Below are positions 1 to 64,000 of a stretch of DNA of 64,000 bases, in pieces; the stretch's first letter is position 1; each line of letters opens with the position of its first letter. The notes beneath the pieces were generated by a model. That model was not told the origin of the DNA. It worked only from the letters and a program-made list of their open reading frames with translations, and searched no databases. The stretch is taken from contig JAEOSF010000016.1 of assembly GCA_016840515.1 (NCBI GenBank), forward strand, positions 1 through 64,000, written 5' to 3'. Source of the stretch: Candidatus Borrarchaeum yapensis. GTDB taxonomy: Archaea; Asgardarchaeota; Sifarchaeia; Borrarchaeales; Borrarchaeaceae. A program made the translations under genes and the position numbers.

Positions 1-418
1 CAGGAACAACATTTTCTGCAGGAATTTCTATTTCATCACCATCTCGAATTACTATCGCTTTATCCTCAATCAATGAATGGATCGCGCGTATGGTTTTTTC
101 ACTTTTCCATTCCTGTGTAAATCCAATCACCGCATTTGCGAACAAAATAGCCATAATTACAAAAAAATCAATTAATTCTTCCATAAAAAGCGATAATACG
201 GCTGCAAAGATTAATACGTAAACGAGAGGCGACTTAAACTGCGCAATAAACATGAAGATCGGATTTTTTTCCTCTTCCTCTGTTAATTTATTAAATCCGT
301 ATTGTGCAAGCCGGGAGCCTGCTTCAGTTTCTGTGAGTCCATTTATATCTTCACCCAATACCTCTAGACATTCTTCATATGATAACTGTCCCTTTGAATC
401 GCCTGAAACAGCACTCAT
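1..418 (-). CDS. P-type cation-transporting ATPase, N-terminal part (cut by window edge)
   Basis: The reverse strand reads openly from an ATG at 418 to the window edge, giving about 139 residues. It starts MSAVSGDSKG and contains a cation-ATPase N-terminal segment (GLTETEAGSRLAQYGFNKL), then a hydrophobic pair of helices (PLVYVLIFAAVLSLF; LIDFFVIMAILFANAVIGF) and the start of the actuator domain. This order matches P2-type ATPases that pump Ca2+, Na+/K+ or H+ across the membrane using ATP. The phosphorylation site DKTGT lies outside the window, so ion specificity cannot be judged. A GGTGGA motif 6 bases before the ATG supports the start. The ORF track missed it because it runs off the edge. 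Confidence 0.85.
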   Translation of the reverse strand, partial: MSAVSGDSKGQLSYEECLEVLGEDINGLTETEAGSRLAQYGFNKLTEEEEKNPIFMFIAQFKSPLVYVLIFAAVLSLFMEELIDFFVIMAILFANAVIGFTQEWKSEKTIRAIHSLIEDKAIVIRDGDEIEIPAENVVP

Positions 419-519
419 TCGGATTCCACCTACTTTTAATTATAATATTTTAATCGTTCTCTATAGGAGGGATCTTGAATTATATAGTTAATTTCAATGT
501 TACTATTGAGGAGAACACA

Positions 520-1356
520 ATGAAATTAACAGTTCTTGTGGATAATAATACTTTAATAGATCGATATTTCTACGGCGAGCCTGCTGTATCATATTTTATT
601 GAAGATGGAAACAAAAAAATTCTGTTTGATGTAGGATATTCAGATGCGTTTATTAAGAATGCACAAAAAATGAAAATCGATCTATTGGACATTGATTTCA
701 TAGTTCTTTCTCATGGGCACTTGGATCATACATGGGGCTTAGTTCCTCTCGCGCAACTTTATACAGAAGCAGAGTTTGAAGGAATTAGTTATAAAAAACC
801 GACTCTTGTTGCGCATCCTTTAATATTTTCAACAAGAAGAATAAAAAGTTTGAAAGAAATTGGTTCTATTTTTTCAGAAGAAAAAATAGCAAACCATCTC
901 AAACTCGAATTGAGTAAAGATCCTGTATGGTTAACTGAAAGACTCGTTTTTCTCGGACAAATTGAAAGAACAAATGATTTTGAAGCCAAAAGTCCAATCG
1001 GCAAAATTGTGGGATCAATCTTAGATGATGATTATTTATTGGATGATTCTGCTTTAGCTTATAAATCACGAAAAGGTTTAGTGATTATTACGGGTTGCTC
1101 CCACGCCGGAATTTGTAATATCGTGGAATATTCTAAGAAAATTTGTGAAGAAAATAGAGTAATTGATATAATTGGGGGTTTTCATCTACTTAATCCTTCA
1201 AAAGAACAGTTACAAGGCACATTGCATTACATGAATGAATTACAGCCTGAAAAAGTGCATGCTTGCCATTGTACTGATTTAAATTCAAAAATCGAACTCT
1301 CAAGAGTTGTAGATCTCAAAGAGGTAGGCGTAGGTCTCGTATTGCAATATCCATAA
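520..1356 (+). CDS. Metallo-beta-lactamase fold hydrolase
   Basis: The protein has about 278 residues. It carries the metal-binding signature SHGHLDH (HxHxDH) followed by later histidines (GCSHAGI, GGFHLL, ACHCTD) arranged as in the MBL-fold family related to 7,8-dihydropterin-6-methyl-4-(beta-ribofuranosyl)aminobenzene 5'-phosphate synthase. It is probably a cytosolic di-metal hydrolase; the substrate is unknown. The ORF track begins at 475, but the ATG at 520 (MKLTVLVDNNT) is preferred because TTGAGGAGAA lies just upstream and the family usually starts with this strand. It is divergent from the P-type ATPase, and the two share the 419-519 promoter region. Confidence 0.8.
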   Translation: MKLTVLVDNNTLIDRYFYGEPAVSYFIEDGNKKILFDVGYSDAFIKNAQKMKIDLLDIDFIVLSHGHLDHTWGLVPLAQLYTEAEFEGISYKKPTLVAHPLIFSTRRIKSLKEIGSIFSEEKIANHLKLELSKDPVWLTERLVFLGQIERTNDFEAKSPIGKIVGSILDDDYLLDDSALAYKSRKGLVIITGCSHAGICNIVEYSKKICEENRVIDIIGGFHLLNPSKEQLQGTLHYMNELQPEKVHACHCTDLNSKIELSRVVDLKEVGVGLVLQYP

Positions 1357-1459
1357 TACAATAATAAAATGAGGCATATCCAATTAATTATGTAGAAAAA
1401 CCGCTTGGGCGTTCCCCTTTCAAAAATCTTAAAAACTATAATCTAACACACTAGATCTT

Positions 1460-1783
1460 ATGTCATCTGAAATATCATTTACTCACGAAACCGGTGAAAA
1501 AAAAGGTTGTAAAATTACTGTTTATGCGCTCTCGACTTGTGGTTTTTGTAAACGGGCTCTTGCGTTTTTACGCGATAATTCTGTTGAATTTGAGTATGTT
1601 TATGTTGATAAGCTTGACCGAAAAACTAGAGATAAAATCGTTGACGAATTAAAAGGAAAATATAATCGAAGAGTTGCCTTTCCTTTCTTAGTCATCGATG
1701 GTGAGGAATGCATGGTTGGATTCAATACAGAGAAATACGAAAACTTATTAGATATAATGGAAACGCATCAGCACGATTTATAA
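1460..1783 (+). CDS. Glutaredoxin-like protein, copy 1 of 3
   Basis: This 107-residue protein has one thioredoxin-fold domain. The redox motif CGFC sits in LSTCGFCKRALAFL, the cis-proline strand is AFPFLVIDGEE, and the C-terminal helix begins with GF. It resembles archaeal glutaredoxin-like or NrdH-like proteins that reduce disulfides. It is the first of three tandem paralogues on the same strand (next at 1878 and 2202) sharing LSTC-x-x-C and FxYVxVD. No clear ribosome binding site precedes the ATG, but an A/T-rich TATA-like stretch lies about 25-30 bases upstream, so the transcript may be leaderless. Confidence 0.8.
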   Translation: MSSEISFTHETGEKKGCKITVYALSTCGFCKRALAFLRDNSVEFEYVYVDKLDRKTRDKIVDELKGKYNRRVAFPFLVIDGEECMVGFNTEKYENLLDIMETHQHDL

Positions 1784-1877
1784 GCCGACAGCAGAAACAA
1801 AAAAATGGCAACAGACAGCTCTCAAAATCTGACTTATACACAACTCAGCTTTCATAATTTCAATTAAGGCATATCTT

Positions 1878-2180
1878 ATGTCATCTGAAATAGAATTCAC
1901 CCGGGTTCCAGGCGAAAATAAGAGTTGGAAACTTAAACTCTATGCTTTGTCAACGTGCGCGCACTGTCATCGAGTTATGAGCTTCCTAAAAGATCATTCT
2001 ATTGAATTTGAGTATGTTTATGTGGACTATATAGATAGAGAAATTATCAAAAAATTGCGAGCCGATTTACATGAGAAATTCGGACGTGTTGTATCTTACC
2101 CATTCTTAATAGTTGATGACGAAAGGTATATACAGGGCTTTATTGAAGCTAAGTACAATGAAATGTTCAATATTGAATGA
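1878..2180 (+). CDS. Glutaredoxin-like protein, copy 2 of 3
   Basis: This 100-residue paralogue of the upstream gene has CAHC as its redox motif (LSTCAHCHRVMSFL) in place of CGFC, and the cis-proline strand SYPFLIVDD. The histidine inside the CxxC would be expected to raise the redox potential or pKa relative to the sister copies; that is inference from thioredoxin-family chemistry. The N-terminus MSSEIEFTRVPGENKSWKLKL aligns with copy 1 almost position by position, which supports the ATG. It ends only about 20 bases before copy 3, so the two are probably co-transcribed. Confidence 0.8.
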   Translation: MSSEIEFTRVPGENKSWKLKLYALSTCAHCHRVMSFLKDHSIEFEYVYVDYIDREIIKKLRADLHEKFGRVVSYPFLIVDDERYIQGFIEAKYNEMFNIE

Positions 2181-2201
2181 ATCACAAGCATTAATATTTT
2201 G

Positions 2202-2507
2202 GTGTTTCAATTGATTGAATTCATTCATGTTCATGGAAATAATAAGAGCCATAATGTGAAACTTTATGCGTTAAGTACATGCGCTTTTTGCAAACGTGCT
2301 CTTGCATTCTTAAAGGAAAATTCAATCGACTTCCAATATGTATTTGTAGATCAATTAGAAAAGAAAATTGTAGGTGACCTGCGTGACGAATTAAAGGATA
2401 AATCTGGTTGTCGCCACGTAGCGTATCCATTTCTTATTTTAGATAATGATAAGTTTCTCGTTGGCTTTAATGAGAAGGAATACAAGACATTCTTCAACAT
2501 TGAGTAG
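2202..2507 (+). CDS. Glutaredoxin-like protein, copy 3 of 3
   Basis: This third tandem paralogue has about 101 residues and the redox motif CAFC (LSTCAFCKRALAFLKEN), closest to copy 1. The cis-proline strand is AYPFLILDND. There is no ATG at the expected position. Alignment with the sister proteins favours GTG at 2202 or TTG at 2199. The gene follows copy 2 by about 20 bases, consistent with one transcript. Three adjacent copies with different CxxC cores suggest functional divergence after local duplication. Confidence 0.78.
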   Translation: MFQLIEFIHVHGNNKSHNVKLYALSTCAFCKRALAFLKENSIDFQYVFVDQLEKKIVGDLRDELKDKSGCRHVAYPFLILDNDKFLVGFNEKEYKTFFNIE

Positions 2508-2601
2508 ACAGTACCTACGGAAAAATATTAGAAACCACTATTTTGAAAGTGCGCTGAAAATAAATCACGGGACAATACTAATTGGATAATCAAACAGTGG
2601 T

Positions 2602-3261
2602 TTAAATCTCCTTAAGTTGTTTTAAGTTTTCCATAGTGTTTGCATATTTAGGATCAATTTCCCCAGCTTTTTTATAGCACTCAGCGGCTTTATCAAATTC
2701 CCCTAATTCTAAATAAGCAGCAGCCATATTGCTGAGCGCTGGTACAAATTCGGGATAGATTTTCAAGGCAGTTTGATAGCAGTGTATCGCCTTATTATGC
2801 TCACCTAACTTGTCGTAAACACATCCCATATTATACCATATCACCTCATCTGTAGGGTTAATATTCACTGCTTTTCTATAACCATTAATAGATTTATTAT
2901 ACTGACCTAGTTCTCTATATGCTTCTCCAAGGTTAATCAATGCATCTTCGAGCTCAGGATCTATTTTTAGCGCTTCCTTATAGCATTTAATCGCATTACC
3001 AAGATCATTCAATTTTTCGTAACTTACACCCATATTATACCATGTAGCCGAATCCTTAGGATCGAATTCCAATGCTTTTTGGTAGCATTTAAAAGCCATT
3101 TTATAATTTCTTAACTCCGCAAAAGATGCTCCCATAAGTTGCCATGCTGTTACTGATTCAGGGTCAACTTGAACTACTTGTTGCAGAGTTTCAATAACGT
3201 AATCGTATTTTTTTTGAAAAAAAAACTCTTTACCTGTTTCTAGATAATCTTCCAATGACAT
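2602..3261 (-). CDS. TPR-repeat protein
   Basis: About 219 residues made almost entirely of tetratricopeptide repeats: roughly six copies of a 34-residue unit with the W-x-x-M-G ... A-x-x-x-Y-x-x-A pattern (TWYNMGVSYEKL, IWYNMGCVYDKL, ALINLGEAYREL). Such proteins are scaffolds for protein-protein contacts; no enzymatic domain is present. The track start is a GTG; the ATG four codons later (MSLEDYLETG) is preferred because GTGAT lies just upstream and the TPR gene at 24416 begins the same way (MSAEDYFRLG). It is one of four TPR genes in the window. Confidence 0.85.
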   Translation of the reverse strand: MSLEDYLETGKEFFFQKKYDYVIETLQQVVQVDPESVTAWQLMGASFAELRNYKMAFKCYQKALEFDPKDSATWYNMGVSYEKLNDLGNAIKCYKEALKIDPELEDALINLGEAYRELGQYNKSINGYRKAVNINPTDEVIWYNMGCVYDKLGEHNKAIHCYQTALKIYPEFVPALSNMAAAYLELGEFDKAAECYKKAGEIDPKYANTMENLKQLKEI

Positions 3262-3511
3262 GTTGTTAATCACTATTCAAATCAATTTGGCACTAATGTA
3301 TGTTTGATTACCTAAATAAATTTTCGTGATTTTTTTGGGATGCATAAAATTCATTTTTGCTCTTCATTTATAATTGAATTTAATTTGCGGAATTTCCAAT
3401 TTATAAAATTGGCAAATAATGGATGATAGGGTCTCTTGGAAACGATATAAGCCAAGTAATTCAATAAGAGTAAATAAAAATTCTAGTCTAGAATAACTTA
3501 CTATTTATTTT

Positions 3512-4081
3512 TTAACTCATTATATCTGAAACAATAAATAATGTGATCATTAACATACCCACAGCTTGCATAAATGCGTAAATAACTGTTGGGCCAATAA
3601 ATTTAAAACATCGCTTCTTTAAGTCTTTGCTTATAGTTTCAGACATCTCAGTTTTAGCTGGAATCTCTTCTAAAGATTCCCACGCATTCTTAATAGGCCT
3701 ATGATCAATAAAATCCCAAATATATGCATCAAACGAACCAAATTCTTTTTGTATTTCCAAAAAAGCTTTAGCATTTGTTATGACTGCTTGTATTTTCCTT
3801 TTGTTTCTTATAATTCCTATATTTTGAAGTAACTCTTCGACCTTTTTTTCATCATAGTTAGCAATTTTCTTGTAGTCGAAATCGTCAAACGCTTTTCTAA
3901 AATTCTCTCTTTTTTGCAAAATGGTGTTCCAACTTAGCCCTGCCTGAACACCTTCCAATATCACAAACTCAAATAAGAGTCTATCATCGTGTACAGGTGT
4001 CCTCCATTCTTTGTCATGGTATTCTTTCATTAATGGATTGCTTTCTGCCCAAGAACACCTTTTTCGTTTTTTAGTCACCAT
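3512..4081 (-). CDS. tag: DNA-3-methyladenine glycosylase I, frameshifted at the C-terminus
   Basis: The protein matches Tag through nearly its whole length: RCSWAESNPLMKEYHDKEW at the N-terminus (a zinc Cys and His), then LFEFVILEGVQAGLSWNTILQKRE and IYAFMQAVGM near the end. Tag removes 3-methyladenine from alkylated DNA in base-excision repair. After AVGM the open frame reads LMITLFIVSDIMS and stops. One base added at about 3552 restores the family ending NDHIIYCFRYNELKNK with stop at 3501-3503, recovering the second zinc His and Cys. The zinc site is therefore split by a one-base loss, either a real mutation or a sequence error. The ATG at 4081 fits the family length. Confidence 0.85.
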   Translation of the reverse strand: MVTKKRKRCSWAESNPLMKEYHDKEWRTPVHDDRLLFEFVILEGVQAGLSWNTILQKRENFRKAFDDFDYKKIANYDEKKVEELLQNIGIIRNKRKIQAVITNAKAFLEIQKEFGSFDAYIWDFIDHRPIKNAWESLEEIPAKTEMSETISKDLKKRCFKFIGPTVIYAFMQAVGMLMITLFIVSDIMS

Positions 4082-4392
4082 AATTTGCCGCCATCCGTTT
4101 CTGTTTTATAATTTCTGTTAGGTTGAGTTATAGGTTATCAATTTGCGTGATGATGCAGCAGCAGACTTCCTTGAAGAAGTTTGAGGCGTAGGTCCGAAGA
4201 CATGGTGCGACAAGAATATATACATAACTGAGTATATATATGCGGTGCAGGGGTTGTCGTCCACTATCTTTGAATGATCTTTTCTTATGCCTTACCGATA
4301 ACCAAAGAAAAGTAACAATTTAACTTCTGTATAACTCTAACAGATAAAATAATGATGAGTGAGCGCGATCTATTCCTAAAGGATGGATAGAG
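4082..4392. promoter_or_regulatory. Divergent intergenic region with an AT hairpin
   Basis: This gene-free stretch lies between divergent tag and the CoA-transferase gene. It holds an inverted repeat, ATATATAC - 8-base loop - GTATATAT, at about 4211-4242, and a GGATGG ribosome binding site just before the ATG at 4393. No tRNA or other RNA gene is recognisable. The hairpin could be an operator or simply AT-rich promoter sequence. Confidence 0.35.
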
Positions 4393-6291
4393 ATGGGTCT
4401 TGAGAAAGAAGATAAAATGCTGGAAGAAATGAAGAGAATATATCCTAAAAAATTCATGCCAGAAGATAGAGTATTTAGTCAAATTCATAGAGGAGACCGA
4501 ATATTTATTGGTACGGCTTGTGGTGAACCTCAATATCTTGTTCGTTCTCTTGTAGATTATGTACAATCGCATCCAAAAGCCTTTTTTGATGCTGAAGTTC
4601 TTCACGTATGGACACTTGGAGTCGCGCCTTACGCTAATGAAAAATTCAAATACAATTTTCGACATAATTCGTTTTTCATTGGTGCCAATACCAGAGATGC
4701 AATCAATAAAGGCTTGGCAGATTATTCTCCTATTTTTTTGTCCGAGATTCCAGATTTATTCTATAGCGGAGTTGTACCGATTGACATCGCTCTTGTGCAG
4801 ACTTCACCACCAGATAGTCACGGCTACATGAGCTTAGGCGTCAGTGTTGATATTGTCAAAGCGGCAACGGAAAATGCTTCGTTAGTGATTGCCCAGGTCA
4901 ATTCTAATAGTCCTCGGGTGCACGGGGACGGTTTTATTCATATCAAGGATGTAGATTTTATTATCCCGTACGATGAACCTATTTTAGAATATAAGGAAGA
5001 AGCAGAGACGGAAGTTGTACAAAAAATTGGGAACTATGTCTCACACCTAATTGAGAATGGGGACACGATCCAAGTTGGATATGGCAGTATCCCAAATGCG
5101 ATTTTATCGAATCTTTATAACAAGAAAAACCTTGGTGTGCATACAGAACTTATAGGTGATGGGCTCGTTGAACTAATGAAAAAAGGTGTGATTGACAACA
5201 CCAAGAAAAGCATTAACCGGGGTAAAACTGTTGCAACGTTCTGTATGGGTAATAAAGAAACCTATGAATACATTCATGATAATCCTGCTATAGAATTTCG
5301 AACGGTTGATTATACAAACAATCCATTGATTATTGCTCAGCATGATAACATGACCGCTATAAACAGTGCATTAGAGATAGATCTGACTGGTCAAGCAAGT
5401 GCTGAATCGATCGGAAAGACATTCTATAGTGGTATTGGTGGACAAGCTGATTTTATGCGTGGCTCAGTTTTAGCAAAGAACGGGAAAACGATTCTTGCTC
5501 TACAATCGACTGCTGAAAATGAAACTGTTTCAAGGATAATGCCATTTATTAAGGAAGGTGCTGGTGTAACGCTAAATAGAGGAGATATACATTATGTAGT
5601 GACAGAATATGGTATTGCTTATTTACATGGCAAAAACATTAGAGAACGTGCGATGGAGTTAATTTCAATAGCACATCCGAAATTTAGACCATGGTTAATC
5701 GAAGAAGCGAAAAAACAAAATTTGATCTATAAGGATCAGGAATTTATCCCTGGAGTTAAGGGAGAATATCCTGAAGAACTTGAAACATATAGAACCATAA
5801 AAACCGGGTTGGAAGTGTTTTTAAGACCTGTAAGAATAAGTGATGAGCCTCTTTTGAAGGATTTCTTCTATTCACTCTCCGATAAAAGCCTATATCGACG
5901 ATTTAGTTCCGCTCGAACTGACATGCCACATGAAAGGCTGCAAGAATTTGTAATCATTGATTATACTAAGAAAATGATCATCCTCGCTGTGAAAGAACAA
6001 GAAGGTAAAGAAGAAATTCTTGGCTTAGGACAATATGAAATTAACGAAGGAACTCGTACAGCAGAGGTTGCTTTAGTTGTTAAGGATGATTATCAGCGCC
6101 AAGGCATGGGCACGGAGTTATTAACTTATTTAACTCAATTGGCAAAAAAACAAGGTCTTCTCGGGTTTACAGCTGAGGTTTTAGTAGAAAACCGTCCAAT
6201 GTTTCGACTTTTCGAAAAAATGGGATTTGACACCGAGGAGAGAAGCGAAGCAGGAGTATCTGAGCTTGAAATGACATTCAGGCGTAAATAG
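4393..6291 (+). CDS. Acetyl-CoA hydrolase/transferase fused to a GNAT acetyltransferase domain
   Basis: A 632-residue fusion. Residues about 1-450 are an acetyl-CoA hydrolase / 4-hydroxybutyrate CoA-transferase type enzyme: QVGYGSIPNA and GIGGQADFMRGS are family blocks, and the Glu in AQST-AENET and the TEYGIAYLHGK region sit near the CoA site. Residues about 470-632 are a GNAT domain with the acetyl-CoA loop DDYQRQGMGTELL. This architecture is known in bacteria and archaea. The first part moves or hydrolyses CoA on short acyl groups; the second probably acetylates a protein. It is convergent with acs, which is a plausible metabolic partner. Start ATG 4393 has GGATGG upstream. Confidence 0.88.
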   Translation: MGLEKEDKMLEEMKRIYPKKFMPEDRVFSQIHRGDRIFIGTACGEPQYLVRSLVDYVQSHPKAFFDAEVLHVWTLGVAPYANEKFKYNFRHNSFFIGANTRDAINKGLADYSPIFLSEIPDLFYSGVVPIDIALVQTSPPDSHGYMSLGVSVDIVKAATENASLVIAQVNSNSPRVHGDGFIHIKDVDFIIPYDEPILEYKEEAETEVVQKIGNYVSHLIENGDTIQVGYGSIPNAILSNLYNKKNLGVHTELIGDGLVELMKKGVIDNTKKSINRGKTVATFCMGNKETYEYIHDNPAIEFRTVDYTNNPLIIAQHDNMTAINSALEIDLTGQASAESIGKTFYSGIGGQADFMRGSVLAKNGKTILALQSTAENETVSRIMPFIKEGAGVTLNRGDIHYVVTEYGIAYLHGKNIRERAMELISIAHPKFRPWLIEEAKKQNLIYKDQEFIPGVKGEYPEELETYRTIKTGLEVFLRPVRISDEPLLKDFFYSLSDKSLYRRFSSARTDMPHERLQEFVIIDYTKKMIILAVKEQEGKEEILGLGQYEINEGTRTAEVALVVKDDYQRQGMGTELLTYLTQLAKKQGLLGFTAEVLVENRPMFRLFEKMGFDTEERSEAGVSELEMTFRRK

Positions 6292-6377
6292 TAAAACTAA
6301 CTTAAAACTTAAGCAGTTTAAATTAAAAAAGAAAAAAAGGAAAATTATAATTCAAAATTTATTTTTCTATCTGTTGT

Positions 6378-6387
6378 CTTTGCTCTA
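6378..6387. repeat. 10-bp direct repeat flanking copy 1 (outer member)
   Basis: CTTTGCTCTA occurs here and again at 6693-6702, bracketing the small element. The second member is part of the acs coding sequence. It is either a target duplication or a microhomology at the insertion point; IS605-type elements normally make no duplication, so the origin is open. Confidence 0.65.
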
Positions 6388-6692
6388 GTGAGCTACCTCG
6401 CGCTAAAACCGCGAGGCTTCCTGCTTCAACGACAGACTCGATCCCCTTGACGGGTTACGGAGGTCTTATCTCCACAGGCGTAAATTCCCTACGCCCCGTA
6501 GGTACTGCTAAAGATGGTGATGCAATCGGAGTATGCACCTTGTCTACAAGTGTGCGTATGATCCCTCCAATTGCTGTTGTTATCTTCTTCATACCACCTA
6601 TATAACGTTAGGGAGACCCCTCGATGCACATGATGAAAGTGAACACCCACTACCGCAATTCATCATCACGCTGAAGCTATAGTGCTTCCTTC
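6388..6692 (-). mobile_element. Small IS605-type derivative (MITE/PATE-like), copy 1
   Basis: About 300 bp, nearly the same as 43286-43592 in opposite orientation. On the minus strand it begins with a degenerate hairpin around GCTTCAGC, then GATGA, TTCACTTT and GGTCTCCCTA, which also occur in that order in the left end of the full IS at 15-16 kb. It ends with GTCGTTGAAGCAGGAAGCCT and a perfect hairpin CCTCGCG-7-CGCGAGG (6396-6416), as in tnpB 3' ends/omega-RNA regions. An internal frame ends PTGRREFTPVEIRPP, resembling the C-terminus of the local TnpB ([10 protein letters not shown]). It is an internally deleted, non-autonomous element; its left end overlaps the last codons of acs. Confidence 0.75.
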
Positions 6693-8692
6693 CTTTGCTC
6701 TAATAAAATCTGTACCACCGATGGGTCTGCTAATGTCGTGACATTTCCGATTTCGGATCCACAAGCAATCGCTTTTAGGATTCTACGCATTATTTTTCCA
6801 CTTCTTGTTTTGGGCAAAGCATCAGCAAATTGAATGACATCTGGTTGAAAGACTGGTCCGATTTCCCGTCTAACATGCATTTTAATGTCCTTCTTAAGTT
6901 CGTCCGATTTTTCAGTTCCTCCCATCAGGGTGACATACGCCCAGATGGCTTGGCCTTTTATCGAGTGAGGAAATGGTGCGACTGCAGCTTCAGCTATTTT
7001 TGGATGGCTAACAAGAGCTGATTCAACTTCCATTGTTCCAATTCTGTGTCCTGAAACTTTCATAACATCATCTAAACGTCCCAAGATCCAGTAATAGCCG
7101 TCTTCATCTCTTCTAGCGCCATCGCCAGTGTAGTAGTATCCTGGGAATTTCTCCAAGTATGTTGATATGAATCGCTCTGTATCACCCCATACATCACGTA
7201 ACATACCTGGCCACGGCAGTTCAAAGGCGAAATATCCTCCAACATTAGATTCTGTTATCTCATTTCCTTGCTCATCAAGAATAACCGGTTTAATTCCAAA
7301 GAAAGGTAAACAACAAGAGCCTGGTTTGGTAGGAGTAGCAGTTGCAAATGGCGTCATAACAAAACCGCCAGTTTCAGTTTGCCAATAAGTGTCAACGATT
7401 GGGCATGTTTCTTTTCCAACAACTCTATGGTACCATGTCCATGCTTCTGGATTAATAGGTTCTCCAACTGTCCCTAATACTTTCAAAGAACTAAGATCAT
7501 GCCTATTTACTAAGTCATCGCCACATCCCATTAATGCTCTAATCGCAGTAGGTGCTGTATAGAAGTGTGTAACTTTATGTTGCTCGCAAATATCCCAGAA
7601 TCGGTCTCTATCAGGATAGGTTGGTACACCTTCGAACATCAAGGTTGTGGCACCATTAGCTAAGGGGCCGTAAACGATGTAGCTATGTCCGGTAATCCAA
7701 CCGATATCTGCGCTGCAGAACCAAATATCTTCATCATGGTAATTAAAGACAAGTCTATGTGTAAGAGCGGTGTAAAGAAGATATCCTGCTGTTGTATGCT
7801 TCACGCCTTTTGGCTTACCCGTTGTACCACTTGTATAGAGAATGAATAATGTGTCTTCGGAATCCATTTCTTCACATTCACAGTTATCACTGACATTACT
7901 GATGAAATCATGATACCACATATCCTTGTCTGTGTGAGGTACATCATTTCCACTTCGTTTCACAACGATTACTTGTTCAATTGTTGGACATTCAGGCAGG
8001 ATTTGCACGACATCACTCATTTTAGGATATACTTTACCAGCTCGTAAAGTCTCATCTGAAGTAAACAAGAGACGGCTATTCGAATCTTCAATTCTTTCTT
8101 TAACAGCTTCTTTAGAAAAACCACCAAATACGATTGAATGAATCACACCAAGTCGAGCGCATGCAAGCATTATAATTGCCAATTCAGGAACCATCGGCAA
8201 CCAAATTGTCACACGGTCCCCTTTCTTGATTCCTAACTTTTTCATCGCATTAGCAACTTTTGAGACTTCTTTTAAGAGCTCGTTATAGGTATATTTTCTG
8301 ACATAACCCGGCTCATCGCCTTCCCAGATTATAGCTATTTTATCGCCTTTGCCAGCCTTGACATGGCGATCTATACAATTGTAACTAACGTTTAGTGTTC
8401 CTCCAGAGAACCATTTGCCTGGAAACAAGTCAGTCTTTTCCCAGACTTTCTCGTAAGGTTTAAACCAATCGATTAATTCTGCTTGTTCGCCCCAAAATGC
8501 TTCAGGGTCTTCAATACTTTGTTTGTAGAGTTCTTTATATTCGCTCATTGAAATACCTGTTTTGGCGAATTTGGCGTTTAAATCGTCAGGGTTAAATACA
8601 CGAGTTTCTGTAAGAATACTTTTCATTTTTTCTTCAACAGGAACGCACACCATTCCTTCAACAGGTGTTTGCTCAATTTCTCCTTTTGCCAT
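6677..8692 (-). CDS. acs: Acetyl-CoA synthetase (AMP-forming)
   Basis: This 671-residue enzyme makes acetyl-CoA from acetate, ATP and CoA. The adenylation motifs are FILYTSGTTGKPKGVKH, VDTYWQTETGGF, YYTGDGARRDEDGYYWILGRLDDVMKVSGHRIG, and the C-terminal lysine motif PKTRSGKIMRR, whose Lys is the residue acetylated in regulated Acs enzymes. Length and order match full-size Acs. AAGGTGATAAT precedes the ATG at 8692. The last residues (LLEQRKEAL) and the stop lie in the left end of the small element at 6388-6692. Beyond that element the frame LEQRQQIEK-stop is still visible, so the C-terminal tail was rewritten by insertion. Confidence 0.97.
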   Translation of the reverse strand: MAKGEIEQTPVEGMVCVPVEEKMKSILTETRVFNPDDLNAKFAKTGISMSEYKELYKQSIEDPEAFWGEQAELIDWFKPYEKVWEKTDLFPGKWFSGGTLNVSYNCIDRHVKAGKGDKIAIIWEGDEPGYVRKYTYNELLKEVSKVANAMKKLGIKKGDRVTIWLPMVPELAIIMLACARLGVIHSIVFGGFSKEAVKERIEDSNSRLLFTSDETLRAGKVYPKMSDVVQILPECPTIEQVIVVKRSGNDVPHTDKDMWYHDFISNVSDNCECEEMDSEDTLFILYTSGTTGKPKGVKHTTAGYLLYTALTHRLVFNYHDEDIWFCSADIGWITGHSYIVYGPLANGATTLMFEGVPTYPDRDRFWDICEQHKVTHFYTAPTAIRALMGCGDDLVNRHDLSSLKVLGTVGEPINPEAWTWYHRVVGKETCPIVDTYWQTETGGFVMTPFATATPTKPGSCCLPFFGIKPVILDEQGNEITESNVGGYFAFELPWPGMLRDVWGDTERFISTYLEKFPGYYYTGDGARRDEDGYYWILGRLDDVMKVSGHRIGTMEVESALVSHPKIAEAAVAPFPHSIKGQAIWAYVTLMGGTEKSDELKKDIKMHVRREIGPVFQPDVIQFADALPKTRSGKIMRRILKAIACGSEIGNVTTLADPSVVQILLEQRKEAL

Positions 8693-9272
8693 ATTATCAC
8701 CTTTCGAAATCTAAATATAATGATCTATAATGACGTAGCTGTAAGTTTAAGCCATTTTCGTCATGTGTTAAATCGTAAACAAGTTTAAAAAAGTTTAGAA
8801 TTCTTTATAAACATTATACATTAGGCAAATAGCGTTAATTAATTCCTTAGTTTGAAAAAATAGAGCAAAAAAATCCTTGCAGACCTAGATGAGTTATTGT
8901 CATTTCATTTAATGAAAGGAACAACTTAAAGATCAAGTAGCCGGTTTAATTGTCTCATTTCATTTGTTTTGCTAGTTAACTAATCTTAATAGGATTACTC
9001 GCTTCTGAATAAATCCTTTAATTGTATGATCGCGCTTTCATAGCAGCCCATCGTGCCACGCCAAGTAGGGGTCTCCAAAAAAGCTTTCATAAAACCGATC
9101 CCAATTATATGACTTCATAGTTTATTGAAACGCAATTTAATATTATAGAATTTATGAAACAGGTTTTTTTGGTATTAAATTTTAGAATAAGGGATTTTTA
9201 GGCTAAATAAGGGTTTAATTAGAGAAAATCTAAGATAAGGACAATACTCAAACCTTAGATCATGTGAGGTTC
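8693..9272. promoter_or_regulatory. Intergenic region upstream of acs
   Basis: About 580 bp without a gene. On the minus strand TTATAAA at about 8804-8810 is a candidate TATA box for acs. A perfect 15-base palindrome TTTCATTTAATGAAA lies at 8903-8917 and could be an operator. Around 9025-9080 a CTTTCAT ... AGGGGTCTCC string weakly resembles the left end of the small IS605-type elements. No RNA gene is recognisable. Confidence 0.35.
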
Positions 9273-9719
9273 TCATTTGAATCTCGTCTTATAATCAATT
9301 ACCTGACGTTCATATTCTTCAGCCAAAAGATGTGAAGAGATCAGAAAATCAGCAGTAGCCCTATTGCAGGCTATAGGAATGTTCCATACAACAGCGATTC
9401 TTAAGAGGGCTTTTACATCAGGATCATGAGGATGGGACTCAAGAGGATCCCAAAAGAAGATGAGAAAATCTATTCCTCCTTCTGTAATTTTTGCTCCAAC
9501 CTGTTGGTCGCCTCCCAAAGGGCCACTTAGGAATCTTGTAACATTTAGTCCAACTTCTCGTGCGATTAGTGATCCTGTTGTACCAGTACCAAATAGATTA
9601 TGCTGACTTAAGGTACCTTTGTTGAATTTTACCCATTCTAACAGATCTTGTTTTCTTTCATCATGAGCAATTAGAGCAATATTCTTTTTCCTATTCATTA
9701 AGATCTTTTTGTGAGACAT
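9273..9719 (-). CDS. mgsA: Methylglyoxal synthase
   Basis: About 148 residues matching MgsA from end to end: [16 protein letters not shown], the phosphate-binding [22 protein letters not shown] with the catalytic Asp, [22 protein letters not shown] and NRATADFLI. The enzyme converts dihydroxyacetone phosphate to methylglyoxal and phosphate, a bypass that relieves sugar-phosphate build-up. The track start at 9761 adds a basic leader with no counterpart in the family. The ATG at 9719 ([12 protein letters not shown]) is preferred because GAGAGGATT lies just upstream. Confidence 0.95.
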
Positions 9720-9787
9720 ATAGAATCCTCTCTTGAACTTTAATAATCTTATAAAATGCAAAAAGCTTTCTATGCTTTTCTATTAAA

Positions 9788-10813
9788 TTAATTTCCTTTT
9801 AATACTCTTAAGGCATTTAAAGTGATCCATTTACTCGGTTTCCCCTTTCTTTCTATATTAGCCTGCATACGCCCACTAAATTTCTGTTCTAAAACCCATT
9901 TCCCTTCTTCATTTTGCTTTGCAATAACTACATCAAGAGATTCTTGCATTCTTTCATCTTTATATCCAAGCTTAGTTAATATTGACAAAATCTCCAATAT
10001 GTCGGTATTCCACATTAACGGGAAACCAAATTTTAACCATTTAGGCATCGCAACTTGAGTTAAATCTTGACTTCTTTTGAATATATGATGTTTAAGTATG
10101 AATTCTGCTGCTTTTTCTATCGTTCTTTTTATTTCAGCGCTTCTTTTCTTTGGAGGGATTTCAGCAAGTGCTTTTAGTGATTTTACAACACCCATGTGAC
10201 AAGTGTGTTTTCCATAACACTTTTCGAATTTGTCATATGGCCATCCCTTTGGAGCGTTTTTTATCCCATCATCAAATCGTTGGTAGGTAGTGATCCATTT
10301 AATTCCTTGTTGAACTCTGGGATCTTCAAGATAGCCAAACCTAATTAAGCACCAAACCATATTACCAGTTAAGCACGGCAATATTTTTGCCGGATCTCCT
10401 CCGCCGTCTTTCTTACTGTAATAAGCAAATCCACCGCTTTTTTTATCTTGAGAGTGTTCAAGAATAAATTTACAAGTCTTCCTAATACGATCGTCAGTTT
10501 TATCTGCCCCAAGTTCCGCTAAAACGAGAAATGTCCACACAGTTCCCTTATATTTTGTTCTAATGTAAAAATCTTTAGGATTGATCCAATATCCTTCTTC
10601 TTTTTGTTTTTCCAAAATTTTAGGAACAGTTCCTGTTCCCATGATTGATTTCTTGGCATCTATTACTTCGAAATCATTTTCAAGCTTTTCTAAGATGTCA
10701 GTTAAAGTAAAATATCGAACTGATGGATTATCACTCTCCAATAGCCAGTCAGTTGGGTCATTTCGTAATAATGATTTCCAATTCTTCATTATGGACAACC
10801 TGTCATCAAGCAT
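9788..10813 (-). CDS. Prenyltransferase/squalene-cyclase-like toroid-fold protein
   Basis: 341 residues with alpha/alpha-toroid repeats of the prenyltransferase / squalene-oxidase repeat type: VWTFLVLAELGADKTDDRIRKTCKFIL, GGFAYYSK, NMVWCLIRFGYLEDPRVQQGIKWITTYQR and KWITLNALRVL. The DxDD cyclase motif and the prenyltransferase zinc site are not obvious, so no enzyme activity can be assigned. Cysteines and histidines near CLTG, KCYGKHTCHMG could bind a metal. It lies 70 bases upstream of mgsA on the same strand and could be co-transcribed. An internal ATG at 10789 (MKNWKSLLRND) has an AGGTTG upstream and may be the true start. Confidence 0.7.
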   Translation of the reverse strand: MLDDRLSIMKNWKSLLRNDPTDWLLESDNPSVRYFTLTDILEKLENDFEVIDAKKSIMGTGTVPKILEKQKEEGYWINPKDFYIRTKYKGTVWTFLVLAELGADKTDDRIRKTCKFILEHSQDKKSGGFAYYSKKDGGGDPAKILPCLTGNMVWCLIRFGYLEDPRVQQGIKWITTYQRFDDGIKNAPKGWPYDKFEKCYGKHTCHMGVVKSLKALAEIPPKKRSAEIKRTIEKAAEFILKHHIFKRSQDLTQVAMPKWLKFGFPLMWNTDILEILSILTKLGYKDERMQESLDVVIAKQNEEGKWVLEQKFSGRMQANIERKGKPSKWITLNALRVLKGN

Positions 10814-11061
10814 AGAATAATCTAACCATTTTGATGATTCTCTGCAATCTGTTATTAAGTTTTCTTATGGAGATTTTTGATATTTTACTTGTATTTACCT
10901 GAGCCAGATGCTCCCATATTATACGATATCTAAGACGCAGAAAGAACGAATAAACCGATATTGCAATAGTTCTCTAAGAATAAAAAATGGAATATGATTT
11001 CAATAGACTAATCGGAAAAATTATAAGCGAGTTTTCAAAATTTTACATAAGGAGATCGTCA

Positions 11062-11910
11062 ATGACACCATTTGAAGAAGAAAAAAGCGTGTTTACTATA
11101 TCCAAAATAACTTTAGAACTCATTGCAGTAGCTGCAATTGTAATAGGCAGTCTATTATTTGTATCTATCATATATTTAACTCAATTTATCCCAGAATTCG
11201 AGGGTGGAATATTTTTTACTGATATAGTGCCAGTATTATTTGGCATTGGTGCAACGATTGGATCATTGTTTGCGAGCTTTAAGATCTACGGCTATAGAAC
11301 TTTTAATGGTAAGATTTGGCTTCTGATTAGCTTAGGTAATTTATTGTGGACTCTTGGTGAATTTGGATGGTTTTATTTTGAAGTAATCTTGGGCATAGAT
11401 ACTCCTTATCCTAGTTTCGCCGACGTTCTATGGCTTGCTGGTTTCCTTCCTTTGTATATTGCACTTTTTAAAACAAATCAGCTAATTAAGCTTAGATTAA
11501 CAAGAAAACTTCTTATTTTGTATGTTATAATTTCTGTAGCATGTATTTTCGCTATTATTTTTCTTGTAATATGGCCTATCGCTACTTATCCTGTCAGTGA
11601 AGACTTCGCCATTTCAGAAAAAGTTACTAGTATTATTTACCCAGTAACGGATATATTACTCTTCTTATTCGCAATGCTTGTTCTCCTAAGATTCAGAGGT
11701 GCAAAGATATCTTGGGCCTGGTTAATACTTGCTATGTCTTTTCTAATAGACGTTTTTGCCGATTCGTGGTTCAGCATCATTTTGTGGGAAGAACTTTATT
11801 ATACTTATCATCCTGTTGATCTCCTATGGCTCTTAAGCTATTCTCTTGTAGCTATTGCAGTAATTTATCTTGGATATGCACGTAGTCGAAAGCTGTTACT
11901 TCGTATATAG
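11062..11910 (+). CDS. Multi-pass membrane protein of unknown function
   Basis: About 282 residues with eight or so hydrophobic segments (LIAVAAIVIGSLLFVSIIYL, LLWTLGEFGWFYFEVI, LLILYVIISVACIFAIIFLVIW, LIVIAVIYLGYA-like end). The pattern WTLGEFGWFYFE...PYPSFADVLWLAGFLPLYIAL resembles the membrane sensor segments placed in front of some archaeal and bacterial signalling domains, but no signalling domain follows here. The track begins at 10987, but AAGGAGATCGTCA immediately before the ATG at 11062 makes that the likely start. It lies upstream of the longin-like gene on the same strand with a 235-base gap. Function unknown. Confidence 0.65.
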   Translation: MTPFEEEKSVFTISKITLELIAVAAIVIGSLLFVSIIYLTQFIPEFEGGIFFTDIVPVLFGIGATIGSLFASFKIYGYRTFNGKIWLLISLGNLLWTLGEFGWFYFEVILGIDTPYPSFADVLWLAGFLPLYIALFKTNQLIKLRLTRKLLILYVIISVACIFAIIFLVIWPIATYPVSEDFAISEKVTSIIYPVTDILLFLFAMLVLLRFRGAKISWAWLILAMSFLIDVFADSWFSIILWEELYYTYHPVDLLWLLSYSLVAIAVIYLGYARSRKLLLRI

Positions 11911-12145
11911 AATTCTGAAAATCTTGTGTGGCAAGTAGAAATAAGTTCCGGTGTTGTTGGAAATTTCGCAAACTGTATACGAAAATTTTTTATTACATGT
12001 TTCAGTTATTTCTCTGGGAGAATGTATAACTATACTTTGACTCACGTGAATGACTCTCAAATCCGTTCAAAAATTAATAATTCGGTAAATGATTCTTCAA
12101 TAAATATTGCTTTAAGAATTCGCTTGACTGTTAAGTTGATGGCAC

Positions 12146-12928
12146 ATGATTCGCGCTGTGTACTTGATTAAAAATGGTGTTTGCATTTTTAATTTTAAAG
12201 TGAGTTCAATTGAAATTGAACCGATTTTATTTTCAAGTTTTCTTGACGCTATTCAATCTTTAAGCCAGAAACTTATGGACTCGATGGATTCAATTAATTT
12301 TCATAATTTAAAATTAATATATACGCCTCTAAACAACTCTACTTTTATTGCTACATTGATCGATGGAGATGAACCAAAAGAATTTATCGAACAATTTTTA
12401 GGCGCTGTAAAACAACTTTTACTTCAATATAAAGATATACTAAATATAGAAAAATTAGACGTGACAATGTACGAGGAACTCACACCACAGTTTACTGAAC
12501 TTCTCTTAAATCTACCGTGTCTGTATTTAAAAAAAACATTGATTGGTTTTAAGTGTATAACTGATTTAAAGAAGATTGAGAACGGTTATCGGGAGTCTTT
12601 CTGTAATTGTTACAAAATGGTGCTATGTAGTCGTTTCTCAGACTTTTTGGAGAAAAAGATGGAAGAGAAGAGATACAATGTTGTCTTTAAACTAAATATT
12701 TTGGATGGCTATAACACAGAAAATATCCTTGACAAGATTAAAAGCTTAAGTAAAGATTTTTCAGTAACGATGGAAGTGCAAGCCATCTTACTCAATTTAG
12801 ATCAAGGTTACACAGTAAATGATTTTGTTGAAGTTATAAGGGAAAATCTTGTATTAAATATTTCTCCAGCACAAGTTTTAGAGATTCTTGAAAAATTAGA
12901 ACATCATAATGTTGTTTTTCGCGTTTAA
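12146..12928 (+). CDS. Longin/roadblock-like protein next to small GTPases
   Basis: 260 residues. The first 110 residues look like a longin-type fold: MIRAVYLIKNGVCIFNFKV, LFSSFLDAIQSLSQKLM, KLIYTPLNNSTFIATLIDGDE, FIEQFLGAVKQLLLQY, that is strand-loop-strand-helix-strands-helix with a start characteristic of longin and related regulatory light chains. The C-terminal half has a charged helical region (SRFSDFLEKKMEEKRYNVVFKLN) and an end resembling a helical winged module (ISPAQVLEILEKLEHHNVV). Longin domains in eukaryotes and Asgard archaea work with Ras-superfamily GTPases. Two such GTPases are convergent immediately downstream. No catalytic motif is seen. The assignment rests on pattern, not on a profile search. 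Confidence 0.55.
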   Translation: MIRAVYLIKNGVCIFNFKVSSIEIEPILFSSFLDAIQSLSQKLMDSMDSINFHNLKLIYTPLNNSTFIATLIDGDEPKEFIEQFLGAVKQLLLQYKDILNIEKLDVTMYEELTPQFTELLLNLPCLYLKKTLIGFKCITDLKKIENGYRESFCNCYKMVLCSRFSDFLEKKMEEKRYNVVFKLNILDGYNTENILDKIKSLSKDFSVTMEVQAILLNLDQGYTVNDFVEVIRENLVLNISPAQVLEILEKLEHHNVVFRV

Positions 12929-12989
12929 GACCTGAATAACTCACACTAAAAAATTTCAATTGAACCCAATTCCAATTATGGAACGATTT

Positions 12990-13568
12990 TTATGTGATAA
13001 GACTTCTCCTTTTATGTTGGTTTATCATCTGGTGGTTCATTTTCTTCAAAGTCTTACCTTTCCTCTCTGAAAGAATCAATTTTGCGAGTTCTTCCATGAC
13101 GTCAACCACGTGTTCACCAGTTTTTGCTGAAGTTTCAAAAAACATTAAACCTTCTTTAAGTGCATAGCGTTCTCCTTCTTCTCGAGGTATGACACTGTTT
13201 TCTACCAAGTCGATCTTATTAGCAACTAGGATTACTGGTAACTTTCCACATTGAGCATCCAAATCTGAAAACCATTTATCAAGATGATCAAAGCTTTCTT
13301 TATTCGTGACATCGTAAATAATTAATGCCCCATCGGCACCTCGATAATATTGAGGTCTTATGCAATCAAACAATTCTTGTCCGCCTGTATCCCAAATAGT
13401 CAGCGTTGCCTCGCTATCATCGATAAGAAGTCTCTGTACTGCATGTGCTACTCCAATAGTCTTTTTATATTTCGAGTTGAATTCTTCATGAACGTATCGC
13501 CTTATTACGCTTGTTTTGCCAACGGAACCGTCCCCTACGACAATCACCTTAAAGATATAATGAGTCAT
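12990..13568 (-). CDS. Rab/Ras-like small GTPase 1
   Basis: 192 residues with all G motifs: G1 GDGSVGKTS, switch-I Thr in KKTIGVAHA, G3 WDTGGQE, G4 NKID and G5 ETSAKTG. The stretch QYYRGADGALIIYDVTNKESFDHLDKW is typical of the Rab branch. The switch-II Gln needed for GTP hydrolysis is present. The C-terminus is basic (RKGKTLKKMNHQMINQHKRRS) and has no Cys, so no prenyl anchor is possible; electrostatic membrane contact is an inference. The ATG at 13568 follows GAGTGAT. It is a paralogue of the next gene upstream, and convergent with the longin-like gene. Confidence 0.93.
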   Translation of the reverse strand: MTHYIFKVIVVGDGSVGKTSVIRRYVHEEFNSKYKKTIGVAHAVQRLLIDDSEATLTIWDTGGQELFDCIRPQYYRGADGALIIYDVTNKESFDHLDKWFSDLDAQCGKLPVILVANKIDLVENSVIPREEGERYALKEGLMFFETSAKTGEHVVDVMEELAKLILSERKGKTLKKMNHQMINQHKRRSLIT

Positions 13569-13795
13569 CAAATATCACTCAATCAAAAAAATACGTCTTA
13601 TACCTATGGAAATAATGATATTTTATCCCTTTTAATATAAATATTCTAGTAGGTTTCTCCGCAATGAAAAACAAAATCTATTTGACGGAAATGTTAATAG
13701 ATCGAAATGTTATTTTGGCGTCTTTGTAAAATAATATAAAAAATAAAATTATAAAATTATAGACTAAATTACCCTCTTTTATGTAATCCAATCGA

Positions 13796-14383
13796 TTACT
13801 TTGCACGGGCTGCTCTAAACTTATTGCTTCTTGAGATAATCAATTTTGCGAGTTCTTCCATGACCTCAAATACATTTTCACCAGTTTTTGCCGAGGTTTC
13901 AGAATAACTTACAAAATTTTGACGCGCATATTTCTCCCCTGCTTCAGCAGGAATGACTCTTTTATCTGTTAAATCAATTTTATTACCAATAATGATTTTT
14001 GGGATCTTTCCACAGTTATTGTCTAATTCATTTAACCATTTATCAAGATGGTCAAAGCTTTCTTTATTCGTGACATCGTAAATAATTAGCACTCCGTGAG
14101 CACCTCGATAGTATTGAGGTCTTATACAATCGAATAATTCTTGTCCACCTGTGTCCCAAATCGTCATGGTAATTTCAGTATCGTCTAAACAAAGTCTCTT
14201 TAATGCGTGAGAAACTCCAATAGTTTTGATGTATTTCGAATCGAATTCTTCATGAACGTATCGTCTAATGATACTTGTTTTGCCAGCTGTCCCATCCCCA
14301 ACTGCAATGATCTTAAAAATAAATTGTCTGACTTTACGTACATCTCGACTCACAAAGCTATTTGTTAGTGATTGTGTCATCAT
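13796..14383 (-). CDS. Rab/Ras-like small GTPase 2
   Basis: 195 residues, close paralogue of the gene at 12990-13568. G1 is GDGTAGKTS, the switch-I Thr is in IKTIGVSHA, G3 WDTGGQE, G4 NKID and G5 ETSAKTG. It has a longer N-terminus (MMTQSLTNSFVSRDVRKVRQ) and a short basic C-terminus (RSNKFRAARAK) without a prenylation Cys. RRYVHEEF and FDCIRPQYYRGA are shared between the two, pointing to a recent tandem duplication. GTGAGGAAA precedes the ATG at 14383; the GTG at 14392 is the alternative. Such GTPases are switches; partners are unknown, but the nearby longin-like protein is the obvious candidate. Confidence 0.93.
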   Translation of the reverse strand: MMTQSLTNSFVSRDVRKVRQFIFKIIAVGDGTAGKTSIIRRYVHEEFDSKYIKTIGVSHALKRLCLDDTEITMTIWDTGGQELFDCIRPQYYRGAHGVLIIYDVTNKESFDHLDKWLNELDNNCGKIPKIIIGNKIDLTDKRVIPAEAGEKYARQNFVSYSETSAKTGENVFEVMEELAKLIISRSNKFRAARAK

Positions 14384-14715
14384 TTTCCTCACTTATTTTC
14401 TTTGGTTTTTTCTGTTACGTTCTGGTTGTTAAGTTGTCCCTTCGACTCACATGGTCAACTGCAAATTATCAACGATGCGTAAGATTTAGAAACCTCTTTA
14501 AAAAAGATTTGAGACCACTAAGTACAAGATTGAGATCAATTTTTTTCATAGGCGCGTGTGTGTTCTAGTATTAAATATTTGCTCATTCGTCTATTATTAA
14601 CGTTATGAGAAAAGTCTCCGCAAATTATTGCCATGTTCTTCTGAAATATATCTAAAATTTTTGATTGTAATTCATGTTACTTGCTAAAAATTAGCAATGA
14701 GAAAAAATACTATGG

Positions 14716-14901
14716 CTAGATTTTGCCTCTAATCTTAACAGAATCTATTGTTAATTTTATCTCGACATCTGTTATTATCATTGCTGAGATCAAGGATTCA
14801 TCTCTTGGAAGATCTAATGTGCTCCCTAAAGTTTCTATGAAGCCTTGAGGAATAGTTTCAGACCAATTTTTTATTATGATCGCGAACTTGGTAGCGATCA
14901 T
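14716..14901 (-). CDS. Small ORF downstream of the IS, possible gene or remnant
   Basis: An open frame of 61 residues from ATG 14901 (MIATKFAIIIKNWSETIPQ ... DSVKIRGKI). The frame continues upstream into the right end of the IS. If the IS is removed by joining the flanking GTTATCAA repeats, a stop lies a few codons upstream, so the coding part is complete or nearly so. Codon use looks natural but no family is recognised and no clear ribosome binding site is present. It could be a small gene whose promoter was displaced by the IS, or a chance frame. Confidence 0.25.
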   Translation of the reverse strand: MIATKFAIIIKNWSETIPQGFIETLGSTLDLPRDESLISAMIITDVEIKLTIDSVKIRGKI

Positions 14902-14919
14902 CTCGTCATAGGTTATCAA

Positions 14920-16447
14920 TTTTATTAAACTTGTACTACACGAGTACAAGAATTTGTAACAAATTGTTCATACGAAGTCTGGACCAGGTCCCTTATTCGC
15001 ACAGGCTGAAACCAGCAGCCCCTATCGACTAGTTTTCGGATGAAATCATCGCCGATTACTTTTCTGAGGATGTTGAGTGCACCATTCACATCGGCATTTA
15101 GGAGATAGTTTGTTCCTTTAAACAAACTCGTGCTGTGCGACACCCTAAGTATTTCTGGTGTTTTGTAATTACTTCAAAGTCTAGTGCATTACATTTGGAT
15201 GTATAGGCCTCGTTTACTTCGTGAACAGCGATACCAACTAGTTCTGCTTTGTACGTAATTAACTTCTTTAACTTCTGCAGCGGTATATTCACGAAGTTTT
15301 GATTATTTTTTTTGCCCAGATTCACACCGTCCTTGATATGCTTTAATTCGCCCACGCAAATATTCCCTATGTCGTTTGCCAAGCAGTATTTGATGATAAA
15401 TCGCGCGGTTTTGTGCAGATAGTCGTATACCTCACTGTTTCGTCTAATCGTCAGGTCGTCTAGCAACTGTGTCCACCTAAGGTGCTGTTTGTCTTTGATT
15501 GACCGCAATTTAGCGCGTTTCTTGTTCCAAAACTGGTTTACAGACTTTAAAACTCTCCCTGAAACGATAAATGGTTTTATATTTCTGTTTTCGATGGCGG
15601 TAACTAAATTGTTAATGCCTAGATCAAGGGCAAGATAGCGGTTTTTATCCAAGTTTGGATTGACTACTGCTTGTTCGTGATACACGATTTCAATTTCAAA
15701 ATATTTTCTTCTCGGTAGAATTCTAACTTGCTGATAAGAAGAGAAGTCTTTGTGAGGGTAATATGGTATAGAAATTCGGAGAGGCTCTTTATACTGCGGG
15801 TAGACATCTTTAAAGCAGTGTGACATGGTTATGACCAACTCGCAATTATTTTTGATTTTAGAATTTTGGTTAGTAAAAATCAACATGAATTGGTCATCTT
15901 TGTCCTTATAATTAGGGATACGTGGTCGGCCATTATATTTTTCCGGATGTTGTTTCCAGTCCTTGATCGCCTTAAAAAAGGACGCCCAATTCTTATCAAG
16001 TACTTTAATAATCTGTTGTGAGGTTTGTGCTTTTAGTAATTTGTAGTTACGAGAAGACTTTTTTAATTGCAAATTTAATTGGTAATACCGAGTCCAGAGA
16101 CCATTGGCGAAAAATTCTTGTCTGATAATGTAATTCGCTTCGTTATAGAGATTTTTGGAGATATAAGCGAGTATGTCCAGTTGTTCTGATCTTGGATATC
16201 TAAATCTATAGACTAATCTCATATTCAAACGCCGTGATCATTTTAGAAGCGAATGTTGTTCTTTTTTTGATGAGTACCATGAAATTACAAATGACAGTAA
16301 ATATAAAACAACACTCAACTATTTGAGCATAGGGAGACCTGTGTAAAAGTGAAGCATTCAACTGCAGCAAATCATCCCTCAACGAGTTGAGAGGGTTTTC
16401 TGGCGAATTGGATACATATAAGTACTCTCCCTCCACTAAGTTCACTT
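14920..16447 (-). mobile_element. IS605/IS1341-type insertion sequence carrying tnpB only
   Basis: About 1.5 kb, bounded by the 8-bp direct repeat GTTATCAA (14912-14919 and 16448-16455; TTGATAAC in element orientation, with TTGAT being a known target for this family). The right end has a hairpin CTTGTAC-7-GTACAAG (14930-14950). The left end has a hairpin CCCTCAAC-GA-GTTGAG-AGGG (16376-16395) followed, in element orientation, by GATGA, TTCACTTT and GGTCTCCCTA, shared with the small derivatives at 6388 and 43286. There is no tnpA (Y1 transposase), so movement would need a helper. Confidence 0.75.
14925..16222 (-). pseudogene. tnpB: TnpB RNA-guided nuclease (OrfB), frameshifted
   Basis: The first frame (to 15098) holds the N-terminal helical domain and two RuvC acidic residues: Asp in YLALDLGINN and Glu in ICVGELKHI. 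At the GGG at 15143-15145 one base is missing. The remainder continues in another frame (14925-15143) with [27 protein letters not shown], supplying the third RuvC Asp, and ends [13 protein letters not shown]. The zinc-finger region is degenerate ([21 protein letters not shown] has one Cys), as in a known archaeal TnpB subgroup. TnpB uses an omega-RNA from the element's 3' end to cut DNA. As read, the protein would lack its third catalytic residue. Confidence 0.85.
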
Positions 16448-16560
16448 GTTATCAAATATATTATTTAAGTAATAATTGCTTGTACTAATTTTACAGGTAT
16501 TTGTGACAATATCTAAGTATTTTAAGGAAAAAGCTCTATAGTGATGGTGAGGGAAGCAAT

Positions 16561-17124
16561 TTGATACAACTAATAACATTTTCATCCATAATCATTCTTT
16601 TTAATTTGATGCTCTACACAAAAATATCACGAAAGGTGGCAGAGAATGCATTTAAAACATCAAAAACGCCAAAATTTACAACGAATGGCGTAGCTTGTGA
16701 CCTGAAAAACTATTGTTTTACGTGTGTGGTTAATTCAGCCCCCAAAGACTCTTCAGGACGAAATTTAGGTTATCGTTGCAAACCATGCAATATGGAGATA
16801 CTTTGTCCTGCTGGTATCGCACGTCAATATGACGAAAAAAGTGGCGAAATCATAGATGTGTGCATAAAATGTGGAAGAAAATTAGAGAAGTTCTCTTTTT
16901 ATCTCAACAATAAAATTCTAAAAGGATATAAAACTTTTCCAGCGGATGCCATAACTGGTCGTTCTTTAAACATGAATGCTACAATGGACGTACCTGAATG
17001 GGTTTTCTGGGCTAAACCAGGTGATATAGCAGAAGTCAAAGCTAATGTATCGCCATGTATAGGTAACAAAGAACTAAACTGTCTTGTAGTGGTCTTAAAT
17101 TCTAAGAGTTGTATCTCTCGCTAA
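16561..17124 (+). CDS. Cys-rich WAKPGD-repeat protein A, membrane-anchored
   Basis: 187 residues of no recognised family. Residues 1-20 form a hydrophobic helix (LITFSSIIILFNLMLYT), a likely signal anchor. Residues about 45-115 hold paired cysteines: CDLKNYCFTCVV, YRCKPCNMEILCPAG and VCIKCGRK, suggesting zinc or Fe-S binding. Residues about 130-187 form one copy of a unit MDVPEWVFWAKPGDIAEVKANVSPCIGNKELNCLVVVLNSKSC. The start is TTG, supported by GGTGAGGGAAG upstream. A paralogue with two units follows at 17405. The pair lies beside the IS; function unknown. Confidence 0.65.
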   Translation: MIQLITFSSIIILFNLMLYTKISRKVAENAFKTSKTPKFTTNGVACDLKNYCFTCVVNSAPKDSSGRNLGYRCKPCNMEILCPAGIARQYDEKSGEIIDVCIKCGRKLEKFSFYLNNKILKGYKTFPADAITGRSLNMNATMDVPEWVFWAKPGDIAEVKANVSPCIGNKELNCLVVVLNSKSCISR

Positions 17125-17404
17125 AGTAACACTTTCAGTAACATTACTTTTTAGACGATATTGAGCGTTTCCTAGTTTACTCAGGGGACTTCCGCCGCAT
17201 AAGTTAAAATCTTATTTAACTTGTCTCAAGAATTATTTCATTTCATTTCCAGCCGACAAAAACTCTCTCTGAAAGGTTTTATTTCTTTAGAGTGGTCATG
17301 TAGACCTACTAGAATTCATGAAATTCAAGTTAACCATTAGTCTCTTAAACTAAGAGTTCATTACATTATTTGGGAAATGATCAAAAGGGGTATTCGAGCG
17401 AAAG

Positions 17405-18076
17405 ATGAAATTGCCAACCATGGGTATAACATGTGATCTGAAAGATTATTGTTTTTCATGCGTTGTTGAGTCAACTCCTAGAGATTCTGCAGGAAAAAAC
17501 ATGGGATATCATTGCAAAATATGTAAAATAGATATTCTATGCCCAGCAGGTGTCGGACGCCAATATGACAAAAATACTGGAGAAATCATAGCGGTATGTC
17601 CAAAATGCAGAAACAAGTTAGAGAAGGATTCTTATTCACTCAATACTAAAATAAAAAAAGGTTATATATCATTTCCTGAAGATACTACATTAAATTCTCC
17701 ATTGGAGATGAATGCAGTAATAGAAGTGCCTGATTGGGTGTTATGGGCTAAACCAGGCGATATAGCACAAATAAATGCTAAAGTATCTCCCTGCATTGGG
17801 AATAAGCAGTTAAACTGCCTTGTTGTCATTTTGGATTGTAAGAGCTTTTTCGCCGAAGACTCTAATTTAGAAAAAGCAGATGATTCTTATCCTGAAGATG
17901 CCCTAATAAGTCCTCCATTAAAGATGAATGTTTCAATGGAAGTATCAGATTGGATTTTTTGGGCAAAACCAGGTGATATCGCAGATGTCAAAGCAAAGGT
18001 ATCTCCTTGTATCAATAATAAAGAACTAGACTGCCTTGTCGTTGTCTTGGGTTCAAAGAGTTGTTTTTCTAGGTAA
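17405..18076 (+). CDS. Cys-rich WAKPGD-repeat protein B, two repeat units
   Basis: 223 residues, paralogue of the preceding gene but without the N-terminal hydrophobic anchor. The Cys-rich module is the same (CDLKDYCFSCVV, YHCKICKIDILCPAG, VCPKCRNK). The C-terminal unit is duplicated: PDWVLWAKPGDIAQINAKVSPCIGNK and SDWIFWAKPGDIADVKAKVSPCINNK. Both genes end SKSC-x-SR-stop at the same place, so the C-terminus is intact although an IS-end-like hairpin follows at once. One protein is predicted membrane-bound and the other soluble. No known activity can be given. Confidence 0.68.
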   Translation: MKLPTMGITCDLKDYCFSCVVESTPRDSAGKNMGYHCKICKIDILCPAGVGRQYDKNTGEIIAVCPKCRNKLEKDSYSLNTKIKKGYISFPEDTTLNSPLEMNAVIEVPDWVLWAKPGDIAQINAKVSPCIGNKQLNCLVVILDCKSFFAEDSNLEKADDSYPEDALISPPLKMNVSMEVSDWIFWAKPGDIADVKAKVSPCINNKELDCLVVVLGSKSCFSR

Positions 18077-18104
18077 ACTACCTCACGCTAAAGTTGTGAG
18101 GCTT
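18072..18104 (-). repeat. Solo IS605-type right-end hairpin
   Basis: CCTCAC-9-GTGAGG (18081-18101) with flanking AACTACCTC / GAGGCTT matches the right-end hairpin of the small elements (CCTCGCG ... CGCGAGG preceded by the complement of GGTAGTTCAC). Only the end is present here; no left end is seen nearby. It sits directly after the stop codon of protein B and may serve as its terminator. Confidence 0.5.
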
Positions 18105-18118
18105 TTAGCTGTGCTAGG

Positions 18119-18254
18119 TCTCAGTCCTCTACATATCTCAGTCCTCTACATATCTCAGTCCTCTACATATCTCAGTCCTCTACATATCTCAGTCCTCTAC
18201 ATATCTCAGTCCTCTACATATCTCAGTCCTCTACATATCTCAGTCCTCTACATA
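18119..18254. repeat. Eight perfect tandem copies of a 17-bp unit
   Basis: TCTCAGTCCTCTACATA is repeated eight times without a mismatch over 136 bases, immediately after the hairpin at 18072-18104. The unit has no strong palindrome, and there are no spacers, so this is not a CRISPR. It lies between protein B and the 3' end of guaA. The perfect identity suggests recent expansion by slippage or an assembly-sensitive minisatellite. Confidence 0.9.
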
Positions 18255-18385
18255 CCCATGATTCTACCTAAGAGAGAAAATTTCGCTAGTGTGTTTTAAA
18301 CAGACTGATATATGAATTAAATGAAATAAAACATTACAAGTGAGTATTTAACTTTAAAGAAAACCATGAAGGCATTAAATTGCAT

Positions 18386-19882
18386 CTATTGAGGTTCCAT
18401 ACATGCTGGAGGTTTAGAAGAAATAGCATAGGTAACCCACGTGACATTTTGGACTTCATTTGTTATCCGATTTGAGATCTTTTCAAGCACTTCATAAGGC
18501 AATTTCATCCAGTCTGCAGTCATGATATCATCGCTTTGAATAACTCTCACTGTGACAATATGTCCAATATTACGTGCGTCGCCCATCACACCCGTAGCTA
18601 GATCATCTCCAACAACTGCAAAACACATAAAACATTGATCATAGATTCCTGCATTCTTCAACTCTTCTTCTACAATATAACTAGCGTCTCTACATATACG
18701 TATTTTGTCTTTTGTTATCTCTCCTATGATTCTTGCAGCTAATCCAGGGCCAGGGAATGGATGGCGCTTCCAAGGCAAATTTAATTGACGTGCAACTTCA
18801 CGAACTTCATCCTTATACAGTTCTTTTAATGGCTCTAATAATTCAAATTCCATGTCTGGAAGGACAACATTATGATGTGATTTAATGCGAGAAGCTTCTT
18901 CTGATGGATCTGCACTTTCAATTCGATCGGAATAGATCGTTCCCTGTCCTAAAAAGCGAATGTTTCCATATTTTTGTTCAAATCCTTTTGCTGCTTTTTC
19001 AAAAACCTCGATGAAGGTACTAGCTATGATATGCCTCTTTTCTTCAGGATCTCTTATCCCTCTAAGTCGTTGCAGAAATAATTCGCTGACTTCAATCTGT
19101 TCTAAGTTTTCAAATTTCAAGTAAGAAATTGCGTCTTCAACTTCATTTTTTCTTAGGAGGCCATGATCCACAAAAATGCAGTGCAGTTTATCTCCAATAG
19201 CGCGATTAACAAGTGTAGCTGCAACTGTTGAGTCGATTCCACCAGAAACTCCCATGAGAACATGATCATCTTTGACAATTTCTCTAATTTCTTGCACTGA
19301 TTTCTCGATGAAATCACCCATAGACCACTCTTTTTTACATTGGCAGATTTCAAACACGAAATTTGACAAAATCTGCATTCCATGTAAGGTATGTTGTACT
19401 TCAGGATGAAATTGCAGTCCATAGAAATTCTTGTAACCATATGCTGCCATTGGGGTATTTTCTGTATGTCCGTAGACCGTAGCTTCATTAAAGTCTGTTA
19501 CTTTGTCTCCATGACTCATCCATACAATCTCTTTGTCTGAAAGGTCTTTGAAAAGAGTATTGTTATTATCAACATAGAGTACGGTTTTTCCATATTCTCT
19601 CGTTGTACTTGGATCGACTTTACCGCCAAGTTCGTGCGCTATTAGCTGGTGACCATAGCAAATCCCAAGCATAGGAATTTTGAATTTACTAACATCAAGT
19701 TTTGGAGCATTTGATGCATAAACGCTGTTAGGTCCACCAGAGAGGATAATTCCTTTATATTCGTTCTCATCAAATTCTACTTTATACGGGTTTATTTCGG
19801 AATATACGCCTAATTGCCTGATTCTTCGTGCGATTAGGTGAGTATATTGTCCGCCAAAATCTATAACGACAATTTTATCCAT
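18386..19882 (-). CDS. guaA: GMP synthase (glutamine-hydrolysing), fused form
   Basis: About 498 residues with an N-terminal class-I glutamine amidotransferase (GICYGHQLIA with the nucleophilic Cys, FHPEVQHT with the catalytic His) and a C-terminal ATP-pyrophosphatase (MGVSGGIDSTVAATL P-loop, RHPFPGPGLAARIIGE dimer domain). It converts XMP, ATP and glutamine to GMP. Many archaea encode the two halves separately; here they are fused as in bacteria. The ending SSKPPACMEPQ is close to the usual SKPPATIEWE. The ATG at 19882 (MDKIVVIDFGGQY) follows AAGTGA and is preferred over the track's GTG at 19891. Confidence 0.95.
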   Translation of the reverse strand: MDKIVVIDFGGQYTHLIARRIRQLGVYSEINPYKVEFDENEYKGIILSGGPNSVYASNAPKLDVSKFKIPMLGICYGHQLIAHELGGKVDPSTTREYGKTVLYVDNNNTLFKDLSDKEIVWMSHGDKVTDFNEATVYGHTENTPMAAYGYKNFYGLQFHPEVQHTLHGMQILSNFVFEICQCKKEWSMGDFIEKSVQEIREIVKDDHVLMGVSGGIDSTVAATLVNRAIGDKLHCIFVDHGLLRKNEVEDAISYLKFENLEQIEVSELFLQRLRGIRDPEEKRHIIASTFIEVFEKAAKGFEQKYGNIRFLGQGTIYSDRIESADPSEEASRIKSHHNVVLPDMEFELLEPLKELYKDEVREVARQLNLPWKRHPFPGPGLAARIIGEITKDKIRICRDASYIVEEELKNAGIYDQCFMCFAVVGDDLATGVMGDARNIGHIVTVRVIQSDDIMTADWMKLPYEVLEKISNRITNEVQNVTWVTYAISSKPPACMEPQ

Positions 19883-20096
19883 GAATTTCACTTACTTGAT
19901 ATAATTTAAAGACTTGAATTAAAAGTTTTTTAACAATTATGTGCTTATATTTCTTATTTTATAAATCTAGTTTAACACCTAAATATAAAATCACAATCCA
20001 TCGATCACTTACGAGTTTGAACATAAGTTCTAAGATTTTTAATAAATATGAACACTTTTCAAGGAATCAACTCAACTTCACGTGAGCTGAAAAGTA

Positions 20097-20726
20097 TTGT
20101 CTTTAGATAAAACATCACAAATCAGTATTCTTGGTTTTGGTGACAGTCTTACTGCAGGTTATCCAGGATACGATCCTAGTTATCGGATGGGAAATGAAAA
20201 GTCCCAATATAGTTACTGGTTAATCGAATCCGCCAAACTAAAAGGCTGGCCAAACATAGAGTTTGATAATAAAGGAGTCCCAGGAGAACTTGCTCAATAT
20301 ATGTACAGTCGATTGGTTACATTACTCGGCAAAAAGAGTTATGATATAATTGTTATTCTAGGAGGCACTAATGATATAGGCTGGGGTATGGATCCTCATC
20401 AGATTTTTGAAAACTTGAAAAGACTGTGGGTGACTGCCAAAGCAAGTGGGGCTCATGTGATAGCCTGCACAGTGCCTCCGATTGGCTCAGTATATTCACC
20501 TGTTCAGAACGCTCAAGATACACTTAATAAAAAAATACTAAACGAACAATCGCCCAATGATAAAATCTTCCGAATAGATCTTTTTAATGCTTTAGTTAAT
20601 GAAGAAGGATTGCTTAAACCTGATTATGATGCAGGTGATGGCGTTCATTTTAGTATAGAAGGTTATAAGCGAATGGGCGAATTCATTTGGATCGAGGGAA
20701 TATATCTATTATTAAAGCCTGTATGA
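20097..20726 (+). CDS. SGNH/GDSL-family hydrolase
   Basis: 209 residues with the SGNH blocks: GFGDSLTAG (nucleophilic Ser), the Gly in NKGVPGE, GGTNDIGWG (Asn of the oxyanion hole) and DGVHFSIEGY (catalytic Asp-x-x-His). It is probably an esterase or lipase-like hydrolase; substrate unknown. There is no signal peptide, so it is likely cytosolic. The start is a TTG; no ATG lies at a suitable place and upstream GTGAGCTGAAAAG may act as a weak ribosome binding site. Confidence 0.85.
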   Translation: MSLDKTSQISILGFGDSLTAGYPGYDPSYRMGNEKSQYSYWLIESAKLKGWPNIEFDNKGVPGELAQYMYSRLVTLLGKKSYDIIVILGGTNDIGWGMDPHQIFENLKRLWVTAKASGAHVIACTVPPIGSVYSPVQNAQDTLNKKILNEQSPNDKIFRIDLFNALVNEEGLLKPDYDAGDGVHFSIEGYKRMGEFIWIEGIYLLLKPV

Positions 20727-20803
20727 TTCTAGGTAACTGATCTAAATGAGTTTTAAAATGGCCAAAAAATAAGAGGAGAGCGAAGTCTCATACAATGACT
20801 TTA

Positions 20804-21094
20804 CTATAATTTTCTAATAATTTCTGCTCCTTTTTCAGCTGGGATTGCCACTAATGTTTCAGTCGATACCGCCCCTCCACTCCCGAGTGTCAGTAGGATT
20901 TGCATCATAGCTTCATTGTTTGGAGCCTCAATTGCAGAAAGAAAATCATACCGCCCCATTGTGTAGTAGAGGTTTTTTATTTCTCCTCCAACAGACTGGG
21001 CTACTTTTTTGGCTGCTTCGTACCGCATTGGTGAATCCTTTATCTTTGAAATCCCCTCTTTAGTATACTTGCCAAGAATGATATAAATCGGCAT
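20804..21094 (-). CDS. GYD-domain protein
   Basis: 96 residues with the features of the GYD family: an N-terminal IYIILGKYTKEGISKIKDSP, the GGEIKNLYYTMGRYDFLSAIEAP core and a C-terminal GAVSTETLVAIPAEKGAEII. These small ferredoxin-fold-like proteins are common in archaea and bacteria; no activity has been settled. The ATG at 21094 is chosen because GGGAGGTAACGAT lies directly upstream, making the track's earlier start part of the ribosome binding site. Confidence 0.85.
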   Translation of the reverse strand: MPIYIILGKYTKEGISKIKDSPMRYEAAKKVAQSVGGEIKNLYYTMGRYDFLSAIEAPNNEAMMQILLTLGSGGAVSTETLVAIPAEKGAEIIRKL

Positions 21095-21233
21095 ATCGTT
21101 ACCTCCCACAGTTTTTTACAAATACGATTCTCTATATATTCGAATACTTTGTATTTATGTGTTGTAAGCAAAATAAATTAATCATAAATTCTGAAAATTG
21201 AGACAAACAAAACAATTGTTACGTGTGTGAAGA

Positions 21234-23000
21234 ATGGAAAAAGTCAGAAGAATTTCAACGATAGACATACCAAATGATTCTTTTGAAGATCTTCCAGACG
21301 ATTCAGTAGATACAATTGTTATAAGCACAGATTTTGATCCAACTGAGAAGTATTTATACCAGGATCTAGTTTTAAGTAATATTTACGAAAAACGCCTCAA
21401 AAAAACGATAAACAACATTCAAAAGGCCGTTAAAATTCTTAAAAATGGTGGTTTATTATTTGTATATGGTCTACCGAGATGGCTTCCCTTTTTTGGAGTT
21501 TTCCTAGATTCACTGCAGAACGAAAAATCCAAGATGATGTTTAAGTATTGGATTGCACTTGATATTGATGCAAGACCTCCAAATGAGACCTTTCCGCCTA
21601 CTCATACAGGTTTACTCATGTATTTGAAGAGCAGAAACACTAAGACGCCGTCTCCATTCCTTTTAAACACCAAAACAGTGCGAATACCTTATCAAGAATG
21701 TCGGGCATGCGGAAAGATCACAAAGGATTGGGGCGGAAAAAAGCATTTGTTAAATCCGTTAGGTGCTGCCGTTTCAGATGTGTGGAGAGATTTGCCTAAG
21801 ACACTTCTTGAAACAAACGAAACTCCAGATTTTGTGTTAAATCGAATATATGACCTCGTGGAAAAACCTTCTGTATCTTTCATACATATTATCGAACAGC
21901 AACCTCAAGCGCTAATAGAACAGCAATTTGAACCCCTTACAGGAAAGGCTATGGAAGTTTCTCAACATAATAAAGGGGTTCTTAAAACGTTGCCCTTAGA
22001 TCAAGTTCTTCTTGTTGATGCGATTGAGTTTATGAAAAGGATTGCAGCCAAATACCCTGAGGGGATATTTGATCTGGCATTCGCAGACCCTCCGTACAAT
22101 CTCGAAAAGAATTACGGAGAATATGCTGATTTACGATCTGATCAGAGATATTTGGCGTGGTGTGAGGACGGGCTTAAACTAATGTGCGAAGTTTTACGCC
22201 CTGGAGGAGCATTGGTGATATTAAATTTACCAAAGTGGTGTATCCATCATGCAGCATTCTTAAATGAGTTGGATGATATGATCTTCAGACATTGGATTGT
22301 GTGGGATGCCTTATCAGAACCCGCAGGAAAAATCATGCCCGCTCATTATACACTTCTTTATTATACAAAGCGTGGAGGTTCAATTACCTTTAATTCTCCT
22401 TCTCCTACTGATTCCGATTCTCTAGGTCCTATAGATGCTCACTATTACTGCCTTCGAAAAAGTTGCATCAAGAAAAGAAAGACTGCCAGAGACAATGATA
22501 AGGTTAACTTAACCGATATTTGGTGGGATATTCACAGAATTAAGCACAAAAAGGATAGAGATCAACATCCCTGTCAATTGCCAATAAAACTCATGGAACG
22601 CATAATAAAATTGACAACTAATCAAGAAGATATTGTTTTTGATCCTTTTTGTGGTGCGGGAACAACCGCGATTGTGTCAAAGATGTTTAAGCGCCACTTT
22701 ATTACTACAGATATTGACGAGAAATATGTTGAAATAGCGAAGCGAAACCTAATGATGTTACAACCTACTTTGAATGGGGAGTATCGTTTTATTAGAGAAA
22801 GTGTTTCGCAGTCTCGAAAAAACGCAGTGCCAAGAAAAGAAATTGAAATTGACTACATAAACTTATGTAAGAAAGAGAAAAGAGTCTTATCAATTGAAGA
22901 GGTTGCAGTTATTAATGAAACACTTGCTAACAAAATCCGAAGTTACTATCCAAACATTAAAAAACTTCGAAAAATTGCTCAGAGAAGACTAAACTGGTGA
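21234..23000 (+). CDS. DNA adenine/cytosine-N4 methyltransferase with a degenerate duplicate domain
   Basis: 588 residues. The C-terminal half (about 245-520) is a complete beta-class methyltransferase: catalytic DPPY (LAFADPPYNLEKNYGEY), then target-recognition sequence, and the AdoMet motif DPFCGAGTTA near residue 475. The N-terminal half repeats the fold (SVDTIVISTDFDPTEKYL; LKNGGLLFVYGLPRWLPFFGVFLD matching LRPGGALVILNLPKWCIHHAAFLN) but has DFDP where DPPY should be and no FCGAG motif, so it is probably inactive and may bind DNA or dimerise. A CRACGK pair could hold zinc. No restriction endonuclease is adjacent, so it looks like an orphan methyltransferase. Confidence 0.88.
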   Translation: MEKVRRISTIDIPNDSFEDLPDDSVDTIVISTDFDPTEKYLYQDLVLSNIYEKRLKKTINNIQKAVKILKNGGLLFVYGLPRWLPFFGVFLDSLQNEKSKMMFKYWIALDIDARPPNETFPPTHTGLLMYLKSRNTKTPSPFLLNTKTVRIPYQECRACGKITKDWGGKKHLLNPLGAAVSDVWRDLPKTLLETNETPDFVLNRIYDLVEKPSVSFIHIIEQQPQALIEQQFEPLTGKAMEVSQHNKGVLKTLPLDQVLLVDAIEFMKRIAAKYPEGIFDLAFADPPYNLEKNYGEYADLRSDQRYLAWCEDGLKLMCEVLRPGGALVILNLPKWCIHHAAFLNELDDMIFRHWIVWDALSEPAGKIMPAHYTLLYYTKRGGSITFNSPSPTDSDSLGPIDAHYYCLRKSCIKKRKTARDNDKVNLTDIWWDIHRIKHKKDRDQHPCQLPIKLMERIIKLTTNQEDIVFDPFCGAGTTAIVSKMFKRHFITTDIDEKYVEIAKRNLMMLQPTLNGEYRFIRESVSQSRKNAVPRKEIEIDYINLCKKEKRVLSIEEVAVINETLANKIRSYYPNIKKLRKIAQRRLNW

Positions 23001-23106
23001 TAGTATGCTAATGTACTAGAAATTGTAGCACTTGGATTTTTACTTTTTGAGCAAAAAAATTAAATGAGTATTCTGCTTAGAGGATTTATGGGATGAGGTG
23101 AGTTAA

Positions 23107-24282
23107 TTGGATTTTCTTTTAGGAAAAGAGGAAGAAATGATAAGAGACAAAGTAAGAAATTTTGCAAAAAATGAAATCGAGCCAATTGCAGACAATATAG
23201 ATGAAACAGAAGAATTTCCGAGAGAGATATTTGAGAAAATGAGCAAAGAAGGTCTGTTTGGTATACCATTCACAAGAGAGTATGGAGGGCTCGACCTAAA
23301 GTTACCACATCTTTGTACAGCAATAACTTTAGAGGAATTAGGGTATGCAAGTAATGCAATAGCAGCGATATATGATGTACACAGCATTTTATTCGGAATA
23401 ACTCTACGAGACGTAGGAACCGAGGAGCAAAAAAGACTATTTCTTAAACCAGCAATAGAAGGTAAAATAATTGGGGCATTTGCAACAACAGAGCCAGAAG
23501 CAAGTTCAGATCCCTCTTCAATTCAAACAAGGGCACAGAGAAATGGGGAGGTATGGCTTATTAATGGACATAAACGCTTCATTTCGAATTCGCCTGTAGC
23601 AGATTACATGATTACATGGGCTCAGACGGATGCGGGATTAAGTGGTTTTATTATAGATCTAAAAGCTGATGGCGTTAAGATAGGTGCATCAGATAAGAAA
23701 ATGGGAAATAGGGGACAATTAACTGCAGATGTAATTTTAAAAGACGTTTCTGTACCACCCGAAAATCAGATTGGTGAACTAGGCTCTGGATTAAAATATG
23801 CATTATCCACCTTAGGGATTGGCAGAATAGGCATAGGGGCGGCTTCCGTAGGGCTTGCTCAGGCCGCACTAGATGAAGCAGTAAACTATGCAAAAGAGAG
23901 AGAGCAATTTTCTAAGAAATTAGCAGAATTCCAGATAATACAATTTAAGATAGCGGATATGATGATGAAAGTCGAAACTGCCCGTCTAATAACATGCAAG
24001 GCCGCCTTTTTGAAAGATATAGGCGATAAAAGGCACATATCATGGTCTTCGATGGCAAAAACTTATGCAACTGAGATTGCGGTAGACGTTGCAAGAGACG
24101 CAGTGCAAATATTTGGTGGCTATGGTTATATCAAGCAACTTGGTTATGATAATTCAACTTATAAAGTGGAACGAATTTATCGAGATGCAAAGATACCGGA
24201 AATATATGAAGGCACAAATGAGATCCAAAGATTAGTTATCGCAAAAAGTATTTTGGGACGAGAATACGTAAGAGCGGCATAA
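23107..24282 (+). CDS. Acyl-CoA dehydrogenase
   Basis: 391 residues with the full acyl-CoA dehydrogenase fold: FAKNEIEPIAD helix, FATTEPEASSDPSSI and FAD-binding ISNSPVADYMITWAQT, RIGIGAASVGLAQAALDEAVNYAKEREQF, FGGYGYIKQL, and the catalytic glutamate in IPEIYEGTNEIQRLVIAK. It oxidises acyl-CoA to enoyl-CoA, passing electrons to an electron-transfer flavoprotein that is not in this window. The start is TTG at 23107, preceded by GGATGAGGTGAG at good spacing. It has no ETF or thiolase neighbour here, so chain-length specificity is unknown. Confidence 0.93.
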   Translation: MDFLLGKEEEMIRDKVRNFAKNEIEPIADNIDETEEFPREIFEKMSKEGLFGIPFTREYGGLDLKLPHLCTAITLEELGYASNAIAAIYDVHSILFGITLRDVGTEEQKRLFLKPAIEGKIIGAFATTEPEASSDPSSIQTRAQRNGEVWLINGHKRFISNSPVADYMITWAQTDAGLSGFIIDLKADGVKIGASDKKMGNRGQLTADVILKDVSVPPENQIGELGSGLKYALSTLGIGRIGIGAASVGLAQAALDEAVNYAKEREQFSKKLAEFQIIQFKIADMMMKVETARLITCKAAFLKDIGDKRHISWSSMAKTYATEIAVDVARDAVQIFGGYGYIKQLGYDNSTYKVERIYRDAKIPEIYEGTNEIQRLVIAKSILGREYVRAA

Positions 24283-24415
24283 CTTGCCAATATTTTTGTT
24301 ATATGCTAGAAGTAAACCTTTGATAGAGTCGATTAAGATATAAAAGATGATAATAAAAACAATTATGAGACTTTAAATATGTATTTTGACGATTGATGAA
24401 GGACGTGCTAACAAT

Positions 24416-25498
24416 ATGTCGGCAGAAGATTATTTTAGACTAGGAAATAAGTATTTCTTACAAGGTCAATTTCAAAAAGCAATAGAAGAGTATCAGAAGG
24501 CACTTGAGATTGATCCTAATTTCTATCAAGCTTGGAATAAAATGGGAGATGCATATAACGCTTTAGGCAATTCTGAACAGGCATTAGAATGCTATGAGAG
24601 ATCATTAAAAATTAAAACAGATCAGCCTGTTATTGAAGACCATTCAAAAAAAGTTAAAGAGAAGCGTGCACTAGCTGGTGCGAAATTACGTAGATCAGAG
24701 CGTATAAAAGAATCTGAGGATGAAGCTCCTGGAGCGCCTGCTGCTCCAACACATGGTCCAGAACTTCTATCGATTGATGAAGTACGTATTTTTGATGATG
24801 AGAGTGAACTAGTTCCCGAAAAGACTATTCCTTTGAAAGCGAAGGCAGTATATTATCCTCGAATGCAACAAGGAAAAATCTATCCCTTATCAGTCTTGAT
24901 TTCAAGTGAAAAAATCAAACTTTTAATCCCCGAAGAGCAACAAGAAAAAGAAATTGAACTTGCTGCTAAGATTGGGGACGTAATTGAGATTCGTCCAACC
25001 TGTCCAGCTCTCAGCATTTCTCCGTCAAGTAAAAGGATTAGAGTTGCTGAAGGTGTGCATGAATATCAATTTGCAGTCGTACCTTTGGTTGAAGGCGAGT
25101 ATGAGATCATTATTGAGTTTTATAGAGATATCGAGCTTCTTGGTAGAATTTCTTTGGAATATTACAGTCCTAAAAAGAAAATTTGGATTCCAGGTATTAT
25201 TATACAAAAGAAAGCTAAGCAAATCAATCTTGGAAAAGTTAAAATTGGTATCTCTCCAAAATTGACAGCATTCTACTCGGCTTTTGCAGCTGTTTTTGGA
25301 GTTAGTACAAGAGCTCTGGATCAAATCGGAATCGATTGGCAATCTGAATTGCTGAGGATCTTTACGCAGACCGTATTTGGAATGATAGCAGTGATTTTAG
25401 CCGCGATTGTTGTGTTGGGATTTCTAATAGGCGCAAAACCGTTTCAAATCGAAAAAGATGACATGAAATTTAAACCAGTACAATATGAAATTGAGTAG
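24416..25498 (+). CDS. TPR protein with a C-terminal membrane anchor
   Basis: About 360 residues. Two to three TPR units form the N-terminus (DYFRLGNKYFLQGQFQKAIEEY, AWNKMGDAYNALGNSEQALECY). A charged linker (SERIKESEDEAPGAPAAPT) leads to a strand-rich domain of about 140 residues (IPLKAKAVYYPRMQQGKIYPLSVLI ... YEIIIEFYRDIELLGRISLEYY) of unknown family. One transmembrane helix follows (TVFGMIAVILAAIVVLGFLIG). It is likely a tail-anchored scaffold facing the cytosol. The ATG at 24416 (MSAEDYF) is preferred to the track's TTG, matching the start of the TPR gene at 2602-3261. Confidence 0.75.
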   Translation: MSAEDYFRLGNKYFLQGQFQKAIEEYQKALEIDPNFYQAWNKMGDAYNALGNSEQALECYERSLKIKTDQPVIEDHSKKVKEKRALAGAKLRRSERIKESEDEAPGAPAAPTHGPELLSIDEVRIFDDESELVPEKTIPLKAKAVYYPRMQQGKIYPLSVLISSEKIKLLIPEEQQEKEIELAAKIGDVIEIRPTCPALSISPSSKRIRVAEGVHEYQFAVVPLVEGEYEIIIEFYRDIELLGRISLEYYSPKKKIWIPGIIIQKKAKQINLGKVKIGISPKLTAFYSAFAAVFGVSTRALDQIGIDWQSELLRIFTQTVFGMIAVILAAIVVLGFLIGAKPFQIEKDDMKFKPVQYEIE

Positions 25499-25499
25499 C

Positions 25500-26414
25500 T
25501 TATGAAAACTTGATGAAATCTTCTTTAAATGATTTCTCAGAGATCCATTCAACAACTGTAACATTGGGCTTCTCTTTTCTTATTTTTCTCAACTCTGCTA
25601 CTGTCATTCCTCTAGTAATTTCACCTTTTGTTTCAATTGCGACATGATAATCGATTTTTTTACACGCAGATGGATTCATTAGTGAGTATACAGTTAAGGG
25701 ATCATACATTTGTGCTGCATCAATTCCATCTTTTTCAGAAATAAGTTTAATGCATACCGTCATCATAGAAACAATCGGTTCTCTTAATACTGGATCTTTA
25801 ATTCTCTCAAAATCAGATACTCTCATTTTCACATTCATACATGCATCAAGAGGGATTAATGTTTTTTTTACGGGAAATCTGAAAACAATATCTGCAGCCT
25901 CAGGATCTACAAAGATATTAAATTCAGCAACTCTGTTTGCATTTCCAGGAACTTTTATTGCCCCACCCATGATCACTATTTCCTGCACTTGGGACATTAT
26001 TTCTGATTTCTGTCTAATTGCTTTTGCGATATTTGTAAGAGGGCCTAAGGTAATAAGCTTTAATTGGTTCGGATTCTTTTCAATAATCGATAATATTTTC
26101 TCAACTGCATCGTGTGTTAAATTCGCTTCATTCCTAGGACGTAAATTTCCTAATCCGCCTTCTCCATGAACACTAGATTGTAACAAGTCTCTTGCAAGTG
26201 GTTTTTCAGCACCTGAATAGACAGGAATATCTTCTCTCTTCAGTAAACTCAAAATATATCGAGTGTTTCTTGTCGTATTCTCAATAGTTGTATTTCCTGC
26301 AACAGTCGTGATTGCATGGATTTTAAACATTCCTGATTTAATAGCAAGCATTAAAGCTAAAAAATCGTCATATCCTGGGTCAGTGTCAATTATAATATCT
26401 TGAATTTTAATCAC
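25500..26414 (-). CDS. Inosine/uridine-preferring nucleoside hydrolase
   Basis: 304 residues with the calcium-binding signature DTDPGYDDFLALMLA, VHGEGGLG, ITLGPLTNIA and EFNIFVDPEAADIVF of the nucleoside hydrolase family. The enzyme splits ribonucleosides into base and ribose, a salvage step. The GTG start overlaps its own AAGAGGGTGAT ribosome binding site, so initiation may really be at the ATT three codons later; this is uncertain. It is convergent with the TPR-membrane gene, ending 2 bases from it. Confidence 0.9.
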   Translation of the reverse strand: MIKIQDIIIDTDPGYDDFLALMLAIKSGMFKIHAITTVAGNTTIENTTRNTRYILSLLKREDIPVYSGAEKPLARDLLQSSVHGEGGLGNLRPRNEANLTHDAVEKILSIIEKNPNQLKLITLGPLTNIAKAIRQKSEIMSQVQEIVIMGGAIKVPGNANRVAEFNIFVDPEAADIVFRFPVKKTLIPLDACMNVKMRVSDFERIKDPVLREPIVSMMTVCIKLISEKDGIDAAQMYDPLTVYSLMNPSACKKIDYHVAIETKGEITRGMTVAELRKIRKEKPNVTVVEWISEKSFKEDFIKFS

Positions 26415-26551
26415 CCTCTTAATTAACTGTATTTAATTACCCTATAGGCGTATAATACCTTTTCAGGGTTATTTCATGAAAAAATGAAAAATCAAAAACG
26501 CTATTCCATTGAGTTAATAGAAGTAAATAGTTTAAAAACAGGCAAGGAATT

Positions 26552-26974
26552 CTATTCAGATTGTGCTTTATATCCCAATTGCTTCAAGTATATACCAACA
26601 ATGGTTTTATAAAGACATTCTGGACACACACATTCCGTTTCCAGATTTTCAGAATAGAGATTTTTTACATTGTCAATCGCTTCTAAATAGTCTTTAATAG
26701 AAATGTGACTGTCTCTGACTTTAATGAGTTTTTTATTTGTTCCACATCTGATGAAACCATCACTATCTGCATATACCATATTTAAACAAAGTGACGCGTC
26801 TGAAGCTTTATCTGAACTTTCAAAGCAAGGTATGAAGCCGAAATCTACAAAGTTGATATCTTGAATCGAAGTTCCATTGATGCAATACTGCTCTTCGGAT
26901 TCAAGTTTGAGGCACGGACAGGGCATATAGCATTGAATTTGACGTGAGCCTTCTTTCAGCGTTTTCTTCATCAT
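26552..26974 (-). CDS. Cys-rich hypothetical protein
   Basis: 140 residues not recognised. It has many cysteines: IQCYMPCPCLKLESEEQYC near the N-terminus and ECVCPECLYK near the C-terminus, which may bind zinc or an Fe-S cluster. In the middle, CGTNKKLIKVRDSHISIKDYLEAIDNVKNL looks helical. There is no signal peptide. It stands alone between the nucleoside hydrolase and the B3/B4 gene. Two ATG codons in a row begin the frame, with a GGGGACC upstream. Confidence 0.6.
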   Translation of the reverse strand: MMKKTLKEGSRQIQCYMPCPCLKLESEEQYCINGTSIQDINFVDFGFIPCFESSDKASDASLCLNMVYADSDGFIRCGTNKKLIKVRDSHISIKDYLEAIDNVKNLYSENLETECVCPECLYKTIVGIYLKQLGYKAQSE

Positions 26975-27177
26975 AAAAATGGTCCCCTAGTTACTAAATC
27001 AATTCTTTTGCGCGATATTAAAATATAAGTGGTCTGATTTATCTAACTGAATCGTCTATTAAATAGATTATGAGTTTTTTCTCCACAATTCTTTTAGCGT
27101 TGAAAAATCTGTATGAATTCGATGCTATACTAATAGTAAAGAATTTAAACCATAGAACGAAGGCAGGTTGATTCAAA

Positions 27178-27828
27178 ATGGAGCTATCATATCATCAGGA
27201 GATCAGGAAAAGATTCCCCGATTTAAAGGTCAGTTTATTGACCGTTAAAGACCTTAAAATAGAAAAGGAAGCACCTCACTTAGAGAAATTCAAAGAAGTT
27301 GTTATTCAGGACATTAAATCATCTTATCTCTTAGAAACTCTCAAAGATAATGAGACTTTCAGAAAATACCGGGATTTCTTCTGGAAAATCAATATAGACC
27401 CAACGAAGATAAGACCCGCTTCTGAAGCTTTAATCAGGAGAATTCTTCAGGGAAAGCCATTACCGAAGATTAATACTGGTGTAGATGCGTATAATCTAGC
27501 ATCCATTAAAAGTGGGATTCCCCTCGCCGCTTTTAATTCCGATACAATTTCAGGAGAGCTCACCATGCGATTTGGTAATGAAAGTGAAGAATTCTTGGGC
27601 ATTGGTATGAAAAAACCTAAAATTTTAACAGGCAAGGAAATAGTAGTGACTGATGAGGAAAGATTAATTGCCATATATCCCTACAGGGATGCTGATTTTT
27701 CGAAGATCATGCCTATAACAAAAAATATTCTAATCATGTCCTGCGGCGTGCCTGGAATTGCATGGGAAACTGTTAAGGAAGCGGGCGAACTAGCCAGGGA
27801 ATATTTAGAAAGATTTTGCACGACCTAA
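27178..27828 (+). CDS. B3/B4 tRNA-binding-domain protein (PheRS-beta-like editing fold)
   Basis: 216 residues similar to stand-alone B3/B4 domains of phenylalanyl-tRNA synthetase beta: WKINIDPTKIRPASEALIRRILQGKPLPKINTGVDAYNLASIKSGIPLAAFNSDTI and the later YPYRDADFSKI. In PheRS this domain hydrolyses mischarged tRNA; free-standing copies are widespread but their roles are mostly unproven. A GGCAGGTTG stretch lies upstream of the ATG at 27178. The gene is monocistronic. Confidence 0.85.
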   Translation: MELSYHQEIRKRFPDLKVSLLTVKDLKIEKEAPHLEKFKEVVIQDIKSSYLLETLKDNETFRKYRDFFWKINIDPTKIRPASEALIRRILQGKPLPKINTGVDAYNLASIKSGIPLAAFNSDTISGELTMRFGNESEEFLGIGMKKPKILTGKEIVVTDEERLIAIYPYRDADFSKIMPITKNILIMSCGVPGIAWETVKEAGELAREYLERFCTT

Positions 27829-27886
27829 GTGACAGGTTAGTGTATAGTCCTTTTCTTATTAAATCACTTTAGCCTCACTAAGTAGT

Positions 27887-28162
27887 TCATTCACAGCGAA
27901 ATGCCGTTGCTAAATTAACTGTGTCGTAGTATTGCTAGCATCTCGAAACTTTGCCTTCTTTCAGAGTGAAAACCATTACCCAATCATGTTCATAGGCTTG
28001 ACCGGTGGCCTTGACGACTCCTCGATTACGTCCCTCAACGATCACCCTATCATCTTGAGCAGTAAAACCCAGGATTTCAAATGGTTCGGGTTGTACCTTC
28101 TCTTCGAGTTCTTTGAAGAACTGTGCCCCTTGTTCGCGAGTAGCAAAATCGATAGAGTCGCG
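27887..28162 (-). pseudogene. SnoaL/NTF2-like protein, decayed
   Basis: On the minus strand a frame absent from the ORF track reads DSIDFATREQGAQFFKELEE ... EPFEILGFTAQDDRVIVEG ... YEHDWVMVFTLKEGKVSRC-stop-QYYDTVNLATAFRCE-stop. This is the C-terminal two thirds of a SnoaL / ketosteroid-isomerase-like (NTF2-fold) protein. An in-frame TAG at 27935-27937 interrupts a conserved end; CAG to TAG would explain it. The N-terminal helix is missing, with a TGA and an A-run upstream. Codons are more GC-rich than the neighbours (GCCACCGGT), hinting at recent acquisition. Confidence 0.75.
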
Positions 28163-28236
28163 TCAATTTTTTTTTGGGATTCTAAAAGTATTTATAGATT
28201 TATGCCAAAATCTTTACGCGCAAGAGGTGTAAATTT

Positions 28237-28290
28237 ATGGGAAAAAAAGGCCGAAAGCAAGCTAAAAAGAAAAAAACGAAAAAGGAATAA
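28237..28290 (+). CDS. 17-residue lysine-rich micro-ORF
   Basis: The frame reads MGKKGRKQAKKKKTKKE. It has a GAGGTG ribosome binding site 7 bases before the ATG and a TATA-like TATTTATA at 28189-28196, which would give a leader of about 18 bases. The product would be strongly basic and could bind RNA or the ribosome. The short length means a chance frame cannot be excluded. Confidence 0.35.
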   Translation: MGKKGRKQAKKKKTKKE

Positions 28291-28383
28291 GTCTTTGCGA
28301 ATATAAGTGCATTGAGAGAAAAACACTTGATTTTTGAAGCGTGCCTCTCAAAATAATAGGCTGTAATCCCCTCGCAAGAAGAC

Positions 28384-28411
28384 CCCTCACCTTATTGGGT
28401 GGTAGTTCACT
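28384..28411 (+). repeat. Solo IS605-type right-end-like hairpin
   Basis: CTCACC-TTATTG-GGTGGT followed by AGTTCACT resembles the right-end signature of the small elements (hairpin then GGTAGTTCACT), in the orientation of copy 2. No left end or tnpB remnant is seen alongside, so it is a fragment or a coincidence. Confidence 0.35.
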
Positions 28412-28507
28412 GAATCGTTTCTTCAATAAAAAAAACCACCCTTATACTCAAAGTTTAGGCGGTAGAAGAATTTTTAAACACTTCTTTTCACTACTTTCTC
28501 GATAAAT

Positions 28508-29464
28508 ATGTTTGAAGAAGTTGAGGCAGCACGAGAAAGACTCAGGCTAATAGCCAATCGCACACCAGTAATGACTAGCCGTACACTTAATGCTATAACT
28601 GGGGGACAGATTTTTCTTAAATGCGAGAATTTTCAGCGAATTGGTGCCTTCAAATTTCGTGGAGCATATAATGCGATCAGCCAATTAACTTTTGAGGAAA
28701 AGCGAAAAGGGGTGATAACTCATTCTTCTGGTAATCATGCTCAAGCTGTTGCCTTAGCAGCCAATTTACTGGATGTTAATGCGGTTATAGTTATGCCAGA
28801 GAATTCCTCCCAAGTGAAAATCGCTGCAACACGTGGTTATGGTGCAAAAATTGTGTTTTGCGGAATTAAACCTACAGATCGTGCAGAAAAGACAGCAGAA
28901 TTAATTAAACAACATGAATATACGTTGATTCATCCTTACAACGATTTAAATGTCATTTATGGAGCGGGTACCGCTGCTTATGAATTAATTGATGAAGTAG
29001 GTTCGCTTGATATGGTTTTAGCACCAGTGGGTGGTGGAGGATTGATAAGTGGCACGTCAATTGCAGTTAAAGGTCTTTGTCCAGAGGCGAAGGTAATAGG
29101 AGTAGAGCCCAAAAATGCCAACGATGCTTACAGATCCTTTAAAACAGGTAAAATTGTTCCTTCAGTCAACCCTAATACTATTGCAGATGGACTTAGGACA
29201 TCATTGGGTAACATCACATTCAAGATTATCCAAGAAAATGTTGATGATATCTTGACTGTAACCGAGAAACAAATTCTAGAGGCCATGAAGTTTCTATGGG
29301 AACGAATGAAACTTGTAGTAGAACCATCAGGAGCAGTTCCGTTAGCTGGTTTACGTTTTGGAGACCTAAATGTTAAGAACAAAAGAGTTGGATTGATAAT
29401 AAGCGGCGGAAACATAGATCTAACGGCATTCTTTAAACTCCTAAGGCAACAAATACAGAGCTAA
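28508..29464 (+). CDS. Threonine/serine ammonia-lyase (PLP-dependent)
   Basis: 318 residues of the beta-family PLP enzymes. The PLP lysine is in KCENFQRIGAFKFRGAYNA, the substrate loop is SSGNHAQAVALAA, and the phosphate-binding glycine loop is APVGGGGLISGT. The C-terminal SGGNIDL is typical of short catabolic threonine dehydratases without a regulatory ACT domain. It deaminates threonine or serine to a 2-oxo acid. A second paralogue lies at 44726-45685. A TTTTTAAA box about 35 bases before the ATG suggests a short leader. Confidence 0.9.
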   Translation: MFEEVEAARERLRLIANRTPVMTSRTLNAITGGQIFLKCENFQRIGAFKFRGAYNAISQLTFEEKRKGVITHSSGNHAQAVALAANLLDVNAVIVMPENSSQVKIAATRGYGAKIVFCGIKPTDRAEKTAELIKQHEYTLIHPYNDLNVIYGAGTAAYELIDEVGSLDMVLAPVGGGGLISGTSIAVKGLCPEAKVIGVEPKNANDAYRSFKTGKIVPSVNPNTIADGLRTSLGNITFKIIQENVDDILTVTEKQILEAMKFLWERMKLVVEPSGAVPLAGLRFGDLNVKNKRVGLIISGGNIDLTAFFKLLRQQIQS

Positions 29465-29605
29465 AAGTCGTTTCGATCATCAATTAAGCTATGGAATGAT
29501 AGAGATCTTATTTGCCTAAGAAGTGAGGTTTTTAATAAAGATAATTTATTTTTTCTATGCAGACTCGTAATTGCTTAGTTATTTTATAGGGGGCAGCATG
29601 GCAAA

Positions 29606-30034
29606 ATGGAGTCAGCAAAGGATCATTTCAATAAAGGAACAGTATATTTGGCACAAGGCCAATATAGAGAAGCAAAAAAAGAGTACGATCAAGCTGTAAA
29701 ACTAGATCCTAATTTCGTCAAGCCATGGAGCAATATGGGATATGCTTTTTTCAAATTGCATGAGTATGAAAAAGCAATTTATTGTTTTCAAAAAGCATTA
29801 AGCATCGATTCTGAACTAGCAGATACTTGGAATAACTTGGGAGCTGCTCATTATGAACTAGGTGACAACAAGAAGGCATATGAGTGTTTTCAAAATGCAG
29901 TAAGAATAAACCCTGACCATGCATTAACATGGTATAATATGGGCCTTCTTTACATAAGTTCACATAATCCTATTAAGGCTCTTGAATGTTATCGAAAAGC
30001 GATTAGCTTAAAACCTAAATTAGCAGAGCACTGA
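29606..30034 (+). CDS. TPR-repeat protein, short
   Basis: 142 residues, about four TPR units back to back (PWSNMGYAFFKLHEYEKAIYCF, TWNNLGAAHYELGDNKKAYECF, TWYNMGLLYISSHNPIKALECY). No other domain is present. The ATG at 29606 (MESAKDHFNKG) is in phase with the repeats; a GGGGGC stretch lies 14 bases upstream. It is convergent with the DUF362-SCP2 gene. Confidence 0.85.
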   Translation: MESAKDHFNKGTVYLAQGQYREAKKEYDQAVKLDPNFVKPWSNMGYAFFKLHEYEKAIYCFQKALSIDSELADTWNNLGAAHYELGDNKKAYECFQNAVRINPDHALTWYNMGLLYISSHNPIKALECYRKAISLKPKLAEH

Positions 30035-30064
30035 TTATCCAAAGAAAGAATCTGTTGTTTTCCA

Positions 30065-31504
30065 TCATTCTCCTAAATCATGATAACTCTCCCAACAAAT
30101 CGCTGAATATGTCTTTGCGTCATCGAATTTTGCCATGCCGCTGCCTCCCTGGATCTTATAAACACCATCATAATATGCTTGGACTCCATCCACTTCGCCA
30201 AGTTGAATTTGTACCCATGTTTCCGTATCAGTTTCAAAAATTACATCTGGATTTTTATCGCAAGTACCTTCGATAACATTTACCTTGTCTTGTTCAAAAA
30301 CACAATAAAAGGGACCAGGTTCTCCATCTAGAATGAATTGAGCAATTTTTGGCTTCTTTTTAGCCCATTTTTTCATTTTTTCTTTGGCTTTTTCACTCCG
30401 ATTTATCTTTTCCATTCTAGCAATTACTTCAGCCTTTCCCGATCTTTTTACCCCACTGGGTGGTTTTGGAACGGCTTTCGGAGCGGATGGTTTACTTTTG
30501 GATTGCCAGCCCTCAAAAGCATCTTGCCATTCAGCAAATATAGCATCTTGGATGAATGTGGCACCTTCTTCAAAAGATATAGATTTGGCAGCTAACTCCT
30601 CTCGCAACTCCTTTACTTGTTTTCTGTATCCCTCTACAACATTTTCAGGCGGTTTCTTAAACGACGTTGGCTTAACATCACTTATTGAATTGCCTTTAAG
30701 TTCAATGGTTTCCATGCTGAGTGAACCAATATTTTTTTGTTCGGCTAATTGAAAATGTGTAATACTTATAGGAACATATCCAGCGATGGTAGCCGCGACA
30801 GTATCTACTGCTAAAAGATTATCACCTGCTAAAACAAAACCTAATTCCTTAGGATCACCTTTAAGCGGACCCCATCCATCCATACCGATGATACCGTCAA
30901 CGACAATTAGGTCGGAAGGAAATGCAGAATTTATATCTACAATGATTTCATTGAGTCCTTTAAAATGAAGTCGTCCTTTCTTACGTTCTGGGAGTAAACC
31001 AAACATATTCTTTAAACTAACAGTTATATCGCAAAAAACATGAGATTTTAATACTGGAACGTTGACTATTTTATCTGCTTTTGTTAAGACGTTGGAAATA
31101 GTCAACTTCTTTGCAATATAGGCGTTGGGATGATCTATAGTCACCATTTCTCCTTCGCTTAAGTTGACGACCTGTACATCAATCCCATTTGTTGATTTTA
31201 GTTTTTCTATGGCATCTTTCGAGCCTGAAGACATATACATCAGGTCAAAGTGTTGACTTGTAGCTTCTGATTCACCAACAATAATTTTTGCAGGATTACA
31301 AGAATCAATTAATTTGATCAACGTAGTGAGTACTTTTGGATTAGTATATGACCCCTGTTTTCCTGGCACGCCTCCACACCAATTAGGGTGTATAAAGACG
31401 GTCTCTCCTTTATTTATAAAACTTCTTATTCCACCTAACAGATTAATTGACTTTTCAACGGCAATTTCAGGATCAGTTTCCTTAATGATTGATACCATAG
31501 GCAT
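30065..31504 (-). CDS. DUF362 protein fused to a C-terminal SCP2 sterol-carrier domain
   Basis: 479 residues. Residues about 1-290 are a DUF362 domain (VFIHPNWCGG, VPVLKSHVFCDITVSLKNMFGLLPERKKGRLHF, DLIVVDGIIGMDGWGPLKG). A Lys/Pro-rich linker (SKPSAPKAVPKPPSGVKRSGK) leads to an SCP2-like lipid-binding domain (PFYCVFEQDKVNVIEGTCDKNPDVIFETDTETWVQIQLGEVD ... IQGGSGMAKF). SCP2 domains bind lipids or acyl-CoA; DUF362 is of unknown activity. The usual ferredoxin part of some DUF362 proteins is absent. AGGAGGTAGG precedes the ATG at a good distance. Confidence 0.88.
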   Translation of the reverse strand: MPMVSIIKETDPEIAVEKSINLLGGIRSFINKGETVFIHPNWCGGVPGKQGSYTNPKVLTTLIKLIDSCNPAKIIVGESEATSQHFDLMYMSSGSKDAIEKLKSTNGIDVQVVNLSEGEMVTIDHPNAYIAKKLTISNVLTKADKIVNVPVLKSHVFCDITVSLKNMFGLLPERKKGRLHFKGLNEIIVDINSAFPSDLIVVDGIIGMDGWGPLKGDPKELGFVLAGDNLLAVDTVAATIAGYVPISITHFQLAEQKNIGSLSMETIELKGNSISDVKPTSFKKPPENVVEGYRKQVKELREELAAKSISFEEGATFIQDAIFAEWQDAFEGWQSKSKPSAPKAVPKPPSGVKRSGKAEVIARMEKINRSEKAKEKMKKWAKKKPKIAQFILDGEPGPFYCVFEQDKVNVIEGTCDKNPDVIFETDTETWVQIQLGEVDGVQAYYDGVYKIQGGSGMAKFDDAKTYSAICWESYHDLGE

Positions 31505-31755
31505 TCAGTTCCTACCTCCTAGAATCAAGCTTCTTGACAACATTCGAAAATAAAAATGTTCGCTTCCAACTGATTAAATTCTATTTTTTAAAATTCAGTA
31601 ATTCAGAAAAATGAAATTATAACTTAAGCATGGAAAATTCAAAAATGAAGAAAGGAATTCTTCTGATTGAATGACGTTCTTCAAACGGTTAGGGAGAACG
31701 AATATAATAGATTAATATCTTAAGTATAATGAATTACGGTATGGGGGTTCTTATT

Positions 31756-32952
31756 ATGCTAAGTAAAGCAATGATTGAGTTTTTCTATCAGGCGGCACAT
31801 ATACAGAGATGGAATGATCATATTAGGCCTCAGGGTTTTACAGAACTTGATAAACAAGCACATAAAATGATTATAGCGTATGTACTGGCAAAATATGAGG
31901 AAACCGAAAGAAAGGTGGAAATAAATTGGAAAGGCTTAATTGAAGGTGGACTTTTTGAATTTCTGCATCGAATATTTCTTACTGATATCAAGCCTCCCAT
32001 TTTTCACAAACTTATGCGTCGTAAAGGGAAAGAACTCAACGAATGGGTTTTAGACCAACTCAAAAATAAGATAGATCTTCACGAGAAATTCTTTAAGGAC
32101 TTTAGAGAATATTTATTCGCACCAATTTTGCCCTTAGAGAAGAAAATATTAAGAGCTGCTCACTATCTTGCAACTAACTGGGAATTTCGAATTATATATA
32201 ATTTAAACAAGGATATGTACGGACTTGAAAGTACCAAAGCAGCGATCGAAAACGAACTTAAGGAACACATAGACCTCATAGGTGTACAAAGATTAGTATC
32301 AGATAAAGTAAACGCGTTTATAGACTTTGTTGGACAATTGAGGTTTCAACAACGCTGGGCTCAAACACCTAGACTTCCAGAGACATCTGTTATGGGACAC
32401 ATGTTAGTAGTTGCTATGTTGTCATACCTGTTTTCGATAAAATTAAACGCTTGCTCAAAAAGGCTTGTTAATAATTATTTTACAGGTCTTTTCCATGATC
32501 TTCCCGAAGTTTTGACCAGAGATATTGTTTCTCCTGTGAAAAAAGCTGTTGAGGGCCTCAGAGCTATAATTGAAGAGATTGAGAAAGAACAACTCGAAGA
32601 AAAACTTCTACCACTTCTTCCCTCTGCTTGGCACAAAGATTTCAGATATTTCATAGAAGATGAATTTGAAAGCAAGATCAAAACTGAAAATAATAAAATA
32701 AAACTTGTTAGTTCGGAAAAGATCAATGAGTCGTTCAATAGCGATTCTTATTCTCCAGTAGATGGCAAAATAATCAAGATATGCGATGATCTTGCAGCCT
32801 ATGTTGAGACTTACTTTTCAATTTCGCATGGGATAACTTCAGAAATTCTCATTAATGCTCATAATGCTCTTTACAATCAGTATAAAACGAAAAAGGTTGC
32901 TGGAATAGATTTTGGTGAATTATTTGAGCAGTTCAACATAAGTATTGAATGA
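31756..32952 (+). CDS. HD-domain hydrolase (YfbR-like)
   Basis: 398 residues. The HD metal site is made by SVMGHMLVVAM (His), GLFHDLPEVLTRDIVSPVK (His-Asp) and the later DDLAAYVE (Asp). Such enzymes hydrolyse nucleotides or phosphate esters; this one resembles the HD hydrolases related to 5'-deoxynucleotidase but carries an extra helical N-terminal domain (residues 1-200) with a partial repeat, HRIFLTDIKPPIFHKL. The substrate is unknown. The track begins at 31729, but GGGGGTT before the ATG at 31756 (MLSKAMIEFF) supports the later start. Confidence 0.82.
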   Translation: MLSKAMIEFFYQAAHIQRWNDHIRPQGFTELDKQAHKMIIAYVLAKYEETERKVEINWKGLIEGGLFEFLHRIFLTDIKPPIFHKLMRRKGKELNEWVLDQLKNKIDLHEKFFKDFREYLFAPILPLEKKILRAAHYLATNWEFRIIYNLNKDMYGLESTKAAIENELKEHIDLIGVQRLVSDKVNAFIDFVGQLRFQQRWAQTPRLPETSVMGHMLVVAMLSYLFSIKLNACSKRLVNNYFTGLFHDLPEVLTRDIVSPVKKAVEGLRAIIEEIEKEQLEEKLLPLLPSAWHKDFRYFIEDEFESKIKTENNKIKLVSSEKINESFNSDSYSPVDGKIIKICDDLAAYVETYFSISHGITSEILINAHNALYNQYKTKKVAGIDFGELFEQFNISIE

Positions 32953-32975
32953 TTAAGTTAAAAAAAAATTCAAAT

Positions 32976-33083
32976 TCACATTAATTGATGTGGTTGACTA
33001 AGCCTCAACACCATATAGTAGCCAAACGCGATGGCGATAGCAATTATGATAAGGATAATAAGAATTTTAACTTTAACACTCAT
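32976..33083 (-). CDS. 35-residue single-pass membrane protein (missed by ORF track)
   Basis: The minus strand encodes MSVKVKILIILIIIAIAIAFGYYMV-LRLSQPHQLM. It is one transmembrane helix preceded by a short basic N-terminus. A strong GGTGGAGG ribosome binding site lies about 10 bases before the ATG at 33083. It is 110 bases downstream of the molybdopterin oxidoreductase stop on the same strand and could be translated from its mRNA. The function is unknown; a small membrane subunit or anchor is an inference. Confidence 0.6.
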   Translation of the reverse strand: MSVKVKILIILIIIAIAIAFGYYMVLRLSQPHQLM

Positions 33084-33192
33084 TTTTCGATGCCTCCACC
33101 GTTTGTTAATTACAAATTAAGTTTACTTCATCATATATATTTTCGATTAGACAATATACGAAACCATCTATTTAAGTGAAAACTAAGAAAAA

Positions 33193-35142
33193 CTATATTT
33201 TTTCAAGATCTACGAAAGTGGAATTAAAAGTGGAACCATAACTTGACTTTTGAAAATCATCATTGGTGAGAACATTGACATTTTTTTTATCTTTCGATAA
33301 AGACACCCACGGAGATCTAAAAGTCCAAATCACCCCACTTGGTACTTTATCGCTAACCTTGACTGGTAAGACAAGTGAACCTTTTTCATTAAAAACACGA
33401 ACACTATCCCAGTCTTTAATTCTCCTCTTTAATGAGTCCTTTGGACTTATTATAACATAAGGTTGAATCGGGTTGATGTTAAAAAACTGCGAATGTAAGA
33501 ACGAGGGATGACTAGTAGAAATAAGCCGTAGAGGAAATTGGGGGTGTTCATCTAGTATTGTTGGGAAACTTGAGAGTCCAAGTTCTTGTGCTTTTGATGA
33601 GCTAAATTCTATTTTTCCAGATGTCGTTTGGAATTCCAATAAGGGCAGCTGTTTCATTCGCAAGAAGCCTTTTTCTAGTAAATTCTCATAATTTCCTTCG
33701 ATGCTCTTAGAAGTTGAAATTAACCTTTTAATCACATCTTCATCAGGTTCAAAAAGCTCTGGCTGTGAAAGTCTCATTCTTTTTGCTAGAAGCCGGAACA
33801 CATTAGAATTGCTTTTTGCCTCACCTAGCGGTTCAATTGCTTTTTGGTTTAATGCGAGATAATAATGCCAATAAGAGATATGAATATCCATCGTCTCAAA
33901 GAAGGAAGTAGCGGGAAGGACGATATCCGCATACATAGCAGTATCTGTTAAGAACAAATCATGTACTATAACAAACAAATCTTCACGTAAAAGCCCATTT
34001 TTAACAAGCGTTTGGTTGGGAGATGTAGCTGCAGGATTCGAATTGTAAATAAAAAGAAATTGGATTTCTTTTGATATCAGATCTCTACCGAGTTGCGAAC
34101 TTATATATTTTACTGGATCATTAGATCTTAAGTGTGTAGCCTTCAAATATGCTTTATCAAAATCTCTTTCACTATTACAGTAGTAAAAACCACGAGGAAC
34201 CCCCAAAGCAGGTAAAAGGCATATCGCACGAACAATCTCGCCTCCATTAATTTGTTTTTGCAATCCAAAACCAATATTAATAATGCTGGGTTTTAGAGCA
34301 GCATAATCTTCTGCAAAAGACTTTAATTCTTGAATGGAGATTCCAGTTTGTTCAGAGACGTATTCGGCAGTATATTTAGATAGATATCCTTTAAACTCTT
34401 CAAAACCGATAGTATGTTCGTTTATAAAATTAGAATCTATTAATTCATTGTCGATAAGATATTTTGCGATACCAAGGGCAAAAATACCATCAGTGGCTGG
34501 GTGTATCCTAAGATGTGTACCAATCCTTGTTGTTTCAGTAGCAATTGGGTCGATAATGTATATTTTCGCTCCTTTCTCTTTAGCCTGTCTTGCCAAATTA
34601 AAATTATGACAATTACTGATAGCGGCGTTAAACCCCCAGTAAACAATTAACTTTGAATTAAGCATCTCTTCGGGTTTTCTACCGTATCTCTTACCATAGT
34701 GCAGTTCTATAGCTAATTCTCCGGCTGCATCACAGATCGAATATGTAGTTTCTGAGCTGCCTATGACATTAAAAAATCTTTTTGGGAAATGTAAGCTGAT
34801 TAATCCACTATTACCTCCGTAGTCATAGTGAAGAACAGAATTTGATCCGTGTTCATCAACCACCTTTGTCAGTCTGGATGCTATCTCATCGAGGGCATCA
34901 TCCCAAGAAATTCTCTTAAATTTACCCTCACCTTTTGAACCGGTCCTCCTAAGTGGATAAAGCACACGATCTTTATGATAAACATACTCAATCAAGTTCT
35001 GACCTTTTGGGCACAAATAACCTTGTGTGATCGGATGTTTAGAGTTTGCTTTTACTTCGATTAGTTTGCCTTCATCCACAGCGGTCACAATACCACAGGT
35101 ATCATAACAATCCCGCGGACATGTATTAAAAAATCGCTTCAT
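33193..35142 (-). CDS. Molybdopterin-dependent oxidoreductase, DMSO-reductase family
   Basis: 649 residues. The N-terminus holds a 4Fe-4S site (FNTCPRDCYDTCG ... YLCPKGQN). The molybdopterin domains follow: RISWDDALDEIASRL, HYDYGGNSGL, TYSICDAAGELA (probable metal-ligand region), YIIDPIATETTRIGTHLRIHPATDGIFALG and ADIVLPATSFFE. The C-terminal domain binds the second cofactor guanine (VRVFNEKGSLVLPVKV). No Tat signal is present, so the enzyme is cytosolic. The reaction cannot be set from sequence alone; formate- or hydroxytransferase-type activities are possible. A MoaD-like gene lies 140 bases upstream on the same strand. Confidence 0.92.
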   Translation of the reverse strand: MKRFFNTCPRDCYDTCGIVTAVDEGKLIEVKANSKHPITQGYLCPKGQNLIEYVYHKDRVLYPLRRTGSKGEGKFKRISWDDALDEIASRLTKVVDEHGSNSVLHYDYGGNSGLISLHFPKRFFNVIGSSETTYSICDAAGELAIELHYGKRYGRKPEEMLNSKLIVYWGFNAAISNCHNFNLARQAKEKGAKIYIIDPIATETTRIGTHLRIHPATDGIFALGIAKYLIDNELIDSNFINEHTIGFEEFKGYLSKYTAEYVSEQTGISIQELKSFAEDYAALKPSIINIGFGLQKQINGGEIVRAICLLPALGVPRGFYYCNSERDFDKAYLKATHLRSNDPVKYISSQLGRDLISKEIQFLFIYNSNPAATSPNQTLVKNGLLREDLFVIVHDLFLTDTAMYADIVLPATSFFETMDIHISYWHYYLALNQKAIEPLGEAKSNSNVFRLLAKRMRLSQPELFEPDEDVIKRLISTSKSIEGNYENLLEKGFLRMKQLPLLEFQTTSGKIEFSSSKAQELGLSSFPTILDEHPQFPLRLISTSHPSFLHSQFFNINPIQPYVIISPKDSLKRRIKDWDSVRVFNEKGSLVLPVKVSDKVPSGVIWTFRSPWVSLSKDKKNVNVLTNDDFQKSSYGSTFNSTFVDLEKI

Positions 35143-35163
35143 ACAAAAGCATGCTTGGACTCA

Positions 35164-35172
35164 TTAAATAAA
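35164..35172 (-). promoter_or_regulatory. TATA-like box of the molybdopterin oxidoreductase gene
   Basis: On the minus strand TTTATTTAA is centred about 26 bases before the ATG at 35142, and no ribosome binding site precedes that ATG. This spacing fits a leaderless archaeal transcript. Confidence 0.45.
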
Positions 35173-35285
35173 GCTTTGTACAACTGCATTCTAGTTAGAA
35201 TAAAATTCTCTCTGGCCTTTCAGAAAAAATGATAATGCTTCTTTTCCCCTCTTTTCACGAAGGCCGATTTCTATCGCATCAATTA

Positions 35286-35576
35286 TTAATCTCCAGCGAA
35301 AGGTGGCAGGAAGATAACATGATCCCCCTCTTTTAGTTCTGTTTTCAATCCTTGAAGACTTGTTAGGCTCTGTTTGTTGACAAATATTTGAGTATACGCA
35401 TTAAGTTGATGAGTTTGTGGATCGATAAGTTCATCTTTTAGAAGTTCTCCATAGTGTTGGATGAGTGTATCAACCAGACCACCCACTAAATTGTAATGAT
35501 TTAATTCAACTCGTTTACTTTTTTCGTTCACAACAGATTGTAATTGACCATAGAATTTGACAGTTACTTCAACCAT
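35286..35576 (-). CDS. MoaD/ThiS-family ubiquitin-like protein with an unusual C-terminus
   Basis: 96 residues with the beta-grasp pattern (VTVKFYGQLQSVV ... LKEGDHVIFLPPFAGD). Members of this family end in Gly-Gly, which is activated and thiocarboxylated for molybdopterin synthesis or attached to proteins. Here the last residues are AGD: the codons are GCT GGA GAT TAA, so the final Gly is replaced by Asp. It is beside the molybdopterin enzyme, fitting a role in its cofactor supply, but the altered tail calls that into question. Confidence 0.82.
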   Translation of the reverse strand: MVEVTVKFYGQLQSVVNEKSKRVELNHYNLVGGLVDTLIQHYGELLKDELIDPQTHQLNAYTQIFVNKQSLTSLQGLKTELKEGDHVIFLPPFAGD

Positions 35577-35848
35577 TTTAATCTAAATGAGAACTCACGT
35601 GATACGTTTAAAAAAGATTTGTGGTAAATATATACGCTTGTTGAGTCTTAGGTCGCATGTGAAATGCCAGTTCATCTTAATTGCAACAGGATATTCCCTT
35701 CGAAAAGGAGAAAAGTAACAATACTTAACGTTTATTAGTTATGCGGCTGTTCTTAGTTCCTTTTATTAAAATATTGAATTTTCACCATAATCATTGATTA
35801 CTCTATGCTCACCCGAATCACTTTTATAATCACATTACAGGGTATTAT

Positions 35849-36223
35849 TTGGAGCATATCAGAAAAAGTGGGGCGTTTGTTAAAATAAGTTCATTTCAGG
35901 ATCCCGAAAAAGATAATAATGAAATTAGCGAAATAAACGTTCTTGGAAATGAACGAGATTCAAAGTTAGATCTAATGTTGTTTACGTCCCCTTATTCTTC
36001 ACTTGGAGTTAAAGTCGAAACACACCTTTCAGCAATTATTGCTGATAAAGGATTACCTATAAAAATCACTAAAATAGATGTCACATTATACCCAGAGGCC
36101 GCAGAAAAATATGATATTGTAGCAACTCCGACGTTAATTTTTCGAGAATTAAGAGCATGTGGCCATTATGAACTAGACACTTTAGAAGAATTTTTAATAT
36201 CTCATTGTTTCCTTGAAAATTAG
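35849..36223 (+). CDS. Thioredoxin-fold (KaiB-like) protein without a redox motif
   Basis: 124 residues. The region LDLMLFTSPYSSLGVKVETHL ... KITKIDVTLYPEAAEKYDIVATPTLIF follows thioredoxin/KaiB-type topology with the cis-proline ATPTL. At the place of CxxC it has SPYS, so it cannot act as a disulfide enzyme. A few such proteins act as binding modules. The start is TTG at 35849 with no ATG in a fitting place; a later start is possible. No operon partner is evident. Confidence 0.6.
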   Translation: MEHIRKSGAFVKISSFQDPEKDNNEISEINVLGNERDSKLDLMLFTSPYSSLGVKVETHLSAIIADKGLPIKITKIDVTLYPEAAEKYDIVATPTLIFRELRACGHYELDTLEEFLISHCFLEN

Positions 36224-36258
36224 AATCACAAAAGTGTATTGCTACTTATTGGACTTCA

Positions 36259-36672
36259 CTATTTGTGCCTCATAGCTGTTCCCACATTACTTGATTCAAC
36301 CATGACGCACATGTCGTAAATAACTTCAATATCGTGATCATAGCAGAAATCTATCACTTTATCTGATTCAGCACCAGGTTGTAGCCATACTTTTTGAATT
36401 CCTAGCTCATAACATTCATTGACAACATCAAGAGCAACCTTTGATGGAACTACGATATCAACAACATCAGGTTGAATAGGTAATTCTGAAAGGTAAGCAT
36501 ACACCTTATCACCATTAATCATTTTGGCATTTGGGTTAATAGGAAACACTTTGTAACCCTTTCGTTTCAAATCTTGATAGATAATGTAACCAAATTTGCT
36601 AGGGTTTCTTGAAACTCCAACAACAGCAAAAACATTGTTCTTATTTAAAAAAGCATCTATCTGATTCATCAT
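36259..36672 (-). CDS. CoA-binding-domain protein (YccU type)
   Basis: 137 residues of a Rossmann-like CoA-binding protein: VFAVVGVSRNPSKFGYIIYQDLKRKGYKVFPINPN, VDIVVPSKVALDVVNEC, KVWLQPGAESDKVIDFC and a final IYDMCVMVE. These match the family of stand-alone CoA-binding domains related to succinyl-CoA synthetase. The function is unproven; it may sense CoA. It starts with two ATGs. Confidence 0.9.
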   Translation of the reverse strand: MMNQIDAFLNKNNVFAVVGVSRNPSKFGYIIYQDLKRKGYKVFPINPNAKMINGDKVYAYLSELPIQPDVVDIVVPSKVALDVVNECYELGIQKVWLQPGAESDKVIDFCYDHDIEVIYDMCVMVESSNVGTAMRHK

Positions 36673-37189
36673 ACTCTAACACCTGACCGCTTAATCTGTC
36701 AGTTCAAAGCAACAATAGTTTTTATATTATAAAAAACGAGTACCGTAAGGCATTATTCTTAGAATGAAATAAAAATAACTGGGGGCTTATGCAATCCCGA
36801 CATTTTTTAAAAACTGAACTGTTTATCGTGCACGACAGGGATTTTTTTCTTATCTTTCACCAATATTTAATAGTTTTCTCGGGAATACATTCGAATCCGG
36901 TACCGAAGCAAATACAACGCTAGATAACTAGTCGCTTCATGGCTAAGTCCCATGATGACTACTTCATGTACTGGGTTCTCACTGGCCCCATTTATTCTTA
37001 TAGTATAGGGCTTATATTTAAGACTTACGGATTCTGCCAGTTTATTTTATGAACGATTAAATATCTGTCTATTGAAACAGTTTTACCTGAAAGATCGATT
37101 TATTGAAAAGGTCTCAAAAATCTCTTAAATATATATTTGAATAATATGATAGATCTTAAGATGTTAGTTAGATGTCTAAGATTAATTAG
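36673..37189. other. Gene-free stretch with one stem-loop
   Basis: About 515 bp without a convincing gene. A stem-loop TCATGG-7-CCATGA lies at 36937-36955, with AGTC / GACT further out. TTAAATATATAT around 37125-37136 is a likely TATA region for the gene at 37202. A TTCGAATCC string at about 36890 recalls a tRNA T-loop, but no acceptor or anticodon arm can be built around it. Confidence 0.35.
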
Positions 37190-37201
37190 TTGGTGTCGCA
37201 A

Positions 37202-37744
37202 ATGAGTGATTATCCCAATGGAAGTACTAAAGATCGTGAAAAATTGGCTGAAATGCCTATTGAAGAATTGCTTAATTTTTTATTTCTTCAATTAAGAAAC
37301 TTATGGCGAGTTGACGGGTTATATTTTCTAGGAATAGAAGATAAGTTTGGTACGAAAGCTGCAACCGAAATAGACAGTCAGGTTTGGCAAATTATGGCTA
37401 AAATCGAAGCCAAAAGCTTAAGAAGAATGTTTAAAGTAAATGAAAATGCAGACGTCCCAACAATTATGAATTGTTTGCAAAGGTCAAGCTGGGCTTTAGA
37501 TCAACCCTTTAAAGTTATTGAGGTAAATGATAAGCGTGCGATCCTGCGTGTTGAAAGATGTAGGACACAAGAAGCACGCTTGAACAAGGATTTAGAAGAG
37601 TTTCCGTGTAAACATGTTCGATTTGGTTATTTAAAAAATTTTGCAAAAACATTGAATTCAAATGTTGAAGTAAATTGCTTAGTATGTCCTCCAGATGAGC
37701 ATCCATCGGATTTATGGTGTAAATGGGAATTCATTCTACCGTAA
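37202..37744 (+). CDS. ATC-hydrolase-like / DUF6125-type protein, copy 1
   Basis: 180 residues. The pattern LRNLWRVDGLYFLGIEDKFGTKAATEIDSQVWQIMAKIEAKSLRRMF, then VERCRTQEARLNKD and a Cys/Trp end (VNCLVCPPDEHPSDLWCKWEF) resembles archaeal proteins related to L-2-amino-thiazoline-4-carboxylic acid hydrolase and DUF6125. Many archaeal genomes carry several copies, of unknown role. A related gene is at 57114-57617. The ATG at 37202 follows GGTGTCGCAA and is preferred to the track's TTG at 37190. Confidence 0.6.
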   Translation: MSDYPNGSTKDREKLAEMPIEELLNFLFLQLRNLWRVDGLYFLGIEDKFGTKAATEIDSQVWQIMAKIEAKSLRRMFKVNENADVPTIMNCLQRSSWALDQPFKVIEVNDKRAILRVERCRTQEARLNKDLEEFPCKHVRFGYLKNFAKTLNSNVEVNCLVCPPDEHPSDLWCKWEFILP

Positions 37745-37816
37745 ATGGATTTTTGATCATAGAGCAAATTCTTCACATTTGCTAATGTATTTCCTTAGGA
37801 GATTGTGGTGATCTAG

Positions 37817-38383
37817 ATGAAAAATGAATTATTAAAATTACAAGAGCAAGTAAACAACTGTAAAAAATGTGAATTATGGAAAGGAAGAAAAAACGCGGTG
37901 TTTGGGGAAGGACCTGAAGATGCTAAAATCATGTTAATAGGATTAGGACCAGGATACAATGAAGATCAACAAGGACGTCCCTTCGTGGGTGCTGCAGGAA
38001 AACTACTTAGCAAACTACTTAGTTATGCAGGATTAAAACGAGACGAGGTCTACATAGCAAACATCATAAAATCCTACCTACCTGATAACAAAGCAACCAA
38101 AGATCAAATAGCAGCATGTACACCTTATTTGGAAAGACAAATCGAGTTAATCAAACCAAAAATAATAATTTTACTCGGTAATGTTGCAGTCAAGTACATT
38201 TTCGAAAAATACCAACTCCAAAAATCGCCTATGAGAGACATACATACAAAGCCTTTTTCGTTATCAAGCTTGTTCATGAAAGCCAAATTAATTCCCATGT
38301 ATCATCCCGCAGCAGCATTAAGAAATCCAGGCTTAAGAGGCACTATCGAGGAAGATTGGAAAAAATTAAAGACCATATTGTAG
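37817..38383 (+). CDS. Family-4-type uracil-DNA glycosylase with altered active-site residues
   Basis: 188 residues. Family-4 UDG blocks are present: NNCKKCELWKGRKNAVFGEG (two Fe-S Cys), GPGYNEDQQGRPFVGAAGKLL, IAACTPYLERQIELIKPKIIILLGN (another Fe-S Cys) and PMYHPAAAL. Two positions deviate. The family motif GEAPG/GEGPG reads GLGPG, so the conserved Glu is Leu. The Cys expected in the NxxKCRPP block reads IIKSYLPDN, so one Fe-S ligand is Ser. The family removes uracil from deaminated DNA. The changed residues suggest weak or different activity. Confidence 0.85.
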   Translation: MKNELLKLQEQVNNCKKCELWKGRKNAVFGEGPEDAKIMLIGLGPGYNEDQQGRPFVGAAGKLLSKLLSYAGLKRDEVYIANIIKSYLPDNKATKDQIAACTPYLERQIELIKPKIIILLGNVAVKYIFEKYQLQKSPMRDIHTKPFSLSSLFMKAKLIPMYHPAAALRNPGLRGTIEEDWKKLKTIL

Positions 38384-38391
38384 AAGTTGAA

Positions 38392-38904
38392 TCACAATCT
38401 CAAATCATATCGCTCTTCTGTGAGTGTTTGTCCCCATATTTCGTGGGTTATTTCTTCAGTTTTTTTGAAACCAGCAGAGACATATAGATAGCGTGCTGCA
38501 TCTAAATCACTGAATGTCCACAGAAAAACATTCTTGAATCCACATTTCTTACAGAACAAAATAGCTTCCTTAAAAAGCAGTTTTCCAAGCCCACAACCAC
38601 GAAAATTCGGATGAACAAGAAACCATCTAAGCTGCGCTTCTGATTCCGAGCGCCCAAAAACGGCTATCGAACCGATGGTTTTTCCTTTAATTTCTGCTAC
38701 CCAAAGTCGATCTTTATTAGAACTGAATGATTGAGCGAATTCAGAAAGACCTGATGCGACATAACCTTCAAATGTATGATCAAATCCATATTCCTCAGCG
38801 TAAACAACGGCATGAAGGTAAACAACTTTACCCATATCGCCAGGTTGAAGATTATAGCTCACATTAATGTCCTTTAGAATTCGTTGTTTTGTGTTACTGG
38901 GCAT
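38392..38904 (-). CDS. GNAT-family N-acetyltransferase
   Basis: 170 residues with a single GNAT fold: LQPGDMGKVVYLHAVVYAEEYGFDHTFEGYV, IKGKTIGSIAVF, AQLRWFLVHPNFRGCGLGKLLFKEAI (acetyl-CoA loop) and LDAARYLYVSAGFKKTEE. The substrate, a small molecule or protein amine, is unknown. It is convergent with the UDG gene, with 8 bases between stops. Confidence 0.88.
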   Translation of the reverse strand: MPSNTKQRILKDINVSYNLQPGDMGKVVYLHAVVYAEEYGFDHTFEGYVASGLSEFAQSFSSNKDRLWVAEIKGKTIGSIAVFGRSESEAQLRWFLVHPNFRGCGLGKLLFKEAILFCKKCGFKNVFLWTFSDLDAARYLYVSAGFKKTEEITHEIWGQTLTEERYDLRL

Positions 38905-38996
38905 AGATATCCTTCAGCTTATTAAGTGCTTTTTCTACTATTATATATTTAATGAAGATTTGGAGAGAATTTGATTCAAACCGTTAATGTGATGAT

Positions 38997-39992
38997 ATGG
39001 ACAAATTTGATAGGTTAATGACAACATTCTCAGGCGGTTCTTTAGATCGGTGGGCTTATGCATTATGGAAACACTTTCCTGGCGATGACAGGACGCCACA
39101 GGGCTTTGCAGATGCCCATGTGAGATTTCAGAGAAACTATGATTCCGATGTATTGAAACTTACTCCACATGGTAGTTTTTGTACGGTTGATTGGGGATGC
39201 GAAGTAGGACCAGTTCATCCAATCTATGGTTCACCGTCAGTGTTAAACTCTCCAATCAAAAATGCTTCAGACTTTGAGCTCATCGAAGAATTAGATCCGA
39301 TGGATGGCGAATTTGGGTTGCAATTAGAAGGCGTTCGGAAGGTATCGAATATATTGAGCGGAAATGTTCCGCTGATGATGACAGTTTTTAGCCCATTTAT
39401 GGTAGCAAGTCAGCTTGATCCCAATATCTTGAATCATGTTTATGAAGCTCCTTCCCAGATCGAAGAAGGCCTCAAAGTAATAACACGGGTTATGACCGAA
39501 TTCGGACACACAGTTCTAGACGCAGGCACTAATGGTCTCTTTATTGCTTCTCAACATAGTGTTGAGGGAAAACTTAAGAACCAAGAGTTTTTGGATTTTG
39601 AGGCTAAGTATACACTTAGATTATTGAATGATCTCAGGCCCCATACTGACTTTATAGTGTTTCATATCCATGGTAATAAGCCCTTATTCAAATATATCGC
39701 TGATAACTATCCCATAGATGCCATTAACTGGCATAGTCAACATACATCCCCAACAATAAGAGACGCTCTTAAAATCTTCAATAAAGGCCTCTTTGGTGGA
39801 CTTGACGAAACTGAAACTATTAGAAAAGGAACACCGCTTGCCATAAAAAAGCAACTTCAAGAGGTTATGCTAATTTCCAATTCACGCTTATTACTTGCTC
39901 CTGGCTGTGTCATCCCTATTAATGCTCCTGAAGAAAACTTACGTATGATAGTAGAAGTCATTAAGAATTCCCCTCCACCAATCGTGCGTTAA
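38997..39992 (+). CDS. Uroporphyrinogen-decarboxylase-like protein
   Basis: 331 residues of the UroD superfamily, related to methyltransferases such as MtaA/CmuA as well as true UroD. Recognisable parts are the N-terminal DRWAYALWKHFPGDDRTPQGFADAHVRFQRNYDSDVLKLTP, VPLMMTVFSPFMVASQL and the TIM-barrel end INWHSQHTSP ... GGLDETETIRKGTP. Family members move methyl groups from cobalamin or modify tetrapyrroles. No corrinoid protein is adjacent, so the substrate is unknown. GATGAT precedes the ATG. Confidence 0.88.
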   Translation: MDKFDRLMTTFSGGSLDRWAYALWKHFPGDDRTPQGFADAHVRFQRNYDSDVLKLTPHGSFCTVDWGCEVGPVHPIYGSPSVLNSPIKNASDFELIEELDPMDGEFGLQLEGVRKVSNILSGNVPLMMTVFSPFMVASQLDPNILNHVYEAPSQIEEGLKVITRVMTEFGHTVLDAGTNGLFIASQHSVEGKLKNQEFLDFEAKYTLRLLNDLRPHTDFIVFHIHGNKPLFKYIADNYPIDAINWHSQHTSPTIRDALKIFNKGLFGGLDETETIRKGTPLAIKKQLQEVMLISNSRLLLAPGCVIPINAPEENLRMIVEVIKNSPPPIVR

Positions 39993-40051
39993 GTACGTTA
40001 TCTGAATTTAAATCTAACAAGCTAAGAAACTTTCAGAGTTTTTAAAGGAAA

Positions 40052-40750
40052 TTAATATACGAACGGGATAAATTTCTTGGTTTTGCTGGCCCATGTACGA
40101 TATTGTTCTTTGTAACGTTCTTCTAAATACTTGGAGAGCATTGGAATTAAAAAGAACACGAAATTTAAGGTGCAGAATATCGGCATGATGGCGGACCACA
40201 AGTTGCGAGTCATTATAGCCCAGCCAATTAACCAGACGGTGTCACCAAAATAGTTAATATGTCTTGCGAAACCAAATAGACCGCCGGTGTAGAGTTTACC
40301 CTTATTTTCTGGCCGGTCTTTGAAGCGTTTTCGCTGAAACTCGGATCCTGTATTGAGGAAACTTCCTATAAAGAAAATAATGATAGCAAAATAATCTATG
40401 ACATCGATGGGTGCGGATTGGGCACCACCGCTTAATGCGAATCCGAGTTGATAGAAAACAATTGCGCCAATAATTGCACCTGTTTCTTTCCAATCTATTT
40501 TACGCCGAAGCAAACAAAATGATGTTAGATTAAGCCTGAGGAAAAAGATAATGCTAAAGATTAGAAGGATAATTCTACGGGTTACATTACCTGGTTACCA
40601 GGTGATACCGAAAAAATTACCGATTAACTCTATACCACCGCCAAAATAAATCCAAGTAACGAAATTTATAATAATAACGTGGACTATCAGCATGGAATAA
40701 CGTGTTATCATAGAAGTTTCGACTTCGCCGTGCATTTTCGGGACCTTCAT
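40052..40750 (-). pseudogene. Isoprenylcysteine-methyltransferase/DUF1295-like membrane protein, interrupted by TAA
   Basis: The track lists only 40052-40513. The same frame is open from ATG 40750 (MKVPKMHGEVETSMITRYS) through GIELIGNFFGITW, a single TAA at 40595-40597, and PGNVTRRIILLIFSIIFFLRLNLT before RRKIDWKETG. The downstream part has ICMT/DUF1295 blocks (GKLYTGGLFGFARHINYFGDTVWLIGWA and YLEERYKEQYRTW). The sequence on both sides of the stop fits one family protein, with four or five transmembrane helices, so this is a nonsense-interrupted gene or a base error. The family methylates with AdoMet or reduces steroid-like lipids. Confidence 0.8.
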
Positions 40751-40899
40751 TCATATTAACAAGATATGTAGTTCAAGAAAGTCAAGAGCCTAATAGAAAC
40801 TCTATAAAAAACCGATGAGGTGTCTTCTTGCAAGGTAGTTATAAATCTTTCAATATCATCAAATAAAAAATAAAAAAAAGAGAGGCTTTTTTACTGCAT

Positions 40900-41865
40900 T
40901 TAAACTGCTACTGCAATCTGCAAGTTTTTAACTAACTCTTTGTAGCGGTTTCTGACTGTAACTTCCGTGACTCGTGCAACACGTGCGATTTCACGTTGGG
41001 TTCTGCGTTCATCTTCCAATATTCCAGAGATATAGAGGGCTGCAGCAGCCAGTCCGGTTGGATCCTTTCCAGCAGTGATCCCTGCTTTCTTAGCTGTTTC
41101 GAGGATCTTTATAGCGCGTCCTGATGCTTTTCCAGTAAGTGCAAGTTCGTTAGAAAAACGGGATATGAAATCAATGGGTGTACTTATAGGGATTGCCACA
41201 TCAACCAGTCTTACAAGTTGTCTGAAGCATTGTCCAAGCTGTTTTTTATTAGTACGTGAGTGTTCTGCAGTTTCATCTAAGGTCCGAGGAATTTTTCTGA
41301 TGCGACAGGCCGCATACAAGGTAGCGGCAACCATAACTTCAATGGTAGTACCACGGCTCATACGTCTTTCTAATGCTTTTCGATAGATAATCGCAGCTTC
41401 TTCTTTAATTGATCGTGGAATACCCATTTGACTCGCTAAGCGATCCAACTCACTCAATGCTTGAATGAGGTTGCGTTCGCGAGAACTGTGTGTCCGAGTA
41501 CGTCGTTGCCACTTTCTCATTCTGTAAATTTCAGCACGTCGGCTAGGTGCAAGTTTTTTTCCATAAATGTCTTTATTTTCACGGCCAATCATAGTTGATA
41601 GGCCTTTATCATGGATTGAATAATTAATGGGGCTTCCTACACGACTTCGTTTCTTTCGTTCTTCTGCCGTGTAACTGCGCCATTCAGGCCCCAGATCCAT
41701 CATATGTTCTTCAATAACTAACCCACAATCGTTACAGATGACCTCACCACGAGTATCGTCACAGATAACATTCGCAGATCCACAATCTGCACAATAAGCC
41801 TCTCGACAAAAAGCTTTATCTAGTTCTTTATATAGATTTTTCTTTAGATCTATGGATTCATTCAT
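40900..41865 (-). CDS. tfb: Transcription initiation factor IIB (TFB)
   Basis: 321 residues. The N-terminal zinc ribbon is CADCGSANVICDDTRGEVICNDCG; the B-finger region is EWRSYTAEERKKRSRVGSP. Two cyclin-like repeats follow (ERNLIQALSELDRLASQMGIPRSIKEEAAIIYRKA and DFISRFSNELALTGKASGRAIKILETAKKAGI), with a DNA-recognition helix at REIARVARVTEVTVRNRYKELV. It recruits RNA polymerase to TATA-bound TBP. AAGGAGAAATAC precedes the ATG. It is a strong archaeal marker. Confidence 0.98.
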   Translation of the reverse strand: MNESIDLKKNLYKELDKAFCREAYCADCGSANVICDDTRGEVICNDCGLVIEEHMMDLGPEWRSYTAEERKKRSRVGSPINYSIHDKGLSTMIGRENKDIYGKKLAPSRRAEIYRMRKWQRRTRTHSSRERNLIQALSELDRLASQMGIPRSIKEEAAIIYRKALERRMSRGTTIEVMVAATLYAACRIRKIPRTLDETAEHSRTNKKQLGQCFRQLVRLVDVAIPISTPIDFISRFSNELALTGKASGRAIKILETAKKAGITAGKDPTGLAAAALYISGILEDERRTQREIARVARVTEVTVRNRYKELVKNLQIAVAV

Positions 41866-42304
41866 TTAAAGTATTTCTCCTTGAATTTCTCAAAGACACG
41901 GTTGGTTTACGGAGTACGGCATCAATTTAAGATAATACTTATCAAAACTATATTCACTAAGTATTCTTCTAATGGTATTCAGAAAACCTGAAACTCGCAT
42001 CACACCTTTATGGTTTACAAACAGAAAGGTAAAGATAAACTCATTTATAAATTTTACTATATCGGATATTCTACATGATTTATCATAACAAAAAAATAAG
42101 TAATCTAATTCATCCAAACCAAGAATTATTTAGTATTATAAGTTTTTTCAATAAAAAATCTATTCTTACCAATTCATATGGAATTTAAATTGTTCATAAG
42201 GCTCTTTTAAGATATCATATTTCAAAAACATTATACATTAGTTTGTTTGTCAATTAAACTTTAGGAAGACCATTTTAACATGAACATATTAAGCATTAAT
42301 CATG
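41866..42304. promoter_or_regulatory. Gene-free region upstream of tfb
   Basis: About 440 bp, very AT-rich. The track ORF at 41890-42117 has no ribosome binding site and no recognisable product. It overlaps the expected tfb promoter. No RNA gene or strong hairpin was seen. Confidence 0.3.
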
Positions 42305-43201
42305 TTAGTGAGACTTCTTGTTTCTGTTAGCGAGAGAACTTTTAGAAAGTCGAGAATCAAAAATTGTATGTAAAGCAAGTGTGATTACTATTATTACACC
42401 ACTGATCAATGCGATTGTCGTAGGTTGTTCACCGATAAAAATCCATACCCAAAGAGAACCAAGAATGGTTTCAAGTAGTGTTAAAAGTCCTGATTGGGCA
42501 GGTTGCAAATTACGAGATCCTATTACAAACAAGCATGAACCAAGTCCTACTTGAACTGCACCAAGAGTAACCAAAATGCTGAGATCATGTGCCGCAATCG
42601 TATAGGTTGACATCAATGGAAAAGCAAAAATCGCTGAAATAAACCCAGCAAGACAAATCGCCGGAATTAAATTGATTTCGCGAGTTCTTCTAACTACAAT
42701 AATATAACTCGCAAGAGATACAGCGTTTCCCAACGCGAAGACATCTCCTAGCCATGTCCCTGTTACCAGAGAGTCAGATACCATTGCAAACATGCTTATC
42801 ATCACAATAACAACTGCTAGCCCTGTTCTGACTCTAACCCGTTCACGAAGTAAGAACCAACCAAATAGCGCGGCAAATAATGGTGCAGTCCCTTGTAGTA
42901 CAAGTGCATTTGCAACTGTGGTATATGAGAGAGAATTCACATAAAAAATCATGGACATTGCTAGAAAAACTCCAGCTGCTACACCTGGGATTCCACTTTT
43001 TTTAAAGGATTTAAGAAAACGCCTCTGGTCTCTTAAGATTAAAAATACTAGGACCGTTAATCCCATGAAAAAAGCACGCCAAAAAACAGTCTCCCATATA
43101 TTGGTGGTTACAATTCTTATGCCAAGACCACCTATGCTCCAACATAGAGGCGCTGCTGCTGTTATGAGAAGAGAACGTCTATAGTTGGGATCCGTCCACA
43201 T
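42305..43201 (-). CDS. EamA/DMT-family transporter
   Basis: 298 residues with ten predicted transmembrane helices in two EamA repeats (LLITAAAPLCWSIGGLGIRIVTT ... VANALVLQGTAPLFAALFGWFLLRERV and LGAVQVGLGSCLFVIGSRNLQPAQSGLLTLLETILGSLWVWIFIGEQPT). It is a drug/metabolite-type exporter or permease in the membrane. The charged RER motif at the end of the first half and GEQP at the end of the second are family hallmarks. The substrate is unknown. The small IS-derived element lies upstream of its start. Confidence 0.93.
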   Translation of the reverse strand: MWTDPNYRRSLLITAAAPLCWSIGGLGIRIVTTNIWETVFWRAFFMGLTVLVFLILRDQRRFLKSFKKSGIPGVAAGVFLAMSMIFYVNSLSYTTVANALVLQGTAPLFAALFGWFLLRERVRVRTGLAVVIVMISMFAMVSDSLVTGTWLGDVFALGNAVSLASYIIVVRRTREINLIPAICLAGFISAIFAFPLMSTYTIAAHDLSILVTLGAVQVGLGSCLFVIGSRNLQPAQSGLLTLLETILGSLWVWIFIGEQPTTIALISGVIIVITLALHTIFDSRLSKSSLANRNKKSH

Positions 43202-43285
43202 TTTCGTGCTTCCATAAAGATGATTTTTGAATTTTTGGAACTATTTGTTTATTTACTTATGCCCTATTTACATGAAGAAAAGCAA

Positions 43286-43592
43286 GAAAGCACCACCGCT
43301 TCAGCGTGGTGATGAATGGCGGTAATTTGTGTTCACTTTCATCACGTACATCGAGGGGTCTCCCTAACGTTATATAGGTGGTATGAGGAAGGTATCAATA
43401 ACAATTGGAGGGATAATGCGCACACTTGAAGATAAGGTGCATACTCCGATTCGATTGCCTCACCATCATTAGCAGTACCTACGGAGCGTAGGGATGTTAA
43501 CCCTGTGAAGATACGACCTCCGTAACCCGCAAGGGGATCGAGTCTGTCGTTGAAGCAGGAAGCCTCAATGCTTTAGTACGAGGTAGTTCACT
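43286..43592 (+). mobile_element. Small IS605-type derivative (MITE/PATE-like), copy 2
   Basis: About 305 bp, nearly the same as copy 1 (6388-6692) in the opposite orientation. The left end is a hairpin CACCACCGC-TTCA-GCGTGGTG, then GATGA, TTCACTTT and GGTCTCCCTA. The right end is GTCGTTGAAGCAGGAAGCCTC and a weaker hairpin before GGTAGTTCAC. A short frame ending PVKIRPP remains but is disrupted by small indels relative to copy 1. It sits between the DMT transporter and the cation exchanger, so it breaks no gene. Confidence 0.75.
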
Positions 43593-43713
43593 TATCGTGA
43601 AATGAGGTCTTCTTGATTTTTTATAACATAAAGTAGTTAAGCAGAAAAATTGAAACTAACAGTTAATTTGCAAACATTTTAGCAGTTGGAAGTTTAGCTC
43701 ACCTTGGATAGTT

Positions 43714-44721
43714 TTAATTTATTGGGAGTCCAAAAACACTATTAACAAATACAAAAACAACGAGGATTAAAAGAAAAAGCACTCCCATTCTTCTTGATAA
43801 TCTGTTTTTAATCGAAATCCACGTAAACATTAAAATCATAAGTATTAAAATCGCCAGATTAATTGGATATACTGGTGTAGGAGTTAAATCCTGCAGAATG
43901 ATTCCACTAATTCCATACGTCACTCCTAAATTCCATACGACTTTTCCGATTTCTGCCCCTATTCCGAGTTCTTGCTTGTGTTTTCGGATTGCTGAAACGA
44001 TTAAGAATAATTCTTCCACATTTGTCGTCCAAGCTATTATTAAAAATCCAAACAACGATTCAGTCAAACCAGTAAGGATGATAATGTTCTCAGTAGCAAA
44101 TATGAGAAAAAACCCGCCAATAACAACGAGAAAGAATCCCAACAATGATTTTCCGATGATGATGGTCTCAGACTCTTCTTCTTGTTCTTCCTTCTCTCGA
44201 TATACTTCTTCATCATCATCTTGCTCCTCAATTTCATCAGTTTCATTATCGGAAATTATTATTTCAGTAACATGATGCTCTTTGAATGTTCGAATATTGC
44301 GTGATAGGTACCACCCAAACAAAGCTAAGTTGACCAAACCAAAAATCAGTAATCCTTTAGGCAAATAAACTCCTAGAATCACTGTAACTGTCAGAAGGCA
44401 TAACAAGAGAGGGTAAAATTTAGGCACTTTTTCGAAATCAAGGGAGAAAAATAGCGCAGGAAGCCCAAATGCTATGGCTAGTGCAATGATCGTGTTTCCA
44501 ATGACATTTCCAATTGCTACGTGTTGAAGGCCTTCTATGGAAGCAAAGATTGAGGCAACAGACTCTTCTGGATCTATACCAAGAATTAAAAGTCCTACAA
44601 TGAAAGGTGAAAATTGATGCATTTCACAAAGATCTTTGAGACCATCTATGAAAACATCTGCTCCAAAATAAACTACAACATAGGCTCCAATAAAAAGAAG
44701 TATAAAGCCAAGTAAGCTCAA
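43714..44721 (-). CDS. Sodium/calcium exchanger-family membrane protein with an acidic loop
   Basis: About 335 residues with two alpha-repeats: FSPFIVGLLILGIDPEESVASIFASIEGLQHVAIGNVIGNTI and LTESLFGFLIIAWTTNVEELFLIVSAIRKHKQELGIGAEIGKVVWNLG. They match the cation/Ca2+ exchanger superfamily, though GxDPEES replaces the usual GTSxPE. A very acidic cytosolic loop (DNETDEIEEQDDDEEVYREKEEQEEESE) separates the halves and could sense Ca2+. The track start (44778) overlaps the upstream dehydratase by 53 bases. A TTG at 44721, just after that gene's stop and behind AAAGTGATTCA, is more likely. Confidence 0.82.
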   Translation of the reverse strand: MSLLGFILLFIGAYVVVYFGADVFIDGLKDLCEMHQFSPFIVGLLILGIDPEESVASIFASIEGLQHVAIGNVIGNTIIALAIAFGLPALFFSLDFEKVPKFYPLLLCLLTVTVILGVYLPKGLLIFGLVNLALFGWYLSRNIRTFKEHHVTEIIISDNETDEIEEQDDDEEVYREKEEQEEESETIIIGKSLLGFFLVVIGGFFLIFATENIIILTGLTESLFGFLIIAWTTNVEELFLIVSAIRKHKQELGIGAEIGKVVWNLGVTYGISGIILQDLTPTPVYPINLAILILMILMFTWISIKNRLSRRMGVLFLLILVVFVFVNSVFGLPIN

Positions 44722-44725
44722 TGAA

Positions 44726-45685
44726 TCACTTTCCGCTAACAATCTTCTGAAAGAGGTTTTCCTCGATATTGCCTCCACTTATCACAGAAACAACAGTTTT
44801 ATCCTTGAATTTATCTTTATTTTCTAAGATAGGGGCAATAGCAATTGCTCCAGCCCCCTCGGCAATTTGATTTTCCTTCTCCCAGAGTTGTTGAATAGCT
44901 TCCTTTATAGTCTCCTCTTGGACCAACACGAAATCATCCACATACTTCTGGATTAGCTTGAACGTGATAGCATCCTTTTCAAGCCCTCCCAACAAACCTT
45001 CAGCTAAAGAATCTTGCTCTTCTATCACAACAATTTTATCCGCTTTTAAAGATTCATATACGGTTGGTGCAACCTCTGACTGAACTCCGATAATTTGAAC
45101 GCTTGGATTAAGGCTTTTTGCGGCAATTGCAATCCCTGAAATCAATCCGCCGCCACCGACGGGCACAATAATTATGTCAACATGCTGAAGTTCTTCAAGA
45201 ATTTCTAAACCAATTGTTCCTTGACCTGCAATAATACCTTCATCGTTATAGGGACTTATGTAAATCAACCCTTCTTTAATTGCAACCTCTCTCGCTTTCA
45301 GCTCAACTTCGTCGCATCGCGTTGAATATAGAATAACCTCTACATTATACTTCTTGATTTTGTCGAGTTTTGCTTTCGAAGTATTCGTAGGCACGTATAT
45401 TTTTGCTGGGATATTTAGTTGCTCTGCTACGCGGGCAACGCCCTGCGCGTGATTGCCTGTAGAAGCGGTGACAATGCCTCGTCTTCGTTCTTCAAGAGTC
45501 AATTGAGTTATTCGGTTTATTGCACCTCGGATCTTGAATGAATTTGTTATTTGCTGATTTTCAAGTTTTAAGTAAACCTCCCCACTACAGAGCTTGCTTA
45601 AGAATTGCGAATGGACTAATGGAGTACTTTTAGCTAGCGTGTATATGTTCTCCCTCGCTTTTTTGATATTTTGAAGGGTTATCAA
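44726..45685 (-). CDS. Threonine/serine dehydratase-like PLP enzyme
   Basis: 319 residues with the PLP lysine in KLENQQITNSFKIRGAINRI, the STGNHAQGVARVAEQ loop and the phosphate-binding VPVGGGGLISGIAIA. It is paralogous to the gene at 28508 but diverged. It sits 38 bases after the ornithine-cyclodeaminase-like gene on the same strand. That pairing resembles EutB/EutC pairs known from ectoine catabolism and related amino-acid pathways. The start is TTG with a GAGGAG further upstream. Probable reaction: ammonia elimination from a hydroxy- or diamino-acid. Confidence 0.88.
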   Translation of the reverse strand: MITLQNIKKARENIYTLAKSTPLVHSQFLSKLCSGEVYLKLENQQITNSFKIRGAINRITQLTLEERRRGIVTASTGNHAQGVARVAEQLNIPAKIYVPTNTSKAKLDKIKKYNVEVILYSTRCDEVELKAREVAIKEGLIYISPYNDEGIIAGQGTIGLEILEELQHVDIIIVPVGGGGLISGIAIAAKSLNPSVQIIGVQSEVAPTVYESLKADKIVVIEEQDSLAEGLLGGLEKDAITFKLIQKYVDDFVLVQEETIKEAIQQLWEKENQIAEGAGAIAIAPILENKDKFKDKTVVSVISGGNIEENLFQKIVSGK

Positions 45686-45723
45686 GTCTCTCTCGAACTC
45701 CTCTATAGGGTTTTTCTACCTAT

Positions 45724-46713
45724 TTAAAGCAACTTGATTCGTTGACCCATTTCTTTCTGTTTTGCTAACTGATATACAACATTCGCCGCAGCTATATCTT
45801 GAACCGCCAGCCCTGTTGAATCAAAAAGCGTAACTTCTTCCTCTGTCTCTCTTCCTACTTTCTTCCCAAGTAAGATCTCACCAATTTCTGCATGGATATC
45901 ACTTTCTTGGATCAAGCCTTGAGCGAGTGCATGTTGGGTTTCACCGATCACGCGACACTGCTTAAGGCTATCAACCACGATTTTTTTAGCTCGTTTCATA
46001 ATATTTGGGTCTAGTTCTTGTTTGCCAGGGCCATCTGCTCCAAATGCATTTATATGCATGCCATCTTCAATCCATTCATCCATAATCATAGGTTTTTTAG
46101 ATGGGACTGCTGTTACAACGATGTCTACATTACTCACAGCAATTTGAGCAGTATCAACAGCCTGAACATCGATGCCAAGTCGTTCACTCATCTCAACTAC
46201 ATATTTCTCACTGTTAACCTTGTTAATATTGAATACCTTTACCTGCTCCAGAGGAAAAATTTCATTTAGAGCCAAAACCTGCATTCGCCCTTGTGTTCCT
46301 GAGCCTATAACACCCACTCGTTTAGCATCTTTTCTTGCAAGAACACTGGCAGCTACTGCACCTGCAGCACCAGTTCTGACCGCAGTAACATATGATCCAT
46401 CCATGATCGCGAGAGGCATGCTTGTTTTTAGATCTAGTAAGATGATGACTGCGAACCCTGGTGGTAAACCTAGTTTTGGATTATCATAATAACCAGAAGC
46501 AATCTTGGTTCCAATCAGCCCAAAGTTCTCTGCAGCCCCCGATTTAATATCTACCTCACCTCTGTATTTTGCCACATCTAAGTGTTGAACCTGAGGCATT
46601 TCAACTTGTCCTAATGCGAATGCCTTGTAAGCATCAGTAACCGCTTTAATAGCGTCACTCATCGGAAGACATGATCTAACTTCTTGCTGTGATAAAATGA
46701 TTATTTCAGACAC
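45724..46713 (-). CDS. Ornithine-cyclodeaminase / alanine-dehydrogenase-family (OCD) protein
   Basis: About 329 residues: AIKAVTDAYKAFALGQVEMPQ, VDIKSGAAENFGLIGTKIASGYYDNPKLGLPPGFAVIILLD, TAVRTGAAGAVAASVLARKDAKRVGVIGSGTQGRMQVLAL (Rossmann NAD-binding) and NAFGADGPGKQELDP. OCD enzymes remove ammonia from ornithine or reduce imino acids using NAD(P)H. AAAGGTGTTTGAA places the start at GTG 46713, one turn inside the track ORF. It is first in a run with the dehydratase and cation exchanger. Confidence 0.9.
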   Translation of the reverse strand: MSEIIILSQQEVRSCLPMSDAIKAVTDAYKAFALGQVEMPQVQHLDVAKYRGEVDIKSGAAENFGLIGTKIASGYYDNPKLGLPPGFAVIILLDLKTSMPLAIMDGSYVTAVRTGAAGAVAASVLARKDAKRVGVIGSGTQGRMQVLALNEIFPLEQVKVFNINKVNSEKYVVEMSERLGIDVQAVDTAQIAVSNVDIVVTAVPSKKPMIMDEWIEDGMHINAFGADGPGKQELDPNIMKRAKKIVVDSLKQCRVIGETQHALAQGLIQESDIHAEIGEILLGKKVGRETEEEVTLFDSTGLAVQDIAAANVVYQLAKQKEMGQRIKLL

Positions 46714-46850
46714 TTCAAACACCTTTCAAAACTTAATAACGAATTGTATAATAAAATTTCTGCCTGTTAAACCAAGCTATAAAAGGATGAAAATGACTAT
46801 GGTATAAATTGAATTAAAAGCGTTTAAAAAATTGAAAGGGTGAAAGAAAA

Positions 46851-47567
46851 ATGTCTGAAGAAAAGGAAAAATCGTTTTTAAGATATGAAATTACTGGACG
46901 TCCCGCATTTTCGGTAGTTCGCATTTATCTAGACCAACCAGGACAACAAGTAGTAGCAGAGGGCGGAGCAATGGTTTATATGGATGGACATGTCGACATG
47001 AAAACGAAATCATCAGGAGGAGTCTTAAGAGGTTTGAAAAGAAAACTTTCTGGAGAATCAATGTTTCAGAACTTTTTCGAACTCACAGAAGGTTCAACGA
47101 AGCCTGGCATGATAGCTTTTGCTCATGGAGCACCAGGAGACATTGTGCACATACATCTTAATCAAGGAGAAGAATGGACTTTAAGTAAAGATGCATATAT
47201 TGCAAGCACTCCCTCGGTTCAAGTCACCACTCAAGTGGGCAAAATTGCAAGCCTTTTAGGTGGTGAAGGGTTATTTTTAACAAAAGTTTTTGCTGAAGCC
47301 GAAGGTGATGTCTGGCTCGGTGGATATGGTTACATTGAACGACACGAGATTGGCCCAAGCGAAGAATTTGTCATTGACACTGGAGTGATGATGGCGTTCC
47401 CAGCAAACATGCAATATCGTACATCAAAAGTTGGAGGCAAGAAAAGTTTCTTACTTGGAGGCGAAGGCATAGTTATGCGATTTACAGGTCCTGGAATTAT
47501 ATATACACAGAATCGTGAAATGCGTCTACTAGCATCGTTACTGATGCCCTATTTGCCCAAGGACTAA
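46851..47567 (+). CDS. AIM24-family (TIGR00266) protein
   Basis: 238 residues matching the AIM24-type beta-rich family: FSVVRIYLDQPGQQVVAEGGAMVYMDGHVDMKT, GESMFQNFFELTEGSTKPGMIAFA, GAPGDIVHIHLNQGEEWTLSKDAYIAST, GEGLFLTKVFAEAEGDVWLGGYG and a final GIIYTQNR. In mitochondria AIM24 affects inner membrane organisation; the prokaryotic members have no proven role. GGGTGAAAGAAAA lies before the ATG. Confidence 0.95.
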   Translation: MSEEKEKSFLRYEITGRPAFSVVRIYLDQPGQQVVAEGGAMVYMDGHVDMKTKSSGGVLRGLKRKLSGESMFQNFFELTEGSTKPGMIAFAHGAPGDIVHIHLNQGEEWTLSKDAYIASTPSVQVTTQVGKIASLLGGEGLFLTKVFAEAEGDVWLGGYGYIERHEIGPSEEFVIDTGVMMAFPANMQYRTSKVGGKKSFLLGGEGIVMRFTGPGIIYTQNREMRLLASLLMPYLPKD

Positions 47568-47678
47568 CTGAATAAACAATCTTTTTCTCTTTTTTCATAT
47601 TAAAGTATCTAGTCACCGTTAACAGGTCTGTGACTTAGAATCTGCAATAGATAAGAAAAACAAATAATTTTAACAGTT

Positions 47679-48821
47679 TTAATTCAATTTTGCTAAAATT
47701 CCTTGATACACTTGATAAAGCTGTTTTAAAGACGGAATATCACACCACTCATCTGCGGCATGAGATCCCTTCCCTGATGGTCCCAAATCAATAGTAGGAA
47801 TACCTAACATCCCAATAAAGTTGCTATCGGCAACTGTCCTACCTAACAAAAACCTAGGTTCAATTCCAGTTGCTAATTTAACTTCTTCAGCAGTTATACG
47901 TACTAAAGGATTATCTAACGGCGTATAGAAAGGTAATGGCGCTCGGGTGGGTCGTGGATGTATATTTACTTCAACTTTTGTCTCTGGATCTAATTCAGTA
48001 TTGTGAATAATGTCAAGAACTGCGTCCAATACCATTTCAGAAGTTTCTATAGGAAGATAATGACGATCTAATACTAGTTTGACTGTTTCCGGTACTGATA
48101 GACTATTAACACCACCATTAATAGCTAAGAAGCATTGACTACCTTCAATATTGAAGGGATGACCCATCCACCCGACATCTAGAGCTTCAAGGCTCTGAAT
48201 GACACGACCAGCTTCATTTATAGCATTGACTCCTCTCTTTGGAGTAGCACCATGAGCAGCCTTGCCATGAACTGTGATATCTAAAATAAGTCTGCCACGC
48301 CTCCCAACTAGGAAATTTCCTAAATAATGAGGTTCGCCCACAATAGCATAAGCAACTTTATCAGGTGAAATAATGTTTTTTTCAATTAGAGTAATAGTAC
48401 CACGAGACCAAAGTTCTTCATCAGTGACTGCCGTAAACAAAACATTAAGATTAGGTTTAAACTCTCCTTTCAGTAAGCCTTCCATAATTCCAAGTTGGAC
48501 AGCTAAACCAGATTTCATGTCACAAGCGCCGATGCCATAGAACTTTTCACCAACAAGCTCTCCATATGGATCCCGAGTCCAACCGCGCATTTCCTCAACT
48601 GTATCCGAATGTGAATTCAAGAGGATCCACGGTTTGTTTGAATCTACATGGAATTCCGCAATGACATCAGGTCCACTATCCAGAACTTCAACTTTATATG
48701 GTTCATAACCTAGATCTGCAAGAAAATCAAAAATCCATGAACTAATTTTATGTTCCTTGCCATACCTAGAAGGAATCTGTACCAGTTCTTGAAGTATCTT
48801 GAAAATCCTATTATTCTGCAT
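47679..48821 (-). CDS. M20-family metallopeptidase/deacylase (ArgE/DapE-like)
   Basis: 380 residues with the di-zinc site: LLNSHSDTVEEMRGW (His, Asp), GIGACDMKSGLAVQL (Asp), AVTDEELWSRGT (Glu catalytic, Glu ligand) and the later GKGSHAADEWCDI (His). The lid domain is between residues 180 and 300. The family hydrolyses N-acyl amino acids or small peptides (acetylornithine, succinyl-diaminopimelate, carboxypeptidase types). No biosynthetic neighbour fixes the substrate. GAGGATATTATT precedes the ATG. Confidence 0.92.
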   Translation of the reverse strand: MQNNRIFKILQELVQIPSRYGKEHKISSWIFDFLADLGYEPYKVEVLDSGPDVIAEFHVDSNKPWILLNSHSDTVEEMRGWTRDPYGELVGEKFYGIGACDMKSGLAVQLGIMEGLLKGEFKPNLNVLFTAVTDEELWSRGTITLIEKNIISPDKVAYAIVGEPHYLGNFLVGRRGRLILDITVHGKAAHGATPKRGVNAINEAGRVIQSLEALDVGWMGHPFNIEGSQCFLAINGGVNSLSVPETVKLVLDRHYLPIETSEMVLDAVLDIIHNTELDPETKVEVNIHPRPTRAPLPFYTPLDNPLVRITAEEVKLATGIEPRFLLGRTVADSNFIGMLGIPTIDLGPSGKGSHAADEWCDIPSLKQLYQVYQGILAKLN

Positions 48822-49102
48822 AATAATATCCTCGAATACTTAATAGAACGATATGGTATCTTAAGCAGTTTTCATTTATTTTAGTATTTAAAATCATGTA
48901 ATTGTCAAAAAATGTTTTGAAAAACCGTTTTAGCAAAAAGGAAAGCTCTAAATGTTCGATTAACTTGTCAGAAACTTTATATTAAATTATTGAGAGTCAT
49001 TTAATAGTGAATGTAAATGAGGTGCAATAACTCCAAAGCAATTTAGTTCTCATAACCTTTCTATTGTGTCGGAGTCTTTAAAAAGATGGTGTGAGTCTGA
49101 CA

Positions 49103-52100
49103 ATGAACGAATTTGCTTTGCTTTCTCTATTGAGTGCTGTTGTCTCAATATTTCTAGGGAGTTTTGTATTTTCAAAAGATTCAAAGAGCTTAATAAACAG
49201 ACTATTCATGATCTTTTGTCTTTCTCAAGCCTACTGGGCTATGACAGAATTTGGATATCGAAGTGCAACAGAATTTCATATTGCAGCTCTTTGGTTAAAA
49301 ATGAACAATTTATGGCCTCTCACAATAGTTTTCTTACTTCATTTTGTACTTGTTTTTACTGAACAGGCAAAATTACTTAGAAATAAACTTACATATCTAC
49401 TAATGTATGCCCCAGCCTTGATTATTGTTTATCTTGACTTGACGGTATTCTCGGGAGAACCAATATGGACATATTGGGGCTGGACCTATCGTATTCCTGA
49501 GAATTTTATGTTATTCATTGTATCAAGGACATGGGGCGCAGGATTAGGCATTTTTGCTTTTTATCTTTGCTTACAATATTACATGAAATCAATTGATCTA
49601 AGAAAGAAAAAACAGGCAAAATATGTATCGCTTGGAATTTCTTTTCCAGTACTTCTTGGTATTGTTACTGAATGGTTGTTACCTTCAATTCAAATAAGAA
49701 TTCCAGAATTCACCGCATCTTCGATGGTACTAGGAAGTTTTTTCATTGGGTATGCAATTCTAAGACATGAGTTGTTCATTCTATCACCATCAACAGCAGC
49801 AGACAGTGTTATTGCTACCATATCTGATGCCCTTTTTTTGGTTAGTCCAGAAGGAAAAATAATTTCAACTAATCTAGCTTCGATACGACTTCTTGAATAT
49901 AAAGAACATGAAATGATTCAGATGCCTTTAGAGAACATTTTCATAAAAGAAAATGATAATCCAGGTTCCATAAGGGGTGTATTTGATGATCTAATAAAAG
50001 CAGGAAATGTCAACGATGTTGAGATGAACATTAAAACGAAGAATGGGCATCTTATCCCAATTTCACTCTCTTCATCAATAATGCATGACAATGAGGGTAA
50101 TTTAGCAGGGATTGTTCTTATTGGAAGAGATATAACAGAACGTAAGCAGATGGAGAAAAAAATAACAAGTTATACTGAAAACCTTGAAAAACTCGTTGAA
50201 GAAAGAACAAAGGCCTTTAAAGAATCAGAAGAAAGATTAACTGCAATATTAACTGGAATAGGAGATCTAGTTGGTATTCATAATAAAGATTTGGACGTCA
50301 TCTGGATAAATCAAGCAGTGAGAGATCGTTATGGAGATATTGTTGGAAGGAAGTGTTATATGGCATATAAGGGCTTAACTAAACCTTGCCCCGAATGTAC
50401 TGTTGAAGCAGTATTTAATGAGGGTAAGACGGTAGAAACAGAACAATCTCACATGAATACAAACGGAACAATTAGCAACGTTTTAGTTACCAGTTCTCCT
50501 GTACGAAATGCAGATGGAAATATTTTTGCGGTTGTAGAGGTAGCGAAGGATATAACTGAATTAAAGAATTTGGAAAAGCAACTGAAAGATCATACCGAAA
50601 ATCTAGAAACCCTTATCGAGGAAAGGACAAAAGCGTTAAGTGACTCGGAAGAAAAACAAAAAGCAATTTTAGCGTGTATAGGAGATCTTATCACCATCCA
50701 GAATAAGGAATTAGACATTATCTGGACAAATGAATCTACAAAAGATATATGGGGAGACATCATAGGTAAAAAATGCTATAAAGCGTACAAAGGTTTTGAT
50801 AAACCATGCCCTGAATGTACTGTCGAAACGGTGTTTGCTGAAGGAAAAACATTTGCTTCAGAACAAACGGTAAGACGGTTAGACGGAAGTTGTATGAATA
50901 CTCTGGTTACAAGCTCTCCAATGAAAGATGCTGAAGGAAATATAGAAGCAGTTGTAGAAACTATTAAGGATATCACAGGACGAAAAGAACTGGAAAATGC
51001 TCTAAAAGAGTCAGAAGAGCGTTATCGTGGGCTGTATAATTCATCTATTGATGGTATAGTCTCGTTGGACTCAGAAGGACACATAATCGAATGCAATCAG
51101 GCATTTGCAGAAATGCTTGGCTATCACAAAGACGAACTACATAATCTTAACATCTTCAACATCACGCCTAAAAAATGGCATAATGCCAATAAGGTAATCC
51201 ATCATCAATTACTTGAAGTAGGCTATTCAGAAGAATTCGAAAAAGAATATATCAAAAAAGATGGGACAACTGTCCCAGTTGCTATCAGAGGATGGCCTAT
51301 AAAAAATCAGGAAGGGCAAATAATTGGAATCTGGGGTATTATTCGAGATATTACTGCCCAGAAGCAAGCGGAGGAAAAGATTAAGGAATATACAGAAAAT
51401 CTTGAACGAATAGTCGAACAGAGGACCTCAGATCTCAAGGATTCAGAGGAGCGCTATAGAGGTTTGTATGAATCTTCAATAGATGGCATCGTTTCCACTG
51501 ACCTAGAAGGAAACATAATTGACTGTAATCAAGCTTTAGCAGATATGATTGGATATACTAAGCAAGAACTCAATAAAATGAACTATTTTGAACTCATACC
51601 TAATAAATGGCATGCTAAGATTTCAAAGTTATTAACAAATCAAATAATTCAACGAGGCTATTCAGATGAATTTGAAACTGAAGGGACTAGGAATGATGGA
51701 ATAATCTTCCCAGTCTCTACAAGGGGTTGGCTCATAAAAGATCAAGAAGGTAAAGCAACGGGAATGTGGGGTATTGTTCGTGATATCACTGAAAAGAAGA
51801 AAATGGAAAAAATAAAATCTCAGTTCATTAATTTAGCAGCACATGAACTTCGAACCCCTTTAAGCGCGATGAAAGCGCACGTAGAGCTTCTTAAAATAAA
51901 AAGTGAACATGGATATTGGCAACTGCCTAATGAAGTTCACGATAAAATAAAAATTATAACACGTAACGCTGATAGATTAGCTGCACTTATTAATAACCTA
52001 CTTGATTATACACGTCTCGATGCAGGCACAAGAAAAATAAAGCAGGGATCAGGCTCACTTGACACAATCATCGGTCAGATTATCAATGAAGTCTTACCAA

Positions 52101-52516
52101 TTGCTAAAATTCATGGACATGAACTTAAACTCTATTCTCCAAATCAATTGCCCCAGATCCAAATAGATGAAGACATGATCCGGAGTGTATTCACTAATTT
52201 ACTTTCAAATGCCATAAAATATACGCCTGACGGCGGTATGATTGAAGTTAAGATTCTAGAAGAAGAATACAATCTCCATGTTTCTGTGAAAGATACTGGA
52301 ATTGGCATTCCAGAAAATGAGTTTGAAAAGATTTTCCAACCTTTCCATGTAACTGATCTCTCTGAATCTTCTCGCTTTCAATCGGAATTTGAACGCACTG
52401 GATTAGGGCTTGCGATTTCTAAAGAATATGTGAAACTGCATGGTGGCAGTATATGGGTAGAAAGCAAGGTTGGAGAGGGAAGTACATTTCACGTGATTCT
52501 TCCTAAAATAGATTAA
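49103..52516 (+). CDS. Membrane-bound multi-PAS sensor histidine kinase
   Basis: About 1137 residues. Seven hydrophobic helices (residues 1-230) form an N-terminal 7TM sensor. Five PAS domains follow, linked by short coiled coils (TENLEKLVEERTKAF type). PAS2 and PAS3 are near-duplicates with a Cys motif KCYMAYKG ... KPCPECTVE. PAS4 and PAS5 are another duplicated pair (SEERYRGLY-SSIDGIVS). HisKA (FINLAAHELRTPLSAM) and HATPase (NLLSNAIKYTPDGG, DTGIGIPENE, GTGLGLAIS) close the protein. There is no receiver domain and no response regulator nearby. The ATG at 49103 is preferred, with GGTGTGAGTC upstream. Confidence 0.95.
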   Translation: MNEFALLSLLSAVVSIFLGSFVFSKDSKSLINRLFMIFCLSQAYWAMTEFGYRSATEFHIAALWLKMNNLWPLTIVFLLHFVLVFTEQAKLLRNKLTYLLMYAPALIIVYLDLTVFSGEPIWTYWGWTYRIPENFMLFIVSRTWGAGLGIFAFYLCLQYYMKSIDLRKKKQAKYVSLGISFPVLLGIVTEWLLPSIQIRIPEFTASSMVLGSFFIGYAILRHELFILSPSTAADSVIATISDALFLVSPEGKIISTNLASIRLLEYKEHEMIQMPLENIFIKENDNPGSIRGVFDDLIKAGNVNDVEMNIKTKNGHLIPISLSSSIMHDNEGNLAGIVLIGRDITERKQMEKKITSYTENLEKLVEERTKAFKESEERLTAILTGIGDLVGIHNKDLDVIWINQAVRDRYGDIVGRKCYMAYKGLTKPCPECTVEAVFNEGKTVETEQSHMNTNGTISNVLVTSSPVRNADGNIFAVVEVAKDITELKNLEKQLKDHTENLETLIEERTKALSDSEEKQKAILACIGDLITIQNKELDIIWTNESTKDIWGDIIGKKCYKAYKGFDKPCPECTVETVFAEGKTFASEQTVRRLDGSCMNTLVTSSPMKDAEGNIEAVVETIKDITGRKELENALKESEERYRGLYNSSIDGIVSLDSEGHIIECNQAFAEMLGYHKDELHNLNIFNITPKKWHNANKVIHHQLLEVGYSEEFEKEYIKKDGTTVPVAIRGWPIKNQEGQIIGIWGIIRDITAQKQAEEKIKEYTENLERIVEQRTSDLKDSEERYRGLYESSIDGIVSTDLEGNIIDCNQALADMIGYTKQELNKMNYFELIPNKWHAKISKLLTNQIIQRGYSDEFETEGTRNDGIIFPVSTRGWLIKDQEGKATGMWGIVRDITEKKKMEKIKSQFINLAAHELRTPLSAMKAHVELLKIKSEHGYWQLPNEVHDKIKIITRNADRLAALINNLLDYTRLDAGTRKIKQGSGSLDTIIGQIINEVLPIAKIHGHELKLYSPNQLPQIQIDEDMIRSVFTNLLSNAIKYTPDGGMIEVKILEEEYNLHVSVKDTGIGIPENEFEKIFQPFHVTDLSESSRFQSEFERTGLGLAISKEYVKLHGGSIWVESKVGEGSTFHVILPKID

Positions 52517-52776
52517 CTTGAAACTACATTTTTATCGATCTTTCGAACTCGATAATTAGGAATTGAAATAGTTTTTTGATTCAATGACCGTTATTACTTT
52601 AGGTTATGCAATTTGAGCTATCTGGTTCAAATCACTTCGTGTGATGTCATCATTTGAGTATCCAAAACCTTGTGGTTTAAATCTATGAACTATATTATTA
52701 TTATTTGTTCTTTGCTCGATGTTTTCATTTAACCTAAAAATGCATCAAAAAGACTAGGAAAAAGTAAGGTGGGTGA

Positions 52777-54198
52777 ATTACAATCCCAGAAAAAATTGAT
52801 GGAAAAACAGCAACAGAGTGGGCAAAAATTGGCTTTGAAAAAGCTAGTACAGGAAATTCATTTGACTATCTGGAGGCAGTAGATTGCTTTGAAAAAGCTA
52901 TTAAGATAGACACTACTTATGTTAATAGTTGGTTTTATCTTGGTGCTGCCAAAGAAAAATTAGGAGACAATCCACCAGGCATAATGGCAAGACAAGATTT
53001 TTATAAAGATGCTATTAAAGCCTTTGAAGAAGTGATAAAACTTGATCAACTACATAAAGTAGCATGGGTTCATTGTGGGTATTGTGCTGAACGATTAGCT
53101 TATTGGACACGAGAAGAGGATAAAAAACTTGAACTTTATAAAAAGGCATTAAAATGCTATAAAGAAGCAATCGATATTGATCAAGAGGACGGAGACGCTT
53201 GGTTTAACCTTGGTAACGCATATAGGTACCTGAATCAGTTTGAAAACGCAATAAAAGCATATGAGACTGCAATTAATATCAATCCACAGGATTTTGATGC
53301 TTATTATAATATGAGTATTTGTTTTGAAAACTTAGTTTCTTACCAAGAAGCAATTAATTGCATAAAGAAAGCTTTAGAAATTAATCCAAGTAATGAGCGA
53401 ATTCAAGATCGTCTTCGACGGCTAGAGGTAGATAACGAAATTGCGGAAATAGATATAGAATCTGCTGGTAAGGGCAAGATCGCAAATGAAGCAATTCACC
53501 TAGGTATATCTTGCTTAAACGAGAGGGATTTCAATAATGCAATGGAGCATTTTGAAAAAGCAAATGAAATATATAAAGAAATAAATAGTCTTACAGGGCA
53601 GGCTTATGCCTTACTTTATTTAGGATTGATTTTTAAAAATCAAGGGGAATGGGCAACATCTTTGAAATACAACCAAGATGCATATGAAATTTATTCTCAG
53701 ATTGAACATAGACCAGGAATGGCTGAAACATCTCATAATTCAGGTTTTCTTTATTTTCAATTGAATAAAATTCAGGAAGCTATTTATGAATTTCAAAAAT
53801 CGACTAAATTATTTAAAGAACTAAACGATATATCAAAACTCTCAGATGGGCTTGCAAATCTTGGTTTGTTATATAAAAAGAATGGAGACTTATCAAAAGC
53901 ACTAGAAATCTTTCAAGAATGTTATAAAATTGATTTAGAAACCAATGATAAAAAACATCAAGCGCAAGATTTGCAAGATATAGGTCTACTAAGTCAGGAG
54001 TTAGGTGATTATAATAAGTCTTTAGACTGTTTTCAAAAATCTTATGAACTTTATACAGAACTAGACATTCAGACAGGTCATACTCAACAATTAGAGAACG
54101 TTAAAAACTTACTACGTGTTATCAAAAAAGAAAAGGAAATTACACCCCAATTAAGAAAAAAAATTAATGAAACTAAGCGATTGCTTAAAATAGATTGA
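52777..54198 (+). CDS. Long TPR protein, probable non-AUG start
   Basis: About 473 residues. The track starts at an internal ATG (52984), but the same frame is clearly TPR-coding further upstream (TEWAKIGFEKASTGNSFDYLEAVDCFEKAIKIDTTYVNSWFYLGAAKEKLGD). It closes at a TGA at 52774. A strong AAGGTGGGTGA sits there, and the first codons are ATT (52777) and ATC (52783), with no ATG, GTG or TTG before 52984. The N-terminal half has classical TPRs; the second half has longer LGN-like repeats (ALLYLGLIFKNQGEWATSLKYNQDAYEIY). It is a scaffold of unknown partners. Confidence 0.8.
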   Translation: MTIPEKIDGKTATEWAKIGFEKASTGNSFDYLEAVDCFEKAIKIDTTYVNSWFYLGAAKEKLGDNPPGIMARQDFYKDAIKAFEEVIKLDQLHKVAWVHCGYCAERLAYWTREEDKKLELYKKALKCYKEAIDIDQEDGDAWFNLGNAYRYLNQFENAIKAYETAININPQDFDAYYNMSICFENLVSYQEAINCIKKALEINPSNERIQDRLRRLEVDNEIAEIDIESAGKGKIANEAIHLGISCLNERDFNNAMEHFEKANEIYKEINSLTGQAYALLYLGLIFKNQGEWATSLKYNQDAYEIYSQIEHRPGMAETSHNSGFLYFQLNKIQEAIYEFQKSTKLFKELNDISKLSDGLANLGLLYKKNGDLSKALEIFQECYKIDLETNDKKHQAQDLQDIGLLSQELGDYNKSLDCFQKSYELYTELDIQTGHTQQLENVKNLLRVIKKEKEITPQLRKKINETKRLLKID

Positions 54199-54200
54199 AG

Positions 54201-54449
54201 TTAGCCGACTGGTGTCAGCCAGAAGGCAATAACTGCACCAAGCATACTGAACGCCAGTTTTTCTGCATTATCCGAGAATGATCCAATGAAAATGATGTAA
54301 AGACTCACAAAGAACACTATTATTGATAAGATTAACTGTAATATCGCCCTGATATCTCTTTTAGGGGAAATAGTTTCTTTTCCTCTCCCATGTCGAAACT
54401 CAGATCCTTTTCGTGATCGTCTTGCTAATTTTAGCACATTTATCGTCAT
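54201..54449 (-). CDS. Small two-helix membrane protein
   Basis: 82 residues. A basic N-terminus (ARRSRKGSEFRHGRGKETISPKRD) is followed by two hydrophobic segments (ILQLILSIIVFFVSLYIIFIG and LAFSMLGAVIAFWLTPVG). The ATG at 54449 is supported by a strong GGAGGAGGAAAAA. It is convergent with the TPR gene. The function is unknown; a C-terminal cap of this type occurs in many small archaeal membrane proteins. Confidence 0.6.
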   Translation of the reverse strand: MTINVLKLARRSRKGSEFRHGRGKETISPKRDIRAILQLILSIIVFFVSLYIIFIGSFSDNAEKLAFSMLGAVIAFWLTPVG

Positions 54450-54634
54450 TTTTTCCTCCTCCGAATGTGACAATTCGCTATCTCAGCAATCCTGTTTATA
54501 AAACTTTGTTGATAGCAAAGCTATTTTGTCGTAAAATTTCTTCAAAAACTTTATGTAACATCATTGGAAAGATTTGATAACGAACACTCAAGTATGAGAT
54601 TTCAGTCGACTGCAACACTGGTGTTGATGCTATT

Positions 54635-55075
54635 TTGCTTGTTCGAGATAAAGCTCTCATGCAAGTTCTTTCAGAAATAGATGAATCCTCTGAAATTGCT
54701 ATCAGTGTTTTATGCACCAAAGAGGGATTTGCTATAGCGTATTCTATTAATTCGGAACAAGCACCTGATATCGATCTACTTACTCCTCTGGCTGCTGTTA
54801 TTCATGCCACAGCGAATAAGGCAATAGAAGAACTACATGCAGGTTATCATCAAACCTCAATAATTGAAAGTAGCAAAGGAACGGTGCTTATCCGTGATAT
54901 TATTGATGAAATAATGCTTTGCTGTTACATTCCAAAACCGAAACAAGAACGTCAAGTCAGAATTCGTACTTATATGCTTGGTGTGGCTCTAGATACAATG
55001 GAAAGAGTCGCTACAAAGATCCGTAGATATTTGATTTCTTTACGAAAGCCTTATGAGGCGGATAATAAGGTATGA
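54635..55075 (+). CDS. Roadblock/LC7-like protein
   Basis: 146 residues. The order helix (ALMQVLSEIDESSEIAISVL), strand CTKEGFAIAYS, helix LLTPLAAVIHATANKAIEELH and strands TSIIESSKGTVLIRDIIDEIMLCCYIP fits a roadblock/LC7 or MglB-type fold, which binds small GTPases. The C-terminal helix is basic (MERVATKIRRYLISLRK). The start is a TTG, or ATG at 54659. It could regulate one of the Rab-like GTPases, but it lies 40 kb away. The assignment is by pattern only. Confidence 0.55.
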   Translation: MLVRDKALMQVLSEIDESSEIAISVLCTKEGFAIAYSINSEQAPDIDLLTPLAAVIHATANKAIEELHAGYHQTSIIESSKGTVLIRDIIDEIMLCCYIPKPKQERQVRIRTYMLGVALDTMERVATKIRRYLISLRKPYEADNKV

Positions 55076-55229
55076 AAGTCTATTTTGTTTGGAATTTGAT
55101 TTTTTTCATTTTTATTAAGAAAAGTAGATATTAGGCAAAAAAAGCCCGAGATTTTTCGGAGGTTGCAAAAACCACCTAAATGAAAGCCCAGATTAATATG
55201 TATAAGTATAGTATTTTTAGGTAATGTAA

Positions 55230-56162
55230 ATGCAAGATGAATTAAATTCGATAGAAGAAAATGCAGTTTTAGATAAAACTATTTCATTAAAAATAAACAA
55301 TAAAATTTTCCTCGCGTTTGAGCGTAAAACTCCTCTAAGTATTTCAGAAGCGGTCCAATATACTGTTGACGAAGATTATCAAGAAAAGAGACTTTATCTC
55401 GATTTTATGACCCATGAATTAGGAAAAGAAGTGCTAATCAAGAGATATGAGTTTTTCCTCCAAAATATGGAAGATTTAGCTGGCAAAACCTTAAGCATTT
55501 ATCTTGATATCAATCTATATCGGGTCTTATTCCTAACTATAACAGAAGGTGAATTAAACCAGGAAGTTGATTATTCAACAATCATATACCGATTTGATCG
55601 CTTCCAGATACCCTCTGAAAAGAATGATCCGGTCATAGAGGTTGAGAAAGGTGCTACAGTTTTTGAACGTGGTTTTGTGATATCGGGAAGGGTAACACCA
55701 GGAAATAATCGATTTATCAGTTCATGTGATTTCTGTGGTAAATTCTTCATGTTTCAGATGTTTCATGTCGGCTTTTCAGATGTAGATTATTACTACTGTG
55801 ATCGCTGTACTAATTATCTGGCGGTGTCTATATACGATCAAAAGTATAACAGATTATTAGATAAGCTTTCTGCGAAGCGAATTTCCCCCTTCAGTCAACC
55901 ATATGAGTTTTCAGATTACGATATTCAGCTCAATCTTGAAAATTATCAGTTAATTGAAGATCACTTTGTTTCATGTACTTGTGGAGGTCATTTCAGGTAT
56001 CTGGCTAACTGCCTTTGTCCGTATTGTAAAAGTCCCTATGTAGACTTCTTTAACGATATATTTAGAAAAGCTGACCAGTATTATGTCGTTGATATGGTCG
56101 TTCCAAAATGCGAATCCTTTTATGGCGAAAAGTATTGGAATGATTATAAGGAGGATGATTAA
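55230..56162 (+). CDS. Zinc-ribbon protein of unknown function
   Basis: 310 residues, not recognised. The N-terminal 150 residues look like a mixed alpha/beta domain (YQEKRLYLDFMTHELGKEVLIKRYEFFLQNMEDL). Two zinc-type clusters follow: SSCDFCGKFFMFQMFHVGFSDVDYYYCDRCTNY and FVSCTCGGHFRYLANCLCPYCKSPY. It is 51 bases upstream of the NAD kinase on the same strand, so co-transcription is likely. AGGTAATGTAA stands before the ATG. A regulatory or RNA-binding role is a guess. Confidence 0.6.
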   Translation: MQDELNSIEENAVLDKTISLKINNKIFLAFERKTPLSISEAVQYTVDEDYQEKRLYLDFMTHELGKEVLIKRYEFFLQNMEDLAGKTLSIYLDINLYRVLFLTITEGELNQEVDYSTIIYRFDRFQIPSEKNDPVIEVEKGATVFERGFVISGRVTPGNNRFISSCDFCGKFFMFQMFHVGFSDVDYYYCDRCTNYLAVSIYDQKYNRLLDKLSAKRISPFSQPYEFSDYDIQLNLENYQLIEDHFVSCTCGGHFRYLANCLCPYCKSPYVDFFNDIFRKADQYYVVDMVVPKCESFYGEKYWNDYKEDD

Positions 56163-56213
56163 ATAAGGTAAACTGTCCATAACTTAACTGAGTGGGTTTC
56201 TTGAGGTGGTTTT

Positions 56214-57026
56214 ATGAACTACCACTCTTCAAGAAGAGTGGCTCCCCGTGTTATAGACGATATGCAGCGTCTCGAAGATATAAAAAAAGTTAAGCTCGTG
56301 ATTAAAAAGAATTATCCAGAATTAGAGAAAGTGTATCAGCTATTTGATGTCGTGGAAACAAAAGCTGATATTTGTATATCAGTTGGTGGTGATGGTACAC
56401 TTTTAAAAGCTGTTAGTGAATTCGATGGACCTGTACTTCCAATTGGAGGGAGATCAGAAAAAAGTTTAGGATTTTACGCTGACTTTAGAGTACAGGACAT
56501 GGATGTCGCATTAGATCAACTTCTTCAAGGTCATACCATCGAAGAATTTAGAAAAATAGAATTTGAATTTAAAGGTAAAAAACATTATGCGTTAAATGAA
56601 GTTCGGCTCTTCAGAGGGGATTGTCCCTCTAGTTTACATTTTGGTCTTTATATTAAGAACGAAGGTAAAACTGAAAGATTTTATCCTCGTGATATAAAGG
56701 CAGATGGTTTGATTTTCGCAACACCGGTTGGATCAACTGCATATAACTTCAATGTTTATGGTCCTATCGTTCATAAGGGAGACGTTATGGTAATAGCTCC
56801 AATCTCAGCTCGCGTGCCACCAATAGTTACAAGTGATAGATTTTTTGTAAAAGTAACAAAAAATAGGGGCTACTTAGAGTACGATCATATGGTACATCTT
56901 GAAATAACAGAAGGAGATAGTTTGTCTGTTGCTCTTTCTGACAAATATGCGCAAATTATTAGATTAAAAGAACGAGAACCCTTCTATCAAAAACTGGAAA
57001 GACTAAGCCGGTTTGTTATGTTTTAA
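56214..57026 (+). CDS. NAD kinase
   Basis: 270 residues with the NAD-kinase signature ICISVGGDGTLLKA, the substrate block HYALNEVRLFRG and the DIKADGLIFATPVGSTAYNFNVYGPIV motif. It phosphorylates NAD to NADP, setting the NADPH pool. The N-terminus is shortened relative to some family members (MNYHSSRRVAPRVID). A strong GAGGTGGTTTT precedes the ATG. It follows the zinc-ribbon gene closely. Confidence 0.95.
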   Translation: MNYHSSRRVAPRVIDDMQRLEDIKKVKLVIKKNYPELEKVYQLFDVVETKADICISVGGDGTLLKAVSEFDGPVLPIGGRSEKSLGFYADFRVQDMDVALDQLLQGHTIEEFRKIEFEFKGKKHYALNEVRLFRGDCPSSLHFGLYIKNEGKTERFYPRDIKADGLIFATPVGSTAYNFNVYGPIVHKGDVMVIAPISARVPPIVTSDRFFVKVTKNRGYLEYDHMVHLEITEGDSLSVALSDKYAQIIRLKEREPFYQKLERLSRFVMF

Positions 57027-57113
57027 GATAGAGTAATTCCAGTCATTTGTTTTTTGTTTTTTCGAATTTAAAGAGTGATAATTTAATTAGGAAAGTAAGT
57101 TTTGAAAACAAGA

Positions 57114-57617
57114 TTAATCTTCTATTCTCCAAACAAATTCACAATAAGAATCCCCTGCACACATCCCTTTTGGTCGTTCAAGGATAGCCGTTGGATTTAT
57201 AGTCTTATTAACAATATTACCGAATATTTTGCACCAATCGCTGATATCTTTAGGCTCTGTTTTGTACGGACACTTAATGTATTTAATTCTATTAACTATC
57301 TTAGATCGCTCAAGTATGATAACTTCCTGATCAGTGAGCTCAGCCCAGATATCAAAGAATTGCCCAATTGTTTCAGCATCGTTTCCCTCTAAATTGAAGA
57401 TGGTACGAATAGTATTGGTAAAATTCTTTGCTCTGTCCCCCATTTTATTGACCATTTCATACATTTCAAGAGCAGCAGCAGCACCATATTTCTCGCGGAT
57501 TGCATATAAGTATCCTTTGCCGAGATTTGTATATCCTTTCATAGCAAAATCGTATTTTAGTTCCCACGGTATTCCTCTCTTGGGAGCTGCGCAAGGTGTC
57601 TGTAATTTCTTAGCCAT
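57114..57617 (-). CDS. ATC-hydrolase-like / DUF6125-type protein, copy 2
   Basis: 167 residues: YTNLGKGYLYAIREKYGAAAALEMYEMVNKMGDRAKNF, IVNRIKYIKCPYKTEP, SDWCKIFGNIVNKTINPTAILERPKGMCAGDSYCEFVWRIED. The last block (CAGDSYCEFVW) is typical of the L-2-amino-thiazoline-4-carboxylate-hydrolase-related family. It is distantly related to the gene at 37202. The role is unknown. GGAGGAGACT precedes the ATG. Confidence 0.75.
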   Translation of the reverse strand: MAKKLQTPCAAPKRGIPWELKYDFAMKGYTNLGKGYLYAIREKYGAAAALEMYEMVNKMGDRAKNFTNTIRTIFNLEGNDAETIGQFFDIWAELTDQEVIILERSKIVNRIKYIKCPYKTEPKDISDWCKIFGNIVNKTINPTAILERPKGMCAGDSYCEFVWRIED

Positions 57618-57715
57618 AGTCTCCTCCTCTCCCTTTAGCTTTAATATTTTTTAGTGCTCCTACTTGGCACTCTGCTAATATTTACATATACGAATGAAAA
57701 TAAAAAAAAGGAATA

Positions 57716-58288
57716 TTAGAACGGTAGTGAATCTATGAAATCATCAAAGAAGTTCCGGTTGAGTTTTGTTGTGATTGTCATTTCTATTGTCTGATACTCA
57801 AACACTGCAGATTTGCCATTGCCATTTATTTCATAAATTATTGTAATATCATTCCATGGCTGTATTTTATCGTATTTCACTACTTCGATGTCGATTACAA
57901 GATTTGGTCTTCTAAGATAGATTGTAAATGCTATTCTTGTTCCATCTTCAAATTTAAATCTATAATGGAGCCATTCCTCATCGATATTCGTTTGGGGTTC
58001 ATGTCTTTGTTTCCTTTCTAAAGTATCTCCACTAAATCTATATGTAGCCTCGATTAATTCATTATCTTGAAACTTGTGATCTTCGTTTTCATCGTCAAAT
58101 TCATAAAAACTCCAAATGACTAGTTCATTATTATTATTGCCTTTACCGTATTCGATACGAAATCCTGAGCCATCTGCATTAACATTTACAAAGAAATCTT
58201 CATCTGTTAGGCTTTCTACAGCGAATACTGGGGTAATAACTGTAAGAAGCAGAGTAATCATTACTATCGTAACAGAGATTTTCTTCAA
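57716..58288 (-). CDS. Secreted protein of unknown function
   Basis: 190 residues with a clear signal peptide (MKKISVTIVMITLLLTVITPVFAVES, cleavage after FA). The mature part is strand-rich and acidic (FYEFDDENEDHKFQDNELIEATYRFSGD, IVYLRRPNLVIDIEVVKYDK-like) with no Cys. It may be an extracellular or cell-surface protein. No family is recognised. The neighbour on the other side is the overlapping wHTH/membrane pair. Confidence 0.65.
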   Translation of the reverse strand: MKKISVTIVMITLLLTVITPVFAVESLTDEDFFVNVNADGSGFRIEYGKGNNNNELVIWSFYEFDDENEDHKFQDNELIEATYRFSGDTLERKQRHEPQTNIDEEWLHYRFKFEDGTRIAFTIYLRRPNLVIDIEVVKYDKIQPWNDITIIYEINGNGKSAVFEYQTIEMTITTKLNRNFFDDFIDSLPF

Positions 58289-58483
58289 TTTTTTTCACCT
58301 CCCTTATATCTTCATTTAGGAAAGATCTCTTTAATTATATAAAACATTAGCAGAATCTGGGCGTCATCTTAGGTTATCATAAACTCAAAAGAACTTTTTA
58401 GACCAAAAAGTATATTTTGAACTTATTGCTATTAATACATTTTGTATTAGCTCAAAATTAAAATAAATTGAACGGGTGAGGGT

Positions 58484-59050
58484 ATGAGCGAGGAAGAAAT
58501 TACTCAACAGATGAAAAGATTGCTATATTTAATCGCAGAATATTCTAAGCTGGATGGAAAATACGGTGTTCTGTCTATCAAGGAATTACCGGTCAAAACT
58601 TTGATTTTCAAAGGAATAATAGAAAATATCTTTGATTACGACTATGCGCCTCAGTCTCTTATGTACATCGATAATAGGCGTTACCTGAATGTTAGTCAAG
58701 AGGGAGTGGACGATTTAGAGGATCTTAGGGAGTTAGGATTCATACAAAAGATAAGGTTGGCTACAAAGCGTCACAATTACATATATTCCTACGGTTTAAC
58801 TCCAGAGGGCATTCAATACTTGCAATCGATCCCAATAGATGATAAGAACGCAGTAGATCAGTTTATCAATTGCACATGTGGAAATCTCTACGATATCGTT
58901 GTATTACCGGAAGATATTGTCCTTACATGTGATAAATGCAACCTTACAATCAAAACTGAAATAACAGAAATCGAAGATGTGAAATATAAGAGTGTTCCTG
59001 CTGCACTTAAGACAAGATTGACTGTTGAAAGGGGAGTGGAAAACCAATGA
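58484..59050 (+). CDS. Predicted winged-helix / zinc-ribbon protein
   Basis: 188 residues. The N-terminal part has helix-turn-helix character (ITQQMKRLLYLIAEYSKLDG and YLNVSQEGVDDLEDLRELGFIQKIRLATKRHNYIYSYGLTPEGIQYL), like a winged-helix sensor with a wing at RHNYIYSYGLT. The C-terminal part has a two-Cys pair (NCTCGNLYD, LTCDKCNLT). GGGTGAGGG precedes the ATG. The next gene starts within its last codons (ATGA overlap), so the two are translationally coupled and probably function together. Confidence 0.6.
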   Translation: MSEEEITQQMKRLLYLIAEYSKLDGKYGVLSIKELPVKTLIFKGIIENIFDYDYAPQSLMYIDNRRYLNVSQEGVDDLEDLRELGFIQKIRLATKRHNYIYSYGLTPEGIQYLQSIPIDDKNAVDQFINCTCGNLYDIVVLPEDIVLTCDKCNLTIKTEITEIEDVKYKSVPAALKTRLTVERGVENQ

Positions 59051-60777
59051 GTGGTATTAAGGACGAACTTGTTTCTTTTATATTTTTGAAAGACTTGAAG
59101 CTCTACATTTCTGAATATATACCCTTTGGATCAAATCATATCATTGCTTTCAATGACGAATTAGATTGCCAGAAAGAAGTTAAAGATGGTTTGATGACGA
59201 GTTTTGTCGACATGGAACCTGCTAAAGCAACGTTTAAAGTAGATGAGGAATTAACAAAAGTGACAGTAACTCAATACGATCCAAATGATTATGTTATGTT
59301 CAATGCATCAATTGCTTTCGAAGAAGTTGTTGAGCAACAAGAAGAGATTAGTGTGTATGTTGATGCATATGGTCGCGTTATATATGGTACAAAAATCGAA
59401 GAGATTGATGATGAAGCAGAACTTTCAATAGATAAACTCTCTCGGGTCTTAGCTGACATCGTAATTGATACGTCACGAATGATGAGTTCTTTATTAACCA
59501 CTTATCAGAGAAGATTATTGGATCTCGTATACTTTGGGACACCTGAGTACAGGAATAAATTTGTCATTATGGTCGCCAAGGAAATAACACCAGACAAAAA
59601 GGCAATAGAATTCCACGATGGTGAAGATCTTGAAAATGAATTAAATCAGGTTCTTAGCATAGCAACTGAATTCAAGGACTTGGAAAATGGAACTGATAGA
59701 TTTTTCTACGGCACCGAAGGTTTGCTACTGGTCTCATCAAATCCTGACAAGTATGAGGATTTACTTTCTATAGCCGCTTTCTATCTTGGACTTGATATCT
59801 TTCAGAAGAATTACTTCCAAAAGATGTTCATGTTGTGGGATGAGATTAAAGAGTCTAGAAAACTAATGAACATGGGTGATATTGATCCCAATGCCATTTC
59901 AGAAGCAAAAGCCATTATATCTGAGGTATCTGCTGCTGTAGTGCTAATGAATGAGTTATTATCTTTTATGAGAAAATCTTGTGAAAATATGAATAATGAA
60001 TGGGCCGAACTCGACAAATCTGATCCAAATATTCAAGAAATAATCGAGACAATAGCTCTACAAGATATGGTAGGAAAATCCATAACCAGAATTGAGGATG
60101 CCAAACTTGTTGTGTCAGGTTTAACAGAGGAAATTGGAGGAATTAATGGCCTTGTCAATTCATTAGCAGAAAAACAAATGTCTCGAATGAATGAGTCATT
60201 GCGAGATAGCATTGCTTCGATGGATGAGATGGGTCGTAGCTCTGAAAGAACAGGAGCATCATTGAACGTCTTAGAAATCTTGCTGGCAGGTACAATCGCT
60301 TTTGATGTGTTATTTCTAGTTGTTGGTGAATATTCATGGGAACCCCTTGCTGGCTGGATTGCATCAGTGCCTGGCATTTTCATTTGGACAGGAATATGCC
60401 TTTCATCATTCTTCGCTGTTGGATATTTTATGTTACGACTTACACAACGCATGGAATCTGAATCTGAACCGAATCTCAGGACAAAAATAACAATCGGGAA
60501 GCCTTACAATAAAGAGAAATTTGAGAATTTCTTAGCTGACAAGGAAATCATTATGAACGATGCTCAAATCTTCAATGAAGCCATTATAGAAGACTTTACG
60601 TGGGACGAAGATGATGAAAAATGGCTCGGAAATGAAGCACGAATTAAGTTACGAAGAGATACCACGAATTCATTTATTCTTAATGTGATGGTAAATATTG
60701 ATTCGCCAAAAGACATTACCGTACAGCAAGTCTCCTCAAATATACAAGACTCTCTAAAGGATTTGACCTCGAACTGA
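59047..60777 (+). CDS. Membrane-associated partner protein with long helical region
   Basis: 576 residues. Residues 1-130 form a strand-rich domain (SVYVDAYGRVIYGTKIEE). Residues about 150-390 are mostly helical, with a polar coiled region (NMNNEWAELDKSDPNIQEIIETIALQDMVGKSITRIEDAKLVVSGL). Two transmembrane helices follow (LEILLAGTIAFDVLFLVVGEY and IPGIFIWTGICLSSFFAVGYFML-type). A C-terminal domain ends at LKDLTSN. The layout of helices then two TMs recalls CorA-like channels, but no GMN signature is seen. It overlaps the upstream gene by 4 bases. Function unknown. Confidence 0.65.
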   Translation: MSGIKDELVSFIFLKDLKLYISEYIPFGSNHIIAFNDELDCQKEVKDGLMTSFVDMEPAKATFKVDEELTKVTVTQYDPNDYVMFNASIAFEEVVEQQEEISVYVDAYGRVIYGTKIEEIDDEAELSIDKLSRVLADIVIDTSRMMSSLLTTYQRRLLDLVYFGTPEYRNKFVIMVAKEITPDKKAIEFHDGEDLENELNQVLSIATEFKDLENGTDRFFYGTEGLLLVSSNPDKYEDLLSIAAFYLGLDIFQKNYFQKMFMLWDEIKESRKLMNMGDIDPNAISEAKAIISEVSAAVVLMNELLSFMRKSCENMNNEWAELDKSDPNIQEIIETIALQDMVGKSITRIEDAKLVVSGLTEEIGGINGLVNSLAEKQMSRMNESLRDSIASMDEMGRSSERTGASLNVLEILLAGTIAFDVLFLVVGEYSWEPLAGWIASVPGIFIWTGICLSSFFAVGYFMLRLTQRMESESEPNLRTKITIGKPYNKEKFENFLADKEIIMNDAQIFNEAIIEDFTWDEDDEKWLGNEARIKLRRDTTNSFILNVMVNIDSPKDITVQQVSSNIQDSLKDLTSN

Positions 60778-60807
60778 TTGCTTCCATTAGTTGAGAAGAA
60801 GCCTCAA

Positions 60808-62382
60808 CTATTCATTTTTTCTTTTTGCTCCTAAATACCTTTCTTTTTGTCCAGGGCCTCTTGCTGTCTGCCATGGCCAATCCTCTTTTGAATAGAAGTT
60901 TATTTTTGGTGGATCTGCTAGTCCTTCAGATAAAATAATACCCAAATCTTCATTAGAATTTAAAATATCTGAATGTAAACTATCGATTTGCTCAGAACTT
61001 GGCTTGGATGAAACACAAACGTCAACAACAAGTTGTGGTTTCTGGTTTTCAGAGTATTCACTTGAGATATGTAAGTGTTGACAAAACTCTTCAGCGAGGT
61101 TCCTAAAAATAGCTGCTTGTATTTGTTGAGGATAAACGTAGGCACTAAAAACAGCAATAGATCCGTCGCTTCTACCATAAACATAAACGATTGGCAGGGT
61201 ATATTCAAGCTCTATCTGTGTGAGATTCAGTAAATCAGTTAATTCACTTTTCGGGTTGTAAAAAACACCACCTTCATCATGTATATTATATCTAATAAGG
61301 GGTTGCCGCCTCTCGTATAATGGAGTTAGAATCAGTTCGTTTATTCCAGTTTCAGCTGGTACTGCCTCAATATAAACGTGTGTAGGATCGTAATAGAATA
61401 GCATAGGTGGATGGTCCTTGCCAAAGAACTGTCTACATAACTCAGGATTTTTATCAAGATAGCCTCTGAGCTGTATCAAATCGGGGGCTTCAATACCCAC
61501 TTGAATGCCTGTATCCGCAGAGCCGTATGCGGAAAATAGCGTTCCTCCTGTTTTATTTTTGATGTATTCTCTATAAGATTCAGGGAATCCGTCCCCTCCA
61601 GAGACAAAGATTGTTTCTTCTATATTATCCCATTCGTTGAATTTCATCTCGTCAAGGATATCTAATATGGTTTTTATTGTAGGAGGATAACTCATTATTA
61701 ATGCTTTTTTGAAGCCGCCTGGTGTAGATTTAATCGAATATCTTTTGTAAAAATCTGCAATAGTCTGAGCAATCTCAGGAGGGTTTAGACCAATATTGAT
61801 AGTTGCTGTTTTTCTTCTTGATGCATTCCCAGCTTGAATTCCAGTAACCCAACTACTTAAAGCAAAGCCATTTATCGAAAATGCTTCGTCATCGCTTACA
61901 TCGTAAAATATAGACAATAAAACCGGAATCTGACGTTCTTCTCTGAGTACTTCTTTTAGATCCCTTAACCAGTATGTATGCTTGCCTGAATAACCAGAAC
62001 TGGTTTCAATCATTTTTGCGGGACTCATATCTCCATCTATACAAAGATCTGCAGGGTGTTCTTCATTAGGACGAATATAACTTGCCTTGTCAGAAATTGG
62101 TGCATCTTTTATTGACTTAGCGTTTTTAATGTCATTTTGAGAATGATCTTTTTCTTTCAAGAAATTTTCATACGCTGGGACTCTTTTAGCAGTCTCTTTA
62201 AGAATATAAAGTGCTCTTTGTTCTCCTCTTTTTACGAGAAAATCAGTCATACCTAAAGTGATGATTTTTTTTGTGTTCTTTTCACTTCGCGTTATAGTTT
62301 TTCTCATCCGGTAAAAAAGTCCAAGTGGTGTGATTTTGAGAAGTGGTTTTAGCAAAAAATTCGGAATAAAACTGATGTTCAT
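60808..62382 (-). CDS. Phenylacetate-CoA-ligase-like adenylate-forming enzyme
   Basis: 524 residues related to the phenylacetate-CoA ligase branch of the ANL superfamily. Recognisable blocks are RVPAYENFLKEKD, PISDKASYIRPN, IETSSGYSGKHTYWLRD, FVSGGDGFPESYREYI, FSAYGSADTGIQVGIE, ELILTPLYERRQPLIRYNIHDEGG and YVYGRSDGSIAVFSAYVYPQQIQ. The phosphate-binding loop SSGYSGKH deviates from the usual SSGTTGKP, so classical CoA-ligase activity is not certain. The family activates aryl or acyl acids by adenylation. Confidence 0.8.
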   Translation of the reverse strand: MNISFIPNFLLKPLLKITPLGLFYRMRKTITRSEKNTKKIITLGMTDFLVKRGEQRALYILKETAKRVPAYENFLKEKDHSQNDIKNAKSIKDAPISDKASYIRPNEEHPADLCIDGDMSPAKMIETSSGYSGKHTYWLRDLKEVLREERQIPVLLSIFYDVSDDEAFSINGFALSSWVTGIQAGNASRRKTATINIGLNPPEIAQTIADFYKRYSIKSTPGGFKKALIMSYPPTIKTILDILDEMKFNEWDNIEETIFVSGGDGFPESYREYIKNKTGGTLFSAYGSADTGIQVGIEAPDLIQLRGYLDKNPELCRQFFGKDHPPMLFYYDPTHVYIEAVPAETGINELILTPLYERRQPLIRYNIHDEGGVFYNPKSELTDLLNLTQIELEYTLPIVYVYGRSDGSIAVFSAYVYPQQIQAAIFRNLAEEFCQHLHISSEYSENQKPQLVVDVCVSSKPSSEQIDSLHSDILNSNEDLGIILSEGLADPPKINFYSKEDWPWQTARGPGQKERYLGAKRKNE

Positions 62383-62543
62383 ATATTCTCCCTCAACAAC
62401 TCATTGCTTTGTTTTCTTCAATAAATTGAACTGAAATATAGTGAAGTGTATATTTTATTCAACTTTCTAAAAAAAGTATCCCTACTTCTCTATTAGCACT
62501 TGAAGAAAATCAAGAAAAGAAGTAAGTTTTAGTCCAAAATATT

Positions 62544-62921
62544 TCAATCGAATCGTATCCCACAGTGAGGACAGAACGCTGAGTTTGGAGGAATAGGTTT
62601 GCCACAATTTTTGCAAAACTTCTTTCCTGGTGGAGGTATCTTAGTCTTGGGTGTCGGAGGTGTATATTCTGGACTCTGAGCCCTGTAATTAGAAGCTGTA
62701 ATACGTGGATTGACAATTGGTTTGTCACTACGTACAACAAGCCATACGATCAGTCCAATGAGGCTAGATATAAGTAGGATAATCACCCAAAGTGCCCCAT
62801 TTTCTCCACGTGCATCTGCATCTCGATAAATCCAAATGCAAAGCCAAATTCCAATTAAACTCGCTACAATTATGATAAAAAATATGATACCCATTAAAAT
62901 GGGAAAGAATCCCCACTGCAT
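62544..62921 (-). CDS. Membrane protein with a C-terminal zinc ribbon
   Basis: 125 residues. Two transmembrane helices (ILMGIIFFIIIVASLIGIWLCIWIY and LWVIILLISSLIGLIVWLVV) are separated by a short loop, DADARGENG, common in phospholipase-D-N-terminal-like membrane proteins. A proline-rich linker leads to a zinc ribbon (FCKNCGKPIPPNSAFCPHCG). CTAGGGAGTTAAA precedes the ATG. The function is unknown. Confidence 0.8.
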   Translation of the reverse strand: MQWGFFPILMGIIFFIIIVASLIGIWLCIWIYRDADARGENGALWVIILLISSLIGLIVWLVVRSDKPIVNPRITASNYRAQSPEYTPPTPKTKIPPPGKKFCKNCGKPIPPNSAFCPHCGIRFD

Positions 62922-63075
62922 TTTAACTCCCTAGTCTAGAAAAAGCACATTCTTCTTTATTTACCTTTTGAGTTGAGCTTTGGTACGATTATAGACGAGA
63001 CACATGAATGTGCTGAATTTATGCTCTAAATTCAAGGTTAAGGTTCAGAGAAATCCATTAATGAATTCAAGTTAA

Positions 63076-63083
63076 TTTTATAA
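63076..63083 (+). promoter_or_regulatory. TATA-like box for the QueG-like gene
   Basis: TTTTATAA is centred 27 bases before the ATG at 63107, and no ribosome binding site is present. The gene is therefore likely transcribed as a leaderless mRNA. Confidence 0.5.
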
Positions 63084-63106
63084 GGATTTCATTTAGACTA
63101 TTTCGT

Positions 63107-63871
63107 ATGAACATTCCAGGTGCCATCAAAGAATTCGTAGCAACCTATAAATCCGAAAATAAAACTAGAACTGATTGGGAAGAACCACTTATTGCGTTTG
63201 CTAGTGCTCACGATCCCTTATTTATGAAATTAAAGACAGTTATAAGTGAGAAACACAGTTTGCCAACAGAGTTGCTTAGAGAAGCGGAAACTGTGATTTC
63301 GTATTTCATTCCCTTCAAAAAAACAATTCCTTTGAGCAACGTAAATGGACAGAATTGTTCGGAAGAATGGGCTATCGCTTATATTGAAACTAACAAATTG
63401 ATATCAGATCTAAATGAATATTTATCTAAAGAATTAGAAAAACAAAAATTCAAGTCAATAATTCTTCCACCAACTCACAACTTCAACGAAACAAAATTAA
63501 TTAGTGATTGGTCGCATAAGCATGTTGCTTTTGTTGCAGGTCTAGGTAATTTTGGCGTACATCAAATGCTTATTACAGAAAGAGGATGTTGTGGAAGATT
63601 GGGATCTTTAATAACAAATGCAAAAATAAAACCTACAAAGAGACCTCAGAAAGAATTCTGTTTATACAAGCATGACGAAACCTGTAGACAATGTGTTGGG
63701 AACTGCATTTTTAATGCCTTGAAAAGTGATTCCTTTGATAGACATCGGTGTTATAAAATTTGTTTGTCAAACGCGGATTTATATTCAAAACTTGGATTAG
63801 CAGATGTTTGTGGAAAATGCGTTTGTGTAGTTCCTTGCTCTTTTAACAACCCTGTAAAACAAATCCATTAG
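63107..63871 (+). CDS. QueG-like (epoxyqueuosine-reductase-related) Fe-S protein
   Basis: 254 residues. The N-terminal part (ETVISYFIPFKKTI; HVAFVAGLGNFGVHQMLITERGCCGRLGSLITNAKIKP) resembles QueG and corrinoid-dehalogenase relatives. A two-cluster ferredoxin part follows (CLYKHDETCRQCVGNC and CYKICLSNADLYSKLGLADVCGKCVCVVPC), enough Cys for two 4Fe-4S clusters. In QueG this fold reduces epoxyqueuosine with cobalamin; many archaeal relatives have other, unknown roles. Start ATG 63107 fits the TATA spacing. Confidence 0.8.
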   Translation: MNIPGAIKEFVATYKSENKTRTDWEEPLIAFASAHDPLFMKLKTVISEKHSLPTELLREAETVISYFIPFKKTIPLSNVNGQNCSEEWAIAYIETNKLISDLNEYLSKELEKQKFKSIILPPTHNFNETKLISDWSHKHVAFVAGLGNFGVHQMLITERGCCGRLGSLITNAKIKPTKRPQKEFCLYKHDETCRQCVGNCIFNALKSDSFDRHRCYKICLSNADLYSKLGLADVCGKCVCVVPCSFNNPVKQIH

Positions 63872-63877
63872 AATACC

Positions 63878-63897
63878 ATTCCAAAAAAATTTGGAAT
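63878..63897 (+). terminator. Hairpin after the QueG-like gene
   Basis: ATTCCAAA-AAAA-TTTGGAAT is a perfect 8-bp stem beginning 6 bases after the stop codon. It is a possible transcription stop or mRNA-end stabiliser. Confidence 0.45.
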
Positions 63898-64000
63898 CCT
63901 ACTTTGCTGAAATAAATTGTAGAAAAAGGATCTCAAATTTTATTTTAAAATAGATTTAACGAGCCGTTTTGTATTATTATGCAATAGCGGGATTATTTGG

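Follow-up and report, generated by a model that had tools for sequence, protein, structure and literature searches.

A paralogous gene pair in Borrarchaeum

The window, i.e., the whole stretch of 64,000 nt of Candidatus Borrarchaeum yapensis that was analysed, carries two neighbouring open reading frames on the forward strand, which the first-pass annotation had described from the sequence as paralogues at positions 16561-18076. P0001 (16561..17124) starts with TTG and encodes a protein of 187 aa that displays a hydrophobic N-terminus, a module of eight cysteines and one C-terminal unit. P0002 (17405..18076) starts with ATG and encodes 223 aa, with the eight-Cys module followed by two C-terminal units and without an anchor. 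Both frames are open at these positions. The paralogy is also confirmed, in that P0001 was recovered (E = 9e-64) when P0002 was searched in six frames against the source genome (3.63 Mb, 124 contigs), with 61% identity across an alignment of 152 residues. The same search reveals two remoter stand-alone relatives on other contigs (42% and 33% identity; ORFs of 100 and 91 aa).

The closest named record to P0002 is from Candidatus Borrarchaeum weybense lw60_2018_gm2_56 (L013), with 94% identity over the full length. Candidatus B. weybense is an Asgard archaeon of the class Sifarchaeia (PMC9723677). Its orthologs of P0001 (L013:4153-4719) and P0002 (L013:5001-5672) are followed by GMP synthase, and the gene order is that of the window; the P0001 start codon is ATG in B. 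weybense and TTG in the window. The dN/dS ratios between the window and B. weybense (Nei-Gojobori) are 0.177 for P0001 and 0.173 for P0002; GMP synthase gives 0.088, and other neighbours fall at 0.14-0.22. The presence of both genes in the same order in B. weybense, together with these ratios, shows that P0001 and P0002 are maintained coding genes under purifying selection.

A scan with P0002 of one genome per species (84,980 species) found no locus beyond B. weybense; a single-protein query of this type reaches close relatives only. The pair is missing from the other two Borrarchaeum genomes, but this carries little weight because they are 76% and 69% complete and GMP synthase was not clearly found in them either. 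The pair is probably best explained by a tandem duplication within a small Asgard protein family, found so far in Borrarchaeum only.

The hydrophobic segment of P0001 (16564..16614, forward strand; IQLITFSSIIILFNLML) is a probable membrane anchor. It has a mean hydropathy of 2.1 over 17 residues and is kept in the B. weybense ortholog, where the value is 2.3. Lys and Arg residues come after the segment, and by the positive-inside rule the Cys module of P0001 would therefore face the cytosol. These features agree with the initial description of one anchored paralogue with a single unit and one soluble paralogue with two units, the anchor of P0001 being a probable one.

The eight-Cys module

The module spans 16675..16914 in P0001 and 17405..17650 in P0002 (both forward strand), and both proteins display the pattern C-D-x4-C-x2-C ... 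C-x2-C-x5-C ... C-x2-C. Profile A2 was made from seven module sequences, and the E-values of the window modules (1.9e-34 for P0001 and 2.5e-36 for P0002) are those of sequences that are themselves in the profile. A2 has matches in 64 of 228 Asgard genomes, which represent 19 of 62 genera; most of the matching open frames are 85-125 residues long and contain little else. Stand-alone relatives are also recovered with P0002 as a lone query, independently of A2. In addition, two further families have proteins of ~170-190 and of 310-335 residues with a weak match at the N-terminus, and a 250-residue protein from a sister family (G004) also matches weakly. These weak matches look genuine, as judged by a Cys pattern that is largely kept. 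The module represents a broad Asgard family, mostly stand-alone and unnamed in Pfam and NCBIfam, which may already hold an asCOG or arCOG cluster number.

The module had initially been given eight to ten cysteines. Eight belong to each module; the proteins have another two Cys in common (C130 and C138 in P0002), and these are within the C-terminal unit. In the B. weybense ortholog of P0002, the second unit has Thr in place of the Cys of the SPC motif; this Cys is therefore not an obligatory metal ligand, and the family-wide Cys count is eight. Conservation of the eight was assessed in a wider set of 53 aligned matches (P0002 numbering): Cys 10 is present in 42/46, Cys 16 in 45/49, Cys 19 in 50/50, Cys 37 in 53/53, Cys 40 in 44/53, Cys 46 in 52/53, Cys 65 in 53/53 and Cys 68 in 52/53. 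The substitutes at position 40 are Asp (8) and Glu (1), with the caveat that the alignment may set a neighbouring residue there in some proteins. Asp commonly serves as a ligand of zinc.

Two interleaved Zn(Cys)4 sites are proposed for the module, whereby Cys 37, 40, 65 and 68 would form site A, and Cys 10, 16, 19 and 46 would form site B. Site A would consist of two zinc knuckles that close a zinc ribbon. This pairing is supported by the losses observed in individual proteins, the numbers being small and the changes common by descent: the L108 protein has neither Cys 40 nor Cys 68, and proteins that begin with CDC (L062, L063, L102, L108) are without Cys 16.

The AlphaFold model of P0002, made with four sequences, has a mean pLDDT of 34, with values of 52-66 per block in residues 21-80. 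This low-confidence model places strands at residues 32-37, 42-44, 51-55, 60-64 and 73-77, around both CxxC knuckles, and the layout is tentatively zinc-ribbon-like: both knuckles of the zinc-ribbon superfamily are present and the strand order fits, at the pLDDT of 52-66 given for residues 21-80. A Foldseek search with the model gave no match at E ≤ 0.001, and PDB sequence profiles gave chance-level matches to the module, the best with E = 0.28. The conservation of the cysteines, the Cys-to-Asp swaps, the strand pattern and the zinc-ribbon-like character of the weak library matches make it very probable that the metal is zinc.

The first-pass annotation knew of no named family for these proteins, and library searches are in accord. 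The best Pfam match of the window proteins scores 18.4 bits against a cut-off of 27.3, NCBIfam gave no match, and PADLOC and PHROGs gave nothing convincing. A match to a described domain family would have spoken against novelty; profile searches with both proteins returned sub-cut-off matches only, and those of the module are largely to zinc ribbons or RING-like fingers. No relative of whole P0002 was found among phage and plasmid records, and a literature search found nothing on the eight-Cys module.

The C-terminal unit

The unit has the pattern W-x-x-WAKPGDIA...VSPxIxNKxLxCLVV and a length of about 50-65 residues. Its single copy in P0001 is at 16930..17121 (match to the unit profile A3, E = 8.1e-42, the sequence being part of the profile), and the two copies in P0002 are at 17669..17854 (E = 5.2e-39) and 17882..18073 (E = 3.6e-42), all on the forward strand. 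Any two of the three copies agree at 32-37 of 49 residues. When A3 was run on Asgard genomes, the unit was recovered six times, in two Borrarchaeum genomes with three copies apiece. Five other Asgard genomes gave weak matches (E = 7.7e-4 to 0.035) that extend over 21-26 residues, some with stop codons; these were judged to be due to chance. Thus what was first seen as one WAKPGD-repeat family consists of two parts with separate histories, a broadly distributed Asgard module and a unit detected in Borrarchaeum only, and the name suits the local add-on only.

No match to the unit was found in PDB sequences, Pfam, NCBIfam or viral contigs. An origin of the unit from the module was considered and is unsupported (hhalign probability 0.1%). 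The unit is compact, rich in W and V, and likely strand-forming. Structure prediction, which had been suggested as a check, gave a mean pLDDT of 46, too poor to interpret, and does not provide a fold for the unit.

Genes adjacent to module relatives

In several Asgard families the stand-alone eight-Cys gene has a zinc-ribbon gene of ~75 codons just upstream, often separated from it by a few bases (L007, L008, L017-L035, L039, L042, L043, L061, L065, L099, L105, L107). In Borrarchaeum a homologue of this gene lies ~3 kb from one of the stand-alone copies (L068). One of the zinc-ribbon partners scores 28.4 bits with the TFIIB zinc-ribbon model (cut-off 29).

A different association is found in one Asgard genus together with its nearest relatives: of the 24 fetched loci that encode a module protein of 307-334 residues (L056, L059, L069, L071-L078, L080-L088), 22 have a Ras-like GTPase gene downstream in the same orientation. 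The loci counted belong to related genomes and cannot be taken as independent, and most stand-alone loci show no GTPase link. The loci with the link form two paralogous groups, with gaps of 6-19 and 192-438 bases. The long C-terminal part of the 307-334-residue proteins has no Pfam match. In a 250-aa protein from a sister family (L058:2896-3648, reverse strand), a possible roadblock domain comes after the Cys module, but this domain reaches 13.4 bits against a cut-off of 23 and has no PDB match, and it is not claimed here.

The window pair has GMP synthase downstream, on the other strand, and no same-strand downstream GTPase gene. A cluster of two Ras-like small GTPase genes is present on the reverse strand at 12990-14392 (three genes in B. 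weybense, L013:663-2919, reverse strand). The source genome has 31 Ras-like genes at E ≤ 1e-8 in 3.63 Mb. The cluster was rejected as evidence bearing on the pair, since such a neighbourhood is a ~5% event for one locus, and a TnpB-type gene separates the pair from these genes, which run in the opposite orientation.

The spacer and the history of the locus

From 16600 to ~19700, identity to B. weybense is ~90-99% (200-base bins), above that of most of the surroundings, and it is 97-99% in the section ~17000-17800. The stretch ~16600-19700 is most simply explained as a recombination tract. The spacer between the two genes (17125-17404) differs at 6/280 positions, as compared with 41/262 for the synonymous sites of both genes (p = 8e-9). 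A conserved RNA gene in the spacer was considered and set aside, as the recombination tract explains the low divergence at least in part and Rfam gave nothing credible. Recombination in the tract is likely, and extra constraint on the spacers is possible.

The spacer also carries a copy of a dispersed 28-base element, GGGGACTTCCCGCCGCATAAGTTAAAA (17184..17211, forward strand). Near-identical copies are found elsewhere in Borrarchaeum and in one more distant Asgard genome (L111-L116). Some copies are near contig ends, as expected of the ends of a multi-copy element, and from its form GGGGACTTCCCGCCGCATAAGTTAAAA is probably the end of an IS200/IS605-type element. Hairpin-plus-TTTTC stretches similar to GGGGACTTCCCGCCGCATAAGTTAAAA are also seen upstream of P0001 and after P0002.

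Upstream of the pair is a TnpB-type gene (14925-16228, reverse strand) in two overlapping frames (ORFs of 376 and 72 aa), which is probably frameshifted and is absent at the corresponding position of B. weybense (L013). Beside it, at 14716-14949 (reverse strand), a remnant of 77 residues corresponds to the C-terminal part of a gene whose intact form in B. weybense (L013:3152-3646, reverse strand) has 164 residues; no Pfam match was found. The TnpB-type insertion appears to have replaced the first part of this 164-codon gene. The region homologous to B. weybense starts very near the first codon of P0001. Between P0002 and GMP synthase there is a fast-changing array, consisting of eight perfect copies of a 17-base tandem repeat, TCTCAGTCCTCTACATA (18119-18254), of which B. 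weybense has ~2.

Possible roles of the pair

The reading that we favour, at a probability of about one half, is that P0001 and P0002 are a pair of non-catalytic cytosolic adaptor proteins, each with a zinc module and a lineage-specific unit. Their small size, the absence of a recognised enzyme domain and the purifying selection fit this reading. The zinc module would dock a constant partner and the C-terminal unit a lineage-specific partner; P0001 would hold the assembly at the membrane, and P0002 would serve as a soluble version, possibly a bivalent one. That the proteins are adaptors, and what their partners might be, is conjecture. A precedent for the coupling of the module to a regulatory partner is provided by the GTPase genes downstream of the long module proteins. 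A bolder version, which we regard as improbable, is that the module serves small GTPase pathways of Asgard archaea as a partner domain, as the gene order in that one genus would suggest; Borrarchaeum would have made from it an anchored and soluble adaptor pair that carries a newly evolved repeat with an as yet unseen fold.

The main rival to the adaptor reading, which should be considered although we think it rather unlikely, is that the module is a nucleic-acid-binding zinc ribbon acting in transcription, on RNA or at the ribosome, the unit being accessory and P0001 a membrane-tethered paralog. P0002 has a sub-cut-off match to the TiaS zinc ribbon (E = 0.0018), a relative has one to the model of a putative Zn-ribbon RNA-binding protein (E = 0.0084), and the small zinc-ribbon genes that often adjoin stand-alone relatives, among them the one that comes close to the TFIIB cut-off, point in the same direction. 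However none of these scores reaches its cut-off, a membrane anchor such as that of P0001 would be unusual in this setting, and the conserved positions of the module are not rich in basic residues. The first-pass annotation had proposed a metal or Fe-S module joined to a binding domain. A metal module with a second part is supported, and "binding domain" for the unit is still a guess. An Fe-S cluster or other redox metal, which would make the proteins electron-transfer or redox-sensing parts, appears improbable: a set of eight conserved Cys that includes CxxC pairs would in principle be able to bind clusters, and the host is presumably anaerobic, but there is no ferredoxin-like CxxCxxC motif, Cys 40 is replaced in some clades, mostly by Asp, the strand layout and the weak matches are zinc-ribbon-like, and no redox enzymes are found among the immediate neighbours.

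The element end in the spacer, the TnpB-type gene just upstream and the start of B. weybense homology at the P0001 start codon raise the question of whether the two genes are cargo carried by IS200/IS605-type mobile elements, or remains of them, retained via recombination and not for a function in the cell. This is very improbable in view of dN/dS ratios of 0.17-0.18 for both genes and the same order beside GMP synthase in two species; moreover the genome has no more copies of the unit, and the module relatives are ordinary chromosomal genes. The window pair mainly illustrates how one lineage extended the module with an orphan repeat. Of wider importance is that a small, probably metal-binding domain is widespread in Asgard archaea and nameless in the family libraries searched. 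The association of this domain in an operon with a small GTPase, seen in one Asgard genus, offers a concrete starting point for work on GTPase signalling in Asgard archaea, which is of interest for the origins of eukaryotes.

Comparison with known families

In general kind, a small zinc-ribbon-like module with an add-on domain, the proteins are ordinary; the family is unnamed in the libraries searched. The module resembles Zn_ribbon_TiaS (PF23783), Zn_ribbon_6 (PF07191) and DZR (PF12773), all at sub-threshold scores, in being a small Cys-rich domain with CxxC knuckles and a probable three-stranded sheet. It differs from them by four more conserved Cys, which are interleaved, and no model reaches its cut-off. 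DUF7571 (PF24455) is likewise a small domain, and a stand-alone relative matches it with E = 0.002, but the 18.8 bits are below the cut-off of 27; a DUF7571 search of the source genome misses the window proteins, and a DUF7571 search of ten Asgard genomes gave nothing over the gathering cut-off.

RING-type fingers (PF13920, PF24921) have two metal sites with interleaved ligands, as is proposed for the module. Stand-alone relatives match PF13920 with E = 0.0028 (17.9 of 27 bits) and PF24921 with E = 1.8e-4 (21.9 of 50 bits); however the matches span the first part only and are far under the cut-offs, and there is no sign of an E3 function. Finally, the Asgard Znr_PH_CC_SB proteins (cog.002441) have Zn ribbons among ESCRT-related domains (PMC10936438). 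They carry PH, coiled-coil, steadiness-box or winged-helix parts (PMC10936438), whereas no Pfam domain was found in the window pair. The likeness to the pair lies in the use of Zn ribbons as modules of adaptor-like Asgard proteins (PMC10936438).
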